From Acidithiobacillus sp. AMEEHan (GTDB taxonomy: Bacteria; Pseudomonadota; Gammaproteobacteria; Acidithiobacillales; Acidithiobacillaceae), in assembly GCF_030996345.1 (NCBI RefSeq), contig NZ_CP118747.1, positions 1,238,001 to 1,302,000 of the forward strand: DNA of 64,000 nucleotides, written 5' to 3'. The notes under the pieces are model-generated. The model was not told where the DNA came from and did not search any database. It worked only from the letters and a program-made list of their open reading frames with translations. Shown piece by piece: positions 1 through 64,000 of this stretch. Positions within the stretch are counted from its first letter, which is position 1; each line of letters starts with the position of its first letter. Made by a program: the position numbers and the translations under genes.

Positions 1-2
1 AG

Positions 3-377
3 CGGCTGCAGGAATATCTAGCCTGGTTGCGGTGGAACATCGACCACACCGATTCTCGTGAGCTGGCCGATCCGTTGCTGCGGAAAGAGGAGGCGAAGCC
101 TGAGCTTGGCTTCGATGACCAGGCGGTGGAGCCGGCGCCAGCCATGCTGCGAGGGCTGCGTGCATTGGAAATCGGCGCTGCGGGCCAGGCGCTAGAGCTT
201 TTTCGGCAAGCCGAGCAAGCGAATGTGGCACCGAGTGTGCTTGCCCCCTATCGAGCGGCAGCGCTTTATCTTCAGCGCGACATTCAAGGTTTGCAATCGG
301 TATACGCAGATCATCCCGAGATGGCTCTCTCTCCGCGTTACGCCGCGTCCTATCGTTTCTGGATAGGTCAGAAATGA
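3..377 (+). CDS. pelE: PelE, C-terminal part (5' end outside window)
   Basis: The frame is open from the first bases of the window and ends at the TGA at 375-377, so only about the last 124 residues are visible. PelE is an inner-membrane protein with a cytoplasmic TPR-like region that works with PelD, PelF and PelG in the Pel synthase complex. The visible part is soluble and helical, rich in Ala, Leu, Arg and Gln, and has a TPR-like stretch around ALEIGAAGQALELFRQAEQA. The call rests mainly on context: its stop overlaps the pelF start, and pelG follows, as in known pel operons. The sequence alone would not identify it. Confidence 0.75.
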   Translation, partial: RLQEYLAWLRWNIDHTDSRELADPLLRKEEAKPELGFDDQAVEPAPAMLRGLRALEIGAAGQALELFRQAEQANVAPSVLAPYRAAALYLQRDIQGLQSVYADHPEMALSPRYAASYRFWIGQK

Positions 378-1873
378 TGATGCGTAAATCTGTCGAGTCC
401 GTGGATGTCCTACTGATTCTTGAAGGGACTTTTCCCTACGTCCGCGGCGGAGTCTCGTCTTGGGTGAATCGAATGATGCAAGGGTTCCCTGAACACCGTT
501 TCGGCATCATTTTTTTGGGAAGTGCCCGTGACGAATACACCGCCACGCCTTATGCATTGCCGGAGAACGTAGACTATTTTGCGGAATATTTTCTCCATGA
601 CAATAACGAGCTTCCACCTAAAAAGGTTGAATTGGCGGCTAAGCGACCAGATTTGCAGTCGGTTGAAGTTGCCCATGAGCAAATGAAACAGTGTATCGCC
701 GGCAAGCAAGAAGGGCTGGATCTTGCCGCTTATGCGAATAACTTCTCGATAAGTCAGCAGATTTTTTTGTATTCCGAATCAGTATGGCAGTATTTCCTTG
801 CGCGCTATGCAGAGATCCCGGATCAGCCCCCCTTCGTCGATTATTTTTGGACGATTCGCGGTATGCATGCCCCCCTCTGGGTGATCCAGAATGCTGTGAA
901 AAGGGCACCCCAGGCCAAGATCATGCATTGTCCCTCAACCGGTTATGCCGGCTATTTGGGGGCTCTACTCAGCTATCAGCAAGGTCGGCCGTTGCTCATT
1001 TCCGAGCATGGCATCTATACCAAGGAGCGCCGCATCGACTTGATGCTGGCTCGCTGGATCGAGGAAGACGAAGAATTCTTGCAGCGTGCCGGCCACATTC
1101 ATTATCTACGGCAGCTCTGGATCAATTTTTTTTCCCTGCTCGGTAAAATCACCTACAGCCAAGCCCATAAAATCATCAATCTGTACAGCGGCGTGATTCC
1201 GTTGCAGGTTGCCGATGGCGCCAGCCCCGATAAATTGTGCACGATTCCCAACGGGATTGCGGTAGAGAAGTTTGTCTCCTGTCGCCAAGACTATGCGGCG
1301 AGACAGGACGTTGTGGCATTGATAGGTCGCGTGGTCCCGATCAAGGATATCAAAACTTTTATCCGCACCGCTGCAGTCGCTCGCGACCAGGGGCGTAGCA
1401 CCCGTTTCTGGGTTGTTGGTCCCACGGAAGAAGACGAAGAGTACTTTGCGGAGTGTACGGTGTTGTTGCGTCACCTCCAACTGCAGGAGCAGGTGCAATT
1501 CTTGGGTTTTCGTGCCGTTACAGAGATATTGCAGGAAGCACGTCTCAGCGTATTGAGTTCCATCAGCGAGGGGTTGCCCTTGTCGATTCTTGAGAGTTTT
1601 GCTGCGGGCGTTCCCGTGGTCAGTACCGATGTAGGTTCCTGCCGGGAACTCATCCTCGGCACGAACGCCGATCATCCGCAGGCCGCAGGAAAGGTGGTAC
1701 CCATCGCAGATGCGCAGGCGATGGCGAAAGCAATATACGAACTCTTGGATAATCCCGCGGAGTGGCGGCGCTGTAGCGAGCAGGCGATCGCACGGGTAGA
1801 GAGTCAGTATCGCGAGGAGCAGATGTTTGCCGCATATCGACAGTTGTACGACCAGGCTATGGGAAGGAATTGA
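374..1873 (+). CDS. pelF: PelF, cytosolic GT4 glycosyltransferase of Pel synthesis
   Basis: A 499-residue GT4-type glycosyltransferase. PelF is the soluble enzyme that polymerises UDP-activated (N-acetyl)hexosamine for Pel polysaccharide. The N-terminal domain opens with a Rossmann start containing LILEGTFPYVRGGVSSW. The C-terminal half has the nucleotide-sugar fold with VALIGRVVPIKDIKTF, and the GT4 acidic pair appears in SEGLPLSILESFAAGVPVVS (about residues 398-417). Length fits the family (about 500). The ATG overlaps the pelE stop and pelG starts 2 bases after the pelF stop, so the three genes are translationally coupled. Confidence is high. Confidence 0.93.
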   Translation: MMMRKSVESVDVLLILEGTFPYVRGGVSSWVNRMMQGFPEHRFGIIFLGSARDEYTATPYALPENVDYFAEYFLHDNNELPPKKVELAAKRPDLQSVEVAHEQMKQCIAGKQEGLDLAAYANNFSISQQIFLYSESVWQYFLARYAEIPDQPPFVDYFWTIRGMHAPLWVIQNAVKRAPQAKIMHCPSTGYAGYLGALLSYQQGRPLLISEHGIYTKERRIDLMLARWIEEDEEFLQRAGHIHYLRQLWINFFSLLGKITYSQAHKIINLYSGVIPLQVADGASPDKLCTIPNGIAVEKFVSCRQDYAARQDVVALIGRVVPIKDIKTFIRTAAVARDQGRSTRFWVVGPTEEDEEYFAECTVLLRHLQLQEQVQFLGFRAVTEILQEARLSVLSSISEGLPLSILESFAAGVPVVSTDVGSCRELILGTNADHPQAAGKVVPIADAQAMAKAIYELLDNPAEWRRCSEQAIARVESQYREEQMFAAYRQLYDQAMGRN

Positions 1874-1875
1874 CG

Positions 1876-3246
1876 ATGGCAGGCATTGGCTTTGAGTTGC
1901 GTCGTATTCTTCGCCGAAATAGCTACTTGGCGCTGATCGAGGCCTACGGCTACGCCGGCATTGTCTCATCCGGGCCATGGCTGCTATCGATTTTTGGAAT
2001 ATTGCTCCTTGGTTTTCTCGCCATGAGCGATCAGTCGGCAGCCTTACCCATCATCCAATTTCAGGTATCCGTCACTTACCTGATTGCAGTATCGCTCATT
2101 TTTACCGGGCCTATGCAGTTGCTGTTTACTCGGTATATCGCTGACATGCTGTTTGCTCGGCAGGCACGTTCGGTGGTAACGATATTGCTCACCATGCTGG
2201 TGACGGCAATGGTCCCGGGCGCGGTGTTCGCGAGCCTGATCCTGCTATTGTTGTTTCAGGGAACATCCCTCGTTTATCAGGTTCTGATGGGGTTCAGCTT
2301 TGTCGAACTCTGTGGCGTATGGGTGCTTACCATCATGGGCACCAGTCTGAAGGACTACAAGGCGCTGGTGAGTTGGTATTTTCTCGCCTACGCAACGATC
2401 GTTTTGTTGGGATTTTTTGAGGGTCGCCACTGGGGATTGCCGGGCTATCTTGCAGCATTCTCGGTAGGCCAAATGGTTCTGTTGTTTGGCCTGGGTATCA
2501 CGGTTATAAGGGAGTTCCCGGGGTATCTGCAATGGCCGGAAAAGCGTGTCAACCACTTGTTCTGGTCGCTTTCTCTAGTTGGTCTGGCTTTCAATGCAGC
2601 CATCTGGGCGGATAAGTTCCTTTTTTGGTTTGATCCGGCAACGGGAGAGCAGGTCATCGGGCCACTACATGCTTCGCCGATCTATGACGTACCCATTTTT
2701 CTCAGTTATATCACGATCGTGCCAGGACTCGCGGTGTTTCTGTTTCGTCTGGAAACCGATTTCGTAGAGGCGTACCAATCCTACAATCGAGCGATCGTTG
2801 AGGGTGGAACGTTAGCCGAGTTGCGTGCGGCCAAAATTGGCATGATCATTGCCACGCGGGCCGGGCTGTGGGATATTGCCAAAATCCAAGGGGTAACGGT
2901 GCTCCTCGCTTTTGCCTTTACGCCGCAACTGCTACACGTTCTGGGCTATTCACAGAATTACGCCAGAATTTTTGAGTTTGACGTCATTGGCGTAAGCTTG
3001 CAGCTCTTGCTTATGAGCCTGTTAAATGTCTATTTTTATCTTGATTTGCGTTTTCGGGCGGTGGTATTGAGCTTATTGTTTTTTACAGGGAACCTGGTTT
3101 TTACCTGGTTGACACTGCGTGCGGGACCGTTTTTCTATGGTATGGGGTTCGTTGCCGGGCTATTCTTGGTTGACACGCTGGGGGTTTATCTCTTGGCGCG
3201 CGACTTGGATCGCATTGACTATCTCACCTTCATTCGTGCACGGTAG
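1876..3246 (+). CDS. pelG: PelG, polytopic inner-membrane Pel exporter/synthase subunit
   Basis: A 456-residue multispanning membrane protein of the PelG family (MOP/Wzx-like flippase fold). It forms the synthase complex with PelD and PelE and is thought to move the Pel chain across the inner membrane. It starts with the typical MAGIGFELRRILRR and has about 12 hydrophobic segments spread over the whole length. A TTG six bases upstream is in frame, but the ATG at 1876 matches the family start. It follows pelF directly and is the last core pel gene here; the PelX-like epimerase follows after 121 bases. Confidence 0.93.
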   Translation: MAGIGFELRRILRRNSYLALIEAYGYAGIVSSGPWLLSIFGILLLGFLAMSDQSAALPIIQFQVSVTYLIAVSLIFTGPMQLLFTRYIADMLFARQARSVVTILLTMLVTAMVPGAVFASLILLLLFQGTSLVYQVLMGFSFVELCGVWVLTIMGTSLKDYKALVSWYFLAYATIVLLGFFEGRHWGLPGYLAAFSVGQMVLLFGLGITVIREFPGYLQWPEKRVNHLFWSLSLVGLAFNAAIWADKFLFWFDPATGEQVIGPLHASPIYDVPIFLSYITIVPGLAVFLFRLETDFVEAYQSYNRAIVEGGTLAELRAAKIGMIIATRAGLWDIAKIQGVTVLLAFAFTPQLLHVLGYSQNYARIFEFDVIGVSLQLLLMSLLNVYFYLDLRFRAVVLSLLFFTGNLVFTWLTLRAGPFFYGMGFVAGLFLVDTLGVYLLARDLDRIDYLTFIRAR

Positions 3247-3367
3247 GGTCAGCAGTGCCTCGCTGCGGAAGTAGGTAGACGGTCAGTGACGGCGGTGCTC
3301 CGTGTTGCAGTTAGCGCTGCCTTATGTTTGGATAGCCGCCATAAACAATACGAGGGAGGTGGAGTGG

Positions 3368-4294
3368 ATGCGTAAATGTATTTTGGTTATTGGCGGCGCG
3401 GGGTTCATTGGGTCGCATAGCGTCGATCGCTTGCTTGCCGAGGGCTATTCGGTAAGGGTTCTGGATAATTTTTCCACCGGTCGCTGGGAAAATCTCCCGT
3501 CGGAACATCCGCGGCTGGAAATCTTGGTCGGAGATATCGCCGAAGAGGAACTATGGGAGCCAGCCTTCGCTGATGTCGACGCGGTTTTACACCTGGCAGC
3601 GCAAGTTTCGGTACAGAAAAGCATCGAAAACCCCGTACGCTCCTGTGCGGAAAATATCCAGAACTTCGTCATTGTTTTGGAGTTGGCGCGGAAACGTGCG
3701 GTGCGGGTAGTTTATGCGTCCTCTGCAGCGGTATATGGAGATCCGCAGAGCCTTCCTGCTCGGGAAGCGGATCTCGCTTCGCCCATTTCACCCTATGGCC
3801 TGGAAAAATACACCAATGAGCTCTACGCAGCGCTCTACCATAAAATGTACGGCCTCTCCCATTTGGGTTTGCGCTACTTCAATGTCTACGGTCCCCGACA
3901 AGATCCTCACTCACCCTACAGTGGCGTGATTTCTCGATTTCTCGAGCAGATGCGATCCGGTCGACCATTGACTATTCGCGGAGACGGCTTGCAGGAACGA
4001 GATTTCGTACATGTATTCGATGTGGCCCGTGCCAACGTTGCGGCTTTGTTTTCTACCTCCAACGGTGTTATCAATATCGGCTCTGGCGAGGCTGTGAGTA
4101 TCCTTGGGTTGGGCGAGATGTTGCTGAAGTTACATGGTCAAGGCGATATCTCCTGGGTTCCAGCTATCCCCGGAGACATCCGTCATTCCTGTGCTGATAT
4201 TTCCATGATGCGATCGGTGTTGGGTCCACCGAGCACCCCGTTGGCCGCGGGCTTGCAGCAGTTGCTCGAGAAATTTACGTTGGCGGCACTATAA
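3368..4294 (+). CDS. NAD-dependent UDP-sugar 4-epimerase, PelX-like
   Basis: A 308-residue short-chain dehydrogenase/reductase of the extended GalE/WbpP type. Visible are the NAD site GGAGFIGSH near the N-terminus, the Ser motif SSAAVYGD, the catalytic YGLEK (YxxxK) and the RYFNVYGPRQDP substrate loop. Such enzymes interconvert UDP-GlcNAc and UDP-GalNAc (or UDP-Glc and UDP-Gal). Pel is rich in GalNAc, and Pseudomonas PelX is a UDP-GlcNAc C4-epimerase, so the position behind pelG suggests precursor supply. The ATG at 3368 has a strong Shine-Dalgarno (gagggaggtggag) and is preferred over an upstream in-frame start. Substrate specificity is not proven by sequence. Confidence 0.8.
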   Translation: MRKCILVIGGAGFIGSHSVDRLLAEGYSVRVLDNFSTGRWENLPSEHPRLEILVGDIAEEELWEPAFADVDAVLHLAAQVSVQKSIENPVRSCAENIQNFVIVLELARKRAVRVVYASSAAVYGDPQSLPAREADLASPISPYGLEKYTNELYAALYHKMYGLSHLGLRYFNVYGPRQDPHSPYSGVISRFLEQMRSGRPLTIRGDGLQERDFVHVFDVARANVAALFSTSNGVINIGSGEAVSILGLGEMLLKLHGQGDISWVPAIPGDIRHSCADISMMRSVLGPPSTPLAAGLQQLLEKFTLAAL

Positions 4295-4438
4295 TCTGCC
4301 CTGTGGACAATGAAGACAAGTCTATAGACTTTTTGGTGTCAAGAGTTTCTATTTCCTCCTTCTGGTGCGCCGTCACGTTCTGATAACAAACCATAACGGA
4401 TTGTTTCTTTTGGAAATCTGCAGAATCTGCGAGTTGAG

Positions 4439-4456
4439 TGTAAGAAAATCATTACA
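4439..4456. promoter_or_regulatory. Putative activator enhancer, palindrome TGTAA-N8-TTACA
   Basis: TGTAA-GAAAATCA-TTACA, preceded by G and followed by TC. The same G-TGTAA-N8-TTACA-TC layout occurs upstream of the fap promoter at 28150-28167. It lies about 64 bases upstream of the -24 element at 4510, a usual distance for a sigma-54 enhancer site. Binding by the activator encoded at 37172-38572 is an inference. Confidence 0.6.
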
Positions 4457-4509
4457 TCATTAACTAAAAGAGAACTCTAATATACAAGAAAAAATAGTGA
4501 GTTATGTTT

Positions 4510-4525
4510 TGGCATAGATCCTGCT
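4510..4525 (+). promoter_or_regulatory. Sigma-54 (-24/-12) promoter of the epimerase-bcs unit
   Basis: TGGCATA-GATC-CTGCT matches the sigma-54 consensus TGGCACG-N4-TTGCW with the GG and GC dinucleotides at the exact spacing; three of the twelve consensus positions differ. Predicted transcription start is near 4536, upstream of the epimerase start at 4608. Confidence 0.65.
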
Positions 4526-4988
4526 CCTAACAGGCAAGTTCTTCTTTGTTTCTCCAATGTTGGGAAAGACAAGAAGGGAGTACAACCCAAGACTCTGGGG
4601 ACTAGACATGCTAAAAGATATCAATCGCTATAACACCTCCACCGCCCGCCAGATAACCGAACACTTCCACGCCAAGAGGGTTCTGGTCACTGGCGGTTTC
4701 GGGTTCGTGGGTGGTCACGTTGCTCGCCATCTCCTGAATTGTGGTGCTGAACTCGCGCTTCTAGACATCGACACTTCGCCCGATCGCCCCTCCATGGTCA
4801 ATTGCCCTCGACAGGGGATCCGAGAAAAAGTCCGTATTATAGAGGCAGATGTTACCGACAAGAAAATGATGCTGGATATCATAGATGAGGGAAGGTTTCA
4901 TTATATATTTCATTTTGCTGCTTATGCCTCGGTCATTGAAAAAGCTCTCAACGCGCCATACGACACGATAATGGCCAATACCATGGGT

Positions 4989-4996
4989 TGGATCAA
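4989..4996. repeat. Left target-site duplication of the ISL3 element
   Basis: TGGATCAA, directly abutting the IS end GGTTCTTCG. An identical copy is at 6301-6308. Confidence 0.95.
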
Positions 4997-6300
4997 GGTT
5001 CTTCGATGTTTCATGTGGGTAGCCTGAGATCCAGTTTACCGAGGATCAGGTAGGCCATGTTGATAAAGTTCTTGTGGGTACGGTAGCCACGGGCTTTTGC
5101 CTTGGCGGACTGGAGGAGGCTATTGAAGCCTTCCAGAATCCCGTTGGTGATCTGGCTCTCGAACCAGCGGAGCACACCATCCCAGTGATTCATGACGGTG
5201 TAGGCGACCTTGACCATTGGCGGTAATCCGCTGTCCTTGACGTTTTCCACCCAGGCCTTGAGCAGGGTGGCGCCCTGGTGGCGATTCTGGACGGTGAAGA
5301 TTTCTTGGAAGGTCAGGCGAAGCTGATAAGCCTGTGCTGTCTTGAGGTTCTGGTTCTTGAGGATCTCCCGGAGCCTGGCGCTTTGCTTGGCGGAGAGCTT
5401 TCCCGGGTTCTTGAGCCAAAGCCAGCGGCTCTTTTTCAGGTCTGGTTGGGAGAGGGCTTCCCCCTTGCGTACGGCATCTACGGCCTCATTGACGAGCTTC
5501 ATGAGGTGAAAGCGATCGAAGGTGACCTGGGCGTTGGGCAGGTGTTCTGCGGCCCCTTTTTGGAAGGCTGGCGAGAGGTCCATGCTGACCTCCGTAATGG
5601 CCTCGGCGCTGCCGCCATGGGCCTGCAGATCTTCGGCGAACTGCGCAAAAGTCTCGGCATCCTTGCCGGGTGTGGCAAACAGCAGGCGCTTCGCCACGAG
5701 GTCCACAAACAGGGTGATGTAATCATGGCCGCGCCGGCTGCTCGTCTCATCGATACCGACGGAATGGACCTCTGACATGTCCGCGGCCTCGCGGGCCTTG
5801 GCGACGTAATGATCGAGCACCCGCCAGAGTCGCTGGTCCGTCTCCCGCACTAGGCGGGAGACCGTCAACACGGGCATCTCCCGGACCATGGCCATGACTA
5901 GAGCCTCAAAGAGCAGCGTGAATCCCGAGCCTTCCCGCGCCCAAGGGACGGATACCAAATGCACGCCGTGTTCCGGGCAATGGACCCGTGGTACGCGGGC
6001 ATGGAGATAAGCCGCATGCTGGAAGAAGTCGAGGTGACGCCAGACCTTCTCCTGGGTGTCATAGACCGGGCAGTCCTGGCCGCAGACCGGACAGGGAAAC
6101 TGACTACCCCTTGGGAAGTTCACATGCAGGTCCAGGCGCTTTTCCTCCACCGTGAACCGCACATCGTCCACCATCCACGGCGGAACCAACCCCAACGCCA
6201 GAGTGAACAGTTGATTACCTTGGTCCATCCTTATCCTCAGCTCGCTGCCCTTCCCATAAAGCAATCATACCGCCTTACCCACTCAATGTGTCGAGGAGCC
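4997..6300 (-). mobile_element. ISL3-family insertion sequence, copy 1
   Basis: A 1304-bp element with imperfect terminal inverted repeats of about 25 bp. The transposase-proximal end reads GGCTCCTCGACACAT and the distal end GGTTCTTCGATGTTT. It is flanked by the 8-bp direct repeat TGGATCAA, which is typical of ISL3. One transposase gene fills it on the minus strand. A copy of the same length, with the same deduced transposase, lies in the opposite orientation at 31206-32509. The intact duplication and the clean in-frame repair of the host gene point to recent insertion. Confidence 0.95.
5011..6264 (-). CDS. ISL3-family transposase (copy 1)
   Basis: A 417-residue transposase. The N-terminal zinc-binding region has the CPVCGQDCP and HCPEHGV motifs (about residues 37-85), followed by a helix-turn-helix and the DDE domain: the first Asp in VGIDETSSRRGHDYITLFVD, the second in SMDLSPAFQKGA, and Glu in GILEGFNSLLQSAKAKARG near the C-terminus. 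Length fits ISL3 enzymes (about 400-430). The start is a TTG at 6264; an ATG twelve codons on (MDQGNQLF) is an alternative. The frame is intact, so the element may be active. It is oriented against the host epimerase and the bcs genes. Confidence 0.95.
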   Translation of the reverse strand: MLYGKGSELRIRMDQGNQLFTLALGLVPPWMVDDVRFTVEEKRLDLHVNFPRGSQFPCPVCGQDCPVYDTQEKVWRHLDFFQHAAYLHARVPRVHCPEHGVHLVSVPWAREGSGFTLLFEALVMAMVREMPVLTVSRLVRETDQRLWRVLDHYVAKAREAADMSEVHSVGIDETSSRRGHDYITLFVDLVAKRLLFATPGKDAETFAQFAEDLQAHGGSAEAITEVSMDLSPAFQKGAAEHLPNAQVTFDRFHLMKLVNEAVDAVRKGEALSQPDLKKSRWLWLKNPGKLSAKQSARLREILKNQNLKTAQAYQLRLTFQEIFTVQNRHQGATLLKAWVENVKDSGLPPMVKVAYTVMNHWDGVLRWFESQITNGILEGFNSLLQSAKAKARGYRTHKNFINMAYLILGKLDLRLPT

Positions 6301-6308
6301 TGGATCAA
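6301..6308. repeat. Right target-site duplication of the ISL3 element
   Basis: TGGATCAA, the second copy of the 8-bp duplication, directly after the IS end (…GAGGAGCC). Confidence 0.95.
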
Positions 6309-7033
6309 TGTATTGGAAGCCTGTCGTATTACGCAACACCGGCCCAGCATGATATTTTTATCCTCTACTGACAAGGTCTATGGCGAGATGGAAGGGGATT
6401 CCTATTTTGAACATCTCACGCCTTTGCGGGGGATCGGAGTGTACGATTCCGCAAAGCTCGCGGCAGACGTATTTTCGCGTACGTATCATGAGGCATTCGG
6501 GTTGCCGACAGTTACCTTGCGTATGTGCAATATATTTGGTCCATATGATTTCAACAGTGGGTATCGCCTGCTGCCAAGAGCGATGAAAAATATATTTGGT
6601 GCGCCAGATCCTGTAGCTCCAGAGCTCTATTTTGACGCAATTGAGCATCACCGAGATTATCTCTATGTTGACGATTTGGTGAATGCCATCATATTGCTTG
6701 CGCACGGGAGTGTCTGTCGTGGAGAAGTCTATAATTTGGCTGGCGGCACGTATCTAAGCACCCCCACCATGCTACGTACCATCGTAGAGTTGAGCGCGAA
6801 CGTTGAGCGTGATTATGATGCTGGCAGGGCAGAAAAAATCTTGCGCAATGGTATTGCCGTGCGTGTCAGTGCGAATGCCTCTACTGTCCATGCGATTAGT
6901 AAACAACATCTCAACGGAGAAAAACTGGTAAATGATACTGGGTTTCAGCCTGGGGAATCATTTACGGATGCGCTGCTGGAGACAATTCGATTCTATCGAG
7001 AGTATTTTATCGGCATCAAGGCGGAGGTCGCCA

Positions 7034-8029
7034 GTGCAAAACGTTTGGCAGGGTAGAAAGTGCCTGGTTACGGGAGGCGCGGGATTTGGGGGGGCGCATC
7101 TGTGTGAACAGCTCTTAGCGCGTGGTGCGCAGGTCTACGTGCTTGATAAGGTCGTGCACGAGTTTTCCTATTTCCGCCTCCAGGGAATCGATCGTCAGGT
7201 TCAAATGATTCCTGGTGACATCACAGACGACAGTCTGGTTCGTTTAATGTTGGAGCGCTTTGAGATCAACACGGTTTTCCATTTGGCAGCACAGCCGATC
7301 GTACCCATCAGCAACACGCTACCTATGGCAACTCTGCAGAGCAACGCGATAGGCACTTTCATTTTGCTGGAGGCGATGCGCCAGAGTGCGTGTGTTGAGC
7401 GCATGGTCATCGCCTCGAGTGGCGCTTACTACGGAGCAACTACTACCGACTGCGCGCTTCGGGAGTCGGATCCTCCTCTTACCGCAGCGAATATTTATGC
7501 CTCGTCTAAAGTCGCTGCGGACGCGGTGGCCCGTAGTTACGCTGCCGCCTTCGGCTTGTCCGTCGCGGTATGTCGCTTCATGAATACTTATGGCCCTGGA
7601 GATATCAATTTCACTCGCTTGGTCCCACGAGCAATGCGCAACCTATTGAAAGGCGAAGCGTACCACTTCGGTGCGCGCGATGATGGAAGCTCGCGTCTGG
7701 ACTTCCTGTATGTAGGCGATATGGCGGAGGCGTATTTGCGAACCGCCGAGGCAATGCCGGCATGTCGCGGTGAACCATTCAACTTTGGTAGCGGTGTGGC
7801 GATATCAATAGCAGATGTGGCAAGAATGATTTCAATGCGCTACGACGGTAGTGAACGTGCGCCAATATTTTCAGGTGAAAAAAGGGATCGGCCAGCCATT
7901 AAATACCTGAATATTGAAAAAGCGTTCCAGTTGTTGGGTTGGCAGCCAAAGACCGCCCTGGATGACGGCTTGGAGAGAACGGTGAAATGGTACCGGGACC
8001 ACTGGCAGGAGCTGCAAAAGGTTGCATGA
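7034..8029 (+). CDS. NAD-dependent sugar epimerase/dehydratase
   Basis: A 331-residue extended SDR. The NAD site is TGGAGFGGAH, which keeps GxxGxxG with Gly where Ile is usual. The catalytic motifs are ASSGAYYGA and YASSK, followed by CRFMNTYGPGD. It resembles GDP-mannose 4,6-dehydratase and UDP-glucose epimerase relatives; the substrate cannot be read from sequence. The GTG at 7034 has a good Shine-Dalgarno (GGAGG, 7 bases upstream) and overlaps the end of the preceding broken epimerase by 23 bases, so the two were probably co-translated. bcsA follows at once, suggesting precursor supply for, or modification of, the exported glucan. Confidence 0.85.
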   Translation: MQNVWQGRKCLVTGGAGFGGAHLCEQLLARGAQVYVLDKVVHEFSYFRLQGIDRQVQMIPGDITDDSLVRLMLERFEINTVFHLAAQPIVPISNTLPMATLQSNAIGTFILLEAMRQSACVERMVIASSGAYYGATTTDCALRESDPPLTAANIYASSKVAADAVARSYAAAFGLSVAVCRFMNTYGPGDINFTRLVPRAMRNLLKGEAYHFGARDDGSSRLDFLYVGDMAEAYLRTAEAMPACRGEPFNFGSGVAISIADVARMISMRYDGSERAPIFSGEKRDRPAIKYLNIEKAFQLLGWQPKTALDDGLERTVKWYRDHWQELQKVA

Positions 8030-8048
8030 CAAAGCGAGGATGTTTTTA

Positions 8049-10355
8049 ATGAATAGGATGCGTTGGCGGTCTCTTGTCCAGTGGTTTGGATTGGTGCTTC
8101 CAGCGGTTGCCTTTGCCTTCGCGCTGCTCATGCTGGTTGGGCTCGCTGTCGTCCCAGTGCAGAACGATGCCCAAATCTATATGAGCGTCACGCTGTTATC
8201 GATTATGATGGTTGGCCTTTTCGTTATTAAAAGGGTTCCATTATCAGAAAATATTGTTGATGTTCTTAGAGTATTGAATATATTGGTGGCGGTATACTTG
8301 ATATTTCGATTTTTGGTGTGGAGAGTAGAGTTTACAATTGGTGGATATGGTCCGGCGAGTCTCATTTTTGGATGGCTGTTATTTCTCTCAGAATTTTACG
8401 CCGCCACATATGCTATTTTGGGATTCTTCGTGAATTTCGCGCCTCGTAATCGCTTGCCAAAGCCGCTTCCCAAAGATCAAGATAGATGGCCTTTGGTAGA
8501 TATTTTGGTGCCCTCTTACAATGAGCCGGAAGAAGTGCTCGAAGTGACATTGTTGGGCGCTCTGAATGTATCCTATCCCGCGGAAAAGTTGCGTGTGCAC
8601 CTATTGGATGACGGGGGTACGGATGACCGCTGCGAAAACCCGAAAACAAGCGCGGTTGCGCAGGGCCGGCGCGCCAGCTTGCTGAAGCTCTGCGGAATGC
8701 TCGGGGTGTCATATCATACCCGTATTCACAATGTGCATGCCAAGGCGGGAAACATCAATGCCGCGCTTCCATCGTTGGAAGGAGAGCTTCTGGTTATTCT
8801 TGATGCGGACCACGTTCCCACGCGAGATTTCCTGAAAAATACCGTTGGGTTTTTCTTGGATGATCCTCTATGTGCTATGGTGCAAACGCCCCACAGCTTC
8901 ATAAATCCCGATCCGGTGGAAAAAAACCTGGACATTTATCAGGATTCTCCGCCCGAGGTGGACCTGTTCCAACAATACATTCAGTCAGGCCTAGATGGAT
9001 GGGGGGCCAGCTTTTTCGTTGGTTCAGCAGCAGTTATAAGACGGCAAATGCTGCTGGAGATTGGCGGAATACAGACGGATACTCTTACCGAGGACGTAGA
9101 GACTGCCATGAAGTTGCACTCGCGTGGGTACCGCAGCGTTTTTGTGAACCGATCGCAAGTGCTTGGTTTGCAGCCGGAAACGGTTACCAGCTTTATTAGC
9201 CAGCGCGTACGTTGGGCCCAGGGTGCCATACAGATCCTGCAAATGAAAAACCCATTTTTTGTCAGCGGGCTGAGTTTGGCGCAGAAAATATCCTATCTGA
9301 CCAGCTTCTCGTACTGGTTTTTCCCCTATGCAAGGATTATCAATATCCTCGCGCCATCAATGTTTTTGCTCTTTGGAGTTATGGTTTATAATGCGACTAT
9401 TGGTCAATACCTAATATATGGTGCGCCATATTTTCTTGCGACTTGGATTTACTCGGACTTTATTTATGGCAAAGTTCGTTGGCCATTGACGTCGGATGTG
9501 TATGAAATGGTACAAACGCCTCTGGCGTCGGTCATGCTGTTTAGCACCTTGTTGCGACCGGGAAAGCGACCCTTTAATGTAACCCCAAAAGGGGAGCATC
9601 TCGAAACGGAGTTTGTGTCCGCAGCAATACGGGTGCAGTTGCTGTTCTTTTTTATCATAATCCTTTCCCTGGGGGTCGGTACTTGGCGGTGGTTAGGGTA
9701 CCCGGCCGAGCGCCCTCAGCTGGTATTTACGATGATCTGGGAAATTCTGAATTTCATGATCATTACCGCGACAATTGTCGTAATGCTGGAGAAGCGGCAA
9801 GTGCGGGGAAATTATCGCGTAAATTTGAATCCAAGTGCCGGCCAAATCATCGGTGAAATATCTCTCAAGTCTGGAGCGATCATCCGAGTGCCCATCTCCG
9901 ACCTGTCTATGGGCGGCATTGGTTTCCGGCATGCGCAGTGGCCTGCCAGCCTCGATCAAATGCGGTCGAATATCGTCGGGATTCGACTGGTTGGAGAAGG
10001 AGAGCAGGATTGCTCTACCAGTGTACTACCCGTTTCCATGGTGGTAGGCCGTGGCTCGGATGTTGGTCTGGAGTTTCAGTATCAGAGTGCCACCCAAAAA
10101 CAAGAGGTGGTCGGGATGTTGTATTCCAGTAGTGAGCGGGTATCCAGCTATTCTGAGCAGCGCAAAAAACGGGTGGGATTCGCCTATTCCTACGCCTATT
10201 TTCTGGCGAAAACTGTTGCCGGCATCGGATTCTGGCTCAAGTTTCTCCGGGATAGAAATGTCTTTAATTTCTCCAGTCTTCTTGTGTGGCCTTCCGTTGT
10301 CACCGTCACATTGGCTCAGCGTATGCCCAAGTTGGTCGGACGTTTGCGACTATGA
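8049..10355 (+). CDS. bcsA: Cellulose synthase catalytic subunit with PilZ domain
   Basis: A 768-residue inner-membrane GT2 enzyme that polymerises glucose from UDP-glucose and extrudes the chain. Order of parts: N-terminal membrane helices (about residues 15-130); the GT2 domain with DDGGTDDR, DADHVP, TEDVETAMKLHSRG and QRVRWAQG; further membrane helices; and a C-terminal PilZ domain for c-di-GMP with RGNYR and DLSMGG. The family's FFCGS loop reads FFVGS here. The ATG at 8049 fits the Shine-Dalgarno gcgagga; an ATG at 8040 is an alternative. Its stop overlaps the bcsB start (ATGA). Activity should be c-di-GMP dependent, as in other BcsA proteins. Confidence 0.95.
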   Translation: MNRMRWRSLVQWFGLVLPAVAFAFALLMLVGLAVVPVQNDAQIYMSVTLLSIMMVGLFVIKRVPLSENIVDVLRVLNILVAVYLIFRFLVWRVEFTIGGYGPASLIFGWLLFLSEFYAATYAILGFFVNFAPRNRLPKPLPKDQDRWPLVDILVPSYNEPEEVLEVTLLGALNVSYPAEKLRVHLLDDGGTDDRCENPKTSAVAQGRRASLLKLCGMLGVSYHTRIHNVHAKAGNINAALPSLEGELLVILDADHVPTRDFLKNTVGFFLDDPLCAMVQTPHSFINPDPVEKNLDIYQDSPPEVDLFQQYIQSGLDGWGASFFVGSAAVIRRQMLLEIGGIQTDTLTEDVETAMKLHSRGYRSVFVNRSQVLGLQPETVTSFISQRVRWAQGAIQILQMKNPFFVSGLSLAQKISYLTSFSYWFFPYARIINILAPSMFLLFGVMVYNATIGQYLIYGAPYFLATWIYSDFIYGKVRWPLTSDVYEMVQTPLASVMLFSTLLRPGKRPFNVTPKGEHLETEFVSAAIRVQLLFFFIIILSLGVGTWRWLGYPAERPQLVFTMIWEILNFMIITATIVVMLEKRQVRGNYRVNLNPSAGQIIGEISLKSGAIIRVPISDLSMGGIGFRHAQWPASLDQMRSNIVGIRLVGEGEQDCSTSVLPVSMVVGRGSDVGLEFQYQSATQKQEVVGMLYSSSERVSSYSEQRKKRVGFAYSYAYFLAKTVAGIGFWLKFLRDRNVFNFSSLLVWPSVVTVTLAQRMPKLVGRLRL

Positions 10356-12457
10356 GTGGCCCACTATCTGGAGCCCAGGGGGCATTCGCTGTTCTGCTGA
10401 GGTGCTTGGTGCTGGCGGTCTTGCTCTGGTCAAGCGCAGCGGAAGGTGCGGGCCCTACAGTTGGCGAGTCACTTGCTGATCTGTTGCATGGTCCGAAATT
10501 CATTCACATCTCGGCGCAAGAGCAAAATTTGGAGATCCCCTGGGTGATCCCTGCGCATCAAAGCGCTGCGCAAACCTTGCTCCATCTGTTCTATTTCGTG
10601 GGTCCAGGAACTGCAACGGGCACAGAGCTTGTCGTGTCTCTGGACGGACGTGACGTGGGCGCTGTCACCGAAAATCCAGAATTTCCAGAAGGGCAGGCGG
10701 TCATTCGCTTGAGTAAACAGGCCATTGCTGGGGGGGAGCATACGATATCACTGCGCCTAATGACCAAGGCGACTTCTGCCAGAAATACGTCGACCTGGAC
10801 GCAGGTTGATCTCTATCGATCGACTCTCAGCTACAGCGTCGAGTATCTCCCCTGGCGACAGGTCGGCTTTGCGGATATAGGCAACATTCTTCGCCAGAGT
10901 AGCCAAAATGACGCGCAACTCTTGCGCGTGCAGCTGGTCGGCCGAATGTCTCCAACGCTATTATCCGCAGCGCAGCAGATTGTTGCTGGTCTTGCCCTGC
11001 GGACTGATACACCATTGTTAGTAGAAGCTGAGTCGGGGGCGGACAAGACGAAGGCGACAGGCGGTGAAGGGCTGGGCACGTTGCCAATTTCCGTTGTCGT
11101 TGGAACAGAAAAGGATCTTGCCGCTGGTAACTTCGATGTCGGCAAATCTACACGGCCCGAATTGATCCTACAGCGACTTAAGGACAGTGGCACGGGAGTG
11201 CAGTTGATTGTTACCGGGCAGACGCCTGCGGAACTGCTGCAGGCGGCAATGGCCTTTGCCAACAATCCCGAGGCCGTGCCAGCAGGGACCGTGTGGCAGG
11301 TACCAGTACAAACTTCTGTAGCCAGTGGACCAAATTCGGGAACTCAGTTGGCATCCGTCTTGCGGCCAGGTATGGAAATCCCCATTGACGGACGTAACTT
11401 GCTAACTGGAAGGGAGGCAGCGACCCCTGCTGGCCAACTGGTTCATTTTTCTTTTTGGATGCCCGGAGGTCAGTTTGCCAACCGTCAGGCAAAGATGACG
11501 ATGAAACTGAATCTCGATGTAGTACCCGCGAAGGTGGACGAGAAGCGACCTTTGGTAACGATCCGCGCCAATGGCAACTGGATATCGCGGTGGCGTTTGG
11601 GCCTTGGTGCTGGCCATTATGTGACGGAAGTTCCGTTCTCAACTCTCGAGGCGGGTAACAACCGCATCACGCTAGAGGTTACCGGTGGTACCGTAAAACT
11701 TCTGGCTGGTTCGACCTTGCATCTTCCCAAGACGCATGACTACGCAATGCTGCCTGACCTACAGTTATTTGCCCGTACTGGCTATCCTTTGATACGCACG
11801 GGTACAGAAAAACTGGCGATGACCTATCTCGATCCATCCGCGCAGGAGTTGAGCGCGGGTCTGAGCTTGTTTGCGCGTTTGGCCCAAGCATCCAGAAGCA
11901 GTATTCCTGGGGCGTCCGCGCTAATCGGTGATACGCAGAGCGACAGCAACGAGATCATCCTGGGAACGATGTCCACCCTTTCAAAAAATGTCTTTATAAA
12001 TGCTCCGGTGCAGTTGACAAAAAATGGCATGCGCTGGCAGCTCACTACCTCCAATGGCGCGTGGAGCGGGATGGATGGGGAAAGACCCTTGGCTTTTTTG
12101 ATGGAGAGTCCAAATGACTTGCGTAAACATACTTGGCGAGTAGTCTTTGCGGTACGTAAGGATCAGGATTTTTCCGAAGCTGCGTGGCGGCTGGTCAAGC
12201 CGAGCGAATGGGATACTTTGGAAGGAAATTTCTCTTGGCTAGATAACGCAGGAAAATATCATTCGACTCTGTTTGGAAAGCAAGAGATTTTTGGCCAAAA
12301 ATATAGCTACTGGTATTATGTTTACCTTTTTTCTGTGGAACCATATTGGTGGATATTGATCGTGCTTCTGCTCGTATCTGGAGGCACGTTTGCTGGCTGG
12401 ATCATCATTAGAAGAAAGCGTCGGCACTGGCGTATGGAGGAGCTATATGAGCGGTAA
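10352..12457 (+). CDS. bcsB: Cellulose synthase periplasmic subunit BcsB
   Basis: A 701-residue protein with an N-terminal signal/anchor (VLLRCLVLAVLLWSSAAEG), a long beta-rich periplasmic part and one C-terminal membrane helix near residue 685 (WWILIVLLLVSGGTFAGWII) followed by a basic tail. This is the BcsB layout: carbohydrate-binding and ferredoxin-like domains guide the glucan, and the last helix docks on BcsA. The ATG overlaps the bcsA stop by four bases. Length is typical (about 700-780). The overlap at both ends supports one polycistronic mRNA. Confidence 0.92.
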   Translation: MSGPLSGAQGAFAVLLRCLVLAVLLWSSAAEGAGPTVGESLADLLHGPKFIHISAQEQNLEIPWVIPAHQSAAQTLLHLFYFVGPGTATGTELVVSLDGRDVGAVTENPEFPEGQAVIRLSKQAIAGGEHTISLRLMTKATSARNTSTWTQVDLYRSTLSYSVEYLPWRQVGFADIGNILRQSSQNDAQLLRVQLVGRMSPTLLSAAQQIVAGLALRTDTPLLVEAESGADKTKATGGEGLGTLPISVVVGTEKDLAAGNFDVGKSTRPELILQRLKDSGTGVQLIVTGQTPAELLQAAMAFANNPEAVPAGTVWQVPVQTSVASGPNSGTQLASVLRPGMEIPIDGRNLLTGREAATPAGQLVHFSFWMPGGQFANRQAKMTMKLNLDVVPAKVDEKRPLVTIRANGNWISRWRLGLGAGHYVTEVPFSTLEAGNNRITLEVTGGTVKLLAGSTLHLPKTHDYAMLPDLQLFARTGYPLIRTGTEKLAMTYLDPSAQELSAGLSLFARLAQASRSSIPGASALIGDTQSDSNEIILGTMSTLSKNVFINAPVQLTKNGMRWQLTTSNGAWSGMDGERPLAFLMESPNDLRKHTWRVVFAVRKDQDFSEAAWRLVKPSEWDTLEGNFSWLDNAGKYHSTLFGKQEIFGQKYSYWYYVYLFSVEPYWWILIVLLLVSGGTFAGWIIIRRKRRHWRMEELYER

Positions 12458-15275
12458 CTGGTGGTGTCGCCACTGCGGAGAAAAGGAAGTGCGAGTCTCG
12501 ATGAATATGCTGGTCCTTGTGATCCTCTGGAACCTGAGCCAGCCAGCACTAGCCGCAGTCGTGAATCAAAATGAATCCACTAACGTTGTCGAGCAGATTA
12601 ATGGTGAACAGGGAGCTGGATCGCCCGAGCTAGATGCTGCTGTGAAAGATATTTGGCAAGAAATAAATCGAAAAGATATCATCTCGGCAATGGCCGATAT
12701 ACGCGCAACCGAAAAAAGATTTCATGGCTGGCATCCTAGTGCCGAAATGGAATTTGTGATATCGGAGGTGCGGGTATGGCAGGAGATAAAGAATGGAACC
12801 TTGGAACATGCGAAACAGGAGTTGGAGGACTTTATTTCGCGCTATGACAAGGGTGCGGAGGCTCAGCAGGAGCGTAAAGTAAAGATCCGCATGCAAGGAG
12901 CCTTGATGGACCGCCTTCTGTGGAACGATCTGCAGCAAGGTCTGTCCGCCAGTGAGATGCGAGCGAAGATAAAAGCTGCGGAGAGGCAAATTCCAGGCTA
13001 TCATTCGCCATCGGCGATTATGAGGGTGCTAGCGGCCAATCAAGCCGCAGACGATGTCCCGGGCCTGGCAGGAAAAGGAAACTGGGCCGCAATTATAAAG
13101 CTCGCGCAGAGCTATCCGGCTGTTTTTTCGACTGAAAAATACCCGGAAAATGCATTGCTACTTGCGCACGCGCAGGCGCTGACTGGCAATCCGCTCGCCG
13201 CTAGCCGATACTACCATACGCAGATACTAACAAGTAAAAGCCTTGGGCAGACACAACGGATTCTGGAGGACGCTAGTGATGTTCTTCCGGAATTTATAAT
13301 AAATATTCTTTATAAAGAAGCGTTGGTAAAATATCCAGGCGCGGCGATGCAGCTGGAACAGTGGCATCTGAGATATCTTCTGGGATTAGCCTCCCGCTGG
13401 CATATTCAAGGGCAGAACTTGCGGGCCTGGCGAATACTGCAGCCGAAGCTTTCCGCGATAGAACGGGCTAGGCGTCCCGATGATGCGAAATTGGTGGCGG
13501 CCATTCTTGGCGCTGTAAAGCAAAATCAAGCTTCTTTGCACTGGTGGTTGTTGGCGGCGCGCTGGTCCGGCAAGGAAGAAGATTGGCAGACTGCAGGGAA
13601 TTTGGCCATGGCGGATGGCGCTACTACTGATGTGGCGCAGGCCCTGGCTCACCTTAAACCGGATTCGCCGCAGAGACAAGCTATCTACGAGTGGTATTTA
13701 CAACAACTCGCTGCCAGTGCGTTTCAACACAAAGACTATGAGCGGGTACTATACTATTTGCGCGAGTGGCCAAAAACGCGGGCTTTGCCGGTGGGGATGC
13801 AGCGTATTAAGGCTTGGTCTCTTGTTCATCAGCATGAGTATGCGCGAGCGGACGAACTGTTCCGTTCTCTTTACTTGAACGATCCTCGTAGTTCAGGTGA
13901 TGCGGCGGGAGTGGCTTTGGCCAGTTACAATGACAAGTCATTAGGCTCGGCATATGCTCTAGCAAAGCGGGTGCAGGGCAGTCTGCCAGGTTTTCTACCG
14001 ATGTCCGAAATGGCAAAGAATGTTCCTGACATAAATCTGATACCTTGGACGATGAATGGAAAGGGGCAAGTGACGGAGCCATTAACGCGAGCCAGTTTTT
14101 TGTTGTTGGGAGTAGGATGGATGCATCGCGGTGGCGCGCCGGCAAATAGCAGTCAGCTAGAAGATCTCGCTCCTGGCCTCATTGGACAGTGGGGATTGAA
14201 TTGGCATTATGCAGCATTCGCTCGTTTGCATGCCTCCTGGTTGCAGTCTAATATACAATCACTAGAGTCAACCACGCCGTTAGGTGCTGCACAGCTCCGC
14301 GTTCAGCCATCTGGTTCATTATCTGGCTGGCTTGCTCCCAGTATACTGCTTGGTGTGGATGACCGAATGCCACGTTATCTGTGGCGTATTGGGGTTGGCT
14401 GGACCTCACCCAGCAATATTGACGGAGGCTCGCCGCAGGCCATCCTGGAATACCGGCACAACATAGGGGCAAAGGACTCCTACTGGGAGGTGAATGCGAC
14501 GCGTGATGCCGTTCGTCAAACCTGGACTTCTTATCACGGCACAAGTGGTATTCTGACAATCTCTGGAATGAAAAATGACGCCATTCAGATACCTTACCAG
14601 TGGGGTGCAGCTATGCGTAATCAGGTCGGATTCGCTGGCTATTGGTCCGGACAGAAGACAATGTCTTGGAATTATCTTGCAAGCTTTCATATCAATGCGG
14701 TTACCGGCGAGAATATTCGTAACAATTATGGCTGGGATAGCTATCTTTCAGCGATGAAGCCAATTTTTGTGGATGATTCCTGGTGGTCTGCCATTGGTCC
14801 GGCATTATATTCTGAGGGATATGCGCACAACGAAAATTTTTCTACCCCAGGTTATGGGAACTATTATAGTCCTAAATGGTTGATGCAGCCACAATTGAGT
14901 GCCGCTGTGAGCCATTGGTGGAGTAATGGATCGTTAAGCCTTGCTGCTGCGGTCGGTTATCAATGGGCACATACCAATGCCGCACCATTCCTGGGAAAAA
15001 CTGCTGCTGCAGTTATCTCCCAGGCGGCTGTTGGGCAGAGCATCGGCGAGTTTGCCGCTGCAGATACCCGTAATCTATCCGGAAGCCTTGAGCTGCGCGT
15101 TACGCAAGAGCTTGCGAAAAATTGGTATCTTGATGGTAGTGTGATTTATCAGGCTAGTCCCGCATTTTCTCAGAGTAACGTTGGTCTCGCAGTTCGCTAC
15201 GTATTTTCAGGTGTGATGCCAAAAACTCTATCTTTCGCTGGGCTTGTGGGGAATATGTGGCGGCAATATCCATGA
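12447..15275 (+). CDS. bcsC: Cellulose export outer-membrane protein BcsC
   Basis: A 942-residue secreted protein with a long alpha-helical TPR superhelix (about residues 50-570) and a C-terminal outer-membrane beta-barrel of the BCSC_C type (about 580-942) ending in alternating aromatic strands. BcsC carries cellulose across the periplasm and outer membrane. It is shorter than E. coli BcsC (about 1150), which suggests fewer TPR units. Two starts are possible: ATG 12447 with a strong Shine-Dalgarno (ggaggagc) inside the bcsB end, or ATG 12501, which gives the compact signal peptide MNMLVLVILWNLSQPALAA. The 3' end overlaps bcsZ by four bases. Confidence 0.9.
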   Translation: MSGNWWCRHCGEKEVRVSMNMLVLVILWNLSQPALAAVVNQNESTNVVEQINGEQGAGSPELDAAVKDIWQEINRKDIISAMADIRATEKRFHGWHPSAEMEFVISEVRVWQEIKNGTLEHAKQELEDFISRYDKGAEAQQERKVKIRMQGALMDRLLWNDLQQGLSASEMRAKIKAAERQIPGYHSPSAIMRVLAANQAADDVPGLAGKGNWAAIIKLAQSYPAVFSTEKYPENALLLAHAQALTGNPLAASRYYHTQILTSKSLGQTQRILEDASDVLPEFIINILYKEALVKYPGAAMQLEQWHLRYLLGLASRWHIQGQNLRAWRILQPKLSAIERARRPDDAKLVAAILGAVKQNQASLHWWLLAARWSGKEEDWQTAGNLAMADGATTDVAQALAHLKPDSPQRQAIYEWYLQQLAASAFQHKDYERVLYYLREWPKTRALPVGMQRIKAWSLVHQHEYARADELFRSLYLNDPRSSGDAAGVALASYNDKSLGSAYALAKRVQGSLPGFLPMSEMAKNVPDINLIPWTMNGKGQVTEPLTRASFLLLGVGWMHRGGAPANSSQLEDLAPGLIGQWGLNWHYAAFARLHASWLQSNIQSLESTTPLGAAQLRVQPSGSLSGWLAPSILLGVDDRMPRYLWRIGVGWTSPSNIDGGSPQAILEYRHNIGAKDSYWEVNATRDAVRQTWTSYHGTSGILTISGMKNDAIQIPYQWGAAMRNQVGFAGYWSGQKTMSWNYLASFHINAVTGENIRNNYGWDSYLSAMKPIFVDDSWWSAIGPALYSEGYAHNENFSTPGYGNYYSPKWLMQPQLSAAVSHWWSNGSLSLAAAVGYQWAHTNAAPFLGKTAAAVISQAAVGQSIGEFAAADTRNLSGSLELRVTQELAKNWYLDGSVIYQASPAFSQSNVGLAVRYVFSGVMPKTLSFAGLVGNMWRQYP

Positions 15276-16450
15276 GAATATCAATATGTTATGGATTCTT
15301 ACGTTTAAGGAAAAGTGCCGGAAAAATTCTGGTTGGCATATTTCTGCTGGCTGCATTCCTGTCGTCGGCTCAGGCTGATACCGTGAGCGCGTGGCAGAAG
15401 TTCTGGGCAGATTACCAAAAATTCTTTATTGATTCTCAGAGTGGTCGCGTAATCGACTGGTATGAAGGGGGCGTTACTACTTCGGAAGGGCAGTCTTACG
15501 CGCTGTTTTTTGCTTTGGTGGCGAACGAGCCAAAAGTTTTCGCGCGTGTGTTGGCCTGGACCGAGAACAATCTTGCGCATGGTAACTTGGCAGAGAATCT
15601 GCCTGCGTGGCGCTGGGGTAAGAACCAGGAAGGGCAGTGGGGACTTTTGAGTGAAAACCATGCGGCAGATTCCGATTTGTGGATTGCCTATGATCTGATA
15701 GAGGCCGGTCGCTTGTGGAACCGGCCAAACTACACTCGCCTTGGCGAGTCGTTGGCACGGAACATTGCCGCCCGAGAAGTGCTGCCAATGGCAGGTGTTG
15801 GCCCCATGCTGATACCGGGAGAAAAATATTTTCGCTTTGGTTCGACGCTGGTTATTAATCCGAGCTATTTACCTCCCTTTCTGCTCGCTGCTCTAGCTCA
15901 ACATTTGCCCGATGGGCCGTGGTCCGAAATGCTGAAAAAGCTCCCATACGTTCTGCAAAAGACTGCGCCAAATGGATTTTCTCCGGACTGGATCGCCTAT
16001 AATGCAAATCGAGGATTCTTTCCTGCGCCGCAAGGCGTTGATGGTAGTTATAATGCAATCCGGGTTTATTTGTGGGCGGGGATCACCGACCCGGATACTG
16101 AGGGAGCGAAGGCGATAGTTGATTCGCTTTGGGGAATGGCTCTCTATTTGCAGTCTCACGATTTTCCGCCGGTACGCGTAGATGTGTTTTCGGGAAAAGC
16201 CGATGGTGTTGGACCGAGCGGCTTTTCTGCCGCTGTGATTCCCTTTTTGGCCCGCTACCAAATGGACAAAGCTATTGCTGCTCAGCTCCAGCGTTTGGCG
16301 GAAGAGAAAGATCCACAGACCGGTGTTTATGGACATCCCCCGATACATTATTACAACCAAAATTTGGCCCTGTTTGCTTTGGGGTGGTACGATCACGCCT
16401 ACCGTCTAGGGCCAAAGGGAAATGTTCATCCCTATTGGTCGGAGAAATAG
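15272..16450 (+). CDS. bcsZ: Periplasmic endo-1,4-beta-glucanase BcsZ (GH8)
   Basis: A 392-residue GH8 cellulase with a signal peptide (ILVGIFLLAAFLSSAQA). The acid catalyst is the Glu of TTSEGQSYALFFA, and the catalytic Asp region is NHAADSDLWIAYDL. BcsZ trims nascent cellulose in the periplasm and is needed for normal export. Length fits (about 370-400). ATG 15272 overlaps the bcsC stop. It is the last bcs gene of the unit; no BcsQ, BcsE or BcsG homologue is seen, so this is a minimal cellulose operon. patB follows 34 bases later and may be co-transcribed. Confidence 0.94.
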   Translation: MRISICYGFLRLRKSAGKILVGIFLLAAFLSSAQADTVSAWQKFWADYQKFFIDSQSGRVIDWYEGGVTTSEGQSYALFFALVANEPKVFARVLAWTENNLAHGNLAENLPAWRWGKNQEGQWGLLSENHAADSDLWIAYDLIEAGRLWNRPNYTRLGESLARNIAAREVLPMAGVGPMLIPGEKYFRFGSTLVINPSYLPPFLLAALAQHLPDGPWSEMLKKLPYVLQKTAPNGFSPDWIAYNANRGFFPAPQGVDGSYNAIRVYLWAGITDPDTEGAKAIVDSLWGMALYLQSHDFPPVRVDVFSGKADGVGPSGFSAAVIPFLARYQMDKAIAAQLQRLAEEKDPQTGVYGHPPIHYYNQNLALFALGWYDHAYRLGPKGNVHPYWSEK

Positions 16451-16484
16451 GCATCCGGCCGCCCGATTTGCTCAGGAAACCCTC

Positions 16485-17648
16485 ATGCGTGAAACGCAAT
16501 TCGATTTTGATACGGTTAACGATCGCTGGCATACGGATAGCGTGAAGTGGGCGGGAGCGCGACGGAAATTCGGCAGGCCGGTATTTCCGATGTGGGTGGC
16601 CGACATGGATTTCCCGGCTGCGCCCAATATTTTGCACGCTCTGGAACAGCGCTTGGCAGAGCCAGTGTTGGGATACCCGGATCACGACGAGATGGTGCAC
16701 GAAGCGGCGGCCGAGTGGTGGCACCAACGCCATTCCTGGACGGTCACGACAGAAGAGGTCATCTTGGTCCAGGGGGTAGTGCCAGCGCTGAATGCCGCGG
16801 TTCGTGCCTTTTCCCAGCCAGGGGATGGGATCATCGTCATGCCCCCGGTCTATCCGCCATTTTTTGCCGCCGTAACCGGGCAGGGAAGGCGTCTGATTTC
16901 CGTGCCATTGCGCATGGATGCGGGCCTTCGCTACGAAATGGACTTTGCGTCCTTGGCGGCACAAGTAGCGCAGGCGAAGATGTTGCTCCTTTGTTCTCCG
17001 CACAATCCAGTAGGTCGGGTGTGGACAACACAGGAGTTACAGCAGTTGGTTTCTCTCTGTCGACCCCATGGGGTACGGATTGTCAGTGACGAAATTCATG
17101 CGGATCTCAGTTTTCCCGAGCAGGCGCACACCCCCATGGGAAAACTGGATCCCAGCGCCATCGTCCTCGCTTCGGCCAGTAAGAGCTTCAATGTCGCGGG
17201 ACTGGGGGGGGCGGTAGCATGGCTCCGGGGTGTCGAAGCCAAAGCCCAGCTCGTGGAAGAACTACGGCGTAGCGGGATCCTTGGCACCCACACCTTTGCC
17301 AAAACCGCCCTGCGTGCGGCCTGGCAGGAGGGTGGTCCGTGGTTGCGGGCACTGCAGAGCTACCTTGGCGAGAATGCCCAGTTCTTGGCGTCGTATCTGC
17401 AGCAGTACCTACCGGAGGTTGGCTTTCGCAAGCCGGATTTTGGCTATTTGGCCTGGCTCGACCTCCGCGCCTGGCGGCTGAGCGACGAAGAAATCGAGGC
17501 GAGAATTCTCGCTGCCGGCCTGGGCCTCAACTGGGGCCCTTCCTTTGGCGAGGGCGGGTCTGGTTTCGTTCGTCTCAACTTTGGCACGCCGCGAAAGTTC
17601 TTGGCACATGGCCTCGACCTGCTGCGCAGGGCGGCTGCGCAGGCCTGA
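16485..17648 (+). CDS. patB: PLP-dependent C-S lyase, MalY/PatB family
   Basis: A 387-residue fold-type I PLP enzyme. It has the family start FDFDTVNDRWHTDSVKW, then PMWVADMDFPAA, CSPHNPVGRVW, SDEIHADL and the PLP lysine in ASASKSFNVAGL. The family cleaves cystathionine or cysteine conjugates (cystathionine beta-lyase type). ATG 16485 follows a clear AGGAAAC. It sits directly behind bcsZ on the same strand but has no obvious role in cellulose synthesis; read-through co-transcription is possible. Its stop is 19 bases from the convergent oxidoreductase gene, with no clear terminator hairpin between. Confidence 0.9.
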   Translation: MRETQFDFDTVNDRWHTDSVKWAGARRKFGRPVFPMWVADMDFPAAPNILHALEQRLAEPVLGYPDHDEMVHEAAAEWWHQRHSWTVTTEEVILVQGVVPALNAAVRAFSQPGDGIIVMPPVYPPFFAAVTGQGRRLISVPLRMDAGLRYEMDFASLAAQVAQAKMLLLCSPHNPVGRVWTTQELQQLVSLCRPHGVRIVSDEIHADLSFPEQAHTPMGKLDPSAIVLASASKSFNVAGLGGAVAWLRGVEAKAQLVEELRRSGILGTHTFAKTALRAAWQEGGPWLRALQSYLGENAQFLASYLQQYLPEVGFRKPDFGYLAWLDLRAWRLSDEEIEARILAAGLGLNWGPSFGEGGSGFVRLNFGTPRKFLAHGLDLLRRAAAQA

Positions 17649-17667
17649 GGAGGCGCTGAGCCTGGAT

Positions 17668-19059
17668 TCAGGTCGGCGCCTCCACGCAGGGATGCTGGCC
17701 TTGAAAATGTTTGCGCAGTGCGTCGCCGGTAGCGGCAACCAGGGGATGCAAGGACGGCGTCAGGCGCGGTTGGCTGCCGAATTGCATGCTCGCCAGGTCG
17801 GGCGCGGTGGCGCGCATCTGCACGGCAAGGCCAATGGTATTGACGAGCTCACCAGTCGTTGCGCCGCCCAGTATCTGCCCACCCAGTAGTTGCAGGGAGT
17901 CGCGGGCGAAGATGACGCGGCAGTAGATTTCCGTGGTATTGGGCATGGCCGCCGGATGATGATCTGGCAAGCGGGCCTCGCCGACGAGGATGGGAAAGCC
18001 TTCCTGTTCTGCTTGGTGCTCCGTCATGCCGGCGACGCCAAAGGCGAGGCCATCGATTTGGCTGGCATAGACGCTGACCGAGCCAGCGTTGAAACGCAGC
18101 TCCCGCAATCCATAGAGATTCATTCCGGCAATCCGTCCTTCGGCGGCGGCTTGCGAAGCGATCATGGCGTGACTGGCTTTACGGGTGAAAAAATCCTGTT
18201 TGTGTGCACAGTCACCGACGGCGAAAATGCTGGGATCTTCGCGACTGCGCTGGAAGGCGTCTACCCAGACTCCTCCCGAGCGACTCAGGGTGAGGCCCAT
18301 CTCCTGCGCCAGTTGGGTGCGGGGACGGGTGCCGATGGCGATCAACACCGCGTCGACAGGCAGGAGATCCTGTCCAGCAATCTGCACGCCGCCGACCTGT
18401 TTGCCCGAGGCGTCGGCGACTACCGCTTGCACCTTACAGTTCGTGTGGATCCGGACGCCATGAGTTTCGAGCTGTTTTTCCACTGCCGTACAGGCATAGA
18501 GATCGAAGGCGGCCTGCATCAGATGAGGCATCATCTCGATGATATGCACCTCGATACCCCGCTTGCGGATCTCGTCGGCAAATTCCACACCAATGAAGCC
18601 CCCACCGATGATCGCCAAGCGCTCGACTTTGGGGATCAGGGTGCTGAAGAGCTGATCCAGGTAGTTATAGTCCTTCTGGATGCTGAAGACGCCCGCGAGA
18701 TCGAGGCCTGGGATGGGAGGAATGAAATTGTCGGCTCCGGTGGCGAGGACCAGGCGCTCCCAGTGGATGAGATCGCCGTCGTCCAGGCGTGCCGTGCGTT
18801 GCTGCCGATCCACCTGTTTGACTTGGCCGATCTGCAATTGGCCACCTGCCGCCAGCAGCGGCGCGCGACCCGCCATATCCTCGTCGGTGCCGCCCAGGGT
18901 GCCGAAGATATAGGGAATGCCACAGGGGATGACTGCGTCACTTTCCGGGCGTACCACCAGCACCTTCTTATGAGGTGAAAATTGCGCTGCGGTGATCCCG
19001 CACATCATACCTGCGGGGCCGCCACCAATGATCAAGACATCCGTACTCTGTTCTGCCAT
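17668..19059 (-). CDS. FAD-dependent pyridine nucleotide-disulfide oxidoreductase
   Basis: A 463-residue class of NADH oxidase/CoA-disulfide reductase-like flavoenzymes. The N-terminal FAD site is IIGGGPAGMMCG; a redox-type Cys lies in VIPCGIPYIFG (about residue 47); the NAD(P) site is LAIIGGGFIGVEFADEI; the second FAD motif is SIFAVGDCAH. A dimerisation domain occupies about residues 335-450. The single conserved Cys resembles CoA-disulfide/persulfide reductases rather than the CxxxxC of glutathione reductase. It lies 30 bases behind the proton ATPase on the same strand, so the two are probably one transcript. A link to proton or redox balance is an inference; the substrate is unknown. Confidence 0.85.
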   Translation of the reverse strand: MAEQSTDVLIIGGGPAGMMCGITAAQFSPHKKVLVVRPESDAVIPCGIPYIFGTLGGTDEDMAGRAPLLAAGGQLQIGQVKQVDRQQRTARLDDGDLIHWERLVLATGADNFIPPIPGLDLAGVFSIQKDYNYLDQLFSTLIPKVERLAIIGGGFIGVEFADEIRKRGIEVHIIEMMPHLMQAAFDLYACTAVEKQLETHGVRIHTNCKVQAVVADASGKQVGGVQIAGQDLLPVDAVLIAIGTRPRTQLAQEMGLTLSRSGGVWVDAFQRSREDPSIFAVGDCAHKQDFFTRKASHAMIASQAAAEGRIAGMNLYGLRELRFNAGSVSVYASQIDGLAFGVAGMTEHQAEQEGFPILVGEARLPDHHPAAMPNTTEIYCRVIFARDSLQLLGGQILGGATTGELVNTIGLAVQMRATAPDLASMQFGSQPRLTPSLHPLVAATGDALRKHFQGQHPCVEAPT

Positions 19060-19089
19060 GTGTCTTTCCTTCCGTGGCTTGCTGAACTT

Positions 19090-21666
19090 TTACTTTTCCT
19101 GACCTTTTTGCGCGTGCAAAAGGCCCTGTACTTGGCGTCGTAGCGCGGCATTTCCCGTCTCGATCTCGGCAATCATCGGATGCAGGGAGCGATTGAGGGT
19201 GTTGAGGAAACGCAGCTGATGCTCGTGCTGATGATCCATGGCCCGGTGGATAGCCAGTTTGGCGAAGTCCGCGACAAACATCCACACGATGTTGTAGGCC
19301 CACACCAGACCAATCGCCACCCAGGGAATGGCCGGCATCAGCCAGCCGAAGGCGACGATGGCAATGCCAACGATCTGCGTGCCCAGGATGGCAAGCAGCA
19401 GGAGGGGGGCTGGATAGGGTGGCTTCCAGAAGGGGCCACGGGTACGCGTCAGAAACAGCATCAAATGCCCGCCGGCGATGAGTTGCAGAAACATCAGAGT
19501 TTGCAGTTCCCAGTCGGGCAGCTGGAAGGCAAAACGGCCCAGCAGGTAGAGGACCAGGGTACCGCCCAAGGCCAGCAGGCCCATCAATGAGGCCAGGCTG
19601 AGCACCCGCGCCATCTCCCAATGCACGGGGCTACTCTGGACGGCGGTGCGGTCCCAGGCGATGGTCATGATGGGGATGTCGTCGAGCAAGGAGAGAAGGA
19701 CCACCATGATCGCTGTCAGTGGATAGGAATTGAAGATCAGCATGGTGATGACGACAAAAAAGAGGATGTCGAGGGTCATGGCGATGCGATACACAGTGTA
19801 GCTCATCATCCGCTCAAAAATGCGCCGTGCCTCCTCTACGGCCTTGACGATGACATTCAGGCCTGGAGCCGTGAGGATGAGTGCTGCGGCCGCGCGGGCG
19901 GCGTCGGTCGCGCCGGACACGGCAATGCCCACATCTGCCTGTTTGAGCGCCGGGGCATCATTCACTCCATCGCCGGTCATGGCGACGATGTGGCCGCGCC
20001 GCTGCAGCACCTTGACGATGGCGTATTTGTGCTCGGGGAATACCTGAGCAAAGCCATCGGCTTTTTCGATTTCCGCTCCCAAGCCATCTGCAAGCTGCTC
20101 GGTTTCGGCGTATTTCGACAGGCGCTCGTCGACGGTCAGAATGTGGGTACCGAGATTCAACTGTCCAGCAATTTCGCTGGCGATGGCCCGATGATCACCG
20201 GTCACCATCTTGACCTCGATGCCGTGCTTCTGTGCCTCGATGATGGTGTCCTTGGAATCTACCCGCGGTGGATCGAAGAGCGAGAGAATGCCCAGGAACT
20301 GCCAGCTGGCCCCGTCGTCATCGGAGCGGGCGACCCCCAGGGTGCGGAAACCCTTGGCGGCAAAGTCCTCTACCGCCCTTTCCGCCTTGCGGCGCGCATC
20401 CTCGTCCAGTTTGGCCATGTCCATGAGGATTTGCGGGGCCCCTTTGGAGGTTCGGAAATGCTGGCCATCTGGACCCTGAATCTGCCCTTCCGTGCGCTTG
20501 GAAACGGGATCGAAGGGGATGAACTTGTTCTGCTGGAAACCTTGCAGTTGCTTGGTCTTATCCTGGAGGCCAGCCAACACGGCCAGGTCGATGGCATCGG
20601 CATCCTCGGCGCGGGAGGCGAGGGCAGCGGCAACGATCACTTCCTGCTCCTCTTTGGCTTGGAAGAGCACGGTATTCCCCAGGGTGATCTTGTTTTGCGT
20701 CAGCGTACCGGTCTTGTCTGAACAGAGAATATCGACCCCGGCCATCTCCTCGATGGAGGTCAAGCGCGACACAATGGCTTTCATGCGCGACAAGGCCAAG
20801 GCTCCCAGCGCCATGGTCACGGACAGCACAGCAGGCATGGCGACGGGGATGGACGCGACGACGACCACCAGAATGAAGGCCAGCAGCTCCAGGAACGGCA
20901 GTCCTCGTACTAGCTCGACGATGATCAAGATCGTCGACAAAACCAGGGCGAGGATGATGAGAAAATTGCCGATGCTGAGTACGGCCTTCTGAAAGTGGGA
21001 AACCGGCGCCGCCTTCTGGACCAGGCTTGCCGTACGGCCAAAGAAGGTCTTGCTGCCGGTGGCATAGACCACGGCGAGCATCTCCCCCTGCTTGGCGATG
21101 GTCCCGGAGTAGGCCACCGCCCCAGGCTTTTTGTTGACGGGCAGCGATTCGCCGGTCAGCGCCGATTGATCGACGGCAAGGTAGTCGCCGGAGAAGAGTT
21201 TGACATCGGCGGGTAGCACGTCACCCAGCCGCACCCGGATTACATCTCCCGGCACCAGAGTACTGGCTTCGATTTCCTGCCATTGGCCATCACGCAAAGC
21301 GCGCGCCTTGAGTGCCAGCTGATTTTTCAGGGCATTGAGGGCGTCGGCAGCGCCTTTTTCTTCCCAGAAGCCAATGCCACCGTTGATCAGCAGCATGGCG
21401 AAGATCACCAAAAAGCTCTTCCAATCGTCATTGATGGCGGATAACACCGCAGCGACTTCGATCATCCACGGGATGGGGCCCCAAAAGTAGGAAAGCAGCC
21501 GACGCCACAGGGGAGTTTCTTTTTCGTGTAAGGCGTTTTCGCCATATTGTTGCAGTCGCTGCGCCGCCGCATCGGCACTGAGCCCCTTCTCGCTGCTTTG
21601 GAGAACCTGAAAAGCAGCTTCGGGGCTCATCTCTTCCCATTCCTTCGGGTCATGCTCCGTTGCCAT
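19090..21666 (-). CDS. Plasma-membrane proton-efflux P-type ATPase (type III)
   Basis: An 858-residue P-type ATPase of the H+-ATPase (IIIA) group. Visible in order: actuator motif DQSALTGESLPV, the membrane segment with VASIPVAMPAV, phosphorylation site CSDKTGTLTQN, nucleotide region TSKGAPQILMDMA, hinge MTGDGVNDAPALKQADVGIA, then C-terminal helices and a basic tail. Expected role: pumping protons out of the cytoplasm, a fitting pH-homeostasis trait for an extreme acidophile. The ATG at 21666 has an ideal Shine-Dalgarno (aaaggagcgagga). The frame is open about 89 codons further upstream, but that stretch has no ATPase features. The flavin oxidoreductase follows. Confidence 0.94.
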   Translation of the reverse strand: MATEHDPKEWEEMSPEAAFQVLQSSEKGLSADAAAQRLQQYGENALHEKETPLWRRLLSYFWGPIPWMIEVAAVLSAINDDWKSFLVIFAMLLINGGIGFWEEKGAADALNALKNQLALKARALRDGQWQEIEASTLVPGDVIRVRLGDVLPADVKLFSGDYLAVDQSALTGESLPVNKKPGAVAYSGTIAKQGEMLAVVYATGSKTFFGRTASLVQKAAPVSHFQKAVLSIGNFLIILALVLSTILIIVELVRGLPFLELLAFILVVVVASIPVAMPAVLSVTMALGALALSRMKAIVSRLTSIEEMAGVDILCSDKTGTLTQNKITLGNTVLFQAKEEQEVIVAAALASRAEDADAIDLAVLAGLQDKTKQLQGFQQNKFIPFDPVSKRTEGQIQGPDGQHFRTSKGAPQILMDMAKLDEDARRKAERAVEDFAAKGFRTLGVARSDDDGASWQFLGILSLFDPPRVDSKDTIIEAQKHGIEVKMVTGDHRAIASEIAGQLNLGTHILTVDERLSKYAETEQLADGLGAEIEKADGFAQVFPEHKYAIVKVLQRRGHIVAMTGDGVNDAPALKQADVGIAVSGATDAARAAAALILTAPGLNVIVKAVEEARRIFERMMSYTVYRIAMTLDILFFVVITMLIFNSYPLTAIMVVLLSLLDDIPIMTIAWDRTAVQSSPVHWEMARVLSLASLMGLLALGGTLVLYLLGRFAFQLPDWELQTLMFLQLIAGGHLMLFLTRTRGPFWKPPYPAPLLLLAILGTQIVGIAIVAFGWLMPAIPWVAIGLVWAYNIVWMFVADFAKLAIHRAMDHQHEHQLRFLNTLNRSLHPMIAEIETGNAALRRQVQGLLHAQKGQEK

Positions 21667-22078
21667 TCCTCGCTCCTTTTGCGGCTTGTTGACCGATCTC
21701 ACAGATAAGCGGATACGCCTATATGATAGTACAGAACCGGCAACGAGGAGTGGGTGGCGAGATGTCATCGAGGTGCCATCCATGACAGAGACAGGCGCTG
21801 CATGGGAGAGCGAGGACAGCATGCCCAGAGGACGCAAGAAAACCGAAGCATCGATTGATGCAGTCAGCCCAGAATGCGGCCCCTTGGCCTGCCGCCGATC
21901 GTAGCGTGTGGTTCTTGGCCTGATCTTTCGCAAGTCTATCTTGGACCGATTCCCCCAACACTATGTGGAAATCCCTCGGTAAGGGCCCGGCAAGTACGCC
22001 GTGGAGGATCGCGACGAGTATACGGCGCTTTGGCGACCTTTTGCGAACCCGACGCAGCGCTCCAGGATATAACGCAGA
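21667..22078. other. Intergenic region upstream of the proton ATPase
   Basis: A 412-base gap between the ATPase start and tRNA-Arg. Apart from the ATPase Shine-Dalgarno I see no supported gene. Short open frames on both strands lack ribosome sites and family features. An AT-rich patch (tatatgatagta, about 21720) may belong to the ATPase promoter, but no convincing -35/-10 pair can be assigned. Confidence 0.4.
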
Positions 22079-22154
22079 TGGCGCCCCAGATACGAATCGA
22101 ACGTACGACCTACCGCTTAGGAGGCGGTTGCTCTATCCACTGAGCTACTGGGGC
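22079..22154 (-). tRNA. tRNA-Arg (CCT anticodon)
   Basis: A 76-nt cloverleaf on the minus strand. The acceptor stem pairs GCCCCAG with CTGGGGC; the D arm is AGCTCAGTGGATAGAGC; the anticodon stem ACCGC/GCGGT encloses loop CTCCTAA (anticodon CCT); the T loop is GTTCGATTC; and an encoded CCA ends the molecule. It decodes the rare AGG codon. Confidence 0.95.
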
Positions 22155-22190
22155 TTGCCGCCAATGGTAGCAGCTTGGGGTATTTTGCGC

Positions 22191-23198
22191 CTAGCCCAAC
22201 ACCGCAAAATACGCCAGATAGAGAAGTCCGTTAAAGAGGAAATGCAGGGGCCGTAGGCGCACCCCACGCCAGACAAGCAAAAAGGTGTAACCCGCTGCGC
22301 ACAGGGTCAGTCCTACCCCGAGCAGTACCGGTGGGGCAGGTGTCCATGGGGTCAGAGAGACGCCAATGGCAGGCAACAATGACCCCTGAAAGACCAGTGC
22401 ACCGGTGATATTGCCAAAGGCCAGAGTGTCTTTCTTGCGCCGTATCCACAGAATGCTGTTGATTTTTTCCGGTAGTTCGGTGGCTACCGGCACGATCAGC
22501 AGGGAGAGGACGAGCGCCGAAACCCCCAGCCAGGCGGAGAGATGCTCTACCCCATGGACAAAGAGCTCGGCACCAAAGATGATGCCAGCCAGTCCCAGCG
22601 CCAGTTGCAGGAAGATGACCGGCAAGGCATCGGGGAGTCCCAACCGGGAAAGATACAGTGCTGCTTCGGCTTCGGTACCATGACCATCGGCGACCAGGGC
22701 TGCCGAGGCGCGAACCGTGAGCAGAATGTAAAAGAAATAGAATAAGACGAGGAGGGTAGCGATGGCACTGTGCACGATGGCGGCATGGTGTGGAATAAAC
22801 AGCGCGATCGAGGCCAAGGCGAAGGCGGCCAGAAACCAGGACAGATCGCGACGCAGGCCACTGCGCTCGGGCAAGAGCTCGCCCCGCCAGCCGCGCTGAG
22901 CGGCAGCGAATAACGCCATCAAAAACAGGGTGAGAGTGGATAGCATCATCGGCGCACCGAGGATGGCACCGACGCCAACCTCCTCGCCAATCTTCGGGCT
23001 CGATAGGCCGCTCGAGGCGAAGACGGCCACCAGCGGTACCATGGTTTCCGGCAAGGCCGTGCCAACAGCAGCAAAAATGGAGCCGGTGACGCCCTCCGAA
23101 AGTCCCAATCGGTCGCCCAGATGCTCCAAGGAATTGGTGAAGATCTCTGCGGCCAGAAGGATGAGAACGAGGGCGAGAAGAAGCTGGAGGATATCCAT
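22191..23198 (-). CDS. Sodium/calcium exchanger-type (CaCA) membrane protein
   Basis: A 335-residue membrane protein with two inverted exchanger repeats. The alpha-1 region has FAAVGTALPETMVPLVAV and the alpha-2 region has LIVPVATELPEKINSILW, each with the acidic residue of the cation site, and about ten hydrophobic segments flank a short central loop. The family exchanges Ca2+ (or another cation) for Na+, K+ or H+. The ATG at 23198 lies 120 bases from the divergent gene at 23318, and the region between them probably holds both promoters. The ion cannot be told from sequence. Confidence 0.85.
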   Translation of the reverse strand: MDILQLLLALVLILLAAEIFTNSLEHLGDRLGLSEGVTGSIFAAVGTALPETMVPLVAVFASSGLSSPKIGEEVGVGAILGAPMMLSTLTLFLMALFAAAQRGWRGELLPERSGLRRDLSWFLAAFALASIALFIPHHAAIVHSAIATLLVLFYFFYILLTVRASAALVADGHGTEAEAALYLSRLGLPDALPVIFLQLALGLAGIIFGAELFVHGVEHLSAWLGVSALVLSLLIVPVATELPEKINSILWIRRKKDTLAFGNITGALVFQGSLLPAIGVSLTPWTPAPPVLLGVGLTLCAAGYTFLLVWRGVRLRPLHFLFNGLLYLAYFAVLG

Positions 23199-23317
23199 GG
23201 GTCAAGATCTCGGTGCAAGGTAAAGTGACAGAATAAACTTCGCGTTCTATGACGCCCAGTCCTTGCGCGCAAAGAATTTTTGCGCCAAGGTGAATCAGAA
23301 AATTGTGGAGGGGTGTT

Positions 23318-23941
23318 ATGCAGGAACTTTGTCGTTTTTTCGACCGCAGTATACATCACGTAGAGGGTGGAGAGGACACCCCCGCAGTGTATTACATCGC
23401 CGACAAGGATGCCGGTGGCATTCTCGTCAATGCCCCACGCTATGACGCCGCGCTTTGGCAGGAACTGGAGGTGCTGGCCCCGCCGAAGGTACTGTTTCTT
23501 CCAAGTCGTTTTGGTGCCCGGGATCTCTCAACTTGGCAAGACAAGGGCATGCGTGTGGTGGCGCAACCCATGGAGGGAAGAGCCATAGGCGTGGAGCTCG
23601 ATGTTGCCCTCGACAGCAAGCTGCGCCTGACGCGCACCATCGACTTCTTGCCGATGTCCGGTCGCACCGCGGGTTCCTGTGCCCTGCGCCTGCGCAACAA
23701 GCCTGGTGTGATCTTTTTCGGCCCCATCCTCGAGCCTGCTTCGGCGGCTGGCTGGCCGACTCTCATCCCCCACCCGGATGATCAATCCTGGGAGAACCGC
23801 CTCTTTGGTAGCTTGGGTTTACAGGACGTTACGTTTGATTACGCCTTTTGCGATCGTTTCACGCCTGGGCAAACACCGTATGGTCCGGGGGCTGACGCGG
23901 GTATTGCGGCGGCATTGCAGGAATTGCTGGCTGCCGACTGA
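23318..23941 (+). CDS. Metallo-beta-lactamase-fold protein lacking metal ligands
   Basis: A 207-residue protein that follows the beta-lactamase-fold pattern without its metal site. An early strand reads GGILVNAPRYD. Where THxHxDH is expected the sequence is LFLPSRFGARDLSTW. Where PGHTPGS is expected it is LPMSGRTAGSCALRL, followed by VIFFGPIL in place of LFTGD. The His and Asp ligands are thus replaced. It may be a binding or regulatory relative of hydrolases rather than an enzyme; function unknown. ATG 23318 has a strong Shine-Dalgarno (ggagggg). The helicase gene follows 59 bases downstream on the same strand. Confidence 0.6.
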   Translation: MQELCRFFDRSIHHVEGGEDTPAVYYIADKDAGGILVNAPRYDAALWQELEVLAPPKVLFLPSRFGARDLSTWQDKGMRVVAQPMEGRAIGVELDVALDSKLRLTRTIDFLPMSGRTAGSCALRLRNKPGVIFFGPILEPASAAGWPTLIPHPDDQSWENRLFGSLGLQDVTFDYAFCDRFTPGQTPYGPGADAGIAAALQELLAAD

Positions 23942-24000
23942 GTCATGCACCGGCGCCAGAATTGGCGTATAGTGCGCAATCGGTTGCGTAGGGGGTAGGA

Positions 24001-25815
24001 ATGGGAAAGGAAAACACACAGCGTTTCGGCGATTTCGCGCTTGCCGAACCGCTCCAGCGCGCCGTAGCCGAGATTGGCTACGAGCAGCCATCGCCCATTC
24101 AGGCCCAGAGCATTCCCCCGCTGCTCGCGGGCAAGGATGTCATCGGTCTGGCGCAGACCGGCACGGGTAAGACGGCGGCCTTTGCCTTGCCGTTGCTCAG
24201 CCGCGTTGACTGTTCGCAGCGCTTCCCGCAGATCCTGGTGTTGGCACCGACGCGCGAGCTGGCCATTCAGGTGGCTGAGGCGATGCAGAGCTACGCCAAG
24301 TACCTGCCCGGATTTCATGTTCTGCCCATCTATGGTGGACAGTCGATGGGCTTGCAGCTCAAACAGCTGGCGCGTGGGGTGCAGGTGGTAGTGGGCACGC
24401 CGGGGCGCATTCAGGACCATCTGCGTCGACGGACTCTGCAGCTCGACCGGCTCCAGGCGGTGGTGCTGGATGAAGCCGACGAGATGCTGCGTATGGGCTT
24501 CATCGACGCTGTCGAAGACATTCTCCAGCACACTCCGGAACAGCGGCAGGTAGCACTGTTTTCTGCGACCATGCCTGAAGCGATTCACCGTATAGCGCGC
24601 ACCTATCTGCGCGATCCCGTTGAAATCAAGATCAAAAGTGCCACGAAAACCGTGTCTGCCATCCGCCAGCGCTATTGGCAGGTGAGCGGTACCCACAAGC
24701 TCGATGCTCTGACCCGCATCCTGGAAGTGGAAGACAGCAATGCCTGGATCATCTTCGTGCGCACCAAGACCGCCACCGTCGAATTGGCGGAACGTCTGGA
24801 GGCACGTGGTTACGCCTGCGGCGCCCTCAACGGCGATATGAGTCAGGCGTTGCGCGAGCAGACCGTCGAGCGGCTCAAATCGGGTGCCCTCGACATCGTC
24901 ATTGCTACCGACGTTGCGGCCCGTGGTTTGGATGTCGAGCGCATTACCCACGTCATCAACTATGACATTCCCAATGACACGGAGGCTTACGTGCATCGCA
25001 TCGGCCGCACCGGGCGGGCTGGGCGCAAGGGGGAGGCCATTCTCTTTGTGGCCCCACGCGAACGTTACCTGCTCAAGGCCATCGAGCGGGCTACTGGGCA
25101 GAGTATCGAAGCCATGCATCTGCCCAGTCTTGCCGACGTCGCCGACCGTCGGGTGGCGCAATTCAAGGAGCAACTGCTTGCTGTAATCGAGGGAGAGGAC
25201 CTGGCGCCCTTCGAATCTTTGATTGCCCAATACCAGGAGGAGCACGACATTGGCTTGGGCGAAATTGCAGCGGCTCTCGCCTTTTTGGTGCAGAAGGACA
25301 GGCCGCTCTTGCCGGCGCCGGAAACCCGGCCCTCCGCAGCGCTGGACACTGCTGTGCCGTCCGCACGTCCTCGTCGCGAGCGACGTGACAGCGATGGCGA
25401 AGGCAGCAAGCGGCAGAGGCCGCAGGTGCCCCGTCGCGAATCCTCTGCTGCCGAGGGTGAGCCCAATATGCGCAGGTACCGTCTGGACGTGGGTGAGGAG
25501 CACGGAGCGCAGGTAAAGAATATTGTTGGCGCCATTGCCAATGAGTCGGGCTTGCCAAGCCGTCTGATTCGCAAGGTCCAGATTGCCAATGATCACAGCA
25601 CGGTGGAGTTGCCTGCCGATCTCCACGACTCGGTAATCGAGCACTTGAAGAAGACCTGGGTCTGCGGCCGGCCCCTACAAATCCGCCCACTATCGTCTGG
25701 TGACACAGGGGGAGAGAGCTATCCTCGGCGACCAGCGGCGCGGCGCAAAACGGTTGCTGGAGAAGAGCGGCGCGTGGCGCGGCCGAGCACCCGTAAGCGC
25801 GATCGGCGGACATAA
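24001..25815 (+). CDS. deaD: DEAD-box ATP-dependent RNA helicase (DeaD/CsdA type)
   Basis: A 604-residue DEAD-box helicase. Motifs: Q motif PSPIQAQSIPPLL, Walker A AQTGTGKTAA, PTRELAIQV, GTPGRIQDHL, DEADEMLRMGF, SAT, ATDVAARGLDVE and HRIGRTGRAGRKG. A charged linker (about 425-480) leads to a DbpA-type RNA-binding domain with RYRLDVGEEHGAQVKNIVGA, then a basic tail. This layout matches cold-shock helicases that act in ribosome assembly and mRNA turnover. The convergent neighbour is cspA, so two cold-adaptation genes sit tail to tail. Confidence 0.93.
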   Translation: MGKENTQRFGDFALAEPLQRAVAEIGYEQPSPIQAQSIPPLLAGKDVIGLAQTGTGKTAAFALPLLSRVDCSQRFPQILVLAPTRELAIQVAEAMQSYAKYLPGFHVLPIYGGQSMGLQLKQLARGVQVVVGTPGRIQDHLRRRTLQLDRLQAVVLDEADEMLRMGFIDAVEDILQHTPEQRQVALFSATMPEAIHRIARTYLRDPVEIKIKSATKTVSAIRQRYWQVSGTHKLDALTRILEVEDSNAWIIFVRTKTATVELAERLEARGYACGALNGDMSQALREQTVERLKSGALDIVIATDVAARGLDVERITHVINYDIPNDTEAYVHRIGRTGRAGRKGEAILFVAPRERYLLKAIERATGQSIEAMHLPSLADVADRRVAQFKEQLLAVIEGEDLAPFESLIAQYQEEHDIGLGEIAAALAFLVQKDRPLLPAPETRPSAALDTAVPSARPRRERRDSDGEGSKRQRPQVPRRESSAAEGEPNMRRYRLDVGEEHGAQVKNIVGAIANESGLPSRLIRKVQIANDHSTVELPADLHDSVIEHLKKTWVCGRPLQIRPLSSGDTGGESYPRRPAARRKTVAGEERRVARPSTRKRDRRT

Positions 25816-25844
25816 AAATACCGGCTCAGTAAACCGGGCCGGTA
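25814..25844 (-). terminator. Rho-independent terminator of cspA
   Basis: On the minus strand TACCGGC pairs with GCCGGTA (25838-25844 with 25819-25825) around a 12-base loop, followed by TTTTTAT. It lies between convergent cspA and deaD. On the plus strand the hairpin is followed by a weaker T-rich stretch and may also serve deaD. Confidence 0.75.
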
Positions 25845-25896
25845 AGTGTTTTCCCCGCAAGGGGGAGGGCAGTTTACACTGCCCTGCGCGGGCGCA

Positions 25897-26100
25897 TCAG
25901 GCCCGGCGGACCTTCTCGGCCTGCAGGCCTTTCGGGCCACGAGTCACTTCAAAGTTGACGCGCTCGCCTTCCGCCAGGGTCTTGAAGCCGGTGCCTTCAA
26001 TGGCAGAGTGATGCACGAAGACATCTTCCTTGCCATCTTCCGGCGTAATGAAACCAAACCCCTTGCTGTCGTTGAACCACTTTACCGTACCAACCGCCAT
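25897..26100 (-). CDS. cspA: Cold-shock protein, CspA family
   Basis: A 67-residue single OB-fold protein. RNP1 is KGFGFITPE and RNP2 is DVFVHHSAI, after the start [12 protein letters not shown]. It binds single-stranded nucleic acid and acts as an RNA chaperone. The start at 26100 is fixed by family conservation; an upstream in-frame extension has no support. Promoter and terminator are both visible. Confidence 0.96.
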
Positions 26101-26143
26101 GTTACACCCCAAATAAATAAAAACAGCCGAACTGGCCAAAGCC

Positions 26144-26171
26144 AGTATAGGCCTTTCTTTGGCAAAAGCAA
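26144..26171 (-). promoter_or_regulatory. Sigma-70 promoter of cspA
   Basis: On the minus strand: -35 TTGCTT (26166-26171), 16-base spacer, -10 TATACT (26144-26149). The start site should fall near 26137, giving a leader of about 37 nt. ACTGGC/GCCAGT at 26131-26146 forms a perfect inverted repeat across the start site. Confidence 0.6.
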
Positions 26172-26186
26172 AGGAGTGTTAGTAGT

Positions 26187-26202
26187 GGGCGCCGAACTTG
26201 TG
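26187..26202 (+). promoter_or_regulatory. Weak sigma-54-like element upstream of fapF
   Basis: GGGCGCC-GAAC-TTGTG keeps the GG and TTG of the -24/-12 consensus at exact spacing, but the -12 GC is GT. It lies 24 bases upstream of the fapF start, which leaves little room for a leader. No TGTWA-N8-TWACA palindrome is close by. Treat as a weak candidate. Confidence 0.25.
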
Positions 26203-26225
26203 CTAGGCTCTGCGCAGGAAAGACC

Positions 26226-27320
26226 ATGCTCGGAGTACTACGGATGAAACGGCGCGCAAAGTCGGTTGCACTAATCATGATGATCTTCTCTGTGTTCGCG
26301 ACCTCCACTGAGGCCTTGGCGCAGGATAACAGCCAGCAAGGCAATCTCAAGGCCCCCCCGGAGTCGGCGAGCAAGAAGGCGATTTTGCAGCAGAACACCG
26401 ATTTCTTTTACGACCACATCACCCTGCAATCGAGTATGTCCTATGCGTACTCCGATCAGAACACGATCAATTTGAATGGGTTTCTTGCCCTCGGTGCCAT
26501 TTTTCTTGGCAACATCAACGTGAGCAAGGTCAAGTCGAGTATTTATACCTTCACGGAATCCGCCTATCTTCCCTTGGGGCGACGATTGCAGCTGGTTCTC
26601 AATGTGCCGATGGTCTATCGGCAAAGCACTTACGAGATTGGTGGCGCGGGGTATGCCAGCAATCAGTACAGTGAAGCGACGGTGACCTCTGGTGGGCCGC
26701 GCTTGGGAGATATCAGCTTTGGTGCTTATTACCAATTGGTACAGGAATCCAAGACCTGGCCGACCCTGACTGCCAGCCTCCTACTAACCGCGCCTACGGG
26801 TATAAACCCTTACGGGATCAAGTTATATCAACCAGACCCCAATAATACCAATCTGGAAGTGCCGACCAAGCTGCCGACCGGCAATGGCGTCTGGACCATT
26901 ACGCCAGGCATCTCTTTCGTGTCTACCTCGGATCCTGCCATCTTCTTCGGTAGTGCCAATTATTACTACAACTTGCAGCGCAGTTTTTCGGATATCAGTA
27001 CGACTGCGGATGTGGTGCAGCCCGGCCAGGTGCGCCTGGGTAATGCCTTTCAGTTCAGTCTGGGCGTCGCTTATGCCCTCAATGACCGTTTGAGTGTGAG
27101 TACCTCGTTTGCCGACCGGCTGCAGCAGCAGACCAGCGTACGTAGTCTCGGCAGCGCCTGGACCCCCGTCGTTGGCAGTGGTGCCAATGTCGGTGTCGCA
27201 AACCTTGGATTGACCTATGCGTTTACTCCGACCAGTTCCTTGATCATGAACCTCGGGATCGGCCTGACGTCCAGCGCACCGAACTTTCAGCTGACGGCGA
27301 CCATTCCATATAATCTATAA
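26226..27320 (+). CDS. fapF: FapF-like outer-membrane porin of functional-amyloid secretion
   Basis: A 364-residue (358 from ATG 26244) outer-membrane protein. It has a signal peptide ending STEALAQ, a short polar Gln/Lys-rich segment (about residues 36-58), then repeated amphipathic beta strands to a C-terminal strand ending IPYNL. FapF forms the trimeric barrel that exports Fap amyloid subunits. The N-terminal coiled-coil/plug segment is shorter than in Pseudomonas FapF. The assignment rests on the barrel, the adjacent fapA-E-like genes and a second, decayed copy at the far end of the same locus. Here the gene comes first and about 1.1 kb away, whereas in Pseudomonas fapF is last. A Shine-Dalgarno (aggaaag) supports ATG 26226. 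Confidence 0.7.
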   Translation: MLGVLRMKRRAKSVALIMMIFSVFATSTEALAQDNSQQGNLKAPPESASKKAILQQNTDFFYDHITLQSSMSYAYSDQNTINLNGFLALGAIFLGNINVSKVKSSIYTFTESAYLPLGRRLQLVLNVPMVYRQSTYEIGGAGYASNQYSEATVTSGGPRLGDISFGAYYQLVQESKTWPTLTASLLLTAPTGINPYGIKLYQPDPNNTNLEVPTKLPTGNGVWTITPGISFVSTSDPAIFFGSANYYYNLQRSFSDISTTADVVQPGQVRLGNAFQFSLGVAYALNDRLSVSTSFADRLQQQTSVRSLGSAWTPVVGSGANVGVANLGLTYAFTPTSSLIMNLGIGLTSSAPNFQLTATIPYNL

Positions 27321-27322
27321 CG

Positions 27323-27367
27323 GCAGACGATGCTTGGGTGCTTTGTATGTGCGCCCCCTCCGTCTGC
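27323..27367 (+). terminator. Nested stem-loop after fapF
   Basis: An outer stem GCAGACG/CGTCTGC encloses an inner stem GGGTGC/GCGCCC (one G-U pair) with a 9-base loop. It starts 3 bases after the fapF stop. There is no U-tract, so termination may be weak or the hairpin may protect the mRNA 3' end. Confidence 0.45.
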
Positions 27368-28149
27368 TCGGCACAGTGATCTTCTCGCTACCGGGGTAAT
27401 CGCGACGGTATCTGAGGCCTTACTATACGAACTACATGATGCTGTATGGGGGCGGCGCGCAGAGCATGCATGACTGTCCGGTGGATAACCACATCGCGGG
27501 GGTGATTGACAAGTCTTTTCGGAACAGCAACTTCTTTCAATGCTGCACCTGACGACCTTGGGAACGCGGAAGCATTCCGCGCTGACGCCAGAGCGCACAT
27601 AACACGCAAATCGCATTATCTGGACGAAAGGCTCCCCGGAGCAGTCCGTAACTCATGAGCTGCTGGAGCCACCGGCAATCCAGTACGTCGGATTTTCGAC
27701 CAAAAACGTTCTTGACCTGCTGCGCGATTCCAGCAGATCAAGGAGCGATATCCAGTACACGCCGGTAGATTCCATCGCTACCGTGTCCACACCGCAGGAC
27801 TTGAGCCAATCGGCCAAGGCCTCAAGATCCTCCGTGAAACCGGCAAATTCCCTTACCGGTTTCGCGATTCGCAGGGGCCGCGACATAGTGCGAGGCGCAG
27901 CCAATGTCGATGACGTCACCCAGGACCGCGCTTATATGCGGGCATAATGCTCCATTGACACATCGGTCTTCCGCAGCGCCCCGCACCTACTTTGCCATAA
28001 TCGGAGACGCAGCGTGTTTCATCGGCGCGATTCGTGGCACCCAGGGCCGATTACTACGCTTATATATGGCGATTGTGACACCAGTAAATTGATTTCATTG
28101 GAATAAAACGGTCCAGGCTGTGCATGATAGAGGCGCCGATTCAGGCTTG
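27368..28149. other. Gene-poor region between fapF and fapA, with IS110 debris
   Basis: Apart from the IS110 remnant at 27610-27900, only short frames are seen. One plus-strand frame (27400-27550) ends with MMLYGGGAQSMHDCPVDN and further residues to a stop, without a Shine-Dalgarno; it may be the tail of a lost gene. From 27920 to 28149 I see nothing coding. The region becomes AT-rich towards the fap promoter. Confidence 0.4.
27610..27900 (-). pseudogene. IS110-family transposase fragment, frameshifted
   Basis: On the minus strand one frame gives FTEDLEALADWLKSCGVDTV and AMESTGVYWISLL, typical of the N-terminal DEDD domain of IS110 transposases. After a frameshift another frame continues with QVKNVFGRKSDVLDCRWLQ and SYGLLRGAFRPDNA. 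Start, C-terminal Ser domain and ends are missing. It is an old, inactive remnant that marks past rearrangement between fapF and the rest of the fap locus. Confidence 0.85.
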
Positions 28150-28167
28150 TGTAACTTCATTGTTACA
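28150..28167. promoter_or_regulatory. Putative activator enhancer, palindrome TGTAAC-N6-GTTACA
   Basis: A perfect 6-6-6 palindrome, TGTAAC-TTCATT-GTTACA, with G before and TC after, as at 4439-4456. It lies about 180 bases upstream of the sigma-54 promoter at 28336, within the normal range for enhancer-binding proteins. Confidence 0.65.
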
Positions 28168-28335
28168 TCTGAGAAATCCCTTGTAAGCACTGAGGATATC
28201 AGCTGCTTGCCGATCACGTCCTGCCGAAGCAAGGAAAACTGTGTATATGGAGGTTTACAAACACCCGCCACTGACTGCAATGTGGTTTTTTCTTAACCCT
28301 ATGTTTACACGTAGATAATAATCATACGGCGCCTT

Positions 28336-28351
28336 TGGCACGGCCATTGCT
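28336..28351 (+). promoter_or_regulatory. Sigma-54 (-24/-12) promoter of the fap operon
   Basis: TGGCACG-GCCA-TTGCT matches the consensus TGGCACG-N4-TTGCW at every specified position. The predicted start is near 28362, leaving a leader of about 30 nt before the ATG at 28393. Confidence 0.85.
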
Positions 28352-28392
28352 ATGGAGAGCCCAGGCAATGAAAGCTCGTTGAGGTGGGTGCC

Positions 28393-28731
28393 ATGCAGCA
28401 ACGTCTAATCTTCCGAAGAGAGTTAGCAGGAATGCTCCGCGGCATCTGCTTTGCCCTGATGCTGGCATCTGGGTCTTGTATGGCAGCAAATGTCTCCGCC
28501 CCTGAGTCAACCATTCCCGGTTGGGGTAGCACCATTCCCGGAGCGGTTGTTCCCAACAAGGTTCTCGAAACCGTCCAAGGAAAAGGAGAGGCAGTCAGTC
28601 TCCCCAGTGTTGGTCGTTCGAATGGTGTCGTCCTCTGGGACGAACTGCCCACCAGGAAAGGTGCTGGATCGGAAAACCTACAGATGGGTGCACTGAATGT
28701 GCAGACCAACAGTATGCTGAGCAATCGCTGA
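28393..28731 (+). CDS. Small secreted protein, first gene of fap operon (FapA-like by position)
   Basis: A 112-residue protein with a signal peptide (GICFALMLASGSCMAAN). The mature part is short and rich in Gly, Ser, Val and Pro (PESTIPGWGSTIPGAVVP) and ends NLQMGALNVQTNSMLSNR. I do not recognise a domain. In Pseudomonas the first fap gene encodes FapA, a small periplasmic chaperone, so the position directly after the sigma-54 promoter and 13 bases before the FapB-like gene suggests the same role. The ATG at 28393 has GAGG 8 bases upstream and is preferred to a GTG at 28384. Confidence 0.6.
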   Translation: MQQRLIFRRELAGMLRGICFALMLASGSCMAANVSAPESTIPGWGSTIPGAVVPNKVLETVQGKGEAVSLPSVGRSNGVVLWDELPTRKGAGSENLQMGALNVQTNSMLSNR

Positions 28732-28744
28732 GGAAGAAACCGTC

Positions 28745-29374
28745 ATGACCCGCCACCTCCCAATCATCCCCGTGTTGCTCTCCGGAGCGATCGCGATCTA
28801 TGCCCAGGAAGCCTCGGCGCTGCCGCTGCCGAACACCGCACAAAGCGTCATCTCGGACAATGCCATGAGCAACGTTCTCGGTTCCACCATGACCAATCAG
28901 GCGGCTGGCAACAACAATCTGCAAGCCAACGTAGCCAACATCATCATGAGCCCTAATGGTCAGGGGGCGGGCACGATCAACGGTAAGGTCGTGCAGCAAT
29001 CGGTCCAAAGCAACAGTGACGTCTACAGCGCTCAGCAGACCCACATTTCTGGAAACGCCTTTGCCAACAGCGTCGGAATTCTTGGCATTAATCAGGCGGC
29101 AGGCTCTGGGAATGCTGAGAGTAACCAGACGAGCATCGTTATGGGTGCGTTAAAGCCCGTGAGCAACCAGGCGCTATCGCAGACCTTGACTGGACCGAGC
29201 AAGCAGGCAGGGACGCAGGCTGCCAGCGTCGGGGGCGGAATTCAGAAGGTAGAAGTTGCCGCCAGCGCCTTTAGGGGCGCCGGAGGCATCGCTCAAGTCA
29301 ACCAAGTTTCTGGCTCAGGCAATGCCTCGGCCAACAGTTTCGCTCTCGGGGTGGCTCCCGGAGTGATGCAGTAA
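28745..29374 (+). CDS. fapB: FapB-like minor amyloid (nucleator) subunit
   Basis: A 209-residue secreted protein with signal peptide (VLLSGAIAIYAQEASA) and three Fap-type motifs: MTNQAAGNNNLQANVANI, ILGINQAAGSGNAESNQTSI and IAQVNQVSGSGNASANSFAL. Spacers are Gln/Ser/Ala-rich. The motif NQAAG-x-x-N-x-x-x-N is the beta-solenoid amyloid repeat of FapB and FapC. It is smaller and less regular than the following gene, which fits a nucleator. Shine-Dalgarno GAGGAAG. No Cys pair is seen at the C-terminus. Confidence 0.75.
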   Translation: MTRHLPIIPVLLSGAIAIYAQEASALPLPNTAQSVISDNAMSNVLGSTMTNQAAGNNNLQANVANIIMSPNGQGAGTINGKVVQQSVQSNSDVYSAQQTHISGNAFANSVGILGINQAAGSGNAESNQTSIVMGALKPVSNQALSQTLTGPSKQAGTQAASVGGGIQKVEVAASAFRGAGGIAQVNQVSGSGNASANSFALGVAPGVMQ

Positions 29375-29433
29375 TGTAGTAAGCCGTGAAGTAGTCAACT
29401 CGTTTCGTTTTTCCTTCACCATAGGAGTATACC

Positions 29434-30777
29434 ATGAACACGATCCGTAAGCTAAGCCCCATCGCCATCGCCGTTGCCGCCCTTGTGGCCGCTCCGCTGG
29501 CCTTCGCCGGTGCCGGTGTCAGCAACAGCCAGACCAGCGCCATGAATGAACAAGGCTCCATGTTCAACGCCACGGGCAACGCCGTACTCGGTGGTAACGC
29601 CGCCGCCAACGCCTCCGGCAACATCGGCATCAACGTCGCCACGGGTTCGCAGAACCAGCAGGCCAATGCCGGCGCTCTGGCTTCCAACACCAACATCGAC
29701 GACGCTGCTGATTCCAACGCCAGCGTGAATGCCGGCCAGCTGGAGTTGATGGATTACGCCTGGCAGGTGATGAACGGCGCCAATGCCGTGGACTTCATCG
29801 GCAACGCTTTGCAAGGCGCTTCGGGTAACATTGGCGTGAACTTGGCCTCTGGCATTTTCAACCAGCAGGGCAACAACATGGCCGCTTCCAGCGCGGAGTA
29901 TTCGGACCACGCCAATGCCAGCATCGACGCCAGCCAGGTCAGCGCCATCAATTCGACCTACAGCAACCGCAATTATGGGCATGAAGTTGGTGCCAGCAAT
30001 GAGACGGGTCTGTATGGCAACGTCCTGCAGAATGCTTCTGGCAACATCGGCGTCAACGAGGCGGCCGGTATCGGCAACCAGCAGAGCAACAGCCTGGCTT
30101 TGGCCACTGCTGCCAACACTGACCACGAAGGCTATCCCATTGGTGCCACCGCCACCGTCAGTGCGTTCCAGGGCATGGGCGCCAATCAAACCATGCAGGG
30201 CAATCCCTACGCGTACTACTGGCAGTGGTCCTACGTCAACAACACCGCTGGCCTTGGTAGCAACGCGCTGGAAGGCGCATCCGGCAATATTGGCGCCAAC
30301 ATGGCCTCTGGCAACAGCAACCAGCAGAGCAACAACACCGCTCTGAGCGCGACCAGCAACAGCTACAATCACCAGTCCTCAACGGATTATGCGGATGCCT
30401 CTGCGGGTGCCACGCAAATGTCGCTATACAACACCACCTCGGACACCGGGGTCCAGGATAGCGCCACCGTCGACGGCAATGCCGCTGCGAATGCCTCTGG
30501 CAACATCGCCATCAACGTCGCTGCCGGTGCGCAGAACCAGCAGGAGAATGGTCTGGCCATGGCTTCTATCGCCTCAGCCAAAGCCATGGGCAACGCCTCG
30601 GCGCCGGTGGAGCAGGTCGCCTACTACAACGGTGGCACGACCTCGGGTTCGATGTACAACAGCAACGTCAGTGGCAATGCTCTTGCGGGCGCCTCGGGCA
30701 ACCTCGGTCTGAACGTGGCTACTGGCAACGGCAACCAGCAGGTCAACACCCTGGCTATCGCCAGCGTGACCCACTAA
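29434..30777 (+). CDS. fapC: FapC-like major functional-amyloid subunit
   Basis: A 447-residue secreted protein with signal peptide (residues 1-26) and six near-identical 31-residue repeats beginning at about residues 54, 123, 195, 276, 348 and 414, each with the core ASGNIGVNxAxGxxNQQxN. Linkers of about 35-50 residues between them are rich in Asn, Ser, Tyr and Ala. This is the Fap amyloid pattern; Pseudomonas FapC usually has three repeats, so six is a long form. There is almost no Cys, and acidic residues sit in the linkers. A strong Shine-Dalgarno (aggag) precedes it and a hairpin follows the stop. It is likely the main fibre protein of the biofilm matrix. Confidence 0.85.
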   Translation: MNTIRKLSPIAIAVAALVAAPLAFAGAGVSNSQTSAMNEQGSMFNATGNAVLGGNAAANASGNIGINVATGSQNQQANAGALASNTNIDDAADSNASVNAGQLELMDYAWQVMNGANAVDFIGNALQGASGNIGVNLASGIFNQQGNNMAASSAEYSDHANASIDASQVSAINSTYSNRNYGHEVGASNETGLYGNVLQNASGNIGVNEAAGIGNQQSNSLALATAANTDHEGYPIGATATVSAFQGMGANQTMQGNPYAYYWQWSYVNNTAGLGSNALEGASGNIGANMASGNSNQQSNNTALSATSNSYNHQSSTDYADASAGATQMSLYNTTSDTGVQDSATVDGNAAANASGNIAINVAAGAQNQQENGLAMASIASAKAMGNASAPVEQVAYYNGGTTSGSMYNSNVSGNALAGASGNLGLNVATGNGNQQVNTLAIASVTH

Positions 30778-30789
30778 TCTGCTTGGTTT

Positions 30790-30817
30790 CTGCCACCCCT
30801 ATGGGGGTGGCAGTTTT
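30790..30817 (+). terminator. Intra-operon hairpin between fapC and fapD
   Basis: CTGCCACCCC (30790-30799) pairs perfectly with GGGGTGGCAG (30804-30813) around a 4-base loop, followed by TTTT. It starts 12 bases after the fapC stop codon and looks like a strong partial terminator or 3'-end protector. Confidence 0.85.
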
Positions 30818-31197
30818 CCAGTAGTTACAGGCACTGCCGGAGACTGCCATGTGTCATTTCATTTCTTTTTATCGTAAAAATTTTATCTCCGGAATGTTCG
30901 GCATTGGTCTTCTGGCCCTTGCTCCTCTTTCTCAGGCGGCAGCTTTCGGCAACATCATTCCCGGAGCGGGCGTCATTCATGTTCCCGTGCGCAGCATGGT
31001 AGACATGCATTTTATCCATGTGATTCGCCAACACACCGATTTTTCCTGTGGCGCGGCTTCTCTCGCCACCATCCTCAAATATGCTTTTGGTCAGGACGTA
31101 ACCGAAGAATCGGTCATGAAAGGCTTGTTCACGGTAAGTAATCCCGCCGTGGTAAGAAAAGTCGGATTTTCACTTTTGGACATCAAAAACTATGTAG

Positions 31198-31205
31198 AAA
31201 AAATT
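31198..31205. repeat. Left target-site duplication of ISL3 copy 2
   Basis: AAAAAATT, directly before the IS end GGCTCCTCG; repeated at 32510-32517. Confidence 0.93.
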
Positions 31206-32509
31206 GGCTCCTCGACACATTGAGTGGGTAAGGCGGTATGATTGCTTTATGGGAAGGGCAGCGAGCTGAGGATAAGGATGGACCAAGGTAATCAACTGTT
31301 CACTCTGGCGTTGGGGTTGGTTCCGCCGTGGATGGTGGACGATGTGCGGTTCACGGTGGAGGAAAAGCGCCTGGACCTGCATGTGAACTTCCCAAGGGGT
31401 AGTCAGTTTCCCTGTCCGGTCTGCGGCCAGGACTGCCCGGTCTATGACACCCAGGAGAAGGTCTGGCGTCACCTCGACTTCTTCCAGCATGCGGCTTATC
31501 TCCATGCCCGCGTACCACGGGTCCATTGCCCGGAACACGGCGTGCATTTGGTATCCGTCCCTTGGGCGCGGGAAGGCTCGGGATTCACGCTGCTCTTTGA
31601 GGCTCTAGTCATGGCCATGGTCCGGGAGATGCCCGTGTTGACGGTCTCCCGCCTAGTGCGGGAGACGGACCAGCGACTCTGGCGGGTGCTCGATCATTAC
31701 GTCGCCAAGGCCCGCGAGGCCGCGGACATGTCAGAGGTCCATTCCGTCGGTATCGATGAGACGAGCAGCCGGCGCGGCCATGATTACATCACCCTGTTTG
31801 TGGACCTCGTGGCGAAGCGCCTGCTGTTTGCCACACCCGGCAAGGATGCCGAGACTTTTGCGCAGTTCGCCGAAGATCTGCAGGCCCATGGCGGCAGCGC
31901 CGAGGCCATTACGGAGGTCAGCATGGACCTCTCGCCAGCCTTCCAAAAAGGGGCCGCAGAACACCTGCCCAACGCCCAGGTCACCTTCGATCGCTTTCAC
32001 CTCATGAAGCTCGTCAATGAGGCCGTAGATGCCGTACGCAAGGGGGAAGCCCTCTCCCAACCAGACCTGAAAAAGAGCCGCTGGCTTTGGCTCAAGAACC
32101 CGGGAAAGCTCTCCGCCAAGCAAAGCGCCAGGCTCCGGGAGATCCTCAAGAACCAGAACCTCAAGACAGCACAGGCTTATCAGCTTCGCCTGACCTTCCA
32201 AGAAATCTTCACCGTCCAGAATCGCCACCAGGGCGCCACCCTGCTCAAGGCCTGGGTGGAAAACGTCAAGGACAGCGGATTACCGCCAATGGTCAAGGTC
32301 GCCTACACCGTCATGAATCACTGGGATGGTGTGCTCCGCTGGTTCGAGAGCCAGATCACCAACGGGATTCTGGAAGGCTTCAATAGCCTCCTCCAGTCCG
32401 CCAAGGCAAAAGCCCGTGGCTACCGTACCCACAAGAACTTTATCAACATGGCCTACCTGATCCTCGGTAAACTGGATCTCAGGCTACCCACATGAAACAT
32501 CGAAGAACC
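31206..32509 (+). mobile_element. ISL3-family insertion sequence, copy 2
   Basis: 1304 bp, the same length, ends and deduced transposase as the element at 4997-6300, but in the opposite orientation. Terminal repeats are GGCTCCTCGACACAT and (complement) GGTTCTTCGATGTTT, and the duplication AAAAAATT flanks it. It interrupts the fapD-like gene. Confidence 0.95.
31242..32495 (+). CDS. ISL3-family transposase (copy 2)
   Basis: 417 residues, the same protein sequence as the copy at 5011-6264, with the same zinc-binding N-terminus and DDE residues. It reads in the direction of the fap operon, so IS-driven transcription could reach fapE and the polysaccharide genes. The start is a TTG at 31242, with ATG at 31278 as an alternative. 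Confidence 0.95.
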   Translation: MLYGKGSELRIRMDQGNQLFTLALGLVPPWMVDDVRFTVEEKRLDLHVNFPRGSQFPCPVCGQDCPVYDTQEKVWRHLDFFQHAAYLHARVPRVHCPEHGVHLVSVPWAREGSGFTLLFEALVMAMVREMPVLTVSRLVRETDQRLWRVLDHYVAKAREAADMSEVHSVGIDETSSRRGHDYITLFVDLVAKRLLFATPGKDAETFAQFAEDLQAHGGSAEAITEVSMDLSPAFQKGAAEHLPNAQVTFDRFHLMKLVNEAVDAVRKGEALSQPDLKKSRWLWLKNPGKLSAKQSARLREILKNQNLKTAQAYQLRLTFQEIFTVQNRHQGATLLKAWVENVKDSGLPPMVKVAYTVMNHWDGVLRWFESQITNGILEGFNSLLQSAKAKARGYRTHKNFINMAYLILGKLDLRLPT

Positions 32510-32517
32510 AAAAAATT
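32510..32517. repeat. Right target-site duplication of ISL3 copy 2
   Basis: AAAAAATT, abutting the IS end CGAAGAACC. Confidence 0.93.
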
Positions 32518-32886
32518 GGTCTCAAGGGTCAGGGTTATGAGGTCAAACCTTCCCAGCTGGAGGCTATCCACATTCCTGTGATCGTCCTTTTGGACTTGGG
32601 CGGTTACAAGCATTTCGTCGTCTTGGAAAAAACTACGGAGAACAAGGTATATCTGGCTGATCCAGCTCTGGGTAATCGGATCATGGAAAAAAACGTCTTT
32701 TTGAAAGACTGGAATGGAATTGTTTTTGCTGTATTCGGCAATGGGTTTGACCCCCACTCTGTTTTGCTAACACCTCCGAAACCTCCGAGTGCGCTGCGCT
32801 TGCTCCACGGCGAACTGCCAAACGTACCTTTGCAGCCAGCACATTTTGGCTATGATTTCGTTAAATATTTTTGAGGAGCATAAATC

Positions 32887-33636
32887 ATGTACACCAGAAA
32901 ATCTTTCATCTCTCTCGGAACTTCGTTGCTGGTCGGCTGCGCAACAACAGGCGCCATGGCTGGTCCTTTACCTTTTCAGGCCCCCGTTGTTGCCGATTCC
33001 ATGTTGGCAAAAATGATTGGCAAAGGGGTTATTGGTGGTAAGATAGTATACTTTGGTGTGCAGATGCAGACCAATTGGACAAACTCTGCCTCGAAAACCC
33101 CTATGCAAGGCAATCTAAACATTGCCTTCAACAGCAACAACCAGGTTTTTGTTCCGACTATCACTTATTCCGTCACCAATCCCAGACTCCCCAAGGTGGC
33201 ACCTGATCCCAATACGGACGTAAATGGCGCGGGTTTAAGCAATATCCACGGGGTCACGCAGGCGATACAGGTTGGGGGTCAGGAAAATGCAATCCAGAAC
33301 CGCATGACCTTGAACGTGGTAAAAGGTAGACCGGACGATCTGCAAGGATCCGCTGGAAGCACTCTTGGCCAAGGAACGACCCAGGTTGGAGATGTCACGC
33401 TTACGGTACAATCTGGACAGCTGTCCATGCTGATCAACAACGGTGCCAACACCGTTCAGCAAGGTATTGGTAGCAACGGCGCCTATCAACTGGCGCAGAT
33501 CGCGAGCAACGCTAACCAGATCGAGAACACCATGCACATGACGCTCGGTGTGAACCCTAGCAATAGCGCCGGCGCGCCGCAACTGCAGCAATTGCAATCC
33601 ATGCTAAAAGCGAATTTTCCGACTAATCTTCCCTGA
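32887..33636 (+). CDS. fapE: FapE-like secreted protein of the amyloid locus
   Basis: A 249-residue secreted protein. The signal peptide has a lipobox-like LLVGC but also an Ala-rich AMAG cleavage site, so a lipoprotein is possible. An N-terminal part contains IVYFGVQMQTNWTN, followed by Gln/Asn/Gly-rich segments such as NNGANTVQQGIGSNGAYQ and IASNANQIENTMHMTLGV, which loosely echo the Fap repeat. FapE in Pseudomonas is a minor fibre component found extracellularly with FapC. The call is from position after fapD and from composition. Good Shine-Dalgarno (tgaggagc); 12 bases after the fapD stop. Confidence 0.6.
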   Translation: MYTRKSFISLGTSLLVGCATTGAMAGPLPFQAPVVADSMLAKMIGKGVIGGKIVYFGVQMQTNWTNSASKTPMQGNLNIAFNSNNQVFVPTITYSVTNPRLPKVAPDPNTDVNGAGLSNIHGVTQAIQVGGQENAIQNRMTLNVVKGRPDDLQGSAGSTLGQGTTQVGDVTLTVQSGQLSMLINNGANTVQQGIGSNGAYQLAQIASNANQIENTMHMTLGVNPSNSAGAPQLQQLQSMLKANFPTNLP

Positions 33637-33710
33637 GGCCTGACCTGCATGGAAGCCGGGTCAGCAGGTATTGCTTGAGATGACTCGGGCTCTTTGGAAA
33701 GGATAGAAAA

Positions 33711-35162
33711 ATGACAAGACCATCCCCAACGCCACCTATTGCTGGAGAGGGCGATCCACCATTTCCAGCTCTTTCAGAACCGTCGGCCACTACTGGCAAT
33801 GTATTCCCCTTGCCACAGAGTGTAGCGAGCCAAACTGTCGACGAGCGGCGGAAACCCGCATGGTTCATCTACTTTCCGGTTACCGTCAAGTTCGTTGTGG
33901 CCCAGATTGGCGCGATACTCTGGGTCCTCTTTAGTTTCTGGATTGCCCTGCCTTGGATCCATAACCTGGATACTGTCATCGGGCCAATCCTGACAATCTT
34001 GATCATCGGTGGCGTCGCCATTATCCCTGGGTATATCTCCGGATTCATGCTCTTCAGCACTCTGCTTGATCGTCGGCCGCGCATTGTCTCGATTGATACC
34101 TACCCACCGATCAGTATTCTCGTGGCCGCCTACAATGAAGAGCTCGTCATCAGCGACACAATCCATTCCGTATTGCTTCAAAGCTACCCCGGAATGCACG
34201 AAATCATTGTCATTGATGATGGATCAAAAGATGCAACGGCAGAGAAAGTGAAAGCCTTCACCGATTCCCGTGTGCGTCTCATTCGGCAGCCCGTCAATGG
34301 CGGAAAGGCCAGCGCACTTAACGCGGGTCTGCAGCATGCAAAATTTGACATCGTCATCACCCTCGACGCCGATACGTATTTGTACCGCGATGCCCTGCAG
34401 AAGATCGTGGGTAGATACCTGAGTGACCCCAGTAATACAGCAGCAGTAGCCGGTGCCCTGGCCGTCCGAAACTCTCGTACCAACTGGATCACCCGACTGC
34501 AAGAGTGGGATTACTTTCATGGTATTGCCATCGTCAAGCGTGTTCAGAGTCTCTATCAAGGAACCTTGGTAGCTCAGGGAGCCTTCTCCCTCTATGAGAA
34601 AAAGGTGCTGCAAGAGCTGGGCGGTTGGGCGCCGGTGGTAGGAGAAGACATCGTATTGTCGTGGGGTATGCTGAAAAAAGGCTATCGTATTGGCTACGCA
34701 GAAAATGCGGTGGTCTTTACCAATGTTCCAGAATCATATAGACAGCTCTTTCAGCAACGACGACGCTGGGCTCGGGGTATGTTTGAGGCCGTGCGCGTCC
34801 ACCCAGGCATCCTATTGCAGCCGCGCCTGACACTCCAATTTGTCTTCATCAATATGCTGTTTCCGTTTATTGACATGAGTTATATTCTCTTCTTTGTGCC
34901 TGGCGTGATTGCCGCGTTCTTTGGTTTTTTCCTGATCGCAGGCCCGATTACGCTTTTACTAATTCCGCTGGCAGCACTTAATAATTTCGTCATTTACTTT
35001 GTGCAATTACGGATGTTTCAAAGTCGTGGCCTGAAAGTGCGTCGTAATATTCGCGGGATGTTTTTGTATGTTTTCTTTTCCCAGCTACTGATGAGTCCTG
35101 CCTCCATTGCTGGATACGCTTCGGAAGTGCTGCGTCTCAGCAAAACCTGGGGGACCAAGTGA
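33711..35162 (+). CDS. Processive GT2 glycosyltransferase, PgaC/IcaA-like
   Basis: A 483-residue inner-membrane GT2 synthase. Two N-terminal membrane helices (about residues 62-130) precede the catalytic domain with ILVAAYNEELVISDTIHSVL, VIDDGSKDATAEKV, TLDADTYLYRDAL, GEDIVLSWGMLKKGYRIGYA and QQRRRWARGMFEA, followed by three or four C-terminal helices. This motif set (DDG, DxD, GED, QRRRW) is that of PNAG, hyaluronan and chitooligosaccharide synthases; PgaC is the closest fit. There is no PgaB-type deacetylase or PgaD next to it. The stop overlaps the downstream porin gene (GTGA). Likely a membrane synthase for a beta-linked amino-sugar polymer; the monomer is unproven. Confidence 0.8.
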   Translation: MTRPSPTPPIAGEGDPPFPALSEPSATTGNVFPLPQSVASQTVDERRKPAWFIYFPVTVKFVVAQIGAILWVLFSFWIALPWIHNLDTVIGPILTILIIGGVAIIPGYISGFMLFSTLLDRRPRIVSIDTYPPISILVAAYNEELVISDTIHSVLLQSYPGMHEIIVIDDGSKDATAEKVKAFTDSRVRLIRQPVNGGKASALNAGLQHAKFDIVITLDADTYLYRDALQKIVGRYLSDPSNTAAVAGALAVRNSRTNWITRLQEWDYFHGIAIVKRVQSLYQGTLVAQGAFSLYEKKVLQELGGWAPVVGEDIVLSWGMLKKGYRIGYAENAVVFTNVPESYRQLFQQRRRWARGMFEAVRVHPGILLQPRLTLQFVFINMLFPFIDMSYILFFVPGVIAAFFGFFLIAGPITLLLIPLAALNNFVIYFVQLRMFQSRGLKVRRNIRGMFLYVFFSQLLMSPASIAGYASEVLRLSKTWGTK

Positions 35163-36622
35163 GCAGGAAAGCAGAGATACTGATAATTATAGGAAGTGTT
35201 TTTTGCACGGGGTTTTTTCAGGCAGCCTTCGCCGCTTCGGATGATCCAGGAGAGCAAATACGGAAGGGTCGACAGGCGCTGCAGGAAAACCACCCACAAA
35301 GAGCCCTAGACGCCTTCCAGTTGGCACTCAAAAAGATTGACGAGCATCCCGTTCGCTACGCCTCCGACCGCCTGGCGGCCCTTTCAGGAAAAGGCTATGC
35401 AGCGCTTTGGCTAGGAAATGATCATCAGGCATATCGCGCTTACGCACAGGCGTTTCCTCTCGCGAAAGTGCCGAGTGATCGCAAGGTAGTCAGTGTAGGC
35501 TTGGCGCGGGCACTCATTGCCAATGGCCGACCGATCGAAGCCTTCAATATCACTCAGCCATATCGGCAGCACCCTCCGGTCGCCTTGCAATCAGCCATTG
35601 CTGCCAATCTGCTGGACTGGAATGTCATGGCCAAACAAGATCTGGCCCTTGCCGCCCCTGCAGGCCACTATGTCGGGCCTGATTGGGAGGCTCGTCTATA
35701 CCGCATCACCAATAATTATGTCGATTTTGCCTTGCAGCCCAAAATCCGCCTAGGCTTTCACTATAGCAGCGACATCGACAGCAACATCAATCAAATCTAT
35801 TCTGCCGATGCGTTTTGGCCAGGTCGGTGGCTAAGCCGAAAAGGACTCAATCCTACCTTCTGGCAGGTCGGATTTCAGCAGACGCAGGTTGCTGATCCTA
35901 GTGGTCAGGTGGGTCTGAGTGCTATTCGTGCCGGTTGGTCGGCTATTCCCTCAAAGGATTGGCGATATTCCATCTTGGCGGGTCTAGGGACTTCCGGAAA
36001 AGGATGGACCTATGCTTCACTGCATGCCAGTACCCTCTATCAGCCCAGCGATAGCTGGGGGTTAGACGGCAGCGCAGACCGTGAACTGGTACGTACCTTG
36101 GGCGCGGTGCAAAACCAAATCTTAGTCAACACGTTGAGCGTAGGCGGATTTGGTCGACTGCGCGATCTCGGCACCTTAAGCGCAGCCTATTTCCATCAGT
36201 CTTTCTCCGACGACAACCAGCGCAATGGCGTGGTCGTCCGCTTGACTCCAGAATTCTTGACTCTAGGTCGTTGGCCCATCGCTCTGGGGATCCAAGGCTA
36301 CTACCGTCAGTTCGAGAGTAGCGTAGTTCCATACGCCGGTTATTTTAATCCCCAAAATTATCGGGAAGCATTGGCGTATCTGATCTATGTCCAAAAATTT
36401 TCGCCATACTGGACTCTGCGCTTCTATTCGGGATTTGGGTCACAGACGATTGATGGCGTGACGTCGGGAGTACAGGATTATTATGGCACCCTAACCGGCT
36501 TAATTTCTCCCTACTGCTCTGTTTCCCTGACTGGAGGTTACAGCAACATAGCCAATGTCTACGGAGGCGGTCCAGGCTACCATCGCAGCTATTTTGGCGG
36601 GGAGATTTCCATTCCCTTTTGA
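35159..36622 (+). CDS. TPR and beta-barrel outer-membrane polysaccharide porin, PgaA-like
   Basis: A 487-residue secreted protein. Signal peptide (IIGSVFCTGFFQAAFAA), a short helical TPR part (about residues 27-180; ALSGKGYAALWLGNDHQAYR), then an outer-membrane barrel of alternating aromatic strands ending GGEISIPF with the terminal Phe needed for Bam insertion. The plan is that of PgaA, but far shorter (PgaA is about 800), with fewer TPRs. Translational overlap with the GT2 synthase (GTG start inside its stop) implies a synthase-exporter pair. The last gene of the fap-polysaccharide transcript; no terminator is seen. Confidence 0.75.
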   Translation: MSRKAEILIIIGSVFCTGFFQAAFAASDDPGEQIRKGRQALQENHPQRALDAFQLALKKIDEHPVRYASDRLAALSGKGYAALWLGNDHQAYRAYAQAFPLAKVPSDRKVVSVGLARALIANGRPIEAFNITQPYRQHPPVALQSAIAANLLDWNVMAKQDLALAAPAGHYVGPDWEARLYRITNNYVDFALQPKIRLGFHYSSDIDSNINQIYSADAFWPGRWLSRKGLNPTFWQVGFQQTQVADPSGQVGLSAIRAGWSAIPSKDWRYSILAGLGTSGKGWTYASLHASTLYQPSDSWGLDGSADRELVRTLGAVQNQILVNTLSVGGFGRLRDLGTLSAAYFHQSFSDDNQRNGVVVRLTPEFLTLGRWPIALGIQGYYRQFESSVVPYAGYFNPQNYREALAYLIYVQKFSPYWTLRFYSGFGSQTIDGVTSGVQDYYGTLTGLISPYCSVSLTGGYSNIANVYGGGPGYHRSYFGGEISIPF

Positions 36623-36670
36623 GTCTGTGTTGCCCCAGCCACAAGCAATCCGTGCGACAGGAGATGCGTT

Positions 36671-36800
36671 CAGATTATCGGAGATCGTCGTAGTCAATTG
36701 GAAATTGGGCGCGCTCGACTTCAGCCCAATACCAAGATTCATGATCAAATTGACCCTTCCGGCGATTGGACAGGCTACCGCGAAGGCCGCATCTAACCTG
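36671..36800 (-). pseudogene. Decayed 3' fragment of a second fapF-like gene
   Basis: The minus-strand translation contains LIMNLGIGLKSSAPNFQLTT followed by TISDNL. The real fapF at 26226 ends LIMNLGIGLTSSAPNFQLTA followed by TIPYNL. Upstream similarity fades (FAVACPIAGRVN against LTYAFTPTSS), and the stop after DNL is lost by a small change. It is therefore an old C-terminal remnant of a paralogue, on the opposite strand and at the opposite end of the fap locus. Confidence 0.8.
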
Positions 36801-37083
36801 ACCTACTTCTGTCTTACCGTAAGTCTGGTGCCAACAAACTGCGATTATCTCGGCCGGGGTCATACGGCGCGCTTTTTGGCTGACATGCTGTTCGAGCTTT
36901 ACCATAACGATCGTTTCGTGAACCGTTTGGATCTGGACAGACCCGATCCTCTGACGGGGTCGTGTTCAAGAAGCTATCTGTATTGCAGCCGTTACAGATC
37001 AGAGAGATGCAGCAGCCTGGCGCAGCGTCCAAAAAGTGGCTAGCTGTTTGGTTTTACAAATGAAAGTGGATGGAAGAGGAGTT

Positions 37084-37101
37084 TGTTACGTGTTCGTAAC
37101 A
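37084..37101. promoter_or_regulatory. Palindromic operator TGTTACG-N4-CGTAACA
   Basis: A perfect 7-4-7 palindrome of 18 bp. It fits the same TGTWA-N8-TWACA frame as the sites at 4439 and 28150. It lies 71 bases beyond the 3' end of the activator gene, pointing at the decayed fapF fragment. Confidence 0.55.
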
Positions 37102-37137
37102 GTGCTTGGGAAGTCATCGTACTACATTGATTCTCAA

Positions 37138-37155
37138 AAGTACGTTCGCGTAACA
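37138..37155. promoter_or_regulatory. Degenerate second operator half-match
   Basis: Core TACG-TTCG-CGTA, with a full right half-site CGTAACA and a poor left half. Centre-to-centre distance to the site at 37084 is 54 bases, about five helical turns. Confidence 0.35.
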
Positions 37156-37171
37156 GGGGAGTTGTCGAGGG

Positions 37172-38572
37172 CTATCGATCCTTCTGCCCGGGTGGGGTGA
37201 TGCCATGTTTCTCCATCAATCGATAGAGGGAGACACGGGAAATCTGTAACAATTCCGCAGCGCGGGTGATGCTACCAAGACTTTGCGCGACGGCCGCCTT
37301 TATGGCATCCCGCTCGGCCGCATCTCGAGCCTCCGACAGACTGACCCTTGCTCGTTGGTTCTGTCGACGCTCCAGACCGAGGTCCTCGGCGTTGATGAGA
37401 ATCTTGTCACACATCACCATGGCACGACGTACCCGATTGATCAGTTCACGAATGTTCCCAGGCCAGGAGTAGCTATTCATGATTTGCAAGGCATCTTCGC
37501 TAAAGCCCTTGACACGTTGGCCGCGCTCGTCAGCGAAGCGATGGAAGACATAATTGGCCAAGAGCGGGATGTCTCCTTCGCGAGCTCGCAGTGGAGGCAT
37601 GAGAATCTGCAATACGTTGAGACGATAGTATAAGTCCTGTCGAAACCGCCCGCCTTTGATTGCCTCCTCCAGATTGACATGGGTTGCCGCAAGTACACGA
37701 ACATCGACACGAATTTCGTCCTTGCCGCCTACCCGGTGAATGGTTTGTTCTTGCAGAAAGCGGAGAAGATTTACCTGCAGATCGAGAGGCAGATCGCCGA
37801 TTTCATCAAGAAACAGGGTGCCGCCATTGGCGGCTTCAATGCGACCAATTTTCCTTTCTGTCGCGCCAGTGAATGCGCCTTTTTCATGCCCAAACAGTTC
37901 CGACTGAATCAGGTTGGCGGGGAGAGCGCCGCAGTTGACAGCAACGAAAGGACCGTCCTTGCGAAAGGATCGTTCGTGAATGGCTCGGGCCGTCAATTCC
38001 TTACCAGTACCACTTTCACCAGTGATCAGGACGGGTGCATCAGTTGCTGCCACCTTGCGAATGTCTTGATAGACCTTTTGCATCTGTTTGCTGGCGCCAA
38101 CCATTTGCTCTTCTGTGGTTGCGGAGTTGACGTCGGAGGTGAACAGGGCTTCTCGGGAGATCTCTGCCATGCCCGCAGCGTGTCCTAGCATGACGAGGAA
38201 ACGTTGCGGGTCAATGGGAGTGGTGTGGTAATCGTAAAAGGCACTACCAATGAGTTGCCGTATAGCCAGTTGGTTGAGCAGCTCTTTCTCTACCAGGGCC
38301 AGCCAACGGATGTTTTCATTTTGCGCAATCAGTCGCAGCAGATGCTTTTGCCATTTTACCGCGTCGACATCCTGCAGCACCAAAATACCAACCGAGGGTT
38401 GCTGCTTGCGCAGCGCCGCCGATACTTCGTCGATATGCCGAAACGGCAGGAGGATCCATTCTTGGGCGCTGAGGAGTTCTCGTGCTGGCGCAATTACGTC
38501 TTCGGGACCGAGGTATAGGGCGACTCGACGAAGAATACTCGATTGCACAACCTCTGTGTCTCCTGCTGCCAT
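37172..38572 (-). CDS. Sigma-54 enhancer-binding regulator, VpsR/FleQ-like
   Basis: A 466-residue sigma-54 activator. Residues 1-140 look like an atypical receiver domain without a clear phospho-Asp site, as in VpsR and FleQ. The AAA+ domain has Walker A GESGTGKE (185-192), sigma-54 contact loop GAFTGA (232-237), Walker [11 protein letters not shown] (251-260) and [10 protein letters not shown] Fis-type helix-turn-helix lies at about 421-460 ([20 protein letters not shown]). With GAFTGA intact it should open sigma-54 promoters. Relatives control exopolysaccharide and are tuned by c-di-GMP. The two sigma-54 promoters in this window, upstream of matrix operons, are its likely targets. It is convergent with the PgaA-like gene; ATG 38572 has a GGGGA site. 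Confidence 0.88.
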
Positions 38573-38655
38573 GCCATTCCCCGTTCGAGTGTTTTCCCAA
38601 GATTAGCCCGAGCTTGCACTGGATACAACCGCCTGTAGAGAGCCTTCCAGCGATC

Positions 38656-40794
<2,139 letters not shown>

Positions 40795-41013
40795 GAGTTT
40801 CCCACAATTTCTGTGGATAAGTCTGTGCAGGAAATGGGTCCAACTGCGCAAAGAGCCTGAGCCATTTACCTTTTTTTCCGATGCCTAAAAAGTAGGCGTT
40901 TTTAACTCATTGTTTAGTAAAGTAATTTTTCTGCCGCGCGCTAACTGCTTGATTCTTGCGTGTCAGCGTCAGTACATGGCTAGACTGTGTATAAGTGATC
41001 CTTGATTCTTCCT

Positions 41014-41880
41014 TCAGGCATGACCGAGAGAGGCTGCCAGTCCCCAGAAAATCCATAATCCCACCCAATTGTTATGCAGAAAAGCGCGAAAGGCCTTGTC
41101 GCGATCGCCATCGAGAAGACTCTGTTGGTAGAGAAACAGCACTGCGCTGCCGGCCAAGCTGAACCAGTACGGCCAGTCAAGCTGCAGCTCCAGACCGATG
41201 ACCGACAGAATGGCCAGCATGACCACCTCGAAAGCCGCAATGGCAAGCCAGTCGAAGCGTCCGAACAAGATGGCGGTGGAGCGAATCCCGGCGCGCAGGT
41301 CATCGGGCCGGTCGGCCATGGCATAGGCGGTATCATAGGCAATCACCCAGCAGGCATTGGCGAGCATCAGCCACCAGGCCATGGCCGGTACACGCTCCTG
41401 CACTGCCGCAAAGGCCATGGGAATGCCAAAGGAAAAGGCAAGACCCAAAAAGGCTTGAGGTAGATGGGTGAAGCGTTTGAACAAGGGGTAGGCGGCACTG
41501 ATGGCCACGGCAACGATGGCGAGATAGAACACCTGGAGATTCAAAAACGGCAAGAGTGCGGCCGCCAACAGGCACAACACAAAAAACAGCAGCAATGCTT
41601 CCCGGGCGCGAACCTTGCCACTGGCTAGGGGCCGGTTACGGGTGCGGGCGACCTGGCGATCGAAGTCGCGGTCGAAATAGTCGTTGATGACGCAACCGGC
41701 TGAGCGCATCAGCCAGGTTCCCAGGGTAAAGATTAGGAACAGCGCCAATGGTGGCGTGCCGCCGGCTGCCAGCCATAACCCCCAATAGGTGGGCCAGAGC
41801 AGGAGCAAGGTGCCGATGGGGCGATCGATGCGCATCAGCGCCCCGTATGCCGCCATACGGCTACGCCAAGCGCGGTTCAT
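41014..41880 (-). CDS. ubiA: 4-hydroxybenzoate polyprenyltransferase
   Basis: A 288-residue polytopic membrane prenyltransferase with two Asp-rich motifs, NDYFDRDFD and DTAYAMADRPDD, and about eight or nine membrane helices. It attaches the polyprenyl tail to 4-hydroxybenzoate in ubiquinone synthesis. Its ATG overlaps the ubiC stop by four bases, so the two steps are coupled. Confidence 0.95.
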   Translation of the reverse strand: MNRAWRSRMAAYGALMRIDRPIGTLLLLWPTYWGLWLAAGGTPPLALFLIFTLGTWLMRSAGCVINDYFDRDFDRQVARTRNRPLASGKVRAREALLLFFVLCLLAAALLPFLNLQVFYLAIVAVAISAAYPLFKRFTHLPQAFLGLAFSFGIPMAFAAVQERVPAMAWWLMLANACWVIAYDTAYAMADRPDDLRAGIRSTAILFGRFDWLAIAAFEVVMLAILSVIGLELQLDWPYWFSLAGSAVLFLYQQSLLDGDRDKAFRAFLHNNWVGLWIFWGLAASLGHA

Positions 41881-42389
41881 CGGCCTCGCCCGCGCCAGCG
41901 CGGCAGGTCGGGCAGGAGATGCTCTTCTACCCAGACCCGTCGCGCCCCGCGCTGCAGTATAGAGCTGCGCCGCCAGCGCCGGCGCTGACCAAAGGCAGGG
42001 GTGACCTCGATCTGGAGCGGACTGCGTTGCAAGCGTCGATGCCGGAATAGAGTATTGCCAATAGGACGGCTACCATGACGGGTAAGGGGCTGCAGCCCTT
42101 GGCTTATGGCGCGCAAGGGAAAACTAGAGCGGGCCCAGATGGCGGGTTTTTGCGGATCGGGACCATGAAGCTCCACCTCTCGCCAATAGACCCAGGCCAA
42201 GCGATTCAGGCCAAGAGCGCGACGCTCCCGGGGATGGGGGCGGGCACGACCACAGCCGAGCACCCGCGCGCGGGGCCACTCTGCTGCATCGTAGGCGCGA
42301 CGCAAGGCAGCGGTGAGGGAGGCGGGAAGACATAACCAAGGCCAGAGTGTCCGGGCAGCGTGGTTACGGTGGCGACGCGAAGGGATCAT
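41877..42389 (-). CDS. ubiC: Chorismate--pyruvate lyase
   Basis: A 170-residue UbiC: LPASLTAALRRAYDAAEWPRA, then REVELHGPDPQKPAIWARSS and the Arg of ISQGLQPLTRHGSRPIGNTLF, ending with LQIEVTPAF and the active-site region WARRSILQRGARRVWVEEHLL-like tail. It releases 4-hydroxybenzoate from chorismate, the substrate of the next gene product UbiA. Length is typical (about 165). The Shine-Dalgarno is weak. Confidence 0.88.
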   Translation of the reverse strand: MIPSRRHRNHAARTLWPWLCLPASLTAALRRAYDAAEWPRARVLGCGRARPHPRERRALGLNRLAWVYWREVELHGPDPQKPAIWARSSFPLRAISQGLQPLTRHGSRPIGNTLFRHRRLQRSPLQIEVTPAFGQRRRWRRSSILQRGARRVWVEEHLLPDLPRWRGRGR

Positions 42390-42422
42390 GGACTGCCATG
42401 ATCCGGCCTTTGCTTGAGGTGG

Positions 42423-42998
42423 TCAATCGCCAAAGTGAAAGCAATCGACTCGTGCCGGCGGCAGGTTGCGCCATACATAGCTGGCTCGCTGATGGGTAAA
42501 TTTGCCGCTCAGGCCTGCACAGGAATGTAGGGGGTGATAGGTAAACTGGATGAAGGCGGTACCACGCCGCGCACACTTCGGGACTTCCGCCAGAATACGT
42601 CCGACGATATTCGGTGGGATGGTACGTAGGGGCAGACTGGAAACGATGGCGCGCACCGGCGAGCGATCGCTAATCAGGGAGGCCAGTTCAGCGGCATCGC
42701 CATGAATGACCTCCACCCCGGGGAATTCCTGCCGCAGGTGCTGTACCATGTTGGCAGAGCGCTCAATCAGAATGAGATCGGTTTTGGCGATGCCGCCTTC
42801 GAGCAGGGCGCGGGTCACCGGGCCGAGTCCCGGTCCGAGCTCGACCACTGCACCCTCGCCAGCGGGTACCAGCTCAGCCATGCGTCGGGCGAGAAATGGG
42901 GAGCTGGGAAACAGCGCACCGATACCGCGGGGATCGCGAAAAAATTCCCGGGTGAAGTGCCAGAATCCGGTATTTTTTTGCTGCGTCTTCATGCCCAT
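42423..42998 (-). CDS. Class I SAM-dependent methyltransferase (phospholipid methyltransferase-like)
   Basis: A 191-residue Rossmann methyltransferase. The SAM site is VVELGPGLGPVTRALLEGG, then LILIERSANMVQHLR and VIHGDAAEL; the active-site region is IVSSLPLRTIP. The start (FFRDPRGIGALFPSSPFLARRM) is typical of the short PmtA/KsgA-like phospholipid N-methyltransferases. The substrate cannot be fixed from sequence; phosphatidylethanolamine is a candidate. It lies 33 bases upstream of ubiC on the same strand and may share its transcript. It is divergent from glgC. Confidence 0.7.
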   Translation of the reverse strand: MGMKTQQKNTGFWHFTREFFRDPRGIGALFPSSPFLARRMAELVPAGEGAVVELGPGLGPVTRALLEGGIAKTDLILIERSANMVQHLRQEFPGVEVIHGDAAELASLISDRSPVRAIVSSLPLRTIPPNIVGRILAEVPKCARRGTAFIQFTYHPLHSCAGLSGKFTHQRASYVWRNLPPARVDCFHFGD

Positions 42999-43152
42999 AA
43001 CGTTTCCTGTCCAGCGCGGGTGCCTTGCTCCAGCGCCCGGGTATGCGGTATTTTCTCCTACAAGCCTAGCAGGAAGAGGGGAAGCACGGCAGAGTCACTA
43101 TACTTAACTTTAACGAAAGTCTTTTGGGCCATCTGCCTCGGGAGTCGCCAAT

Positions 43153-44454
43153 ATGTCCGAAGCCCTCGGGAATTCACCGCGTTTCGTCAGCAATCTCACC
43201 AAGAATACCTTGGCCTTGGTTTTGGCGGGTGGGCGGGGTAGCCGCCTCGGCCCCCTGACGGATTGGCGCGCCAAACCTGCCGTACCGTTTGGTGGGAAGT
43301 TTCGCATCATCGATTTCTGCCTTTCCAACTGTATCAACTCCGGTATTCGCCGAGTAGGGGTGTTGACCCAATACAAGGCCCACAGTCTGATTCGTCATCT
43401 GCAACTCGGTTGGGGCTTCCTGCGTGGCGAATTCAGCGAGTTCATCGAGCTTCTTCCGGCGCAGCAGCGCATGAATACCGGCTGGTACAAGGGTACCGCC
43501 GACGCCATCTTTCAGAATATCGATATCCTGCGGGCGCATCGTCCCCGCTATGTGATGGTCCTCGCCGGCGACCACATCTACCGCATGGATTATGGCCAGA
43601 TGCTGGCTGAACACGTGCAGAGTCAGGCGGATATGAGCGTGGCCTGTATCGAGGTACCGCTGCAGGAGGCCCGCTCCTTTGGCGTCATGTCGGTAAACCA
43701 CGAGGATCGCATCGTCGGTTTCACGGAAAAGCCCGAAAATCCGACCCCGTTGCCCGGCCATCCCGAAAAGGCATTGGCCAGCATGGGCATCTATGTTTTC
43801 AATACGGACTTCCTCTACGAACAGCTGATTCGTGATGCCGATGATCCACACTCCAGCCACGATTTTGGCAACGATCTGATCCCCTACATGATTTCTCGCT
43901 ACCGGGTGATGGCCCATCGCTTCCGCCACAGTTGTGTGACCACCGGCATGGGCGGCTCCGACAGTCATCGCTGTTATTGGCGCGATGTTGGTACCATCGA
44001 TGCCTACTGGGCCGCCAACATCGATCTTGTGCATGTGACCCCGGATCTCGATCTCTACGATAGCCGCTGGCCAATCTGGACGTATCAGGAACAGCTGCCA
44101 CCGGCCAAGTTTGTCTTCGACGATGATGGTCGTCGCGGTGTAGCCCTCGATAGCATCGTTTCTGGCGGCTGTATCATCAGTGGTGCGACGGTCCGGCGTT
44201 CGCTGCTGTTCTCCAATGTGCGGGTCAATGATGGTCACACCCTGATCGAAGATTCGGTCATTCTGCCCAATGTGCGACTGGGCGAGGGCGCGCGGCTGCG
44301 CCGGGTGGTGGTGGACAAGGGCACGGTGATCCCCGCGGGTTTGGTCGTGGGGGAAGACCCGGAAGAGGATGCGCGGCGTTTTCATCGTACGCCCAACGGC
44401 GTGACCCTGATCACCCCCGAATCTCTCGGACAGCAGCTACACTTTGTGCGGTAG
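43153..44454 (+). CDS. glgC: Glucose-1-phosphate adenylyltransferase
   Basis: A 433-residue ADP-glucose pyrophosphorylase. Substrate motifs: [67 protein letters not shown] and [12 protein letters not shown]; the C-terminal left-handed beta helix has [20 protein letters not shown]. It makes ADP-glucose for glycogen and is usually the controlled step (allosteric). The first gene of a glycogen-turnover operon; ATG 43153 with GGGAG. A TATACT at 43099-43104 may be the -10 element. Confidence 0.95.
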
Positions 44455-44458
44455 CCGC

Positions 44459-46156
44459 ATGACGCCAGCGCGCTCCCTGCACGTCGTCTTCTGCTGGCAC
44501 ATGCATCAGCCGGATTACCGGGATGCCCAAGGGACATATCGCTTTCCCTGGACCTATCTGCACGCCTGCAAGGACTACGTCGATATGGTCGCGCATCTGG
44601 AGGAAAATCCTCTGGCGCGGGCGGTATTCAATTTCGTTCCGGTGCTGGTCGAGCAGCTCGACGACTATGCCGAGCAGTTTCGCACGCGCCAGTTTCGTGA
44701 TCCTCTGCTGTGGGCCTTGGCCACCCCCGACCTGAAGACCCTTGCCCTGGCAGACCGGCACAGCATACTCGACCAGTGTTTTCGTCTGGACCCTGAGCAC
44801 ATGCTCAATCCCTTTCCCGCCTACCGGCGTCTCTTCGACCTTTGGCAATTCATCCGGCAAGACGCTGCGGAGATGGGCGATTACCTCTCGGTACAATATC
44901 TCGCCGATCTCCTGGTCTGGTATCACCTGGCCTGGACCGGCGAGACCCTGCGCCGAAAAAGTGCAACGATCCAGAAGTTGATGGCCAAGGGCAGCGGCTT
45001 CTCGGCCGCCGACCGCCTGGCGCTGCTCGACTGTCTGGGTGCGACCGTTGCCGGCCTGTTGCCGCGTTATCAGGCTCTGGCGCAGGCGGGCCGGATCGAG
45101 CTCTCGAGCACGCCGTACCAGCATCCGATTGCCCCGCTGCTGCTCGACTTTCGGGCAGCCCAGGATGGGCTGCCGGATGCGCCATTGCCCGAGAGTCCGC
45201 AATACCCGGGTGGCAAGGAACGAGTACAGTGGCAATTGCGGCAGGCGCTGGCGAGTCATCGCCAGCATTTTTCCGCGCCTCCCCGGGGAATCTGGCCGGC
45301 CGAGGGGGGGGTTTCCGCAGAGTTTGTGGAGTTGCTGGGAGACGAGGGATTGCAGTGGACGGCCTCCGGGGAGGGTGTCCTCGGGCGCAGCCTGCATCAC
45401 TCCTTTCCGGATCGCTCTCCCGCCCAGGGACGGGCAGCGTACCTGTATGGCGCCTATCGCTCGACCCCCCAGGGACCGCATCTGTTCTTCCGCGATGATT
45501 CCCTCTCGGATCGCATCGGCTTCGACTACAAGACCTGGTCCGGGCATGACGCGGCCACGGACTTCGTACAACGCTTGGAAGCGATCTGGCGCGATACCGA
45601 AGATCAGCCGGCGCCGGTGGTCAGCGTCATTCTCGATGGCGAGAATGCCTGGGAGTACTATCCCTACAACGGCTATTATTTTCTCAGCGAACTCTACCGT
45701 CTCCTGAGTAACCACCCGCACATCCAGCTCTGTACCTTTGCCGACTACGTGCGCGATCACGGCGATACCGCCAAGGCCCTGCCCAAGCTCGCAGCGGGTA
45801 GCTGGGTCTATGGAAATTTCAGTACCTGGATTGGCGACCCGGCAAAGAATCGGGCCTGGGATCTGCTTTGCCATGCCAAGGAGGCAGTGGACCGCAAGAT
45901 CGGCAGCTTTTCTGTTGAGCGCCAGGAAGCGATTCGCCAACAGCTCGCTCGTTGTGAGGGGTCGGACTGGTTCTGGTGGTTTGGCGACTACAACCCGGGT
46001 GATGCCGTACGGGATTTTGATGGCCTGTACCGCGATCACCTGCGGCAACTCTACGATTTGTTGGAGCAGCCAGCGCCAGCGGAACTCGATCAAGCCATCA
46101 GTCACGGCGGCGGCAGCGCCGAGGCCGGTGGTACCATGCGCCGTGGCCACACCTGA
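44459..46156 (+). CDS. GH57 glycoside hydrolase (amylase/amylopullulanase-like)
   Basis: A 565-residue GH57 protein. It begins VVFCWHMHQPDYRD (metal-site-like HMHQP of GH57). The nucleophile Glu is in GIWPAEGGVS and the acid Asp in VILDGENAWEYYPYNG; GSWVYGNFSTWIGDPAKN and WFWWFGDYNPGD follow. Likely an alpha-1,4 (or 1,6)-glucan hydrolase or transferase acting on glycogen. It starts 4 bases after the glgC stop, overlapping its ribosome site region. No signal peptide is seen, so it is cytoplasmic. Confidence 0.9.
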   Translation: MTPARSLHVVFCWHMHQPDYRDAQGTYRFPWTYLHACKDYVDMVAHLEENPLARAVFNFVPVLVEQLDDYAEQFRTRQFRDPLLWALATPDLKTLALADRHSILDQCFRLDPEHMLNPFPAYRRLFDLWQFIRQDAAEMGDYLSVQYLADLLVWYHLAWTGETLRRKSATIQKLMAKGSGFSAADRLALLDCLGATVAGLLPRYQALAQAGRIELSSTPYQHPIAPLLLDFRAAQDGLPDAPLPESPQYPGGKERVQWQLRQALASHRQHFSAPPRGIWPAEGGVSAEFVELLGDEGLQWTASGEGVLGRSLHHSFPDRSPAQGRAAYLYGAYRSTPQGPHLFFRDDSLSDRIGFDYKTWSGHDAATDFVQRLEAIWRDTEDQPAPVVSVILDGENAWEYYPYNGYYFLSELYRLLSNHPHIQLCTFADYVRDHGDTAKALPKLAAGSWVYGNFSTWIGDPAKNRAWDLLCHAKEAVDRKIGSFSVERQEAIRQQLARCEGSDWFWWFGDYNPGDAVRDFDGLYRDHLRQLYDLLEQPAPAELDQAISHGGGSAEAGGTMRRGHT

Positions 46157-46168
46157 GGAAAGCAAACG

Positions 46169-48169
46169 ATGCCCGATGCCCTGTCCCTGCTGTTTGGAGT
46201 CCATGCCCATCAACCGATCGGCAATTTTCCCGAGGTCGTCGACGACGCGGTAACGCGCTGTTACCACCCGTTTTTGCAGGTGCTTGATCGCTATCCTGAC
46301 TTTGTCTTTGCCTTTCATAGCAGTGGCTGGTTGTTGGGCTACCTGGCCGAACGACATCCCCAGACCATGGAGCTCCTGCGCAGTATGGTGGCGCGTGGCC
46401 AGGTAGAGTTGGTAGGGGCTGGCGATACCGAGCCGGTGCTGGCTGCAATTCCGTATATCGATCGCATCGAACAATTGCAGTCTATGAGTCACCGGCTACA
46501 GGAAGAATTTGGACAACGCCCGGAAGGTGCCTGGCTGACGGAGCGCGTCTGGGACCCCTCGGTGGTTCCGGCGCTGGTCGATTCGGCCATTCGCTATGTC
46601 GTGGTCGATGACTACCATTTTCTTTGCGCGGGACTGGAAAGAGACGAGCTCGGCAGTTTCTATCGTACTGAGGAGAATGGCCAGAGTATCGATGTCTTCC
46701 CCATCTCCGAGGCACTGCGCTACCGCCTGCCCTTTTCTGAGGTGGCGGATGCCATTGCCTTTCTCCATGCGCTAGGCGCGCAACAGCCAGGTAGCGCGGC
46801 GATCTATTTCGATGACATCGAGAAATTCGGCCTCTGGCCGGAAACCTACAACTGGGTCTACGAGCGCGGCTGGCTGGCGCAGTTTATCGAGGGCGTACTT
46901 GCCTTGGAGAGCATCAAAACGCAGCATTTTGCCGCCTACCGAAAGACCCGGCGCCCGCGCGGCATGATTTACCTGCCGACGGTGTCCTACAGTGAAATGA
47001 ACGAATGGACCCTGAGCCCTAATGTGGCGCGGGAGTATGAACGCTTCTTGCAGCAGGAACGTGATGCGGGGCGTCTGGATGCGCGCAAGGCCCTCATCCG
47101 CGGGGGAATCTGGAAAGGCTTCCTGCATCGCTATCCGGAATCCAACTGGATGCACAAGCGCATGTTGCAGCTGTCCGCACGTTTTCATGCCCTGCCCAAG
47201 CGACGCCAGTCTGAGGCCCTGCGTGCCGATCTGCACGCGGCGCAGGCCAACGATGCGTACTGGCACGGGCTCTTCGGCGGCATTTATCTACCGCATTTGC
47301 GGCGTGCCGTGCACCATCACCTGACGCGTCTGGAGGCAGGGCTCGACCAAGTGCGCAAACGGCCTGCGATGATCTGGGAAGATGTCGATCTCGATGGCCG
47401 CGAAGAGTGCTTCTATCATGACGCGCAGATGCAGATCGTGCTACATCTGCCGTACGCCAGCATCCAGGAGTGGAATCACTACCCGAGCGAGCATGACTTT
47501 GCCGATACCCTGGCACGCCGCGACGAGGCCTACTATGACAAGATCCGCCAGGGAGAAGGCGCGGCAGAGTCCGAGAATGCTGGAGGCATCGCCTCTGCCC
47601 ATGACCGGGTCAGTTTCAAGACCGTCATTCATGCGGACGATCTGCTTTTCGATGATCTCCCCTGTCAGAGCTTTGTCGATCACCTAGGCGGCGAGGCGCT
47701 GCATTATCAAGCTATTGCTGAGGCGAAGACGCCGCGGTTTCTGGCCCGACACGAGACCTGGGAACTCGAAAAATCCTTTGCTCTGCGCAACGGTTGCCTA
47801 TCCGTGCGCTACGCCGGCAAAGCAACAAAAGATGCCGCGACGACGTTCTCCACGCGCATCTATCTGGCCATGCCGAGTTGTGATGGACCGGCGGGCTGCT
47901 TGTCTGTGGATGGAGCCGTTGTCGGGGGCTTCGCCGCGGAGCTCTCCGGTACTGCACAGAAATTTCGTCTCGATGACGCGGTGCTGGGTGGCAGTGTCGA
48001 GATTCTGCTTCCCGGTAAGACGGCCTGGCGGGCCTGGCCACACCGGACGGTTTCGCAGTCCGAGGCCGGCTTTGAAAAAATCATGCAGGCTTGGGTGCTG
48101 GAGCTGACTTGGTCGGCCTTTGGCGAGGAATTTTCTGCCTCGTTGCAAATCCAGGTGGGGCGCGCATGA
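46169..48169 (+). CDS. GH57 4-alpha-glucanotransferase/alpha-amylase
   Basis: A 666-residue GH57 enzyme of the archaeal 4-alpha-glucanotransferase type. The catalytic domain has LLFGVHAHQPIGNF, nucleophile Glu in EGAWLTERVWDPS and Asp in AIYFDDIEKFGLWPETY. It is followed by the middle and C-terminal beta domains (DUF1925/DUF1926-like; WEDVDLDGREECFYHDAQMQ). It probably rearranges or shortens maltodextrins. Its stop overlaps the glucokinase start (ATGA). Confidence 0.88.
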   Translation: MPDALSLLFGVHAHQPIGNFPEVVDDAVTRCYHPFLQVLDRYPDFVFAFHSSGWLLGYLAERHPQTMELLRSMVARGQVELVGAGDTEPVLAAIPYIDRIEQLQSMSHRLQEEFGQRPEGAWLTERVWDPSVVPALVDSAIRYVVVDDYHFLCAGLERDELGSFYRTEENGQSIDVFPISEALRYRLPFSEVADAIAFLHALGAQQPGSAAIYFDDIEKFGLWPETYNWVYERGWLAQFIEGVLALESIKTQHFAAYRKTRRPRGMIYLPTVSYSEMNEWTLSPNVAREYERFLQQERDAGRLDARKALIRGGIWKGFLHRYPESNWMHKRMLQLSARFHALPKRRQSEALRADLHAAQANDAYWHGLFGGIYLPHLRRAVHHHLTRLEAGLDQVRKRPAMIWEDVDLDGREECFYHDAQMQIVLHLPYASIQEWNHYPSEHDFADTLARRDEAYYDKIRQGEGAAESENAGGIASAHDRVSFKTVIHADDLLFDDLPCQSFVDHLGGEALHYQAIAEAKTPRFLARHETWELEKSFALRNGCLSVRYAGKATKDAATTFSTRIYLAMPSCDGPAGCLSVDGAVVGGFAAELSGTAQKFRLDDAVLGGSVEILLPGKTAWRAWPHRTVSQSEAGFEKIMQAWVLELTWSAFGEEFSASLQIQVGRA

Positions 48170-49107
48170 GTGCTTGGTATCTCGGGGTGGATGTGGGTGG
48201 CACCAACCTGCGCTTTGGCGTTTTTGACGGTGCACAATGTGTCGCCAGCTACCGCACGGAACTGAATCTGCGGGAGCGCTGCGCCCGGGCCGGAGAGGCA
48301 GGCGCGGCGCAGCAGTTGGTATTGGAGGCCCTTGCCAGTGGCTATCATCGCTTGCGCGAGCAATGTCCGCAGATCGACGGAGTGGGGGTAGCCTTTCCGG
48401 GTTTTGTCACCGCCGATGGGGTGCTGCGGCAGTCACCCAATATCCCACATCTCGAAAATTTTGCTCTGGAAGCACAGCTCAGCGAGCAGTTGCAGGTGCC
48501 AGTGCTGCTCGAAAACGACGCCAATGCGGCGGCCTTTGGCGAGTTCTGGTCGTTGCGCCAGGATCATCCCGAAATCCAGTCTTTAATCTACGTTGGGCTT
48601 GGTACCGGCGTGGGGGGGGGGTGGATCCAGTCCGGGCGCCCGTGGCGGGGGGAAGACGGAGCGGCCATGGAGATTGGCCATCTTATCGTGGTCCCAGGTG
48701 GACGGCGTTGCGGCTGTGGCAACCAGGGCTGCCTGGAACAGTACGCCTCGGCGCAGGGGCTGGTGTCGAGTTATCTGGAATACACCGGCATGCCGGCGGA
48801 TCCCAAGATCATCGCCCAGCTCGCGCAGGACCAGAATCCCGGGGCATTGCGGGCGTTCCAAACCTTGGCGGAGCATCTCGGGCAGGGCTTGGCGCACGTG
48901 GTCAAGGTGCTGGACTCTCGCCAGATTCGGGTAGGCGGGGGCCTGAGTGCCGCCTGGGATTGCTTCGGCGAAGAGCTGTGTCGGCAACTGCGCAGCAACA
49001 TGATTCCGGCACTGCAGGACACCGTCGAAATCGCCGCCGGTAATGGCGATGACCAGGCCGGTATGCGCGGCGCTGCCCTGCTCGCTCGGGAAGTTCTGGC
49101 CGCCTGA
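48166..49107 (+). CDS. glk: ROK-family glucokinase
   Basis: A 313-residue ROK sugar kinase. ATP site LGVDVGGTNLRFGVF, glucose/catalysis region NDANAAAFGEFW, VGLGTGVGGGWI, and the ROK zinc motif GHLIVVPGGRRCGCGNQGCLEQY. It phosphorylates glucose released from glycogen. ATG 48166 overlaps the GH57 stop, and its own stop overlaps murI (TGATG). Substrate by context. Confidence 0.88.
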   Translation: MSAWYLGVDVGGTNLRFGVFDGAQCVASYRTELNLRERCARAGEAGAAQQLVLEALASGYHRLREQCPQIDGVGVAFPGFVTADGVLRQSPNIPHLENFALEAQLSEQLQVPVLLENDANAAAFGEFWSLRQDHPEIQSLIYVGLGTGVGGGWIQSGRPWRGEDGAAMEIGHLIVVPGGRRCGCGNQGCLEQYASAQGLVSSYLEYTGMPADPKIIAQLAQDQNPGALRAFQTLAEHLGQGLAHVVKVLDSRQIRVGGGLSAAWDCFGEELCRQLRSNMIPALQDTVEIAAGNGDDQAGMRGAALLAREVLAA

Positions 49108-49892
49108 TGCGGATTGGTGTTTTTGACTCGGGCCTCGGTGGTCTGAGTACTTGGCTGGCCTGTACCCGCTATCTTCCAGATGCGGAATATTTCTTTTTTG
49201 CGGATACCGTCAACGCGCCTTACGGTGATCGTAGCGCTGTGGAGGTGCAGGCCTTTACGGAGGATGCCTACCGGCGCTTTTTGCAGCTCGATGTCGATGC
49301 CCTGGTGATCGCCTGCAACACCGCCACCAGTGCCGCCGCAGCACCACTGCGCCAGTACGCGTCCATGCCCATCATCGGCATCGAGCCCGCCATCAAGGTC
49401 GCTCTGCAGGAAAGCAGGGGGGAAGTGCTGTTATTGGCAACCGAGCTTACCGTGCGTGGCGCCAAGCTCGACAAACTTCTACAGCTTTGTGATCCAGAAC
49501 GTCGGGTGCGGGCGCTGGCCTGTCCGGGCTGGATGGAGATCATCGAGGGGCAACAAGCGGATTGGCGTGAGCGCGCCAGCGAATATTGGCAGGAAAAGAT
49601 TGCCGCACACGCCAGGAACGCCACAGCGCTGGTGTTGGGCTGCACCCACTACTGTTGGCTACGCGACGAAATCTCGGTGTGGTCTGCTGGAAACGCCATC
49701 TTTGACGGCAACGACGGAGTAGCGCGACAGCTCTACCGACTCTTGTTGCGCCGCGAGCCGCCGGCGGCCGCCAGCCATACCGACCTGCTGACCCTCCACT
49801 TTGCCGCGTCGGCTGATGCAGACCAGAAAATGGCTGCTGCGCAAAGGCTCCTGCAGGGCGCGGGAGTACGCGCCCGAATCCTGCCCTTTTAG
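49107..49892 (+). CDS. murI: Glutamate racemase
   Basis: A 261-residue cofactor-independent racemase. It begins IGVFDSGLGGLSTW; the two catalytic Cys are in VIACNTATSAAAA and VLGCTHYCWL. It makes D-Glu for peptidoglycan. Unusually it is translationally coupled to glucokinase at the end of the glycogen operon. Its stop (TAG, 49890-49892) overlaps the stop of the convergent gene. Confidence 0.95.
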   Translation: MRIGVFDSGLGGLSTWLACTRYLPDAEYFFFADTVNAPYGDRSAVEVQAFTEDAYRRFLQLDVDALVIACNTATSAAAAPLRQYASMPIIGIEPAIKVALQESRGEVLLLATELTVRGAKLDKLLQLCDPERRVRALACPGWMEIIEGQQADWRERASEYWQEKIAAHARNATALVLGCTHYCWLRDEISVWSAGNAIFDGNDGVARQLYRLLLRREPPAAASHTDLLTLHFAASADADQKMAAAQRLLQGAGVRARILPF

Positions 49893-50218
49893 TTGAGGGT
49901 GATGCCTTTCTCGCCGAGGGTCACATTGTACTTCTTGGCTTGCGCTTCCCCCTGGGCGTAGGAGAGCTTGGCCAGCTCCTCTGCATGCTGTGCCTTGGCG
50001 ACCGCCTCATCATATTTGCCGGCCTTTTCTGCGGCCTCCGCCTCTTTGAGGAATTTCGGAGTATCCAACCACTGGTAATGAATGCTTTCGGCCTTGGCCA
50101 TGGCCGCTTGAGCAGCGCTGATGGCCTTCTGGGCGTCACTGGCATTGGCGGCAAAGGCGATACTGCTGCTGCAGAGCAGGGCGGCACAGGCAAAGGTGCT
50201 GACAAGGAACGGCTTCAT
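49889..50218 (-). CDS. Small periplasmic SoxXA-binding-like protein (SoxK/SAXB-like)
   Basis: A 109-residue protein with signal peptide (STFACAALLCSSSIAFAA) and a two-helix, Ala/Lys-rich mature part: AMAKAESIHYQWLDTPKFLK and AEKAGKYDEAVAKAQHAEEL. This spacing (W near the helix end, then AxKxGKYDEA) is that of SoxXA-binding proteins, which associate with the SoxXA cytochrome in thiosulfate oxidation. No other sox gene is nearby, so a different role is possible. It has a good Shine-Dalgarno (agaggagtag). Confidence 0.65.
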   Translation of the reverse strand: MKPFLVSTFACAALLCSSSIAFAANASDAQKAISAAQAAMAKAESIHYQWLDTPKFLKEAEAAEKAGKYDEAVAKAQHAEELAKLSYAQGEAQAKKYNVTLGEKGITLN

Positions 50219-50362
50219 GATCTACTCCTCTTCGGTAAAATCTTGCATTGAAGAAAGCAAAAAATGTTCCGTTTCCTTGATCCGCGCGTATGCTGGCTGA
50301 CGTTGCCGGCGCTGCCCCGATCGGACCGCTCGCCACCGCACCAGAAGTCCCGAAAGAGCCAT

Positions 50363-51646
50363 TCATAGGGAACCCAGCAGCACGAAGAGGGCGTGGATGA
50401 GCAGTCCGAGCAGCAGACCCACCACCGTGCCATTGATACGAATGTATTGCAGATCGCTGCCAATACCTTCCTCCAGGACACGGATCATGTCTGCCATTGG
50501 CCAGGCGCGGATGGTATCTTCGATATGCTTGGTGAAGCTTTCCTGTACCGTGGGTAGCAGGCGGCGCGCGCTTTCTTCCACGTAGCCGTCGATCGCTTGG
50601 CGCAGCTGTGGCTGGGTATCGAGCAAGTCGCCAAACCAGCCTGCGCCCTTGTGCAAGAGCTGTCGACTGCGCGACGGGGACGCCTGCAGGTCCTGCAACA
50701 GCCATTGCTGCAGGTCGTTTACCACTCGGGCTACGTAATCGCGCGCCGCCGGATGCGCGAGCAGCCCTTCCTGCCAGCGGCGGATGCGTGCCTGCAGCCT
50801 CTGATCCTGCTGTAGGCGCAGGAGACTTTCTTGGAGCCAACGATCGAAGGCCTGGCGCTTGGGGTGTTCGGGGTCCTGATGGATCTCGCTCAAGGTTTCC
50901 TGTGCCGCGCGCACCAGATTGCGGGCGAGATTGCGACTGAGGGTGGCGGGGTCGACGACCGCGCCGAGCCAGGAAAACAGCGTGGGATAGGCGCGTTGCA
51001 GCAGTCTCTCGATTTGCTCCGCCAATTCTTCTTGCACGCTTTCCTGCGTGAGCCAGTCATCGAGGCGGGCGATGGCGTCGCTGAGCAGGGCCTGGTGGCG
51101 GCCATCTTCCGTCAGGAGTTGCAGAAGCTGTGCCGTCCAGCGCGACAAGTCCAGTTGCCGTAGCTGTGCCCCCAGACTCTTGGCGAGACTCTGACGCAAG
51201 GGCTCCAGTTGCGCCAGTTGCAGGGCGCGATAGACGAGCTGTTGCACCTGTTCGGCAAAAAGCGCGCGATTTTTCGGTCGACGTAGCCAGGAAGCCAGTC
51301 CACTTGCCAGGGAATAACGTTGGACGAGGCGTAAGATGGCGTCTTCCTGCAGAAAATGCTCGCGGATGAACTCCGCCAAACGCTGCGCCAACTGGTCCCG
51401 CCGGCGTGGCAGGATGGCGGTGTGCGGGAAGGGAATTCCCAGGGGATGGCGGAACAACGCTACCACTGCGAACCAGTCGGCAAGGGCGCCGACCATGGCC
51501 GCCTCGCTAGCGGCTAGCAACCAAGCGTAGGCCCCTTGCCCATTCTCCAAAGAGGCCCAGACAAAAAGCGCGAAGGCGAGCAGGAGAAGGGCGAGTGCCC
51601 AGCGTCGATTCCGGCGCAAGCGTTTGCTGGAAGTCTGACTTTGCAT
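50363..51646 (-). CDS. DUF445-family inner-membrane protein
   Basis: A 427-residue DUF445 (YjiN-like) protein: two N-terminal membrane helices (WALALLLLAFALFVWASL and the segment with AAMVGALADWFAVVALFRHP), a long helical middle part with many Gln/Leu/Arg heptads, and a C-terminal hairpin helix (IRINGTVVGLLLGLLIHALF). The ADWFAVVALFRHPLG motif is the family hallmark. Function is unknown in any organism I can name. It is divergent from selO. Confidence 0.85.
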   Translation of the reverse strand: MQSQTSSKRLRRNRRWALALLLLAFALFVWASLENGQGAYAWLLAASEAAMVGALADWFAVVALFRHPLGIPFPHTAILPRRRDQLAQRLAEFIREHFLQEDAILRLVQRYSLASGLASWLRRPKNRALFAEQVQQLVYRALQLAQLEPLRQSLAKSLGAQLRQLDLSRWTAQLLQLLTEDGRHQALLSDAIARLDDWLTQESVQEELAEQIERLLQRAYPTLFSWLGAVVDPATLSRNLARNLVRAAQETLSEIHQDPEHPKRQAFDRWLQESLLRLQQDQRLQARIRRWQEGLLAHPAARDYVARVVNDLQQWLLQDLQASPSRSRQLLHKGAGWFGDLLDTQPQLRQAIDGYVEESARRLLPTVQESFTKHIEDTIRAWPMADMIRVLEEGIGSDLQYIRINGTVVGLLLGLLIHALFVLLGSL

Positions 51647-51726
51647 GCGCCAAGCATAGCACTGTCCTCTCTTGCCCGGGCATTGGCCTTTCTGTCATTG
51701 TGAGCGGGAGCAGACAGGAGCAGGGA

Positions 51727-53208
51727 ATGGAAACGGAAATCCAGCTGGAAAGCGACTTCGCCGAACGATTGCAGGGGCTCTATAGCGAGTGGCAGGCCGC
51801 TGTCATCCCCGAGCCCAAGCTCCTGCTCCTGAACGAGGGCTTGGCCACACGACTGGGCTTGTCGGTGGCGACGCTGCGTGCCGAGGGCGCGGCACTCTTC
51901 TCCGGGCAACGTCTGGCCTCTGGCAGCCGCCCGGTTGCCCAGGCCTACGCTGGCCACCAATTTGGCGTCTTCAATCCGCAACTTGGCGATGGCCGCGCGT
52001 TGTTGCTGGGCGAAATCCGCGATCCCCAGGGTAACCTCTGGGACCTGCACCTGAAGGGCTCCGGACGTACCCCTTTCTCCCGCGGTGGTGACGGCAAGGC
52101 CGCGCTCGGGCCGATGCTGCGCGAGTACGTCATCGGCGAAGCCCTGCATGCCTTGGGCATTCCGAGCACTCGCGCGCTGGCGGTCGTCGCCACCGGCGAG
52201 GCGGTGCAGCGCGAGCAGCCGCTGCCAGGGGCGATCCTGGCGCGAGTGGCATCCAGTCATCTGCGCGTGGGTACCTTTCAATTTGTTGCCGTGCGCGAGC
52301 AGGAGGACTTGCTGCGTCGCCTCGCCGACTATGCCATCGCGCGCCACTATCCCGAACTCTCCGAGCTGTCCGGCGGTGAGCGCTATCTCGGCTTTGTCGA
52401 TGCAGTCATGCAGCGGCAGGCAAGGCTCATCGCGCAATGGATGGGGGTGGGCTTCATTCACGGCGTCATGAATACCGATAACATGAGTATCGCCGGGGAG
52501 AGCATCGATTTTGGCCCTTGTGCGTTTATGGATGCTTACGATCCGGGCACGGTGTTCAGCTCCATCGACCAGAATGGCCGCTATGCCTATGGCGAGCAGC
52601 CACGGATCGGGCAGTGGAATCTGGTGCGGCTGGCGGAATGTCTGGTGCCGCTGGTGGACGACGATGTCGACCAGGCCATTGCTCGCCTCACGCAGACCTT
52701 GCAGCGCTTTCCCCAGCTCTATCAGCAGTCCTGGCGGGAGATCTTTGCCCAGAAACTCGGGATTACAGAGGTCAGCGAAGAGGATGACGCGCTGATGGAG
52801 GACTTCCTGCTGCTGCTGCATCAAGAGCACGCGGATTTCACCCTCGCTTTCCGCAGTCTGGCGGCAGCCCTGCAGGGCATGGACCCAGCGCAGCGGGAGC
52901 GTTTCGGGATTCCCGCGATCCCGGAGAGCTGGTCCCCCTGGCATGCGCGTTGGCTCGCTCGTTTGGGCGATGCCCGTCCCCATGCCGCTGTGGCTGCTGC
53001 CATGGATGCGGTCAATCCGCTCTACATCCCGCGTAACCATCAGGTGGAAATCGCCTTGGCCGCGGCCAGTCAGGGCAACGATTCCCGTCCCCTGGAAAAG
53101 CTCCTCGCCGTCCTTGCCGATCCTTACCGCGCCCGCCCCGAGTATCTCCCCTACAGCGAACCAATGCCCGGCAGCTTCGGACCGTACCGCACTTTTTGTG
53201 GCACCTGA
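51727..53208 (+). CDS. selO: Protein adenylyltransferase SelO
   Basis: A 493-residue SelO (YdiU, UPF0061) pseudokinase that transfers AMP to Ser/Thr/Tyr of proteins, linked to redox stress. Signature regions: QAYAGHQFGVFNPQLGDGRA, LHLKGSGRTPFSRGGDGKAA, LGPMLREYVIGEALHALGIP, HGVMNTDNMSIAGESIDFGP, and ending SFGPYRTFCGT with the conserved C-terminal Cys. The start at 51727 follows aggagcaggga; the frame is open further upstream without conservation. Length fits (about 480-490). Confidence 0.94.
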   Translation: METEIQLESDFAERLQGLYSEWQAAVIPEPKLLLLNEGLATRLGLSVATLRAEGAALFSGQRLASGSRPVAQAYAGHQFGVFNPQLGDGRALLLGEIRDPQGNLWDLHLKGSGRTPFSRGGDGKAALGPMLREYVIGEALHALGIPSTRALAVVATGEAVQREQPLPGAILARVASSHLRVGTFQFVAVREQEDLLRRLADYAIARHYPELSELSGGERYLGFVDAVMQRQARLIAQWMGVGFIHGVMNTDNMSIAGESIDFGPCAFMDAYDPGTVFSSIDQNGRYAYGEQPRIGQWNLVRLAECLVPLVDDDVDQAIARLTQTLQRFPQLYQQSWREIFAQKLGITEVSEEDDALMEDFLLLLHQEHADFTLAFRSLAAALQGMDPAQRERFGIPAIPESWSPWHARWLARLGDARPHAAVAAAMDAVNPLYIPRNHQVEIALAAASQGNDSRPLEKLLAVLADPYRARPEYLPYSEPMPGSFGPYRTFCGT

Positions 53209-53349
53209 GGGTCCGCGAATGTTTCGCTTACCCGATCCTCTACTCGCGTTGGGGCAGCAACTGCCGTGGCGAGGGGATCCGCAGCTGCCTTGCCAGCCCC
53301 TTGTCCCCCTCGTATCATGGCGATTTGAAAGGAAGTCTGGGAAGCGAAC

Positions 53350-54690
53350 TTGCGGCATCTCTACATCAAAACCTTTGGCTGTCAGATGAACGAGTACGAC
53401 TCGGAGCGCATGGCCGAGCTGCTGGCGCGCAGTCACGGCATGAAGCTCGTCGAGACTCCAGAGGCGGCGGATCTTCTCATCCTCAATACCTGCTCCATCC
53501 GTGAAAAGGCGGAGGACAAGGTCTATACCCAACTCGGTTTTTGGCGCCCACTGAAAGAGCGCGAGCCCCAGCCCTTGATCGCTGTGGGCGGTTGTGTCGC
53601 CAGCCAGGAAGGTGAGCGTCTGCGTCGGCGGGCGCCTTTTGTCGATATCGTCTTTGGGCCGCAGACCCTGCATCGCTTGCCGGACCTGCTTGATGCCCGC
53701 TTGGCGGAACGGCAGCCGCAGATGGACCTGAGTTTTCCCGAACTGGAAAAGTTCGACCGCCTGCCGGAGCGGCCGGGAAGGCAGGGTGCGACCGCCTTTG
53801 TGACCGTACAGGAGGGCTGCGACAAGTTCTGCACTTTCTGTGTCGTTCCCCACACCCGCGGGCGTGAATATAGCCGGCCGCTGCCGGAGATCGTGCGTGA
53901 GGTGCGCCAGCTGCTCGATCAGGGAGTTGCAGAAATCACTCTCCTTGGGCAAAACGTCAATGCCTACCGTGCGCCTTCTGGATTGATCGGTGATGCCGAT
54001 TTTGCCGAGCTTCTGCGTCGTCTGGCGGTGTTGCCGGGTCTGCAGCGTCTGCGCTATACCACCTCGCACCCCAATAACCTGGACGAGCGCTTGATCGCCG
54101 CGCACCGCGATCTGCCGGTTCTGGCGCCGCATCTGCATCTGCCGGTGCAGAGTGGTTCTGATCGTATCCTGCGGCGCATGCACCGCAAGCACAGTGTCAC
54201 GGAATACCTCGACAAGGTCGCGGCCCTGCGCGAGGCGCGTCCCGAGATCCGCTTTTCCTCGGATTTCATCGTTGGCTTTCCGGGAGAGACCGATACCGAC
54301 TTTCAGGCGACCATGGACCTCATCGACAAGGTGCGTTTCGACCAGTCGTTTTCCTTCAAATATAGTCCCCGCCCCAATACCCCGGCCCTGAAGCTGAAAG
54401 ACAGCGTGCCTGAGCCGGTCAAGGAGCAGCGCCTCGCCATCTTGCAGGCGCGTATCAACCAGTTGGCGCAGGACTACAGCTGTGCCCTGGTGGGCAGTAC
54501 CCAGGATGTCCTGGTGACAGGCCCGTCGCGACGCAACCCCAATGAGTGGACCGGCAAAACTGGCTGCAACCGTTCGGTCAACTTTGCCGGTCCCCAGGGA
54601 CTGGCGGGTCAGATGCTGGCAGTGGAGATCACCGAAGCCCTGCCCAACAGTCTGCGCGGGCGTCTGACAGGCCTGCGTGCGGCCTCCTGA
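53350..54690 (+). CDS. miaB: tRNA-2-methylthio-N6-isopentenyladenosine synthase MiaB
   Basis: A 446-residue radical-SAM methylthiotransferase. N-terminal cluster ligands are the Cys of IKTFGCQMNEYDSERM, NTCSIREKAEDK and VGGCVASQEGE; the radical-SAM motif is CDKFCTFC; the C-terminal TRAM domain includes VTGPSRRNPNEWTGKTGCNR. It completes ms2i6A37 in tRNA. The TTG start at 53350 (RHLYIKTFGCQ) is set by conservation and a Shine-Dalgarno (gaaggaag). First gene of the miaB-phoH-ybeY-corC-lnt cluster. Confidence 0.95.
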   Translation: MRHLYIKTFGCQMNEYDSERMAELLARSHGMKLVETPEAADLLILNTCSIREKAEDKVYTQLGFWRPLKEREPQPLIAVGGCVASQEGERLRRRAPFVDIVFGPQTLHRLPDLLDARLAERQPQMDLSFPELEKFDRLPERPGRQGATAFVTVQEGCDKFCTFCVVPHTRGREYSRPLPEIVREVRQLLDQGVAEITLLGQNVNAYRAPSGLIGDADFAELLRRLAVLPGLQRLRYTTSHPNNLDERLIAAHRDLPVLAPHLHLPVQSGSDRILRRMHRKHSVTEYLDKVAALREARPEIRFSSDFIVGFPGETDTDFQATMDLIDKVRFDQSFSFKYSPRPNTPALKLKDSVPEPVKEQRLAILQARINQLAQDYSCALVGSTQDVLVTGPSRRNPNEWTGKTGCNRSVNFAGPQGLAGQMLAVEITEALPNSLRGRLTGLRAAS

Positions 54691-54700
54691 GACGCTATCG

Positions 54701-55675
54701 ATGGAGCCTGGCACGTCGGCGGAACACCGGGAATTCATCGCCGAGGGGGCCAGTGCCGCACAGTTGGCGGCGCTGGCGGGGGAACTGGACGCCCATCTCA
54801 AGCAGGTAGAGCGGCGACTGGGGGTGGTCATCTCCCAGCGCGGCGAACGTTACCACCTGAGTGGTGAGCCTGCCAGCGTGCAGGCTGCCGCGGATGTATT
54901 GCGGCAACTCTACGGGCAGGTGCGGCAGGGACGCTCCCTGAGCCAGCAGTGGGTGCACCACTGTATCCAGGCCACGCGCCTGGAAGCGGAAAGCGACGAT
55001 GGCGGCGCGCAGGTGGCGGGGGTCCTGACCCGCAAGGGCTGGATCAATGGCCGCGGGCCGCGGCAGCGGCGCTACCTGCAGGCCATCCGCGAGCATGATC
55101 TGACGTTCGGTATCGGTCCGGCAGGTACCGGCAAGACCTATCTGGCGGTCACGGCCGCCGTCGAGCAGCTCGACAAACAGCAGGTGCAACGTCTGGTCCT
55201 GGTGCGGCCAGCAGTGGAAGCGGGAGAGCGCCTCGGCTTTCTGCCTGGAGGGCTCGCGGAAAAGGTCGATCCCTATCTGCGCCCGCTCTACGATGCCCTC
55301 TACGAGATGCTCGGTTTTGAGAAGGTGGCCAAGCTGATGGAACGGCAGATCATCGAGGTGGCGCCCCTGGCCTACATGCGCGGCCGCACCCTCAACGAAT
55401 CCTTCATCATCCTCGACGAGGCGCAGAACACGACGCCAGAACAAATGAAGATGTTTTTGACGCGCATGGGTTTTGGTGCCAAGGTGGTGATCACCGGTGA
55501 CGTCACTCAGGTGGATCTGCCGCGTGGACAGCCCTCGGGTCTGGTCCAGGCCATCGACATCCTCAACGGCGTTGAAGGGGTATCGATGAGCTTTTTTCAT
55601 AGTGCCGATGTCGTGCGTCATCCCCTGGTGGCACGGATCGTTCAGGCCTATGACCGCGGGAATGCCCCCGCATGA
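54701..55675 (+). CDS. ybeZ: PhoH-like ATPase (YbeZ)
   Basis: A 324-residue PhoH-family NTPase with a short KH-like N-terminal part and the ATPase core: FGIGPAGTGKTYLAV, LVRPAVEAGERLGFLPG, DPYLRPLYDAL, FIILDEAQNTTPEQMKMFLT and ITGDVTQVDLP. It is associated with YbeY in RNA quality control. ATG 54701 lies after the miaB stop; an in-frame GTG at 54677 would overlap miaB. It overlaps ybeY by four bases. Confidence 0.93.
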   Translation: MEPGTSAEHREFIAEGASAAQLAALAGELDAHLKQVERRLGVVISQRGERYHLSGEPASVQAAADVLRQLYGQVRQGRSLSQQWVHHCIQATRLEAESDDGGAQVAGVLTRKGWINGRGPRQRRYLQAIREHDLTFGIGPAGTGKTYLAVTAAVEQLDKQQVQRLVLVRPAVEAGERLGFLPGGLAEKVDPYLRPLYDALYEMLGFEKVAKLMERQIIEVAPLAYMRGRTLNESFIILDEAQNTTPEQMKMFLTRMGFGAKVVITGDVTQVDLPRGQPSGLVQAIDILNGVEGVSMSFFHSADVVRHPLVARIVQAYDRGNAPA

Positions 55676-56172
55676 GCGCTCCACGCTTCCTCCTGCGGAT
55701 GCAGTTGAGCCCGGAGTTGACCGCTGCGGAACGCGCAGGGATTCCTTCCCGGCGTGCGTTGCGTGCTGCCCTCGCCTTGGCCCTGATGGATTGTGACGCA
55801 GACGCACAGCGTCTGGAGATTTCGTTGCAATTTATGGGCAGTAGCGAGATCGCCGCGCTCAATGGGCAGTTCCGGCAGCGGCCACAGCCCACCAATTGCC
55901 TTTCTTTCCCGGCACCGGCACAAGTCTGGCCCGGTCGCAGCCGCCCCTTGGGCGACATTCTCCTTTGTCCCACGGTCATCAGCCGCGAGGCCGAGGAGCA
56001 GGGCAAGCCTTTGCGCGACCATTATCGCCATCTCCTCATCCACAGTGCTCTGCACCTACTGGGCTATGATCACCAGGAAGAGCAGGAAGCCAGCTGCATG
56101 GAGGCGCTGGAGACCCGTTTACTGGCTCAACTGGGTGTGGCCGACCCATATCGTATCCAAGCAAATGAGTGA
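55672..56172 (+). CDS. ybeY: Endoribonuclease YbeY (rRNA maturation)
   Basis: A 166-residue zinc endoribonuclease. The metal motif is HLLIHSALHLLGYDH; upstream are LNGQFRQRPQPTNCLSFP and LGDILLCPTVI. It acts in 16S rRNA 3'-end maturation and ribosome quality control with YbeZ. ATG overlaps the phoH stop; the corC ATG lies inside its end. Confidence 0.95.
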   Translation: MSAPRFLLRMQLSPELTAAERAGIPSRRALRAALALALMDCDADAQRLEISLQFMGSSEIAALNGQFRQRPQPTNCLSFPAPAQVWPGRSRPLGDILLCPTVISREAEEQGKPLRDHYRHLLIHSALHLLGYDHQEEQEASCMEALETRLLAQLGVADPYRIQANE

Positions 56173-57043
56173 AGACCGAAGTAGCGAGCGCTCCCGCGGT
56201 TGGTGGGAGCGTTTCACCCAGTCCCTGCGAGGCAATGTCGAGGATCAGGAGGGCTTGCTCGAGCTGATCCGCGAGGCCAGTGAGCGAGAGATCATCGATG
56301 CCGAATCGGCGCGCATGATCGACGGCATCTTCCGTATCGGTGAGATGACCGTCCGCGATGTCATGATCCCTCGTGCACAGATGGAAGTCATCGAAATCGA
56401 CAGTCCGGTAGCCGAGATCATCAGCCGCGTGGTGGAGTTGGGCCACTCCCGCTATCCGGTGGTCGGTGATGATCGTGACGATGTGCGCGGCATTCTCCTC
56501 GCCAAGGATCTGCTGCGCGCCTGCCAGCAGGGTTCCACTCCGACGATCGAGGAGCTTCTGCGGCCGGCCACCTACATTCCCGACAGCAAACACCTCGATC
56601 ATCTGCTCTACGAATTCCGCACGGGCCGTCATCATATGGCCTTGGCAGTGGACGAATATGGCGGCGTTGCCGGCTTGATCACCATCGAGGATGTGCTGGA
56701 GATCATCGTCGGCGAGATCGAAGACGAATATGACATCGACGAAGACGTCATGATCGTCCCGCGGGAAGATGGCGACTATCTGGTCAATGCCCTGATTCCT
56801 TTGGAAGATTTCAATGCCGCCTTTGCCGTGCGGCTGGAGGATGACGATGCCGACACCCTTGGCGGCTGGGTCAGTCGTGAACTGGGACATGTCCCCCGTG
56901 TGGGAGAAAAACTGCGAGTACAGGGCCTGCAGCTCGAAGTCCTGCGCGCTGACCGTCGGCGTGTGCAAAGTTTCCGGCTGACCGCTCCCAGTTCCGCATC
57001 GGGGGTGACTGCGGTGGAACGCGATAGCGACTCAGAACTCTAA
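56165..57043 (+). CDS. corC: CorC/HlyC-family CBS-domain protein
   Basis: A 292-residue soluble CorC-type protein: two CBS domains (about residues 65-190; MTVRDVMIPRAQMEVIEID and MALAVDEYGGVAGLITIEDV) and a C-terminal CorC_HlyC (transporter-associated) domain with LGGWVSRELGHVPRVGE. Linked to Mg/Co handling and to envelope stress. The start at 56165 overlaps the ybeY stop; longer upstream frames are shadows of ybeY. lnt follows after five bases. Confidence 0.93.
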   Translation: MSEDRSSERSRGWWERFTQSLRGNVEDQEGLLELIREASEREIIDAESARMIDGIFRIGEMTVRDVMIPRAQMEVIEIDSPVAEIISRVVELGHSRYPVVGDDRDDVRGILLAKDLLRACQQGSTPTIEELLRPATYIPDSKHLDHLLYEFRTGRHHMALAVDEYGGVAGLITIEDVLEIIVGEIEDEYDIDEDVMIVPREDGDYLVNALIPLEDFNAAFAVRLEDDDADTLGGWVSRELGHVPRVGEKLRVQGLQLEVLRADRRRVQSFRLTAPSSASGVTAVERDSDSEL

Positions 57044-57048
57044 CCTGC

Positions 57049-58545
57049 ATGTCTTTTTCACCGATCCGGGCATGGCCCGCTCTCGCGGCACTGGCGCTTG
57101 GTGCCGCCTGGCCCTTGGCCTTTGCGCCCTTTCATCAGGCTTGGCTCGCCTTCGTTCTGTTGGGTCTTCTCTTTTTGCTGGTGCAGCGTAGCAGCGCGCC
57201 GCGCCGTGCTGCGGGTCTCGGCTTTCTCTTTGGTTTTGCCGCCTTCAGTTCAGGGGTGTACTGGCTGGCCATCACCCTGCACAATTTTGCCGCTATGGAT
57301 TGGCCGCTGGCCGGGGCGATGGTGGCGCTGCTGGCTGCCTACTGTGCCCTGTATCCGGCCCTGGCCATGGGCGTCGCCCGACGTTTTTCGCCGGCGGCCC
57401 GCTGGTGGCTCTTGCCCCTGTTCTGGGTCTTTGCCGAATACCTTCGGGCGCGAGTGGCGACCGGCTTCCCCTGGCTGGCGGTGGGTTACACCCAGGCCGG
57501 GAATTTCCTATCGGGCTATGCTCCCTGGCTTGGCCAATATGGCGTGGGCCTGGCGACGGCAGGGGTGGCGAGTATTGGCGCCTGGGTCATCAGCCAGCGG
57601 CGGAATGCCGCAGTCTGGTCGATGGGCGCTTCGGCCATTCTGTTGATCTTTGCCGCAGCCCTTTTTGCTGCCACTGTCCGTTTTACCCACCCTTCCGGAA
57701 AACCGCTGCAGGTCCGTCTGTTGCAAGGCAACATTCCCATCACGGAAAAATGGAATGCCAGCCGCATCAACGACATCCTCGAGCGCTATGTGCGCCTGAT
57801 CGTGGCCAGTCCGCCGGGCACGCAGCTCGTCGTGCTGCCAGAGACGGCCTTTCCCATCTTTCAGACCGAAATTCCGCTGCTCATCCAGCAACTACAGGCC
57901 TGGTCTGCCAAATACCATAGCGTGTTGATGATTGGCATTCCCGAAGACGCCCACGGGCGCTACTACAATGCCACGATGGAAATTGATGGAACGGCGCCGA
58001 TTCGCTGGTATCGCAAGGAGCACCTCGTGCCTTTTGGCGAATATATCCCCTTCCCCAAAATTCTCGGCCCGATCGTGCATCATTTTCTGCCGGGACTTGG
58101 TAGTTTTACCCCCGGAGATGGGGCTTCGGTACTGCCGGTGGATGGACAAAAGGCGGGAATGACCATCTGCTATGAGGAGTCTTTCTCTCGTGACGTGCGC
58201 AAGGGGGTGGTTCAGGGCGCGACCTTCCTGGTCAACAGCAGTGATTATGCCTGGTACGGCCACAGCACGGCCTCGGCGCAGACCCTGCAGATGGCGGTGA
58301 TGCAGTCCTTGCAGGAGCAAAAGCCCGATATACGCGCCACCAACACCGGCATCACCTCGGTGATCCTGCCCACCGGACAGGTGTTGGCGCAACTACCGCA
58401 GTTCAGTTATGCCGCCCTCAATGCGCGCATTCAGCCGATGGCTGGCGAGACGCCTTATGCACGCTATGGCAACTGGCCCTACCTCGGCCTTTCTTTGCTC
58501 CTGCTGTTTTGGGCGCTGCGGCCCCGCCGGGAGGCGCAGTCGTAG
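57049..58545 (+). CDS. lnt: Apolipoprotein N-acyltransferase
   Basis: A 498-residue Lnt: six or seven N-terminal membrane helices and a periplasmic nitrilase domain with Glu in VVLPETAFPIF, Lys in WYRKEHLVPFGEYIPF and Cys in MTICYEESFSRDV; NSSDYAWYGHSTASAQ follows and one C-terminal helix closes it. It adds the third acyl chain to lipoproteins. Last gene of the cluster. Confidence 0.95.
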   Translation: MSFSPIRAWPALAALALGAAWPLAFAPFHQAWLAFVLLGLLFLLVQRSSAPRRAAGLGFLFGFAAFSSGVYWLAITLHNFAAMDWPLAGAMVALLAAYCALYPALAMGVARRFSPAARWWLLPLFWVFAEYLRARVATGFPWLAVGYTQAGNFLSGYAPWLGQYGVGLATAGVASIGAWVISQRRNAAVWSMGASAILLIFAAALFAATVRFTHPSGKPLQVRLLQGNIPITEKWNASRINDILERYVRLIVASPPGTQLVVLPETAFPIFQTEIPLLIQQLQAWSAKYHSVLMIGIPEDAHGRYYNATMEIDGTAPIRWYRKEHLVPFGEYIPFPKILGPIVHHFLPGLGSFTPGDGASVLPVDGQKAGMTICYEESFSRDVRKGVVQGATFLVNSSDYAWYGHSTASAQTLQMAVMQSLQEQKPDIRATNTGITSVILPTGQVLAQLPQFSYAALNARIQPMAGETPYARYGNWPYLGLSLLLLFWALRPRREAQS

Positions 58546-58550
58546 GCGCG

Positions 58551-59513
58551 TCAACGCTGCCAGTGAATGTCGGGCGCGACGATACACAATGCTCCAAGAA
58601 CGATCAAAAGGGTGGCGATGATCTCCACGCGACCCAGACGCTCTCGCAGGATCCGATGGCCAAAGAAAAAGACGAGCAGCGTATCTATCTGCCCCAGGCC
58701 GCGTACCAGGGCGACCTGCGTCAATGCAAAACCACTGAACCAGGCCCAGGAGCCCAGTGCCGAGAGCACACCAACCGGCCAGGCAACGCGCCATTCACGC
58801 AGGCTGGCAAGTAGATCCGCGCGGTTGCGGAGCAAGAGCCAGGATCCCTGCAACAGGATTTGTAGGGTATTGGTGACCAGCAGCAGCCACAGTCCCAGAG
58901 CCAGGATGGGCAGATGCGGATCGCCGTGCCGGCTGGCGGCGCGCAGGGCGATGGCGGCCAGAGCAAAAGAAAGTGCCGCCGCCAGTCCATAGCGGGCTGC
59001 GGGTTCGCGCAAGCCGCGCCAAAAGTCGCGCCGTAGTAGAGAAAATCCCTGTCCAGACAGCAGCAGTACGCCGAGCAACGCCAAAACGATACCGAGCACC
59101 GCCAGGATCTGGATCTCGGCGCCGAGGAAGAGCATCGTAAGAATGACCAGTTGCGCTGCTTCGGTCTTGGCGTAGGCGGTTCCGGTGACCAATCCGCGGC
59201 TGTGGAAAGAGCGGACGAGAAACAGTGTGCCGAGGATCTGCGCCACTCCCCCTGCCAGGCAGAAGAACAGAAACGGGGCGTCCGTCGCGGCAAAAGGTGC
59301 GCCACCGAAACGCCACAGCAGAAACAGCAGTCCGAGAAACTCCAGCGGCAAGGCATACAAATAGCGCACAAAGCTAGCGGCATCGACGCTCAGAATCCCT
59401 TTCAGGCGAGTTTGCAGGCCGGTGCGCCAAGTCTGCATGACCGCCGCAAAGAGGGTGACGGGAACCCACAGGGGAATCTCGAGGTGACCAACACGCAAGG
59501 GAGAAATCAGCAT
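58551..59513 (-). CDS. DMT/EamA-family permease
   Basis: A 320-residue membrane protein with ten helices in two EamA-like repeats (for example LFFCLAGGVAQILGTLFLVR and the C-terminal VEIIATLLIVLGALCIVAPD). The family moves small metabolites; the substrate is unknown. It is convergent with lnt, with only five bases between the stops, and divergent from the oxygenase gene. Confidence 0.85.
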   Translation of the reverse strand: MLISPLRVGHLEIPLWVPVTLFAAVMQTWRTGLQTRLKGILSVDAASFVRYLYALPLEFLGLLFLLWRFGGAPFAATDAPFLFFCLAGGVAQILGTLFLVRSFHSRGLVTGTAYAKTEAAQLVILTMLFLGAEIQILAVLGIVLALLGVLLLSGQGFSLLRRDFWRGLREPAARYGLAAALSFALAAIALRAASRHGDPHLPILALGLWLLLVTNTLQILLQGSWLLLRNRADLLASLREWRVAWPVGVLSALGSWAWFSGFALTQVALVRGLGQIDTLLVFFFGHRILRERLGRVEIIATLLIVLGALCIVAPDIHWQR

Positions 59514-59609
59514 CGACGAAGAGTAGAGAGTTTGCCCATCGCGGTAAATGGGATCAAAAGACTAGCCTGTATTATACTGCAGTGACTGGTGATGGGAGGA
59601 TGGCGAGCC

Positions 59610-60398
59610 GTGAAGGTTTTGGACGATGCGACACTGCAGGATTGTTTGGACAATGCTCTGGATTTTCAGAATATTACACCGTATCCCTGGATGCGGATCA
59701 GCGACTTCATCCGCCCGGAACTCTTTCCCCAACTCTGCGCGCAGTTGCCGCCCCTGGAGCTGTTCGAGAATCACGTCGGAAGAACCCGCGCCCATGGACA
59801 AAAAAGCCATGACCGACTGGCCCTACAATACCGACCATCCCTCGATGCCCAGCTCTCGCCCCTGTGGCGGCAGTTCATTGCCGAATTGCACTCCCCAGCC
59901 TACCTGGGTTTCTGGCGCACTATGCTCGGCCTGCGTCCACGTAGCCCGGTAATCCTGACCATGCATTGGCATTACGCCCCGGCTGGTGCCTCGGTATCCC
60001 CGCATACCGACGCGCGGCGCAAGATCGGCTCGCACATTTTCTACTGCAACACGACAGATGACTGGGAGGAGTCCTGGGGTGGTCAGACCCTGGTCCTGGC
60101 GGATGACTCGGGGCGTTGGCCGCGCCACTCGGCCCCCGATTTTTCCGACCTGCGCGAGGTGGGCGCCTCGCGGGTCTTGGACAACCAGAGTTTTCTCTTC
60201 GCCCAGACCGACCACTCCTGGCATGCGGTAAAAGCGTTGAGCTGTCCCCCGGGCGCCTATCGTAAGGTCTTTATCGTGGTCGCCAACCGCCTGAGTGGCC
60301 AAGTGCTTTGGCGTCGTATCCGGGGTAAGGACGCAGACGGATATCGTCTGGCGGGTGGGGATCGTAGGGAGCCTAGTAGGTCATCTGGCAGCTATTGA
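59610..60398 (+). CDS. 2-oxoglutarate/Fe(II)-dependent oxygenase-family protein
   Basis: A 262-residue double-stranded beta-helix protein. The iron triad appears as H-x-D in ASVSPHTDARRKIG and His in AQTDHSWHAVKAL, with the 2OG-binding Arg/Lys in GAYRKVFIVVAN. It resembles prolyl-4-hydroxylase-type and sugar/antibiotic-linked hydroxylases; the substrate is unknown. The GTG at 59610 has GGGAGGA eight bases upstream and is preferred over ATG 59592, which lacks a site. Confidence 0.75.
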   Translation: MKVLDDATLQDCLDNALDFQNITPYPWMRISDFIRPELFPQLCAQLPPLELFENHVGRTRAHGQKSHDRLALQYRPSLDAQLSPLWRQFIAELHSPAYLGFWRTMLGLRPRSPVILTMHWHYAPAGASVSPHTDARRKIGSHIFYCNTTDDWEESWGGQTLVLADDSGRWPRHSAPDFSDLREVGASRVLDNQSFLFAQTDHSWHAVKALSCPPGAYRKVFIVVANRLSGQVLWRRIRGKDADGYRLAGGDRREPSRSSGSY

Positions 60399-60403
60399 TC
60401 AAT

Positions 60404-60668
60404 TCACGACCTGGCGGGACAGGTCGAAAGCGGACTGACGAAGCCGCCATTTTTCAAAAGCTTGTGGGTAAACATCCCGACGATCATGGCGACGAACAGC
60501 ATGACTTTGCCTTTCGGGGTGGCCGAGGATGCCAGCGCCGGGCCGGGGCAGTACCGGCAAGTCCCCAGGCGCTGCCAAAGAGGAAGGGTCCCAAGCACCG
60601 AAAAGCTCAAAAAATCCCGTGATCCGTGCTCGGTCAGTCATCGGGATATCTCGCAGAATGGCGAACAT
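60404..60668 (-). pseudogene. YeeE/YedE-type sulfur transporter remnant
   Basis: On the minus strand one frame has TDRARITGFFELFGAWDPS, and after a frameshift another frame has KGKVMLFVAMIVGMFTHKLL. Together these match the end of a DUF6691/YeeE-YedE protein (FLDIFGxWDPSL … MLVGM). The N-terminal half is gone and an internal part is out of frame. YeeE/YedE genes commonly sit beside persulfide dioxygenases of the type that follows. Confidence 0.7.
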
Positions 60669-60811
60669 TTCTAGTTGATTTATTTCTAATATACATACAA
60701 ACTAATTCTAAAGGGCGTAATCAAGCCCCTGATTGGAAGTATGGAGACATATTGTTATGGCGAATTCCTGTTGTGCAGTGACTGCAGGTTTTTGCAAGCG
60801 GAGGTATTACC
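60669..60811 (+). promoter_or_regulatory. AT-rich leader of the sulfur dioxygenase gene
   Basis: The region is AT-rich from 60669 to 60755. TTGGAA (60734-60739) and TTATGG sixteen bases later resemble a poor -35/-10 pair. A Cys-rich short frame starts at ATG 60757. The true Shine-Dalgarno gcggaggt precedes ATG 60812. Confidence 0.3.
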
Positions 60812-61675
60812 ATGACGGAAGTGGCAATCAAGACCTTTTTCGATTCCACCACGGGAACCTTCACCCATGTGGTTCATGATCCGGCCACCCGCAAGGCGGC
60901 CATCATCGATCCCGTGTGGGACTATGATCCGAAGTCCGGGCGCACGACGGAGTGTTCTCTACGATCCGTTGTCGACCACATTGCCTCGGAGGACTTGCGG
61001 CCGGAGTGGGTGCTCGAGACGCACGTCCATGCCGATCACCTGTCCGCCGGTAATTTGCTGCGGGAACGCTATGGATGCAAGATCGGGATTGGCGCGGCCA
61101 TCCGGCAGGTACAGGAGACTTTCAAGAAGATCTTTCATCCCGAAGAAGGCTTCCAAACCGATGGTTCGCAGTTCGATCGGACCTTTGCGGATGGCGATGC
61201 CTTTTCCATCGGCAACGTGCAGGTCTCTGTGCTGCATGTCCCTGGCCATACTCCGGCCGACAGTGCTTATGTGATCGGGAAACACGTCTTTGTAGGTGAT
61301 ACCATCTTCGCCCCGGACGTGGGTACGGCGCGTTGTGATTTCCCCAACGGAAATGCACACACTTTATATCGATCCATCCAGCGCTTGCTCAGTATGCCGG
61401 AGGATACCGTCCTCCATCTCTGTCACGATTATCCGCCGGAGGGGCGCGAACCGCGTGCGGAGTGGACCGTGGCCGAAGAGCGTGCCGGTAATATTCATGT
61501 GCACGACGGCGTCAGCGAAGAAGATTTCGTCAAAATGCGTACCGAGCGGGATGCGACCTTGGCCATGCCCGTACTGATTCTTCCTTCGGTACAGATAAAT
61601 ATGCGTGCCGGGGCCTTGCCGCCAGCGGAGGCCAATGGCGTCAGTTATCTGAAAATTCCTGTGAACCTGCTCTAG
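60812..61675 (+). CDS. Persulfide/sulfur dioxygenase (ETHE1/SDO-like MBL fold)
   Basis: A 287-residue beta-lactamase-fold enzyme with a mononuclear iron site: THVHADHLSAG, HVPGHTPADS, VGDTIFAPDVG (Asp ligand) and LHLCHDYPPEGREP. It resembles ETHE1/Blh persulfide dioxygenases, which oxidise glutathione persulfide to sulfite. That fits elemental-sulfur or sulfide oxidation in an acidophile. The broken YeeE/YedE gene upstream is a common partner. No signal peptide; cytoplasmic. Confidence 0.88.
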   Translation: MTEVAIKTFFDSTTGTFTHVVHDPATRKAAIIDPVWDYDPKSGRTTECSLRSVVDHIASEDLRPEWVLETHVHADHLSAGNLLRERYGCKIGIGAAIRQVQETFKKIFHPEEGFQTDGSQFDRTFADGDAFSIGNVQVSVLHVPGHTPADSAYVIGKHVFVGDTIFAPDVGTARCDFPNGNAHTLYRSIQRLLSMPEDTVLHLCHDYPPEGREPRAEWTVAEERAGNIHVHDGVSEEDFVKMRTERDATLAMPVLILPSVQINMRAGALPPAEANGVSYLKIPVNLL

Positions 61676-61751
61676 AAAGCCAATAGAACAATGGGGCTGG
61701 CCGACGACCTGTGGCGTGTGGTCAGCCTTCGATCCTTGGCCATTGCGGCTC

Positions 61752-63569
61752 TCAGGAAAGCCTCGGATTGACGGGCAGGTAGGCGAATATCCCGTAGGGG
61801 CGCGAATATTGCAAAAGCAATTGTGCCTGGGTCAGTGCCTCGCCGCCGCTCCCCAAAGGTAAGGAAAACCCGAAGCTCGCCAGTGCCCAGGAGCGGAGTT
61901 GGGCAAAAGAGGATTCGCTCTCGGGACGCGGCAGATAGACCAGGTGGTAATGGCCACTCCGCAGATGTGCCAGTTGGGCAACGGCCTGTTCCGCCTCCGC
62001 CATTCCCCCCAGGCCATCCACCAGCCCCAGACGTTTGGCGTCCACACCACTCCAGGCCCGGCCTTGTGCGTCTTTCTCAGCTTGCGCGAAGGGCAGATGG
62101 CGAGCCTTCGCTACCAGCCCGACAAAGTGGGTGTAAAGATGGTCGACCACGGCCTGCAGGGCCTTCTGTTCGGGTTTACCGAGGGGCGCGTAGGGGGACA
62201 GTGAGGGGCTATGGGGGATACTGCTGACGCCGGAATAGCCTACGCCGATCTTTTGCAGCAGGCCGGAAAAGTTCGGGACGAGCACGAAGACACCAATATC
62301 GGCGGCGATAGTGGTTGGCTCGGCATAGATGCGATCGGCGGCGGTGGATAGCCAATAGGCCCCGGAAGCTCCGAGGGTACCCATGCTCACCACGACGGGC
62401 TTGCCCGCCCGGCGCAAACGCTCGATGGCGCGACGGATGGCGTTGGCCGCATTGACATCGCCACCGGGGCTGTTGACCTGCAGGATGACGGCCTTGACTT
62501 GCGGCTCATGGCGCAGCCGGTCGAGCTGGCGCACTGTCGCTTCGGCGGCAACCACCCCAGGCTGTTCGATGTCGCCTGGCACCAGCATGCCGTCGATGGG
62601 TACCACAGCGATCTCTGGCCCACGCTCCGGGCGTTGCGCGGCAAAGCTTGCATAATAGCGCTGCCAGCCGATGCGCTGGAGCTTCTTCGGTTTTTGGCCC
62701 ACCGCCTTGGCAATGGCGTCGCGAAAGTCCTCCCGGTCACCAATCTGCGTGATGAGCTTTTGCTTAAGCGCCAACTGCGCGGCGTTGCCCTGAGATTTCT
62801 GCAATAATTCGGGAAGATGCGAGGCGTAATTCTGCAGGGTGTCTGCGGAGAAGCCGCGCCCTTGATCCACCGCGCTCGTGTAGGATTGCCACCAGGTCGC
62901 CAGCCAGGCACGGTTTTCCTCCTGCGCCGCCGGTGACATGTCCGTGCGGGTCAAAGGCTCCACCGCAGATTTGTATTTACCTTGCCGGAAGGCGTAGACA
63001 TCGACCCCGATTTTGTCCAGCAGGCCTTTAAAATAGAGGGAATCGCTGGAGAAGGGGGTGATCAGGGCCATGCCCAATTCCGGCAGAAATACCTCGTTGG
63101 CTTGTGCGGCAAGCACATAGCTGCCAGTAGAATATTCCGGGGCATAGGCGTAAATGAGCTTGCCCTGTGCGCGGAAACGCTGCAAGGCATGGGCGACATC
63201 CAGCAGCTGTGTTAGACTGCCGCCGCCGAATTCCCGCAGGTCAAGCGCCAGAACCCTGATATTCGGATCTTTGGCCGCGTGATCGATGCTGGCGACCAGA
63301 TGCCGCAGCAGAACATGCTCTTGGGTGGGGTGGATCTTTTGCAGTAAGCGGTCCTGCCAGGAGTTGCTTTTGCTGTAGACCAGGCTCCCCCGTGGTTCGA
63401 CCCAGAGAACGGAATTTTTGGCGACGTGAATCTGTGGGTGGGAGAAATGCTGAACGATGGCGACGATGATCAGGATCAGAATGGCCAGGGTCAGCAGATT
63501 GAGGACCGTGAGACGCAGCCAGTGGAGGACCTTGCCCAGCCACAGAAACGGTAGGAGCAGGCGGCGCAT
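61752..63569 (-). CDS. sppA: Signal peptide peptidase SppA, 67K type
   Basis: A 605-residue membrane-bound Ser/Lys peptidase. One N-terminal membrane helix ([18 protein letters not shown]), then two tandem SppA domains. The Lys of the dyad lies in the first domain ([17 protein letters not shown]) and the nucleophile Ser in the second ([18 protein letters not shown]). It degrades cleaved signal peptides. ATG 63569 follows aaaggaaa; a longer frame would run into tRNA-Pro. Confidence 0.94.
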
Positions 63570-63599
63570 ACGTCGATTTCCTTTCGCCACGGGAGAAAT

Positions 63600-63676
<77 letters not shown>

Positions 63677-63710
63677 AAGCCATTAGGATAGCCGTGGGGA
63701 GCAACCTGGG

Positions 63711-64000
63711 TCAATCAAGACGGGAAAGCTTGCGCCGCAGGCGATCGAGTTCTCGGCGGGCGAGGGCGATGCCGTCGTTCAGCCGCTGCCGCTCTTTCTC
63801 CGTGATATCCTTGCCTTTTTCTACCAGCTCCTCGCTGTAGATGGCGATGGTATCGAGCAATTCTTCGACGCGCTCGTTGATACGCTCACGCGATGCCGCC
63901 ATCCGGTCCCAGGCCCGGTTGGCCTGCTGGCGCAACTGCTCGCGGGTACGCTCGCCGCTTTGCGGAGCAAAGAGTAGCGCCGCCGCGGCGCCCGCCAGGG
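63711..64000 (-). CDS. YtxH-type membrane-associated protein (5' end outside window)
   Basis: At least 96 C-terminal residues on the minus strand, open to the window edge. The visible start AGAAAALLFAPQSGERTREQ is the YtxH pattern: end of a Gly/Ala-rich membrane helix, then APxSGxxTR. A long charged coiled coil (RINERVEELLDTIAIYSEEL, then a Lys/Glu/Arg-rich tail) follows. Such small proteins are stress-linked and of unknown function. The start codon is not visible. Confidence 0.75.
   Translation of the reverse strand, partial: LAGAAAALLFAPQSGERTREQLRQQANRAWDRMAASRERINERVEELLDTIAIYSEELVEKGKDITEKERQRLNDGIALARRELDRLRRKLSRLD

Follow-up and report, generated by a model that had tools for sequence, protein, structure and literature searches.

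A Fap functional-amyloid locus of Acidithiobacillus sp. AMEEHan with an inverted gene block, a split fapD and a FapF pore lacking the periplasmic coiled coil

INTRODUCTION

Does Acidithiobacillus sp. AMEEHan carry a genuine Fap functional-amyloid locus, how did the gene order of that locus arise, and can the locus still export fibres? The window, a stretch of 64,000 nucleotides of its genome, had been described from its letters and open reading frames as holding a rearranged Fap locus in a likely acidophile. The host is an acidophilic sulfur bacterium of the Acidithiobacillaceae, in keeping with that description; its 2.63-Mb genome belongs to Igneacidithiobacillus, among whose clades strain YTS05 also falls (PMC11021618). 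Below we take up the identity of the genes, the state of fapD, the origin of the gene order, the regulation of fapA and the FapF pore. All positions are those of the window.

IDENTITY OF THE LOCUS

Open reading frames and profile searches bear out the proposed order of fapF, a gap, and then fapA, fapB, fapC, fapD and fapE, all on the forward strand at 26226-33636 (Table 1). FapF (the barrel protein, rightly named as such), FapB, FapC, FapD and FapE each match their own NCBIfam models. The preliminary description had named the lack of any match to the FapB, FapC and FapF profiles as grounds for its own rejection, and all three match. The five scores lie below the NCBIfam curated cut-offs; distant members can be expected to score in this way, since the full-length proteins of relatives fall below them as well. 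FapC and FapF also match the solved structures of their Pseudomonas counterparts (Table 1). FapA has no match in the profile library, but a profile made from ten FapA proteins, all of them from outside the family, gives it 41.9 bits. The Fap identification is correct, and the functional-amyloid locus is genuine and of the Acidithiobacillaceae type. The locus itself is not new, because Acidithiobacillus Fap with a detached fapF and four to eight FapC repeats was published in 2013 (Dueholm et al., PMC3792158). The earlier reader missed the EPS-type genes directly after fapE, as well as the sigma-54 promoter, the remnant of a second fapF and the gene for an enhancer-binding protein.

Table 1. Features of the Fap locus and its surroundings, in window coordinates
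Feature	Position	Strand	Evidence and remarks
fapF, outer-membrane export pore, without N-terminal periplasmic coiled coil	26226..27320	+	NF058560 2.9e-103, model positions 97-418/420; PDB 5o65 FapF 2.8e-81; N-terminal comparison
Remnant of TPR outer-membrane gene (follows fapF in YTS05)	27417..27538	+	82% nucleotide identity to L025 12581-12702; frame reads YYTNYMMLYGGGAQS...
IS110-type transposase remnant	27653..27919	-	PF01548 9.3e-4, below curated cut-off; single copy in genome
Sigma-54 (-24/-12) promoter of fapA, TGGCACGGCCATTGCT	28336..28351	+	Sole zero-mismatch site in window
fapA	28393..28731	+	Possible GTG start at 28384; 41.9 bits, outside-family FapA profile
fapB, minor subunit	28745..29374	+	NF058557 7.3e-20; three repeats by minimal motif
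fapC, main fibre subunit, 447 aa, six repeats, no Cys	29434..30777	+	NF058558 4.7e-46; PDB 9nqd FapC 1.2e-15
fapD 5' part	30849..31205	+	NF058616 3.4e-28; catalytic Cys codon 31047-31049
8-bp target duplication, left copy, AAAAAATT	31198..31205	+	
ISL3-family insertion sequence, 1304 bp; transposase 31242-32495	31206..32509	+	NF033550 9.4e-108 (above cut-off), PF01610 3.8e-73
8-bp target duplication, right copy, AAAAAATT	32510..32517	+	
fapD 3' part	32510..32874	+	NF058616 1.3e-24; His codon 32611-32613, Asp codon 32659-32661
fapE	32887..33636	+	NF058559 2.1e-22
PgaC-like family 2 glycosyltransferase, in fapABCDE block	33711..35162	+	TIGR03937 9.4e-56 (below cut-off); PF00535 2e-34; adjoins fapE in L055, L059, L060
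PgaA-like outer-membrane barrel protein, in fapABCDE block	35159..36622	+	PF21197 4.6e-6, TIGR03939 7.2e-8, both below cut-off
Second fapF, last 28 codons, at far block edge	36671..36754	-	79% protein identity to fapF 337-364; colinear with L055 block up to its fapF end
VpsR-type sigma-54 enhancer-binding protein (EBP), probable fapA regulator	37172..38572	-	PF00158 4.5e-75, PF20161 VpsR 4.4e-19, PF02954 1.2e-7, all above cut-off

Repeats were counted with the minimal Fap motif G-x4-N-x3-G-x6-N. The count of six in FapC agrees with that first reported, with spacings of 69, 72, 81, 72 and 66 residues; full-length FapC proteins of the genus have six (five by the motif at locus L059) and those elsewhere in Acidithiobacillaceae six or eight. 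FapC has a pI of 4.05, and its His and Trp residues occur only, and its Tyr residues almost only, outside the repeats. The charge contrast claimed between linkers and repeats stands as one of degree: the linkers are the more acidic (net charge -14 over 188 residues, against -7 over 234 residues for the repeats), but both are acidic. The other ground named for rejection, repeats modelled as something other than a stacked solenoid, did not arise. An AlphaFold model of FapC is all-beta (pTM 0.82, repeat regions mostly at pLDDT 82-92) and the protein matches the FapC structure in sequence, but in a fold search with the model the best PDB match, again FapC 9nqd, was not significant (E 0.13), so that a FapC solenoid, with one cross-beta Greek-key layer per repeat, is supported mainly by homology.

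THE SPLIT fapD GENE

What had been taken for a single C39 peptidase gene, fapD, is in fact two fragments flanking an ISL3-family element with a copy of an 8-bp duplication on each side. The element has a transposase and imperfect terminal inverted repeats in addition to the target duplication, and it splits the catalytic Cys of FapD, encoded before it, from the His and Asp encoded after it; with its gene split, FapD is not present in the window as an intact periplasmic C39 peptidase. The genome holds about 19 near-identical copies, including a tandem pair, a pattern that suggests recent activity; 8-bp duplications flank other copies too. The fapD genes found in other Acidithiobacillaceae genomes, that of YTS05 among them, are uninterrupted, and a search of the window genome gave no further FapD match besides that on a short contig, C4.

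In the Pseudomonas system a FapD knockout and the active-site mutant C38A both abolish FapC secretion (PMC5557850). By analogy, Fap export has probably been lost in the assembled chromosome, and the locus is likely non-functional as assembled because fapD is split. For the same reason, Congo red or ThT staining of the AMEEHan strain could well be negative, a practical warning that this strain may be the wrong choice for an acid-stable amyloid search.

An ordinary working operon, with the fapD insertion confined to a minority of cells or to one culture and most cells making fibres, is one alternative. Contig C4 (L011; 6493 bp) is a near-exact repeat of window positions 30145-37957 minus the insertion body, and the insertion may thus be absent from some cells. 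The fap genes other than fapD are open in the window, and FapD and FapF are made in 'Fervidacidithiobacillus caldus', an acidophile of the same family, where they are reported among the abundant membrane-vesicle proteins (PMC10853474). We nevertheless judge a working operon unlikely. The insertion is carried by C1, the 2.55-Mb chromosome contig, while C4 is short and rich in errors, its indels, commonest toward the contig ends, frameshifting fapD regardless. At the C4 junction, near base 1047 of the reverse complement, some ten bases correspond to the right-hand end of the insertion. C4 may represent a minority haplotype, the result of an excision that was not precise, or an error in the assembly. 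It was rejected as a second intact fap copy, being an error-rich 6.5-kb version of the same locus, and as a pristine empty site, given the trace of the insertion end at its junction.

Fap loss of other kinds was observed at two sampled loci: L073 has fapF beside the EBP gene with fapABCDE gone, and at L074 fapC is truncated and both fapD and fapE are missing.

INVERSION AND PROBABLE REPLACEMENT OF THE BLOCK

In 13 relatives, counting L025 and L056 as one locus, fapE and fapF lie on one contig; the two genes are convergent in 12 of these and divergent in the other. Only the window has fapF in front of fapABCDE and in the same direction. The order at L055 is priA, the EBP gene, fapA-B-C-D-E, the glycosyltransferase gene and the PgaA-like gene, followed on the opposite strand by fapF and a DEAD-box helicase gene. 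DNA comparison with L055, L060 and others shows that, in the window, the stretch running from fapA through the PgaA-like gene is turned round, with fapF at one end of it and the EBP gene at the other. The inverted block occupies 28.3-36.75 kb and comprises fapABCDE and the genes for the glycosyltransferase and the PgaA-like protein. The rearrangement seen in the preliminary description is thus real, but it is not a move of fapF from the end to the front; such a transposition was rejected, as the DEAD-box helicase gene and fapF form a fixed flank beside which the block was inverted.

The block and its flanks also differ in their relationships. Between the window and YTS05 the DEAD-box, FapF, EBP and PriA proteins are 91-96% identical and FapA to FapE 46-68%; where the window has the glycosyltransferase and the PgaA-like protein, YTS05 has a TPR protein, a HEAT protein and another glycosyltransferase. 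The window joins YTS05 in the FapF and EBP trees, and in the FapE and FapB trees YTS05 joins L055, with the window outside. AU tests reject a grouping of the window with YTS05 for FapE (1e-75) and FapB (5e-5). Vertical descent is rejected for these two proteins, and the window block and that of the nearest species are different alleles. Evolution of the fap genes is fast, and some of the disagreement among the trees could stem from rate effects.

Read most simply, a related block replaced the resident one, in the opposite orientation. The main rival is hidden paralogy, by which an ancestor had two fap blocks and the species kept different ones, with no transfer and with the inversion as a separate event. 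Genomes with two fap loci do exist (L064 and L065 in G017; L080 and L089 in G291), but two blocks are found in none of the examined genomes of the genus. The flanks are the same, and the edges of the block, with 122 bp of a YTS05-type TPR gene behind fapF and the tail of a second fapF at the far end, suit replacement in place, so we consider hidden paralogy quite improbable. The IS110 debris reported between fapF and fapA is there, in the same gap as the TPR remnant; a multi-copy element was rejected as its source because the genome has no other copy of the stretch.

PROMOTER AND PROBABLE REGULATOR

The perfect -24/-12 site before fapA is the only perfect match in the 64 kb, and 15 relatives have a sigma-54 site with no more than a single mismatch close to where fapA begins (fapB in one of them). 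RpoN is encoded in the window genome. The EBP gene borders the block, and in relatives it lies directly upstream of fapA; its product combines a VpsR N-terminal domain, a sigma-54 AAA+ domain and a Fis-type HTH domain, as expected of the VpsR type. Of 16 fap loci sampled from the class as a whole, 15 have a related EBP gene, and a VpsR domain was found in five of the six tested among those genes. Through the inversion, the EBP gene borders the end of the block opposite fapA; sigma-54 activators of this type can act in trans. A scan of the region for sigma-70 promoters and terminators gave results near the shuffle level or modestly above it.

In Pseudomonas fluorescens fapA is driven by RpoN and the c-di-GMP-sensing EBP BrfA (PMC9207406, PMC13101488), and from this likeness we infer that RpoN and the EBP may be wired to the window fapA in the same way. 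The conserved sigma-54 promoter and VpsR-type activator suggest in concrete terms how bioleaching bacteria might turn on their biofilm fibres. YTS05 has, away from its fap operon, a second fapA-like gene (L025:2100-2459); a sigma-54 site with one mismatch goes with it, and sugar-nucleotide genes come next.

A FapF PORE WITHOUT THE COILED COIL

The most interesting part of the locus is the coil-less FapF. All FapF homologues were said in 2018 to have a periplasmic coiled coil (PMC6173795), and in the Pseudomonas model the FapF coil and plug are reported to be critical for secretion. The profile match begins at model position 97 of 420 in the window FapF, mostly at 84-112 in other members of the family, and at 2-25 in most canonical FapF proteins. 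Coil-bearing FapF proteins have 125-168 residues, with a heptad-like helix, before the barrel motif; coil-less ones have about 50-57 residues between the signal-peptide core and that motif, and no trimerisation motif. In the window FapF there are about 57 residues after the signal-peptide core and no R-h-x-x-h-E/D motif. Judged in this way, from sequence alone, the other complete FapF proteins examined in Acidithiobacillaceae also lack the coil. Its absence appears common to the family and marks what is probably a variant Fap system, not an exclusion from Fap.

Every sampled system with at least six FapC repeats and a complete FapF lacks the coil (12 loci of the family including the window, plus L089 and L092), and systems with three or four repeats have it, except L091 and L094. 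A strict rule that no coil means many repeats was rejected, as these two appear coil-less with three repeats. In the FapF tree the coil-less pores fall on one side of a branch with modest support (85/68), when L091 is counted as coil-bearing and the divergent FapF-like proteins of L070-L072 as short, L094 being absent from the tree. We lean slightly towards a distinct Fap subtype, found in Acidithiobacillaceae and in two or more further families of the class, with a coil-less pore, a FapC of six to ten repeats and often an embedded exopolysaccharide synthase. If there is such a subtype, the gating of its pore cannot follow the Pseudomonas model. Because an entire clade of FapF does without the coil, and the FapC that goes with it has at least double the repeats, what the coil does can be tested directly.

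Several further arrangements were observed. L094:2739-14499 holds a tandem duplication of fapABCDE, with a sigma-54-like site per copy, before one coil-less fapF. In genome G291, with its two fap loci, L089 combines a FapF that lacks the coil with a FapC of 10 repeats and a glycosyltransferase, and L080 has a coil-bearing FapF. A divergent fapD/fapF-like pair lies beside sigma-54 activator genes at L070, L071 and L072, in three genomes of the family in which no FapC match was found.

PROPOSED MECHANISM AND HISTORY

Our explanation as a whole, from the identity of the locus to the split of fapD, has in our estimate a probability of roughly 80%. In intact relatives a VpsR-type EBP, probably c-di-GMP-sensing, would activate RpoN at the fapA promoter. 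FapB, FapC and FapE would reach the periplasm by Sec, and FapD would enable their secretion through FapF. Six-repeat FapC would then stack into fibres, alongside a PgaC/PgaA-like exopolysaccharide made from the same block. In the window genome the block from fapA to the PgaA-like gene would have been replaced, in reverse, by the allele of a different Acidithiobacillaceae lineage, leaving fapF in front and the regulator behind; an active ISL3-family element would later have entered fapD, with export probably off in the assembled chromosome. That this insertion serves as a reversible on/off switch for fibre export is very hard to credit: filled and insertion-free versions do occur within one assembly, but the C4 junction is imprecise and out of frame, no other Acidithiobacillaceae genome with fapD has an insertion at that place, and ISL3 elements are not known to excise precisely and often.

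COMPARISON WITH KNOWN SYSTEMS

Curli (Csg) resembles Fap as an extracellular repeat amyloid, and a CsgA structure came second, without significance, in the FapC fold search; the curli pore is different, Fap has a C39 peptidase, and none of the proteins described here matches a Csg family. With PgaC and PgaA, of poly-N-acetylglucosamine, the window shares a family 2 synthase and a PgaA-like barrel, but the scores are far below the curated cut-offs and neither PgaB nor PgaD is encoded directly beside them. The Pseudomonas fapABCDEF operon is alike in all six proteins, in its sigma-54 promoter and in the EBP gene beside it; unlike the window, it has fapF last and co-transcribed, a FapF with the coil, a three-repeat FapC and no glycosyltransferase.

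Closest are the Fap loci of Acidithiobacillus (PMC3792158) and 'F. caldus' (PMC10853474), of the same family, which likewise have a detached fapF and a FapC of more than three repeats. The window differs from them in its inverted block, with fapF in front and in the same direction, and in its insertion-split fapD; its FapB has three repeats by the minimal motif, against two reported for Acidithiobacillus. Fap in Acidithiobacillaceae is already known. Within the literature searched, three things appear new: the clade of coil-less FapF, the sigma-54/VpsR surroundings that Acidithiobacillaceae conserve, and the state of the AMEEHan copy, which is swapped, inverted and split by an insertion.
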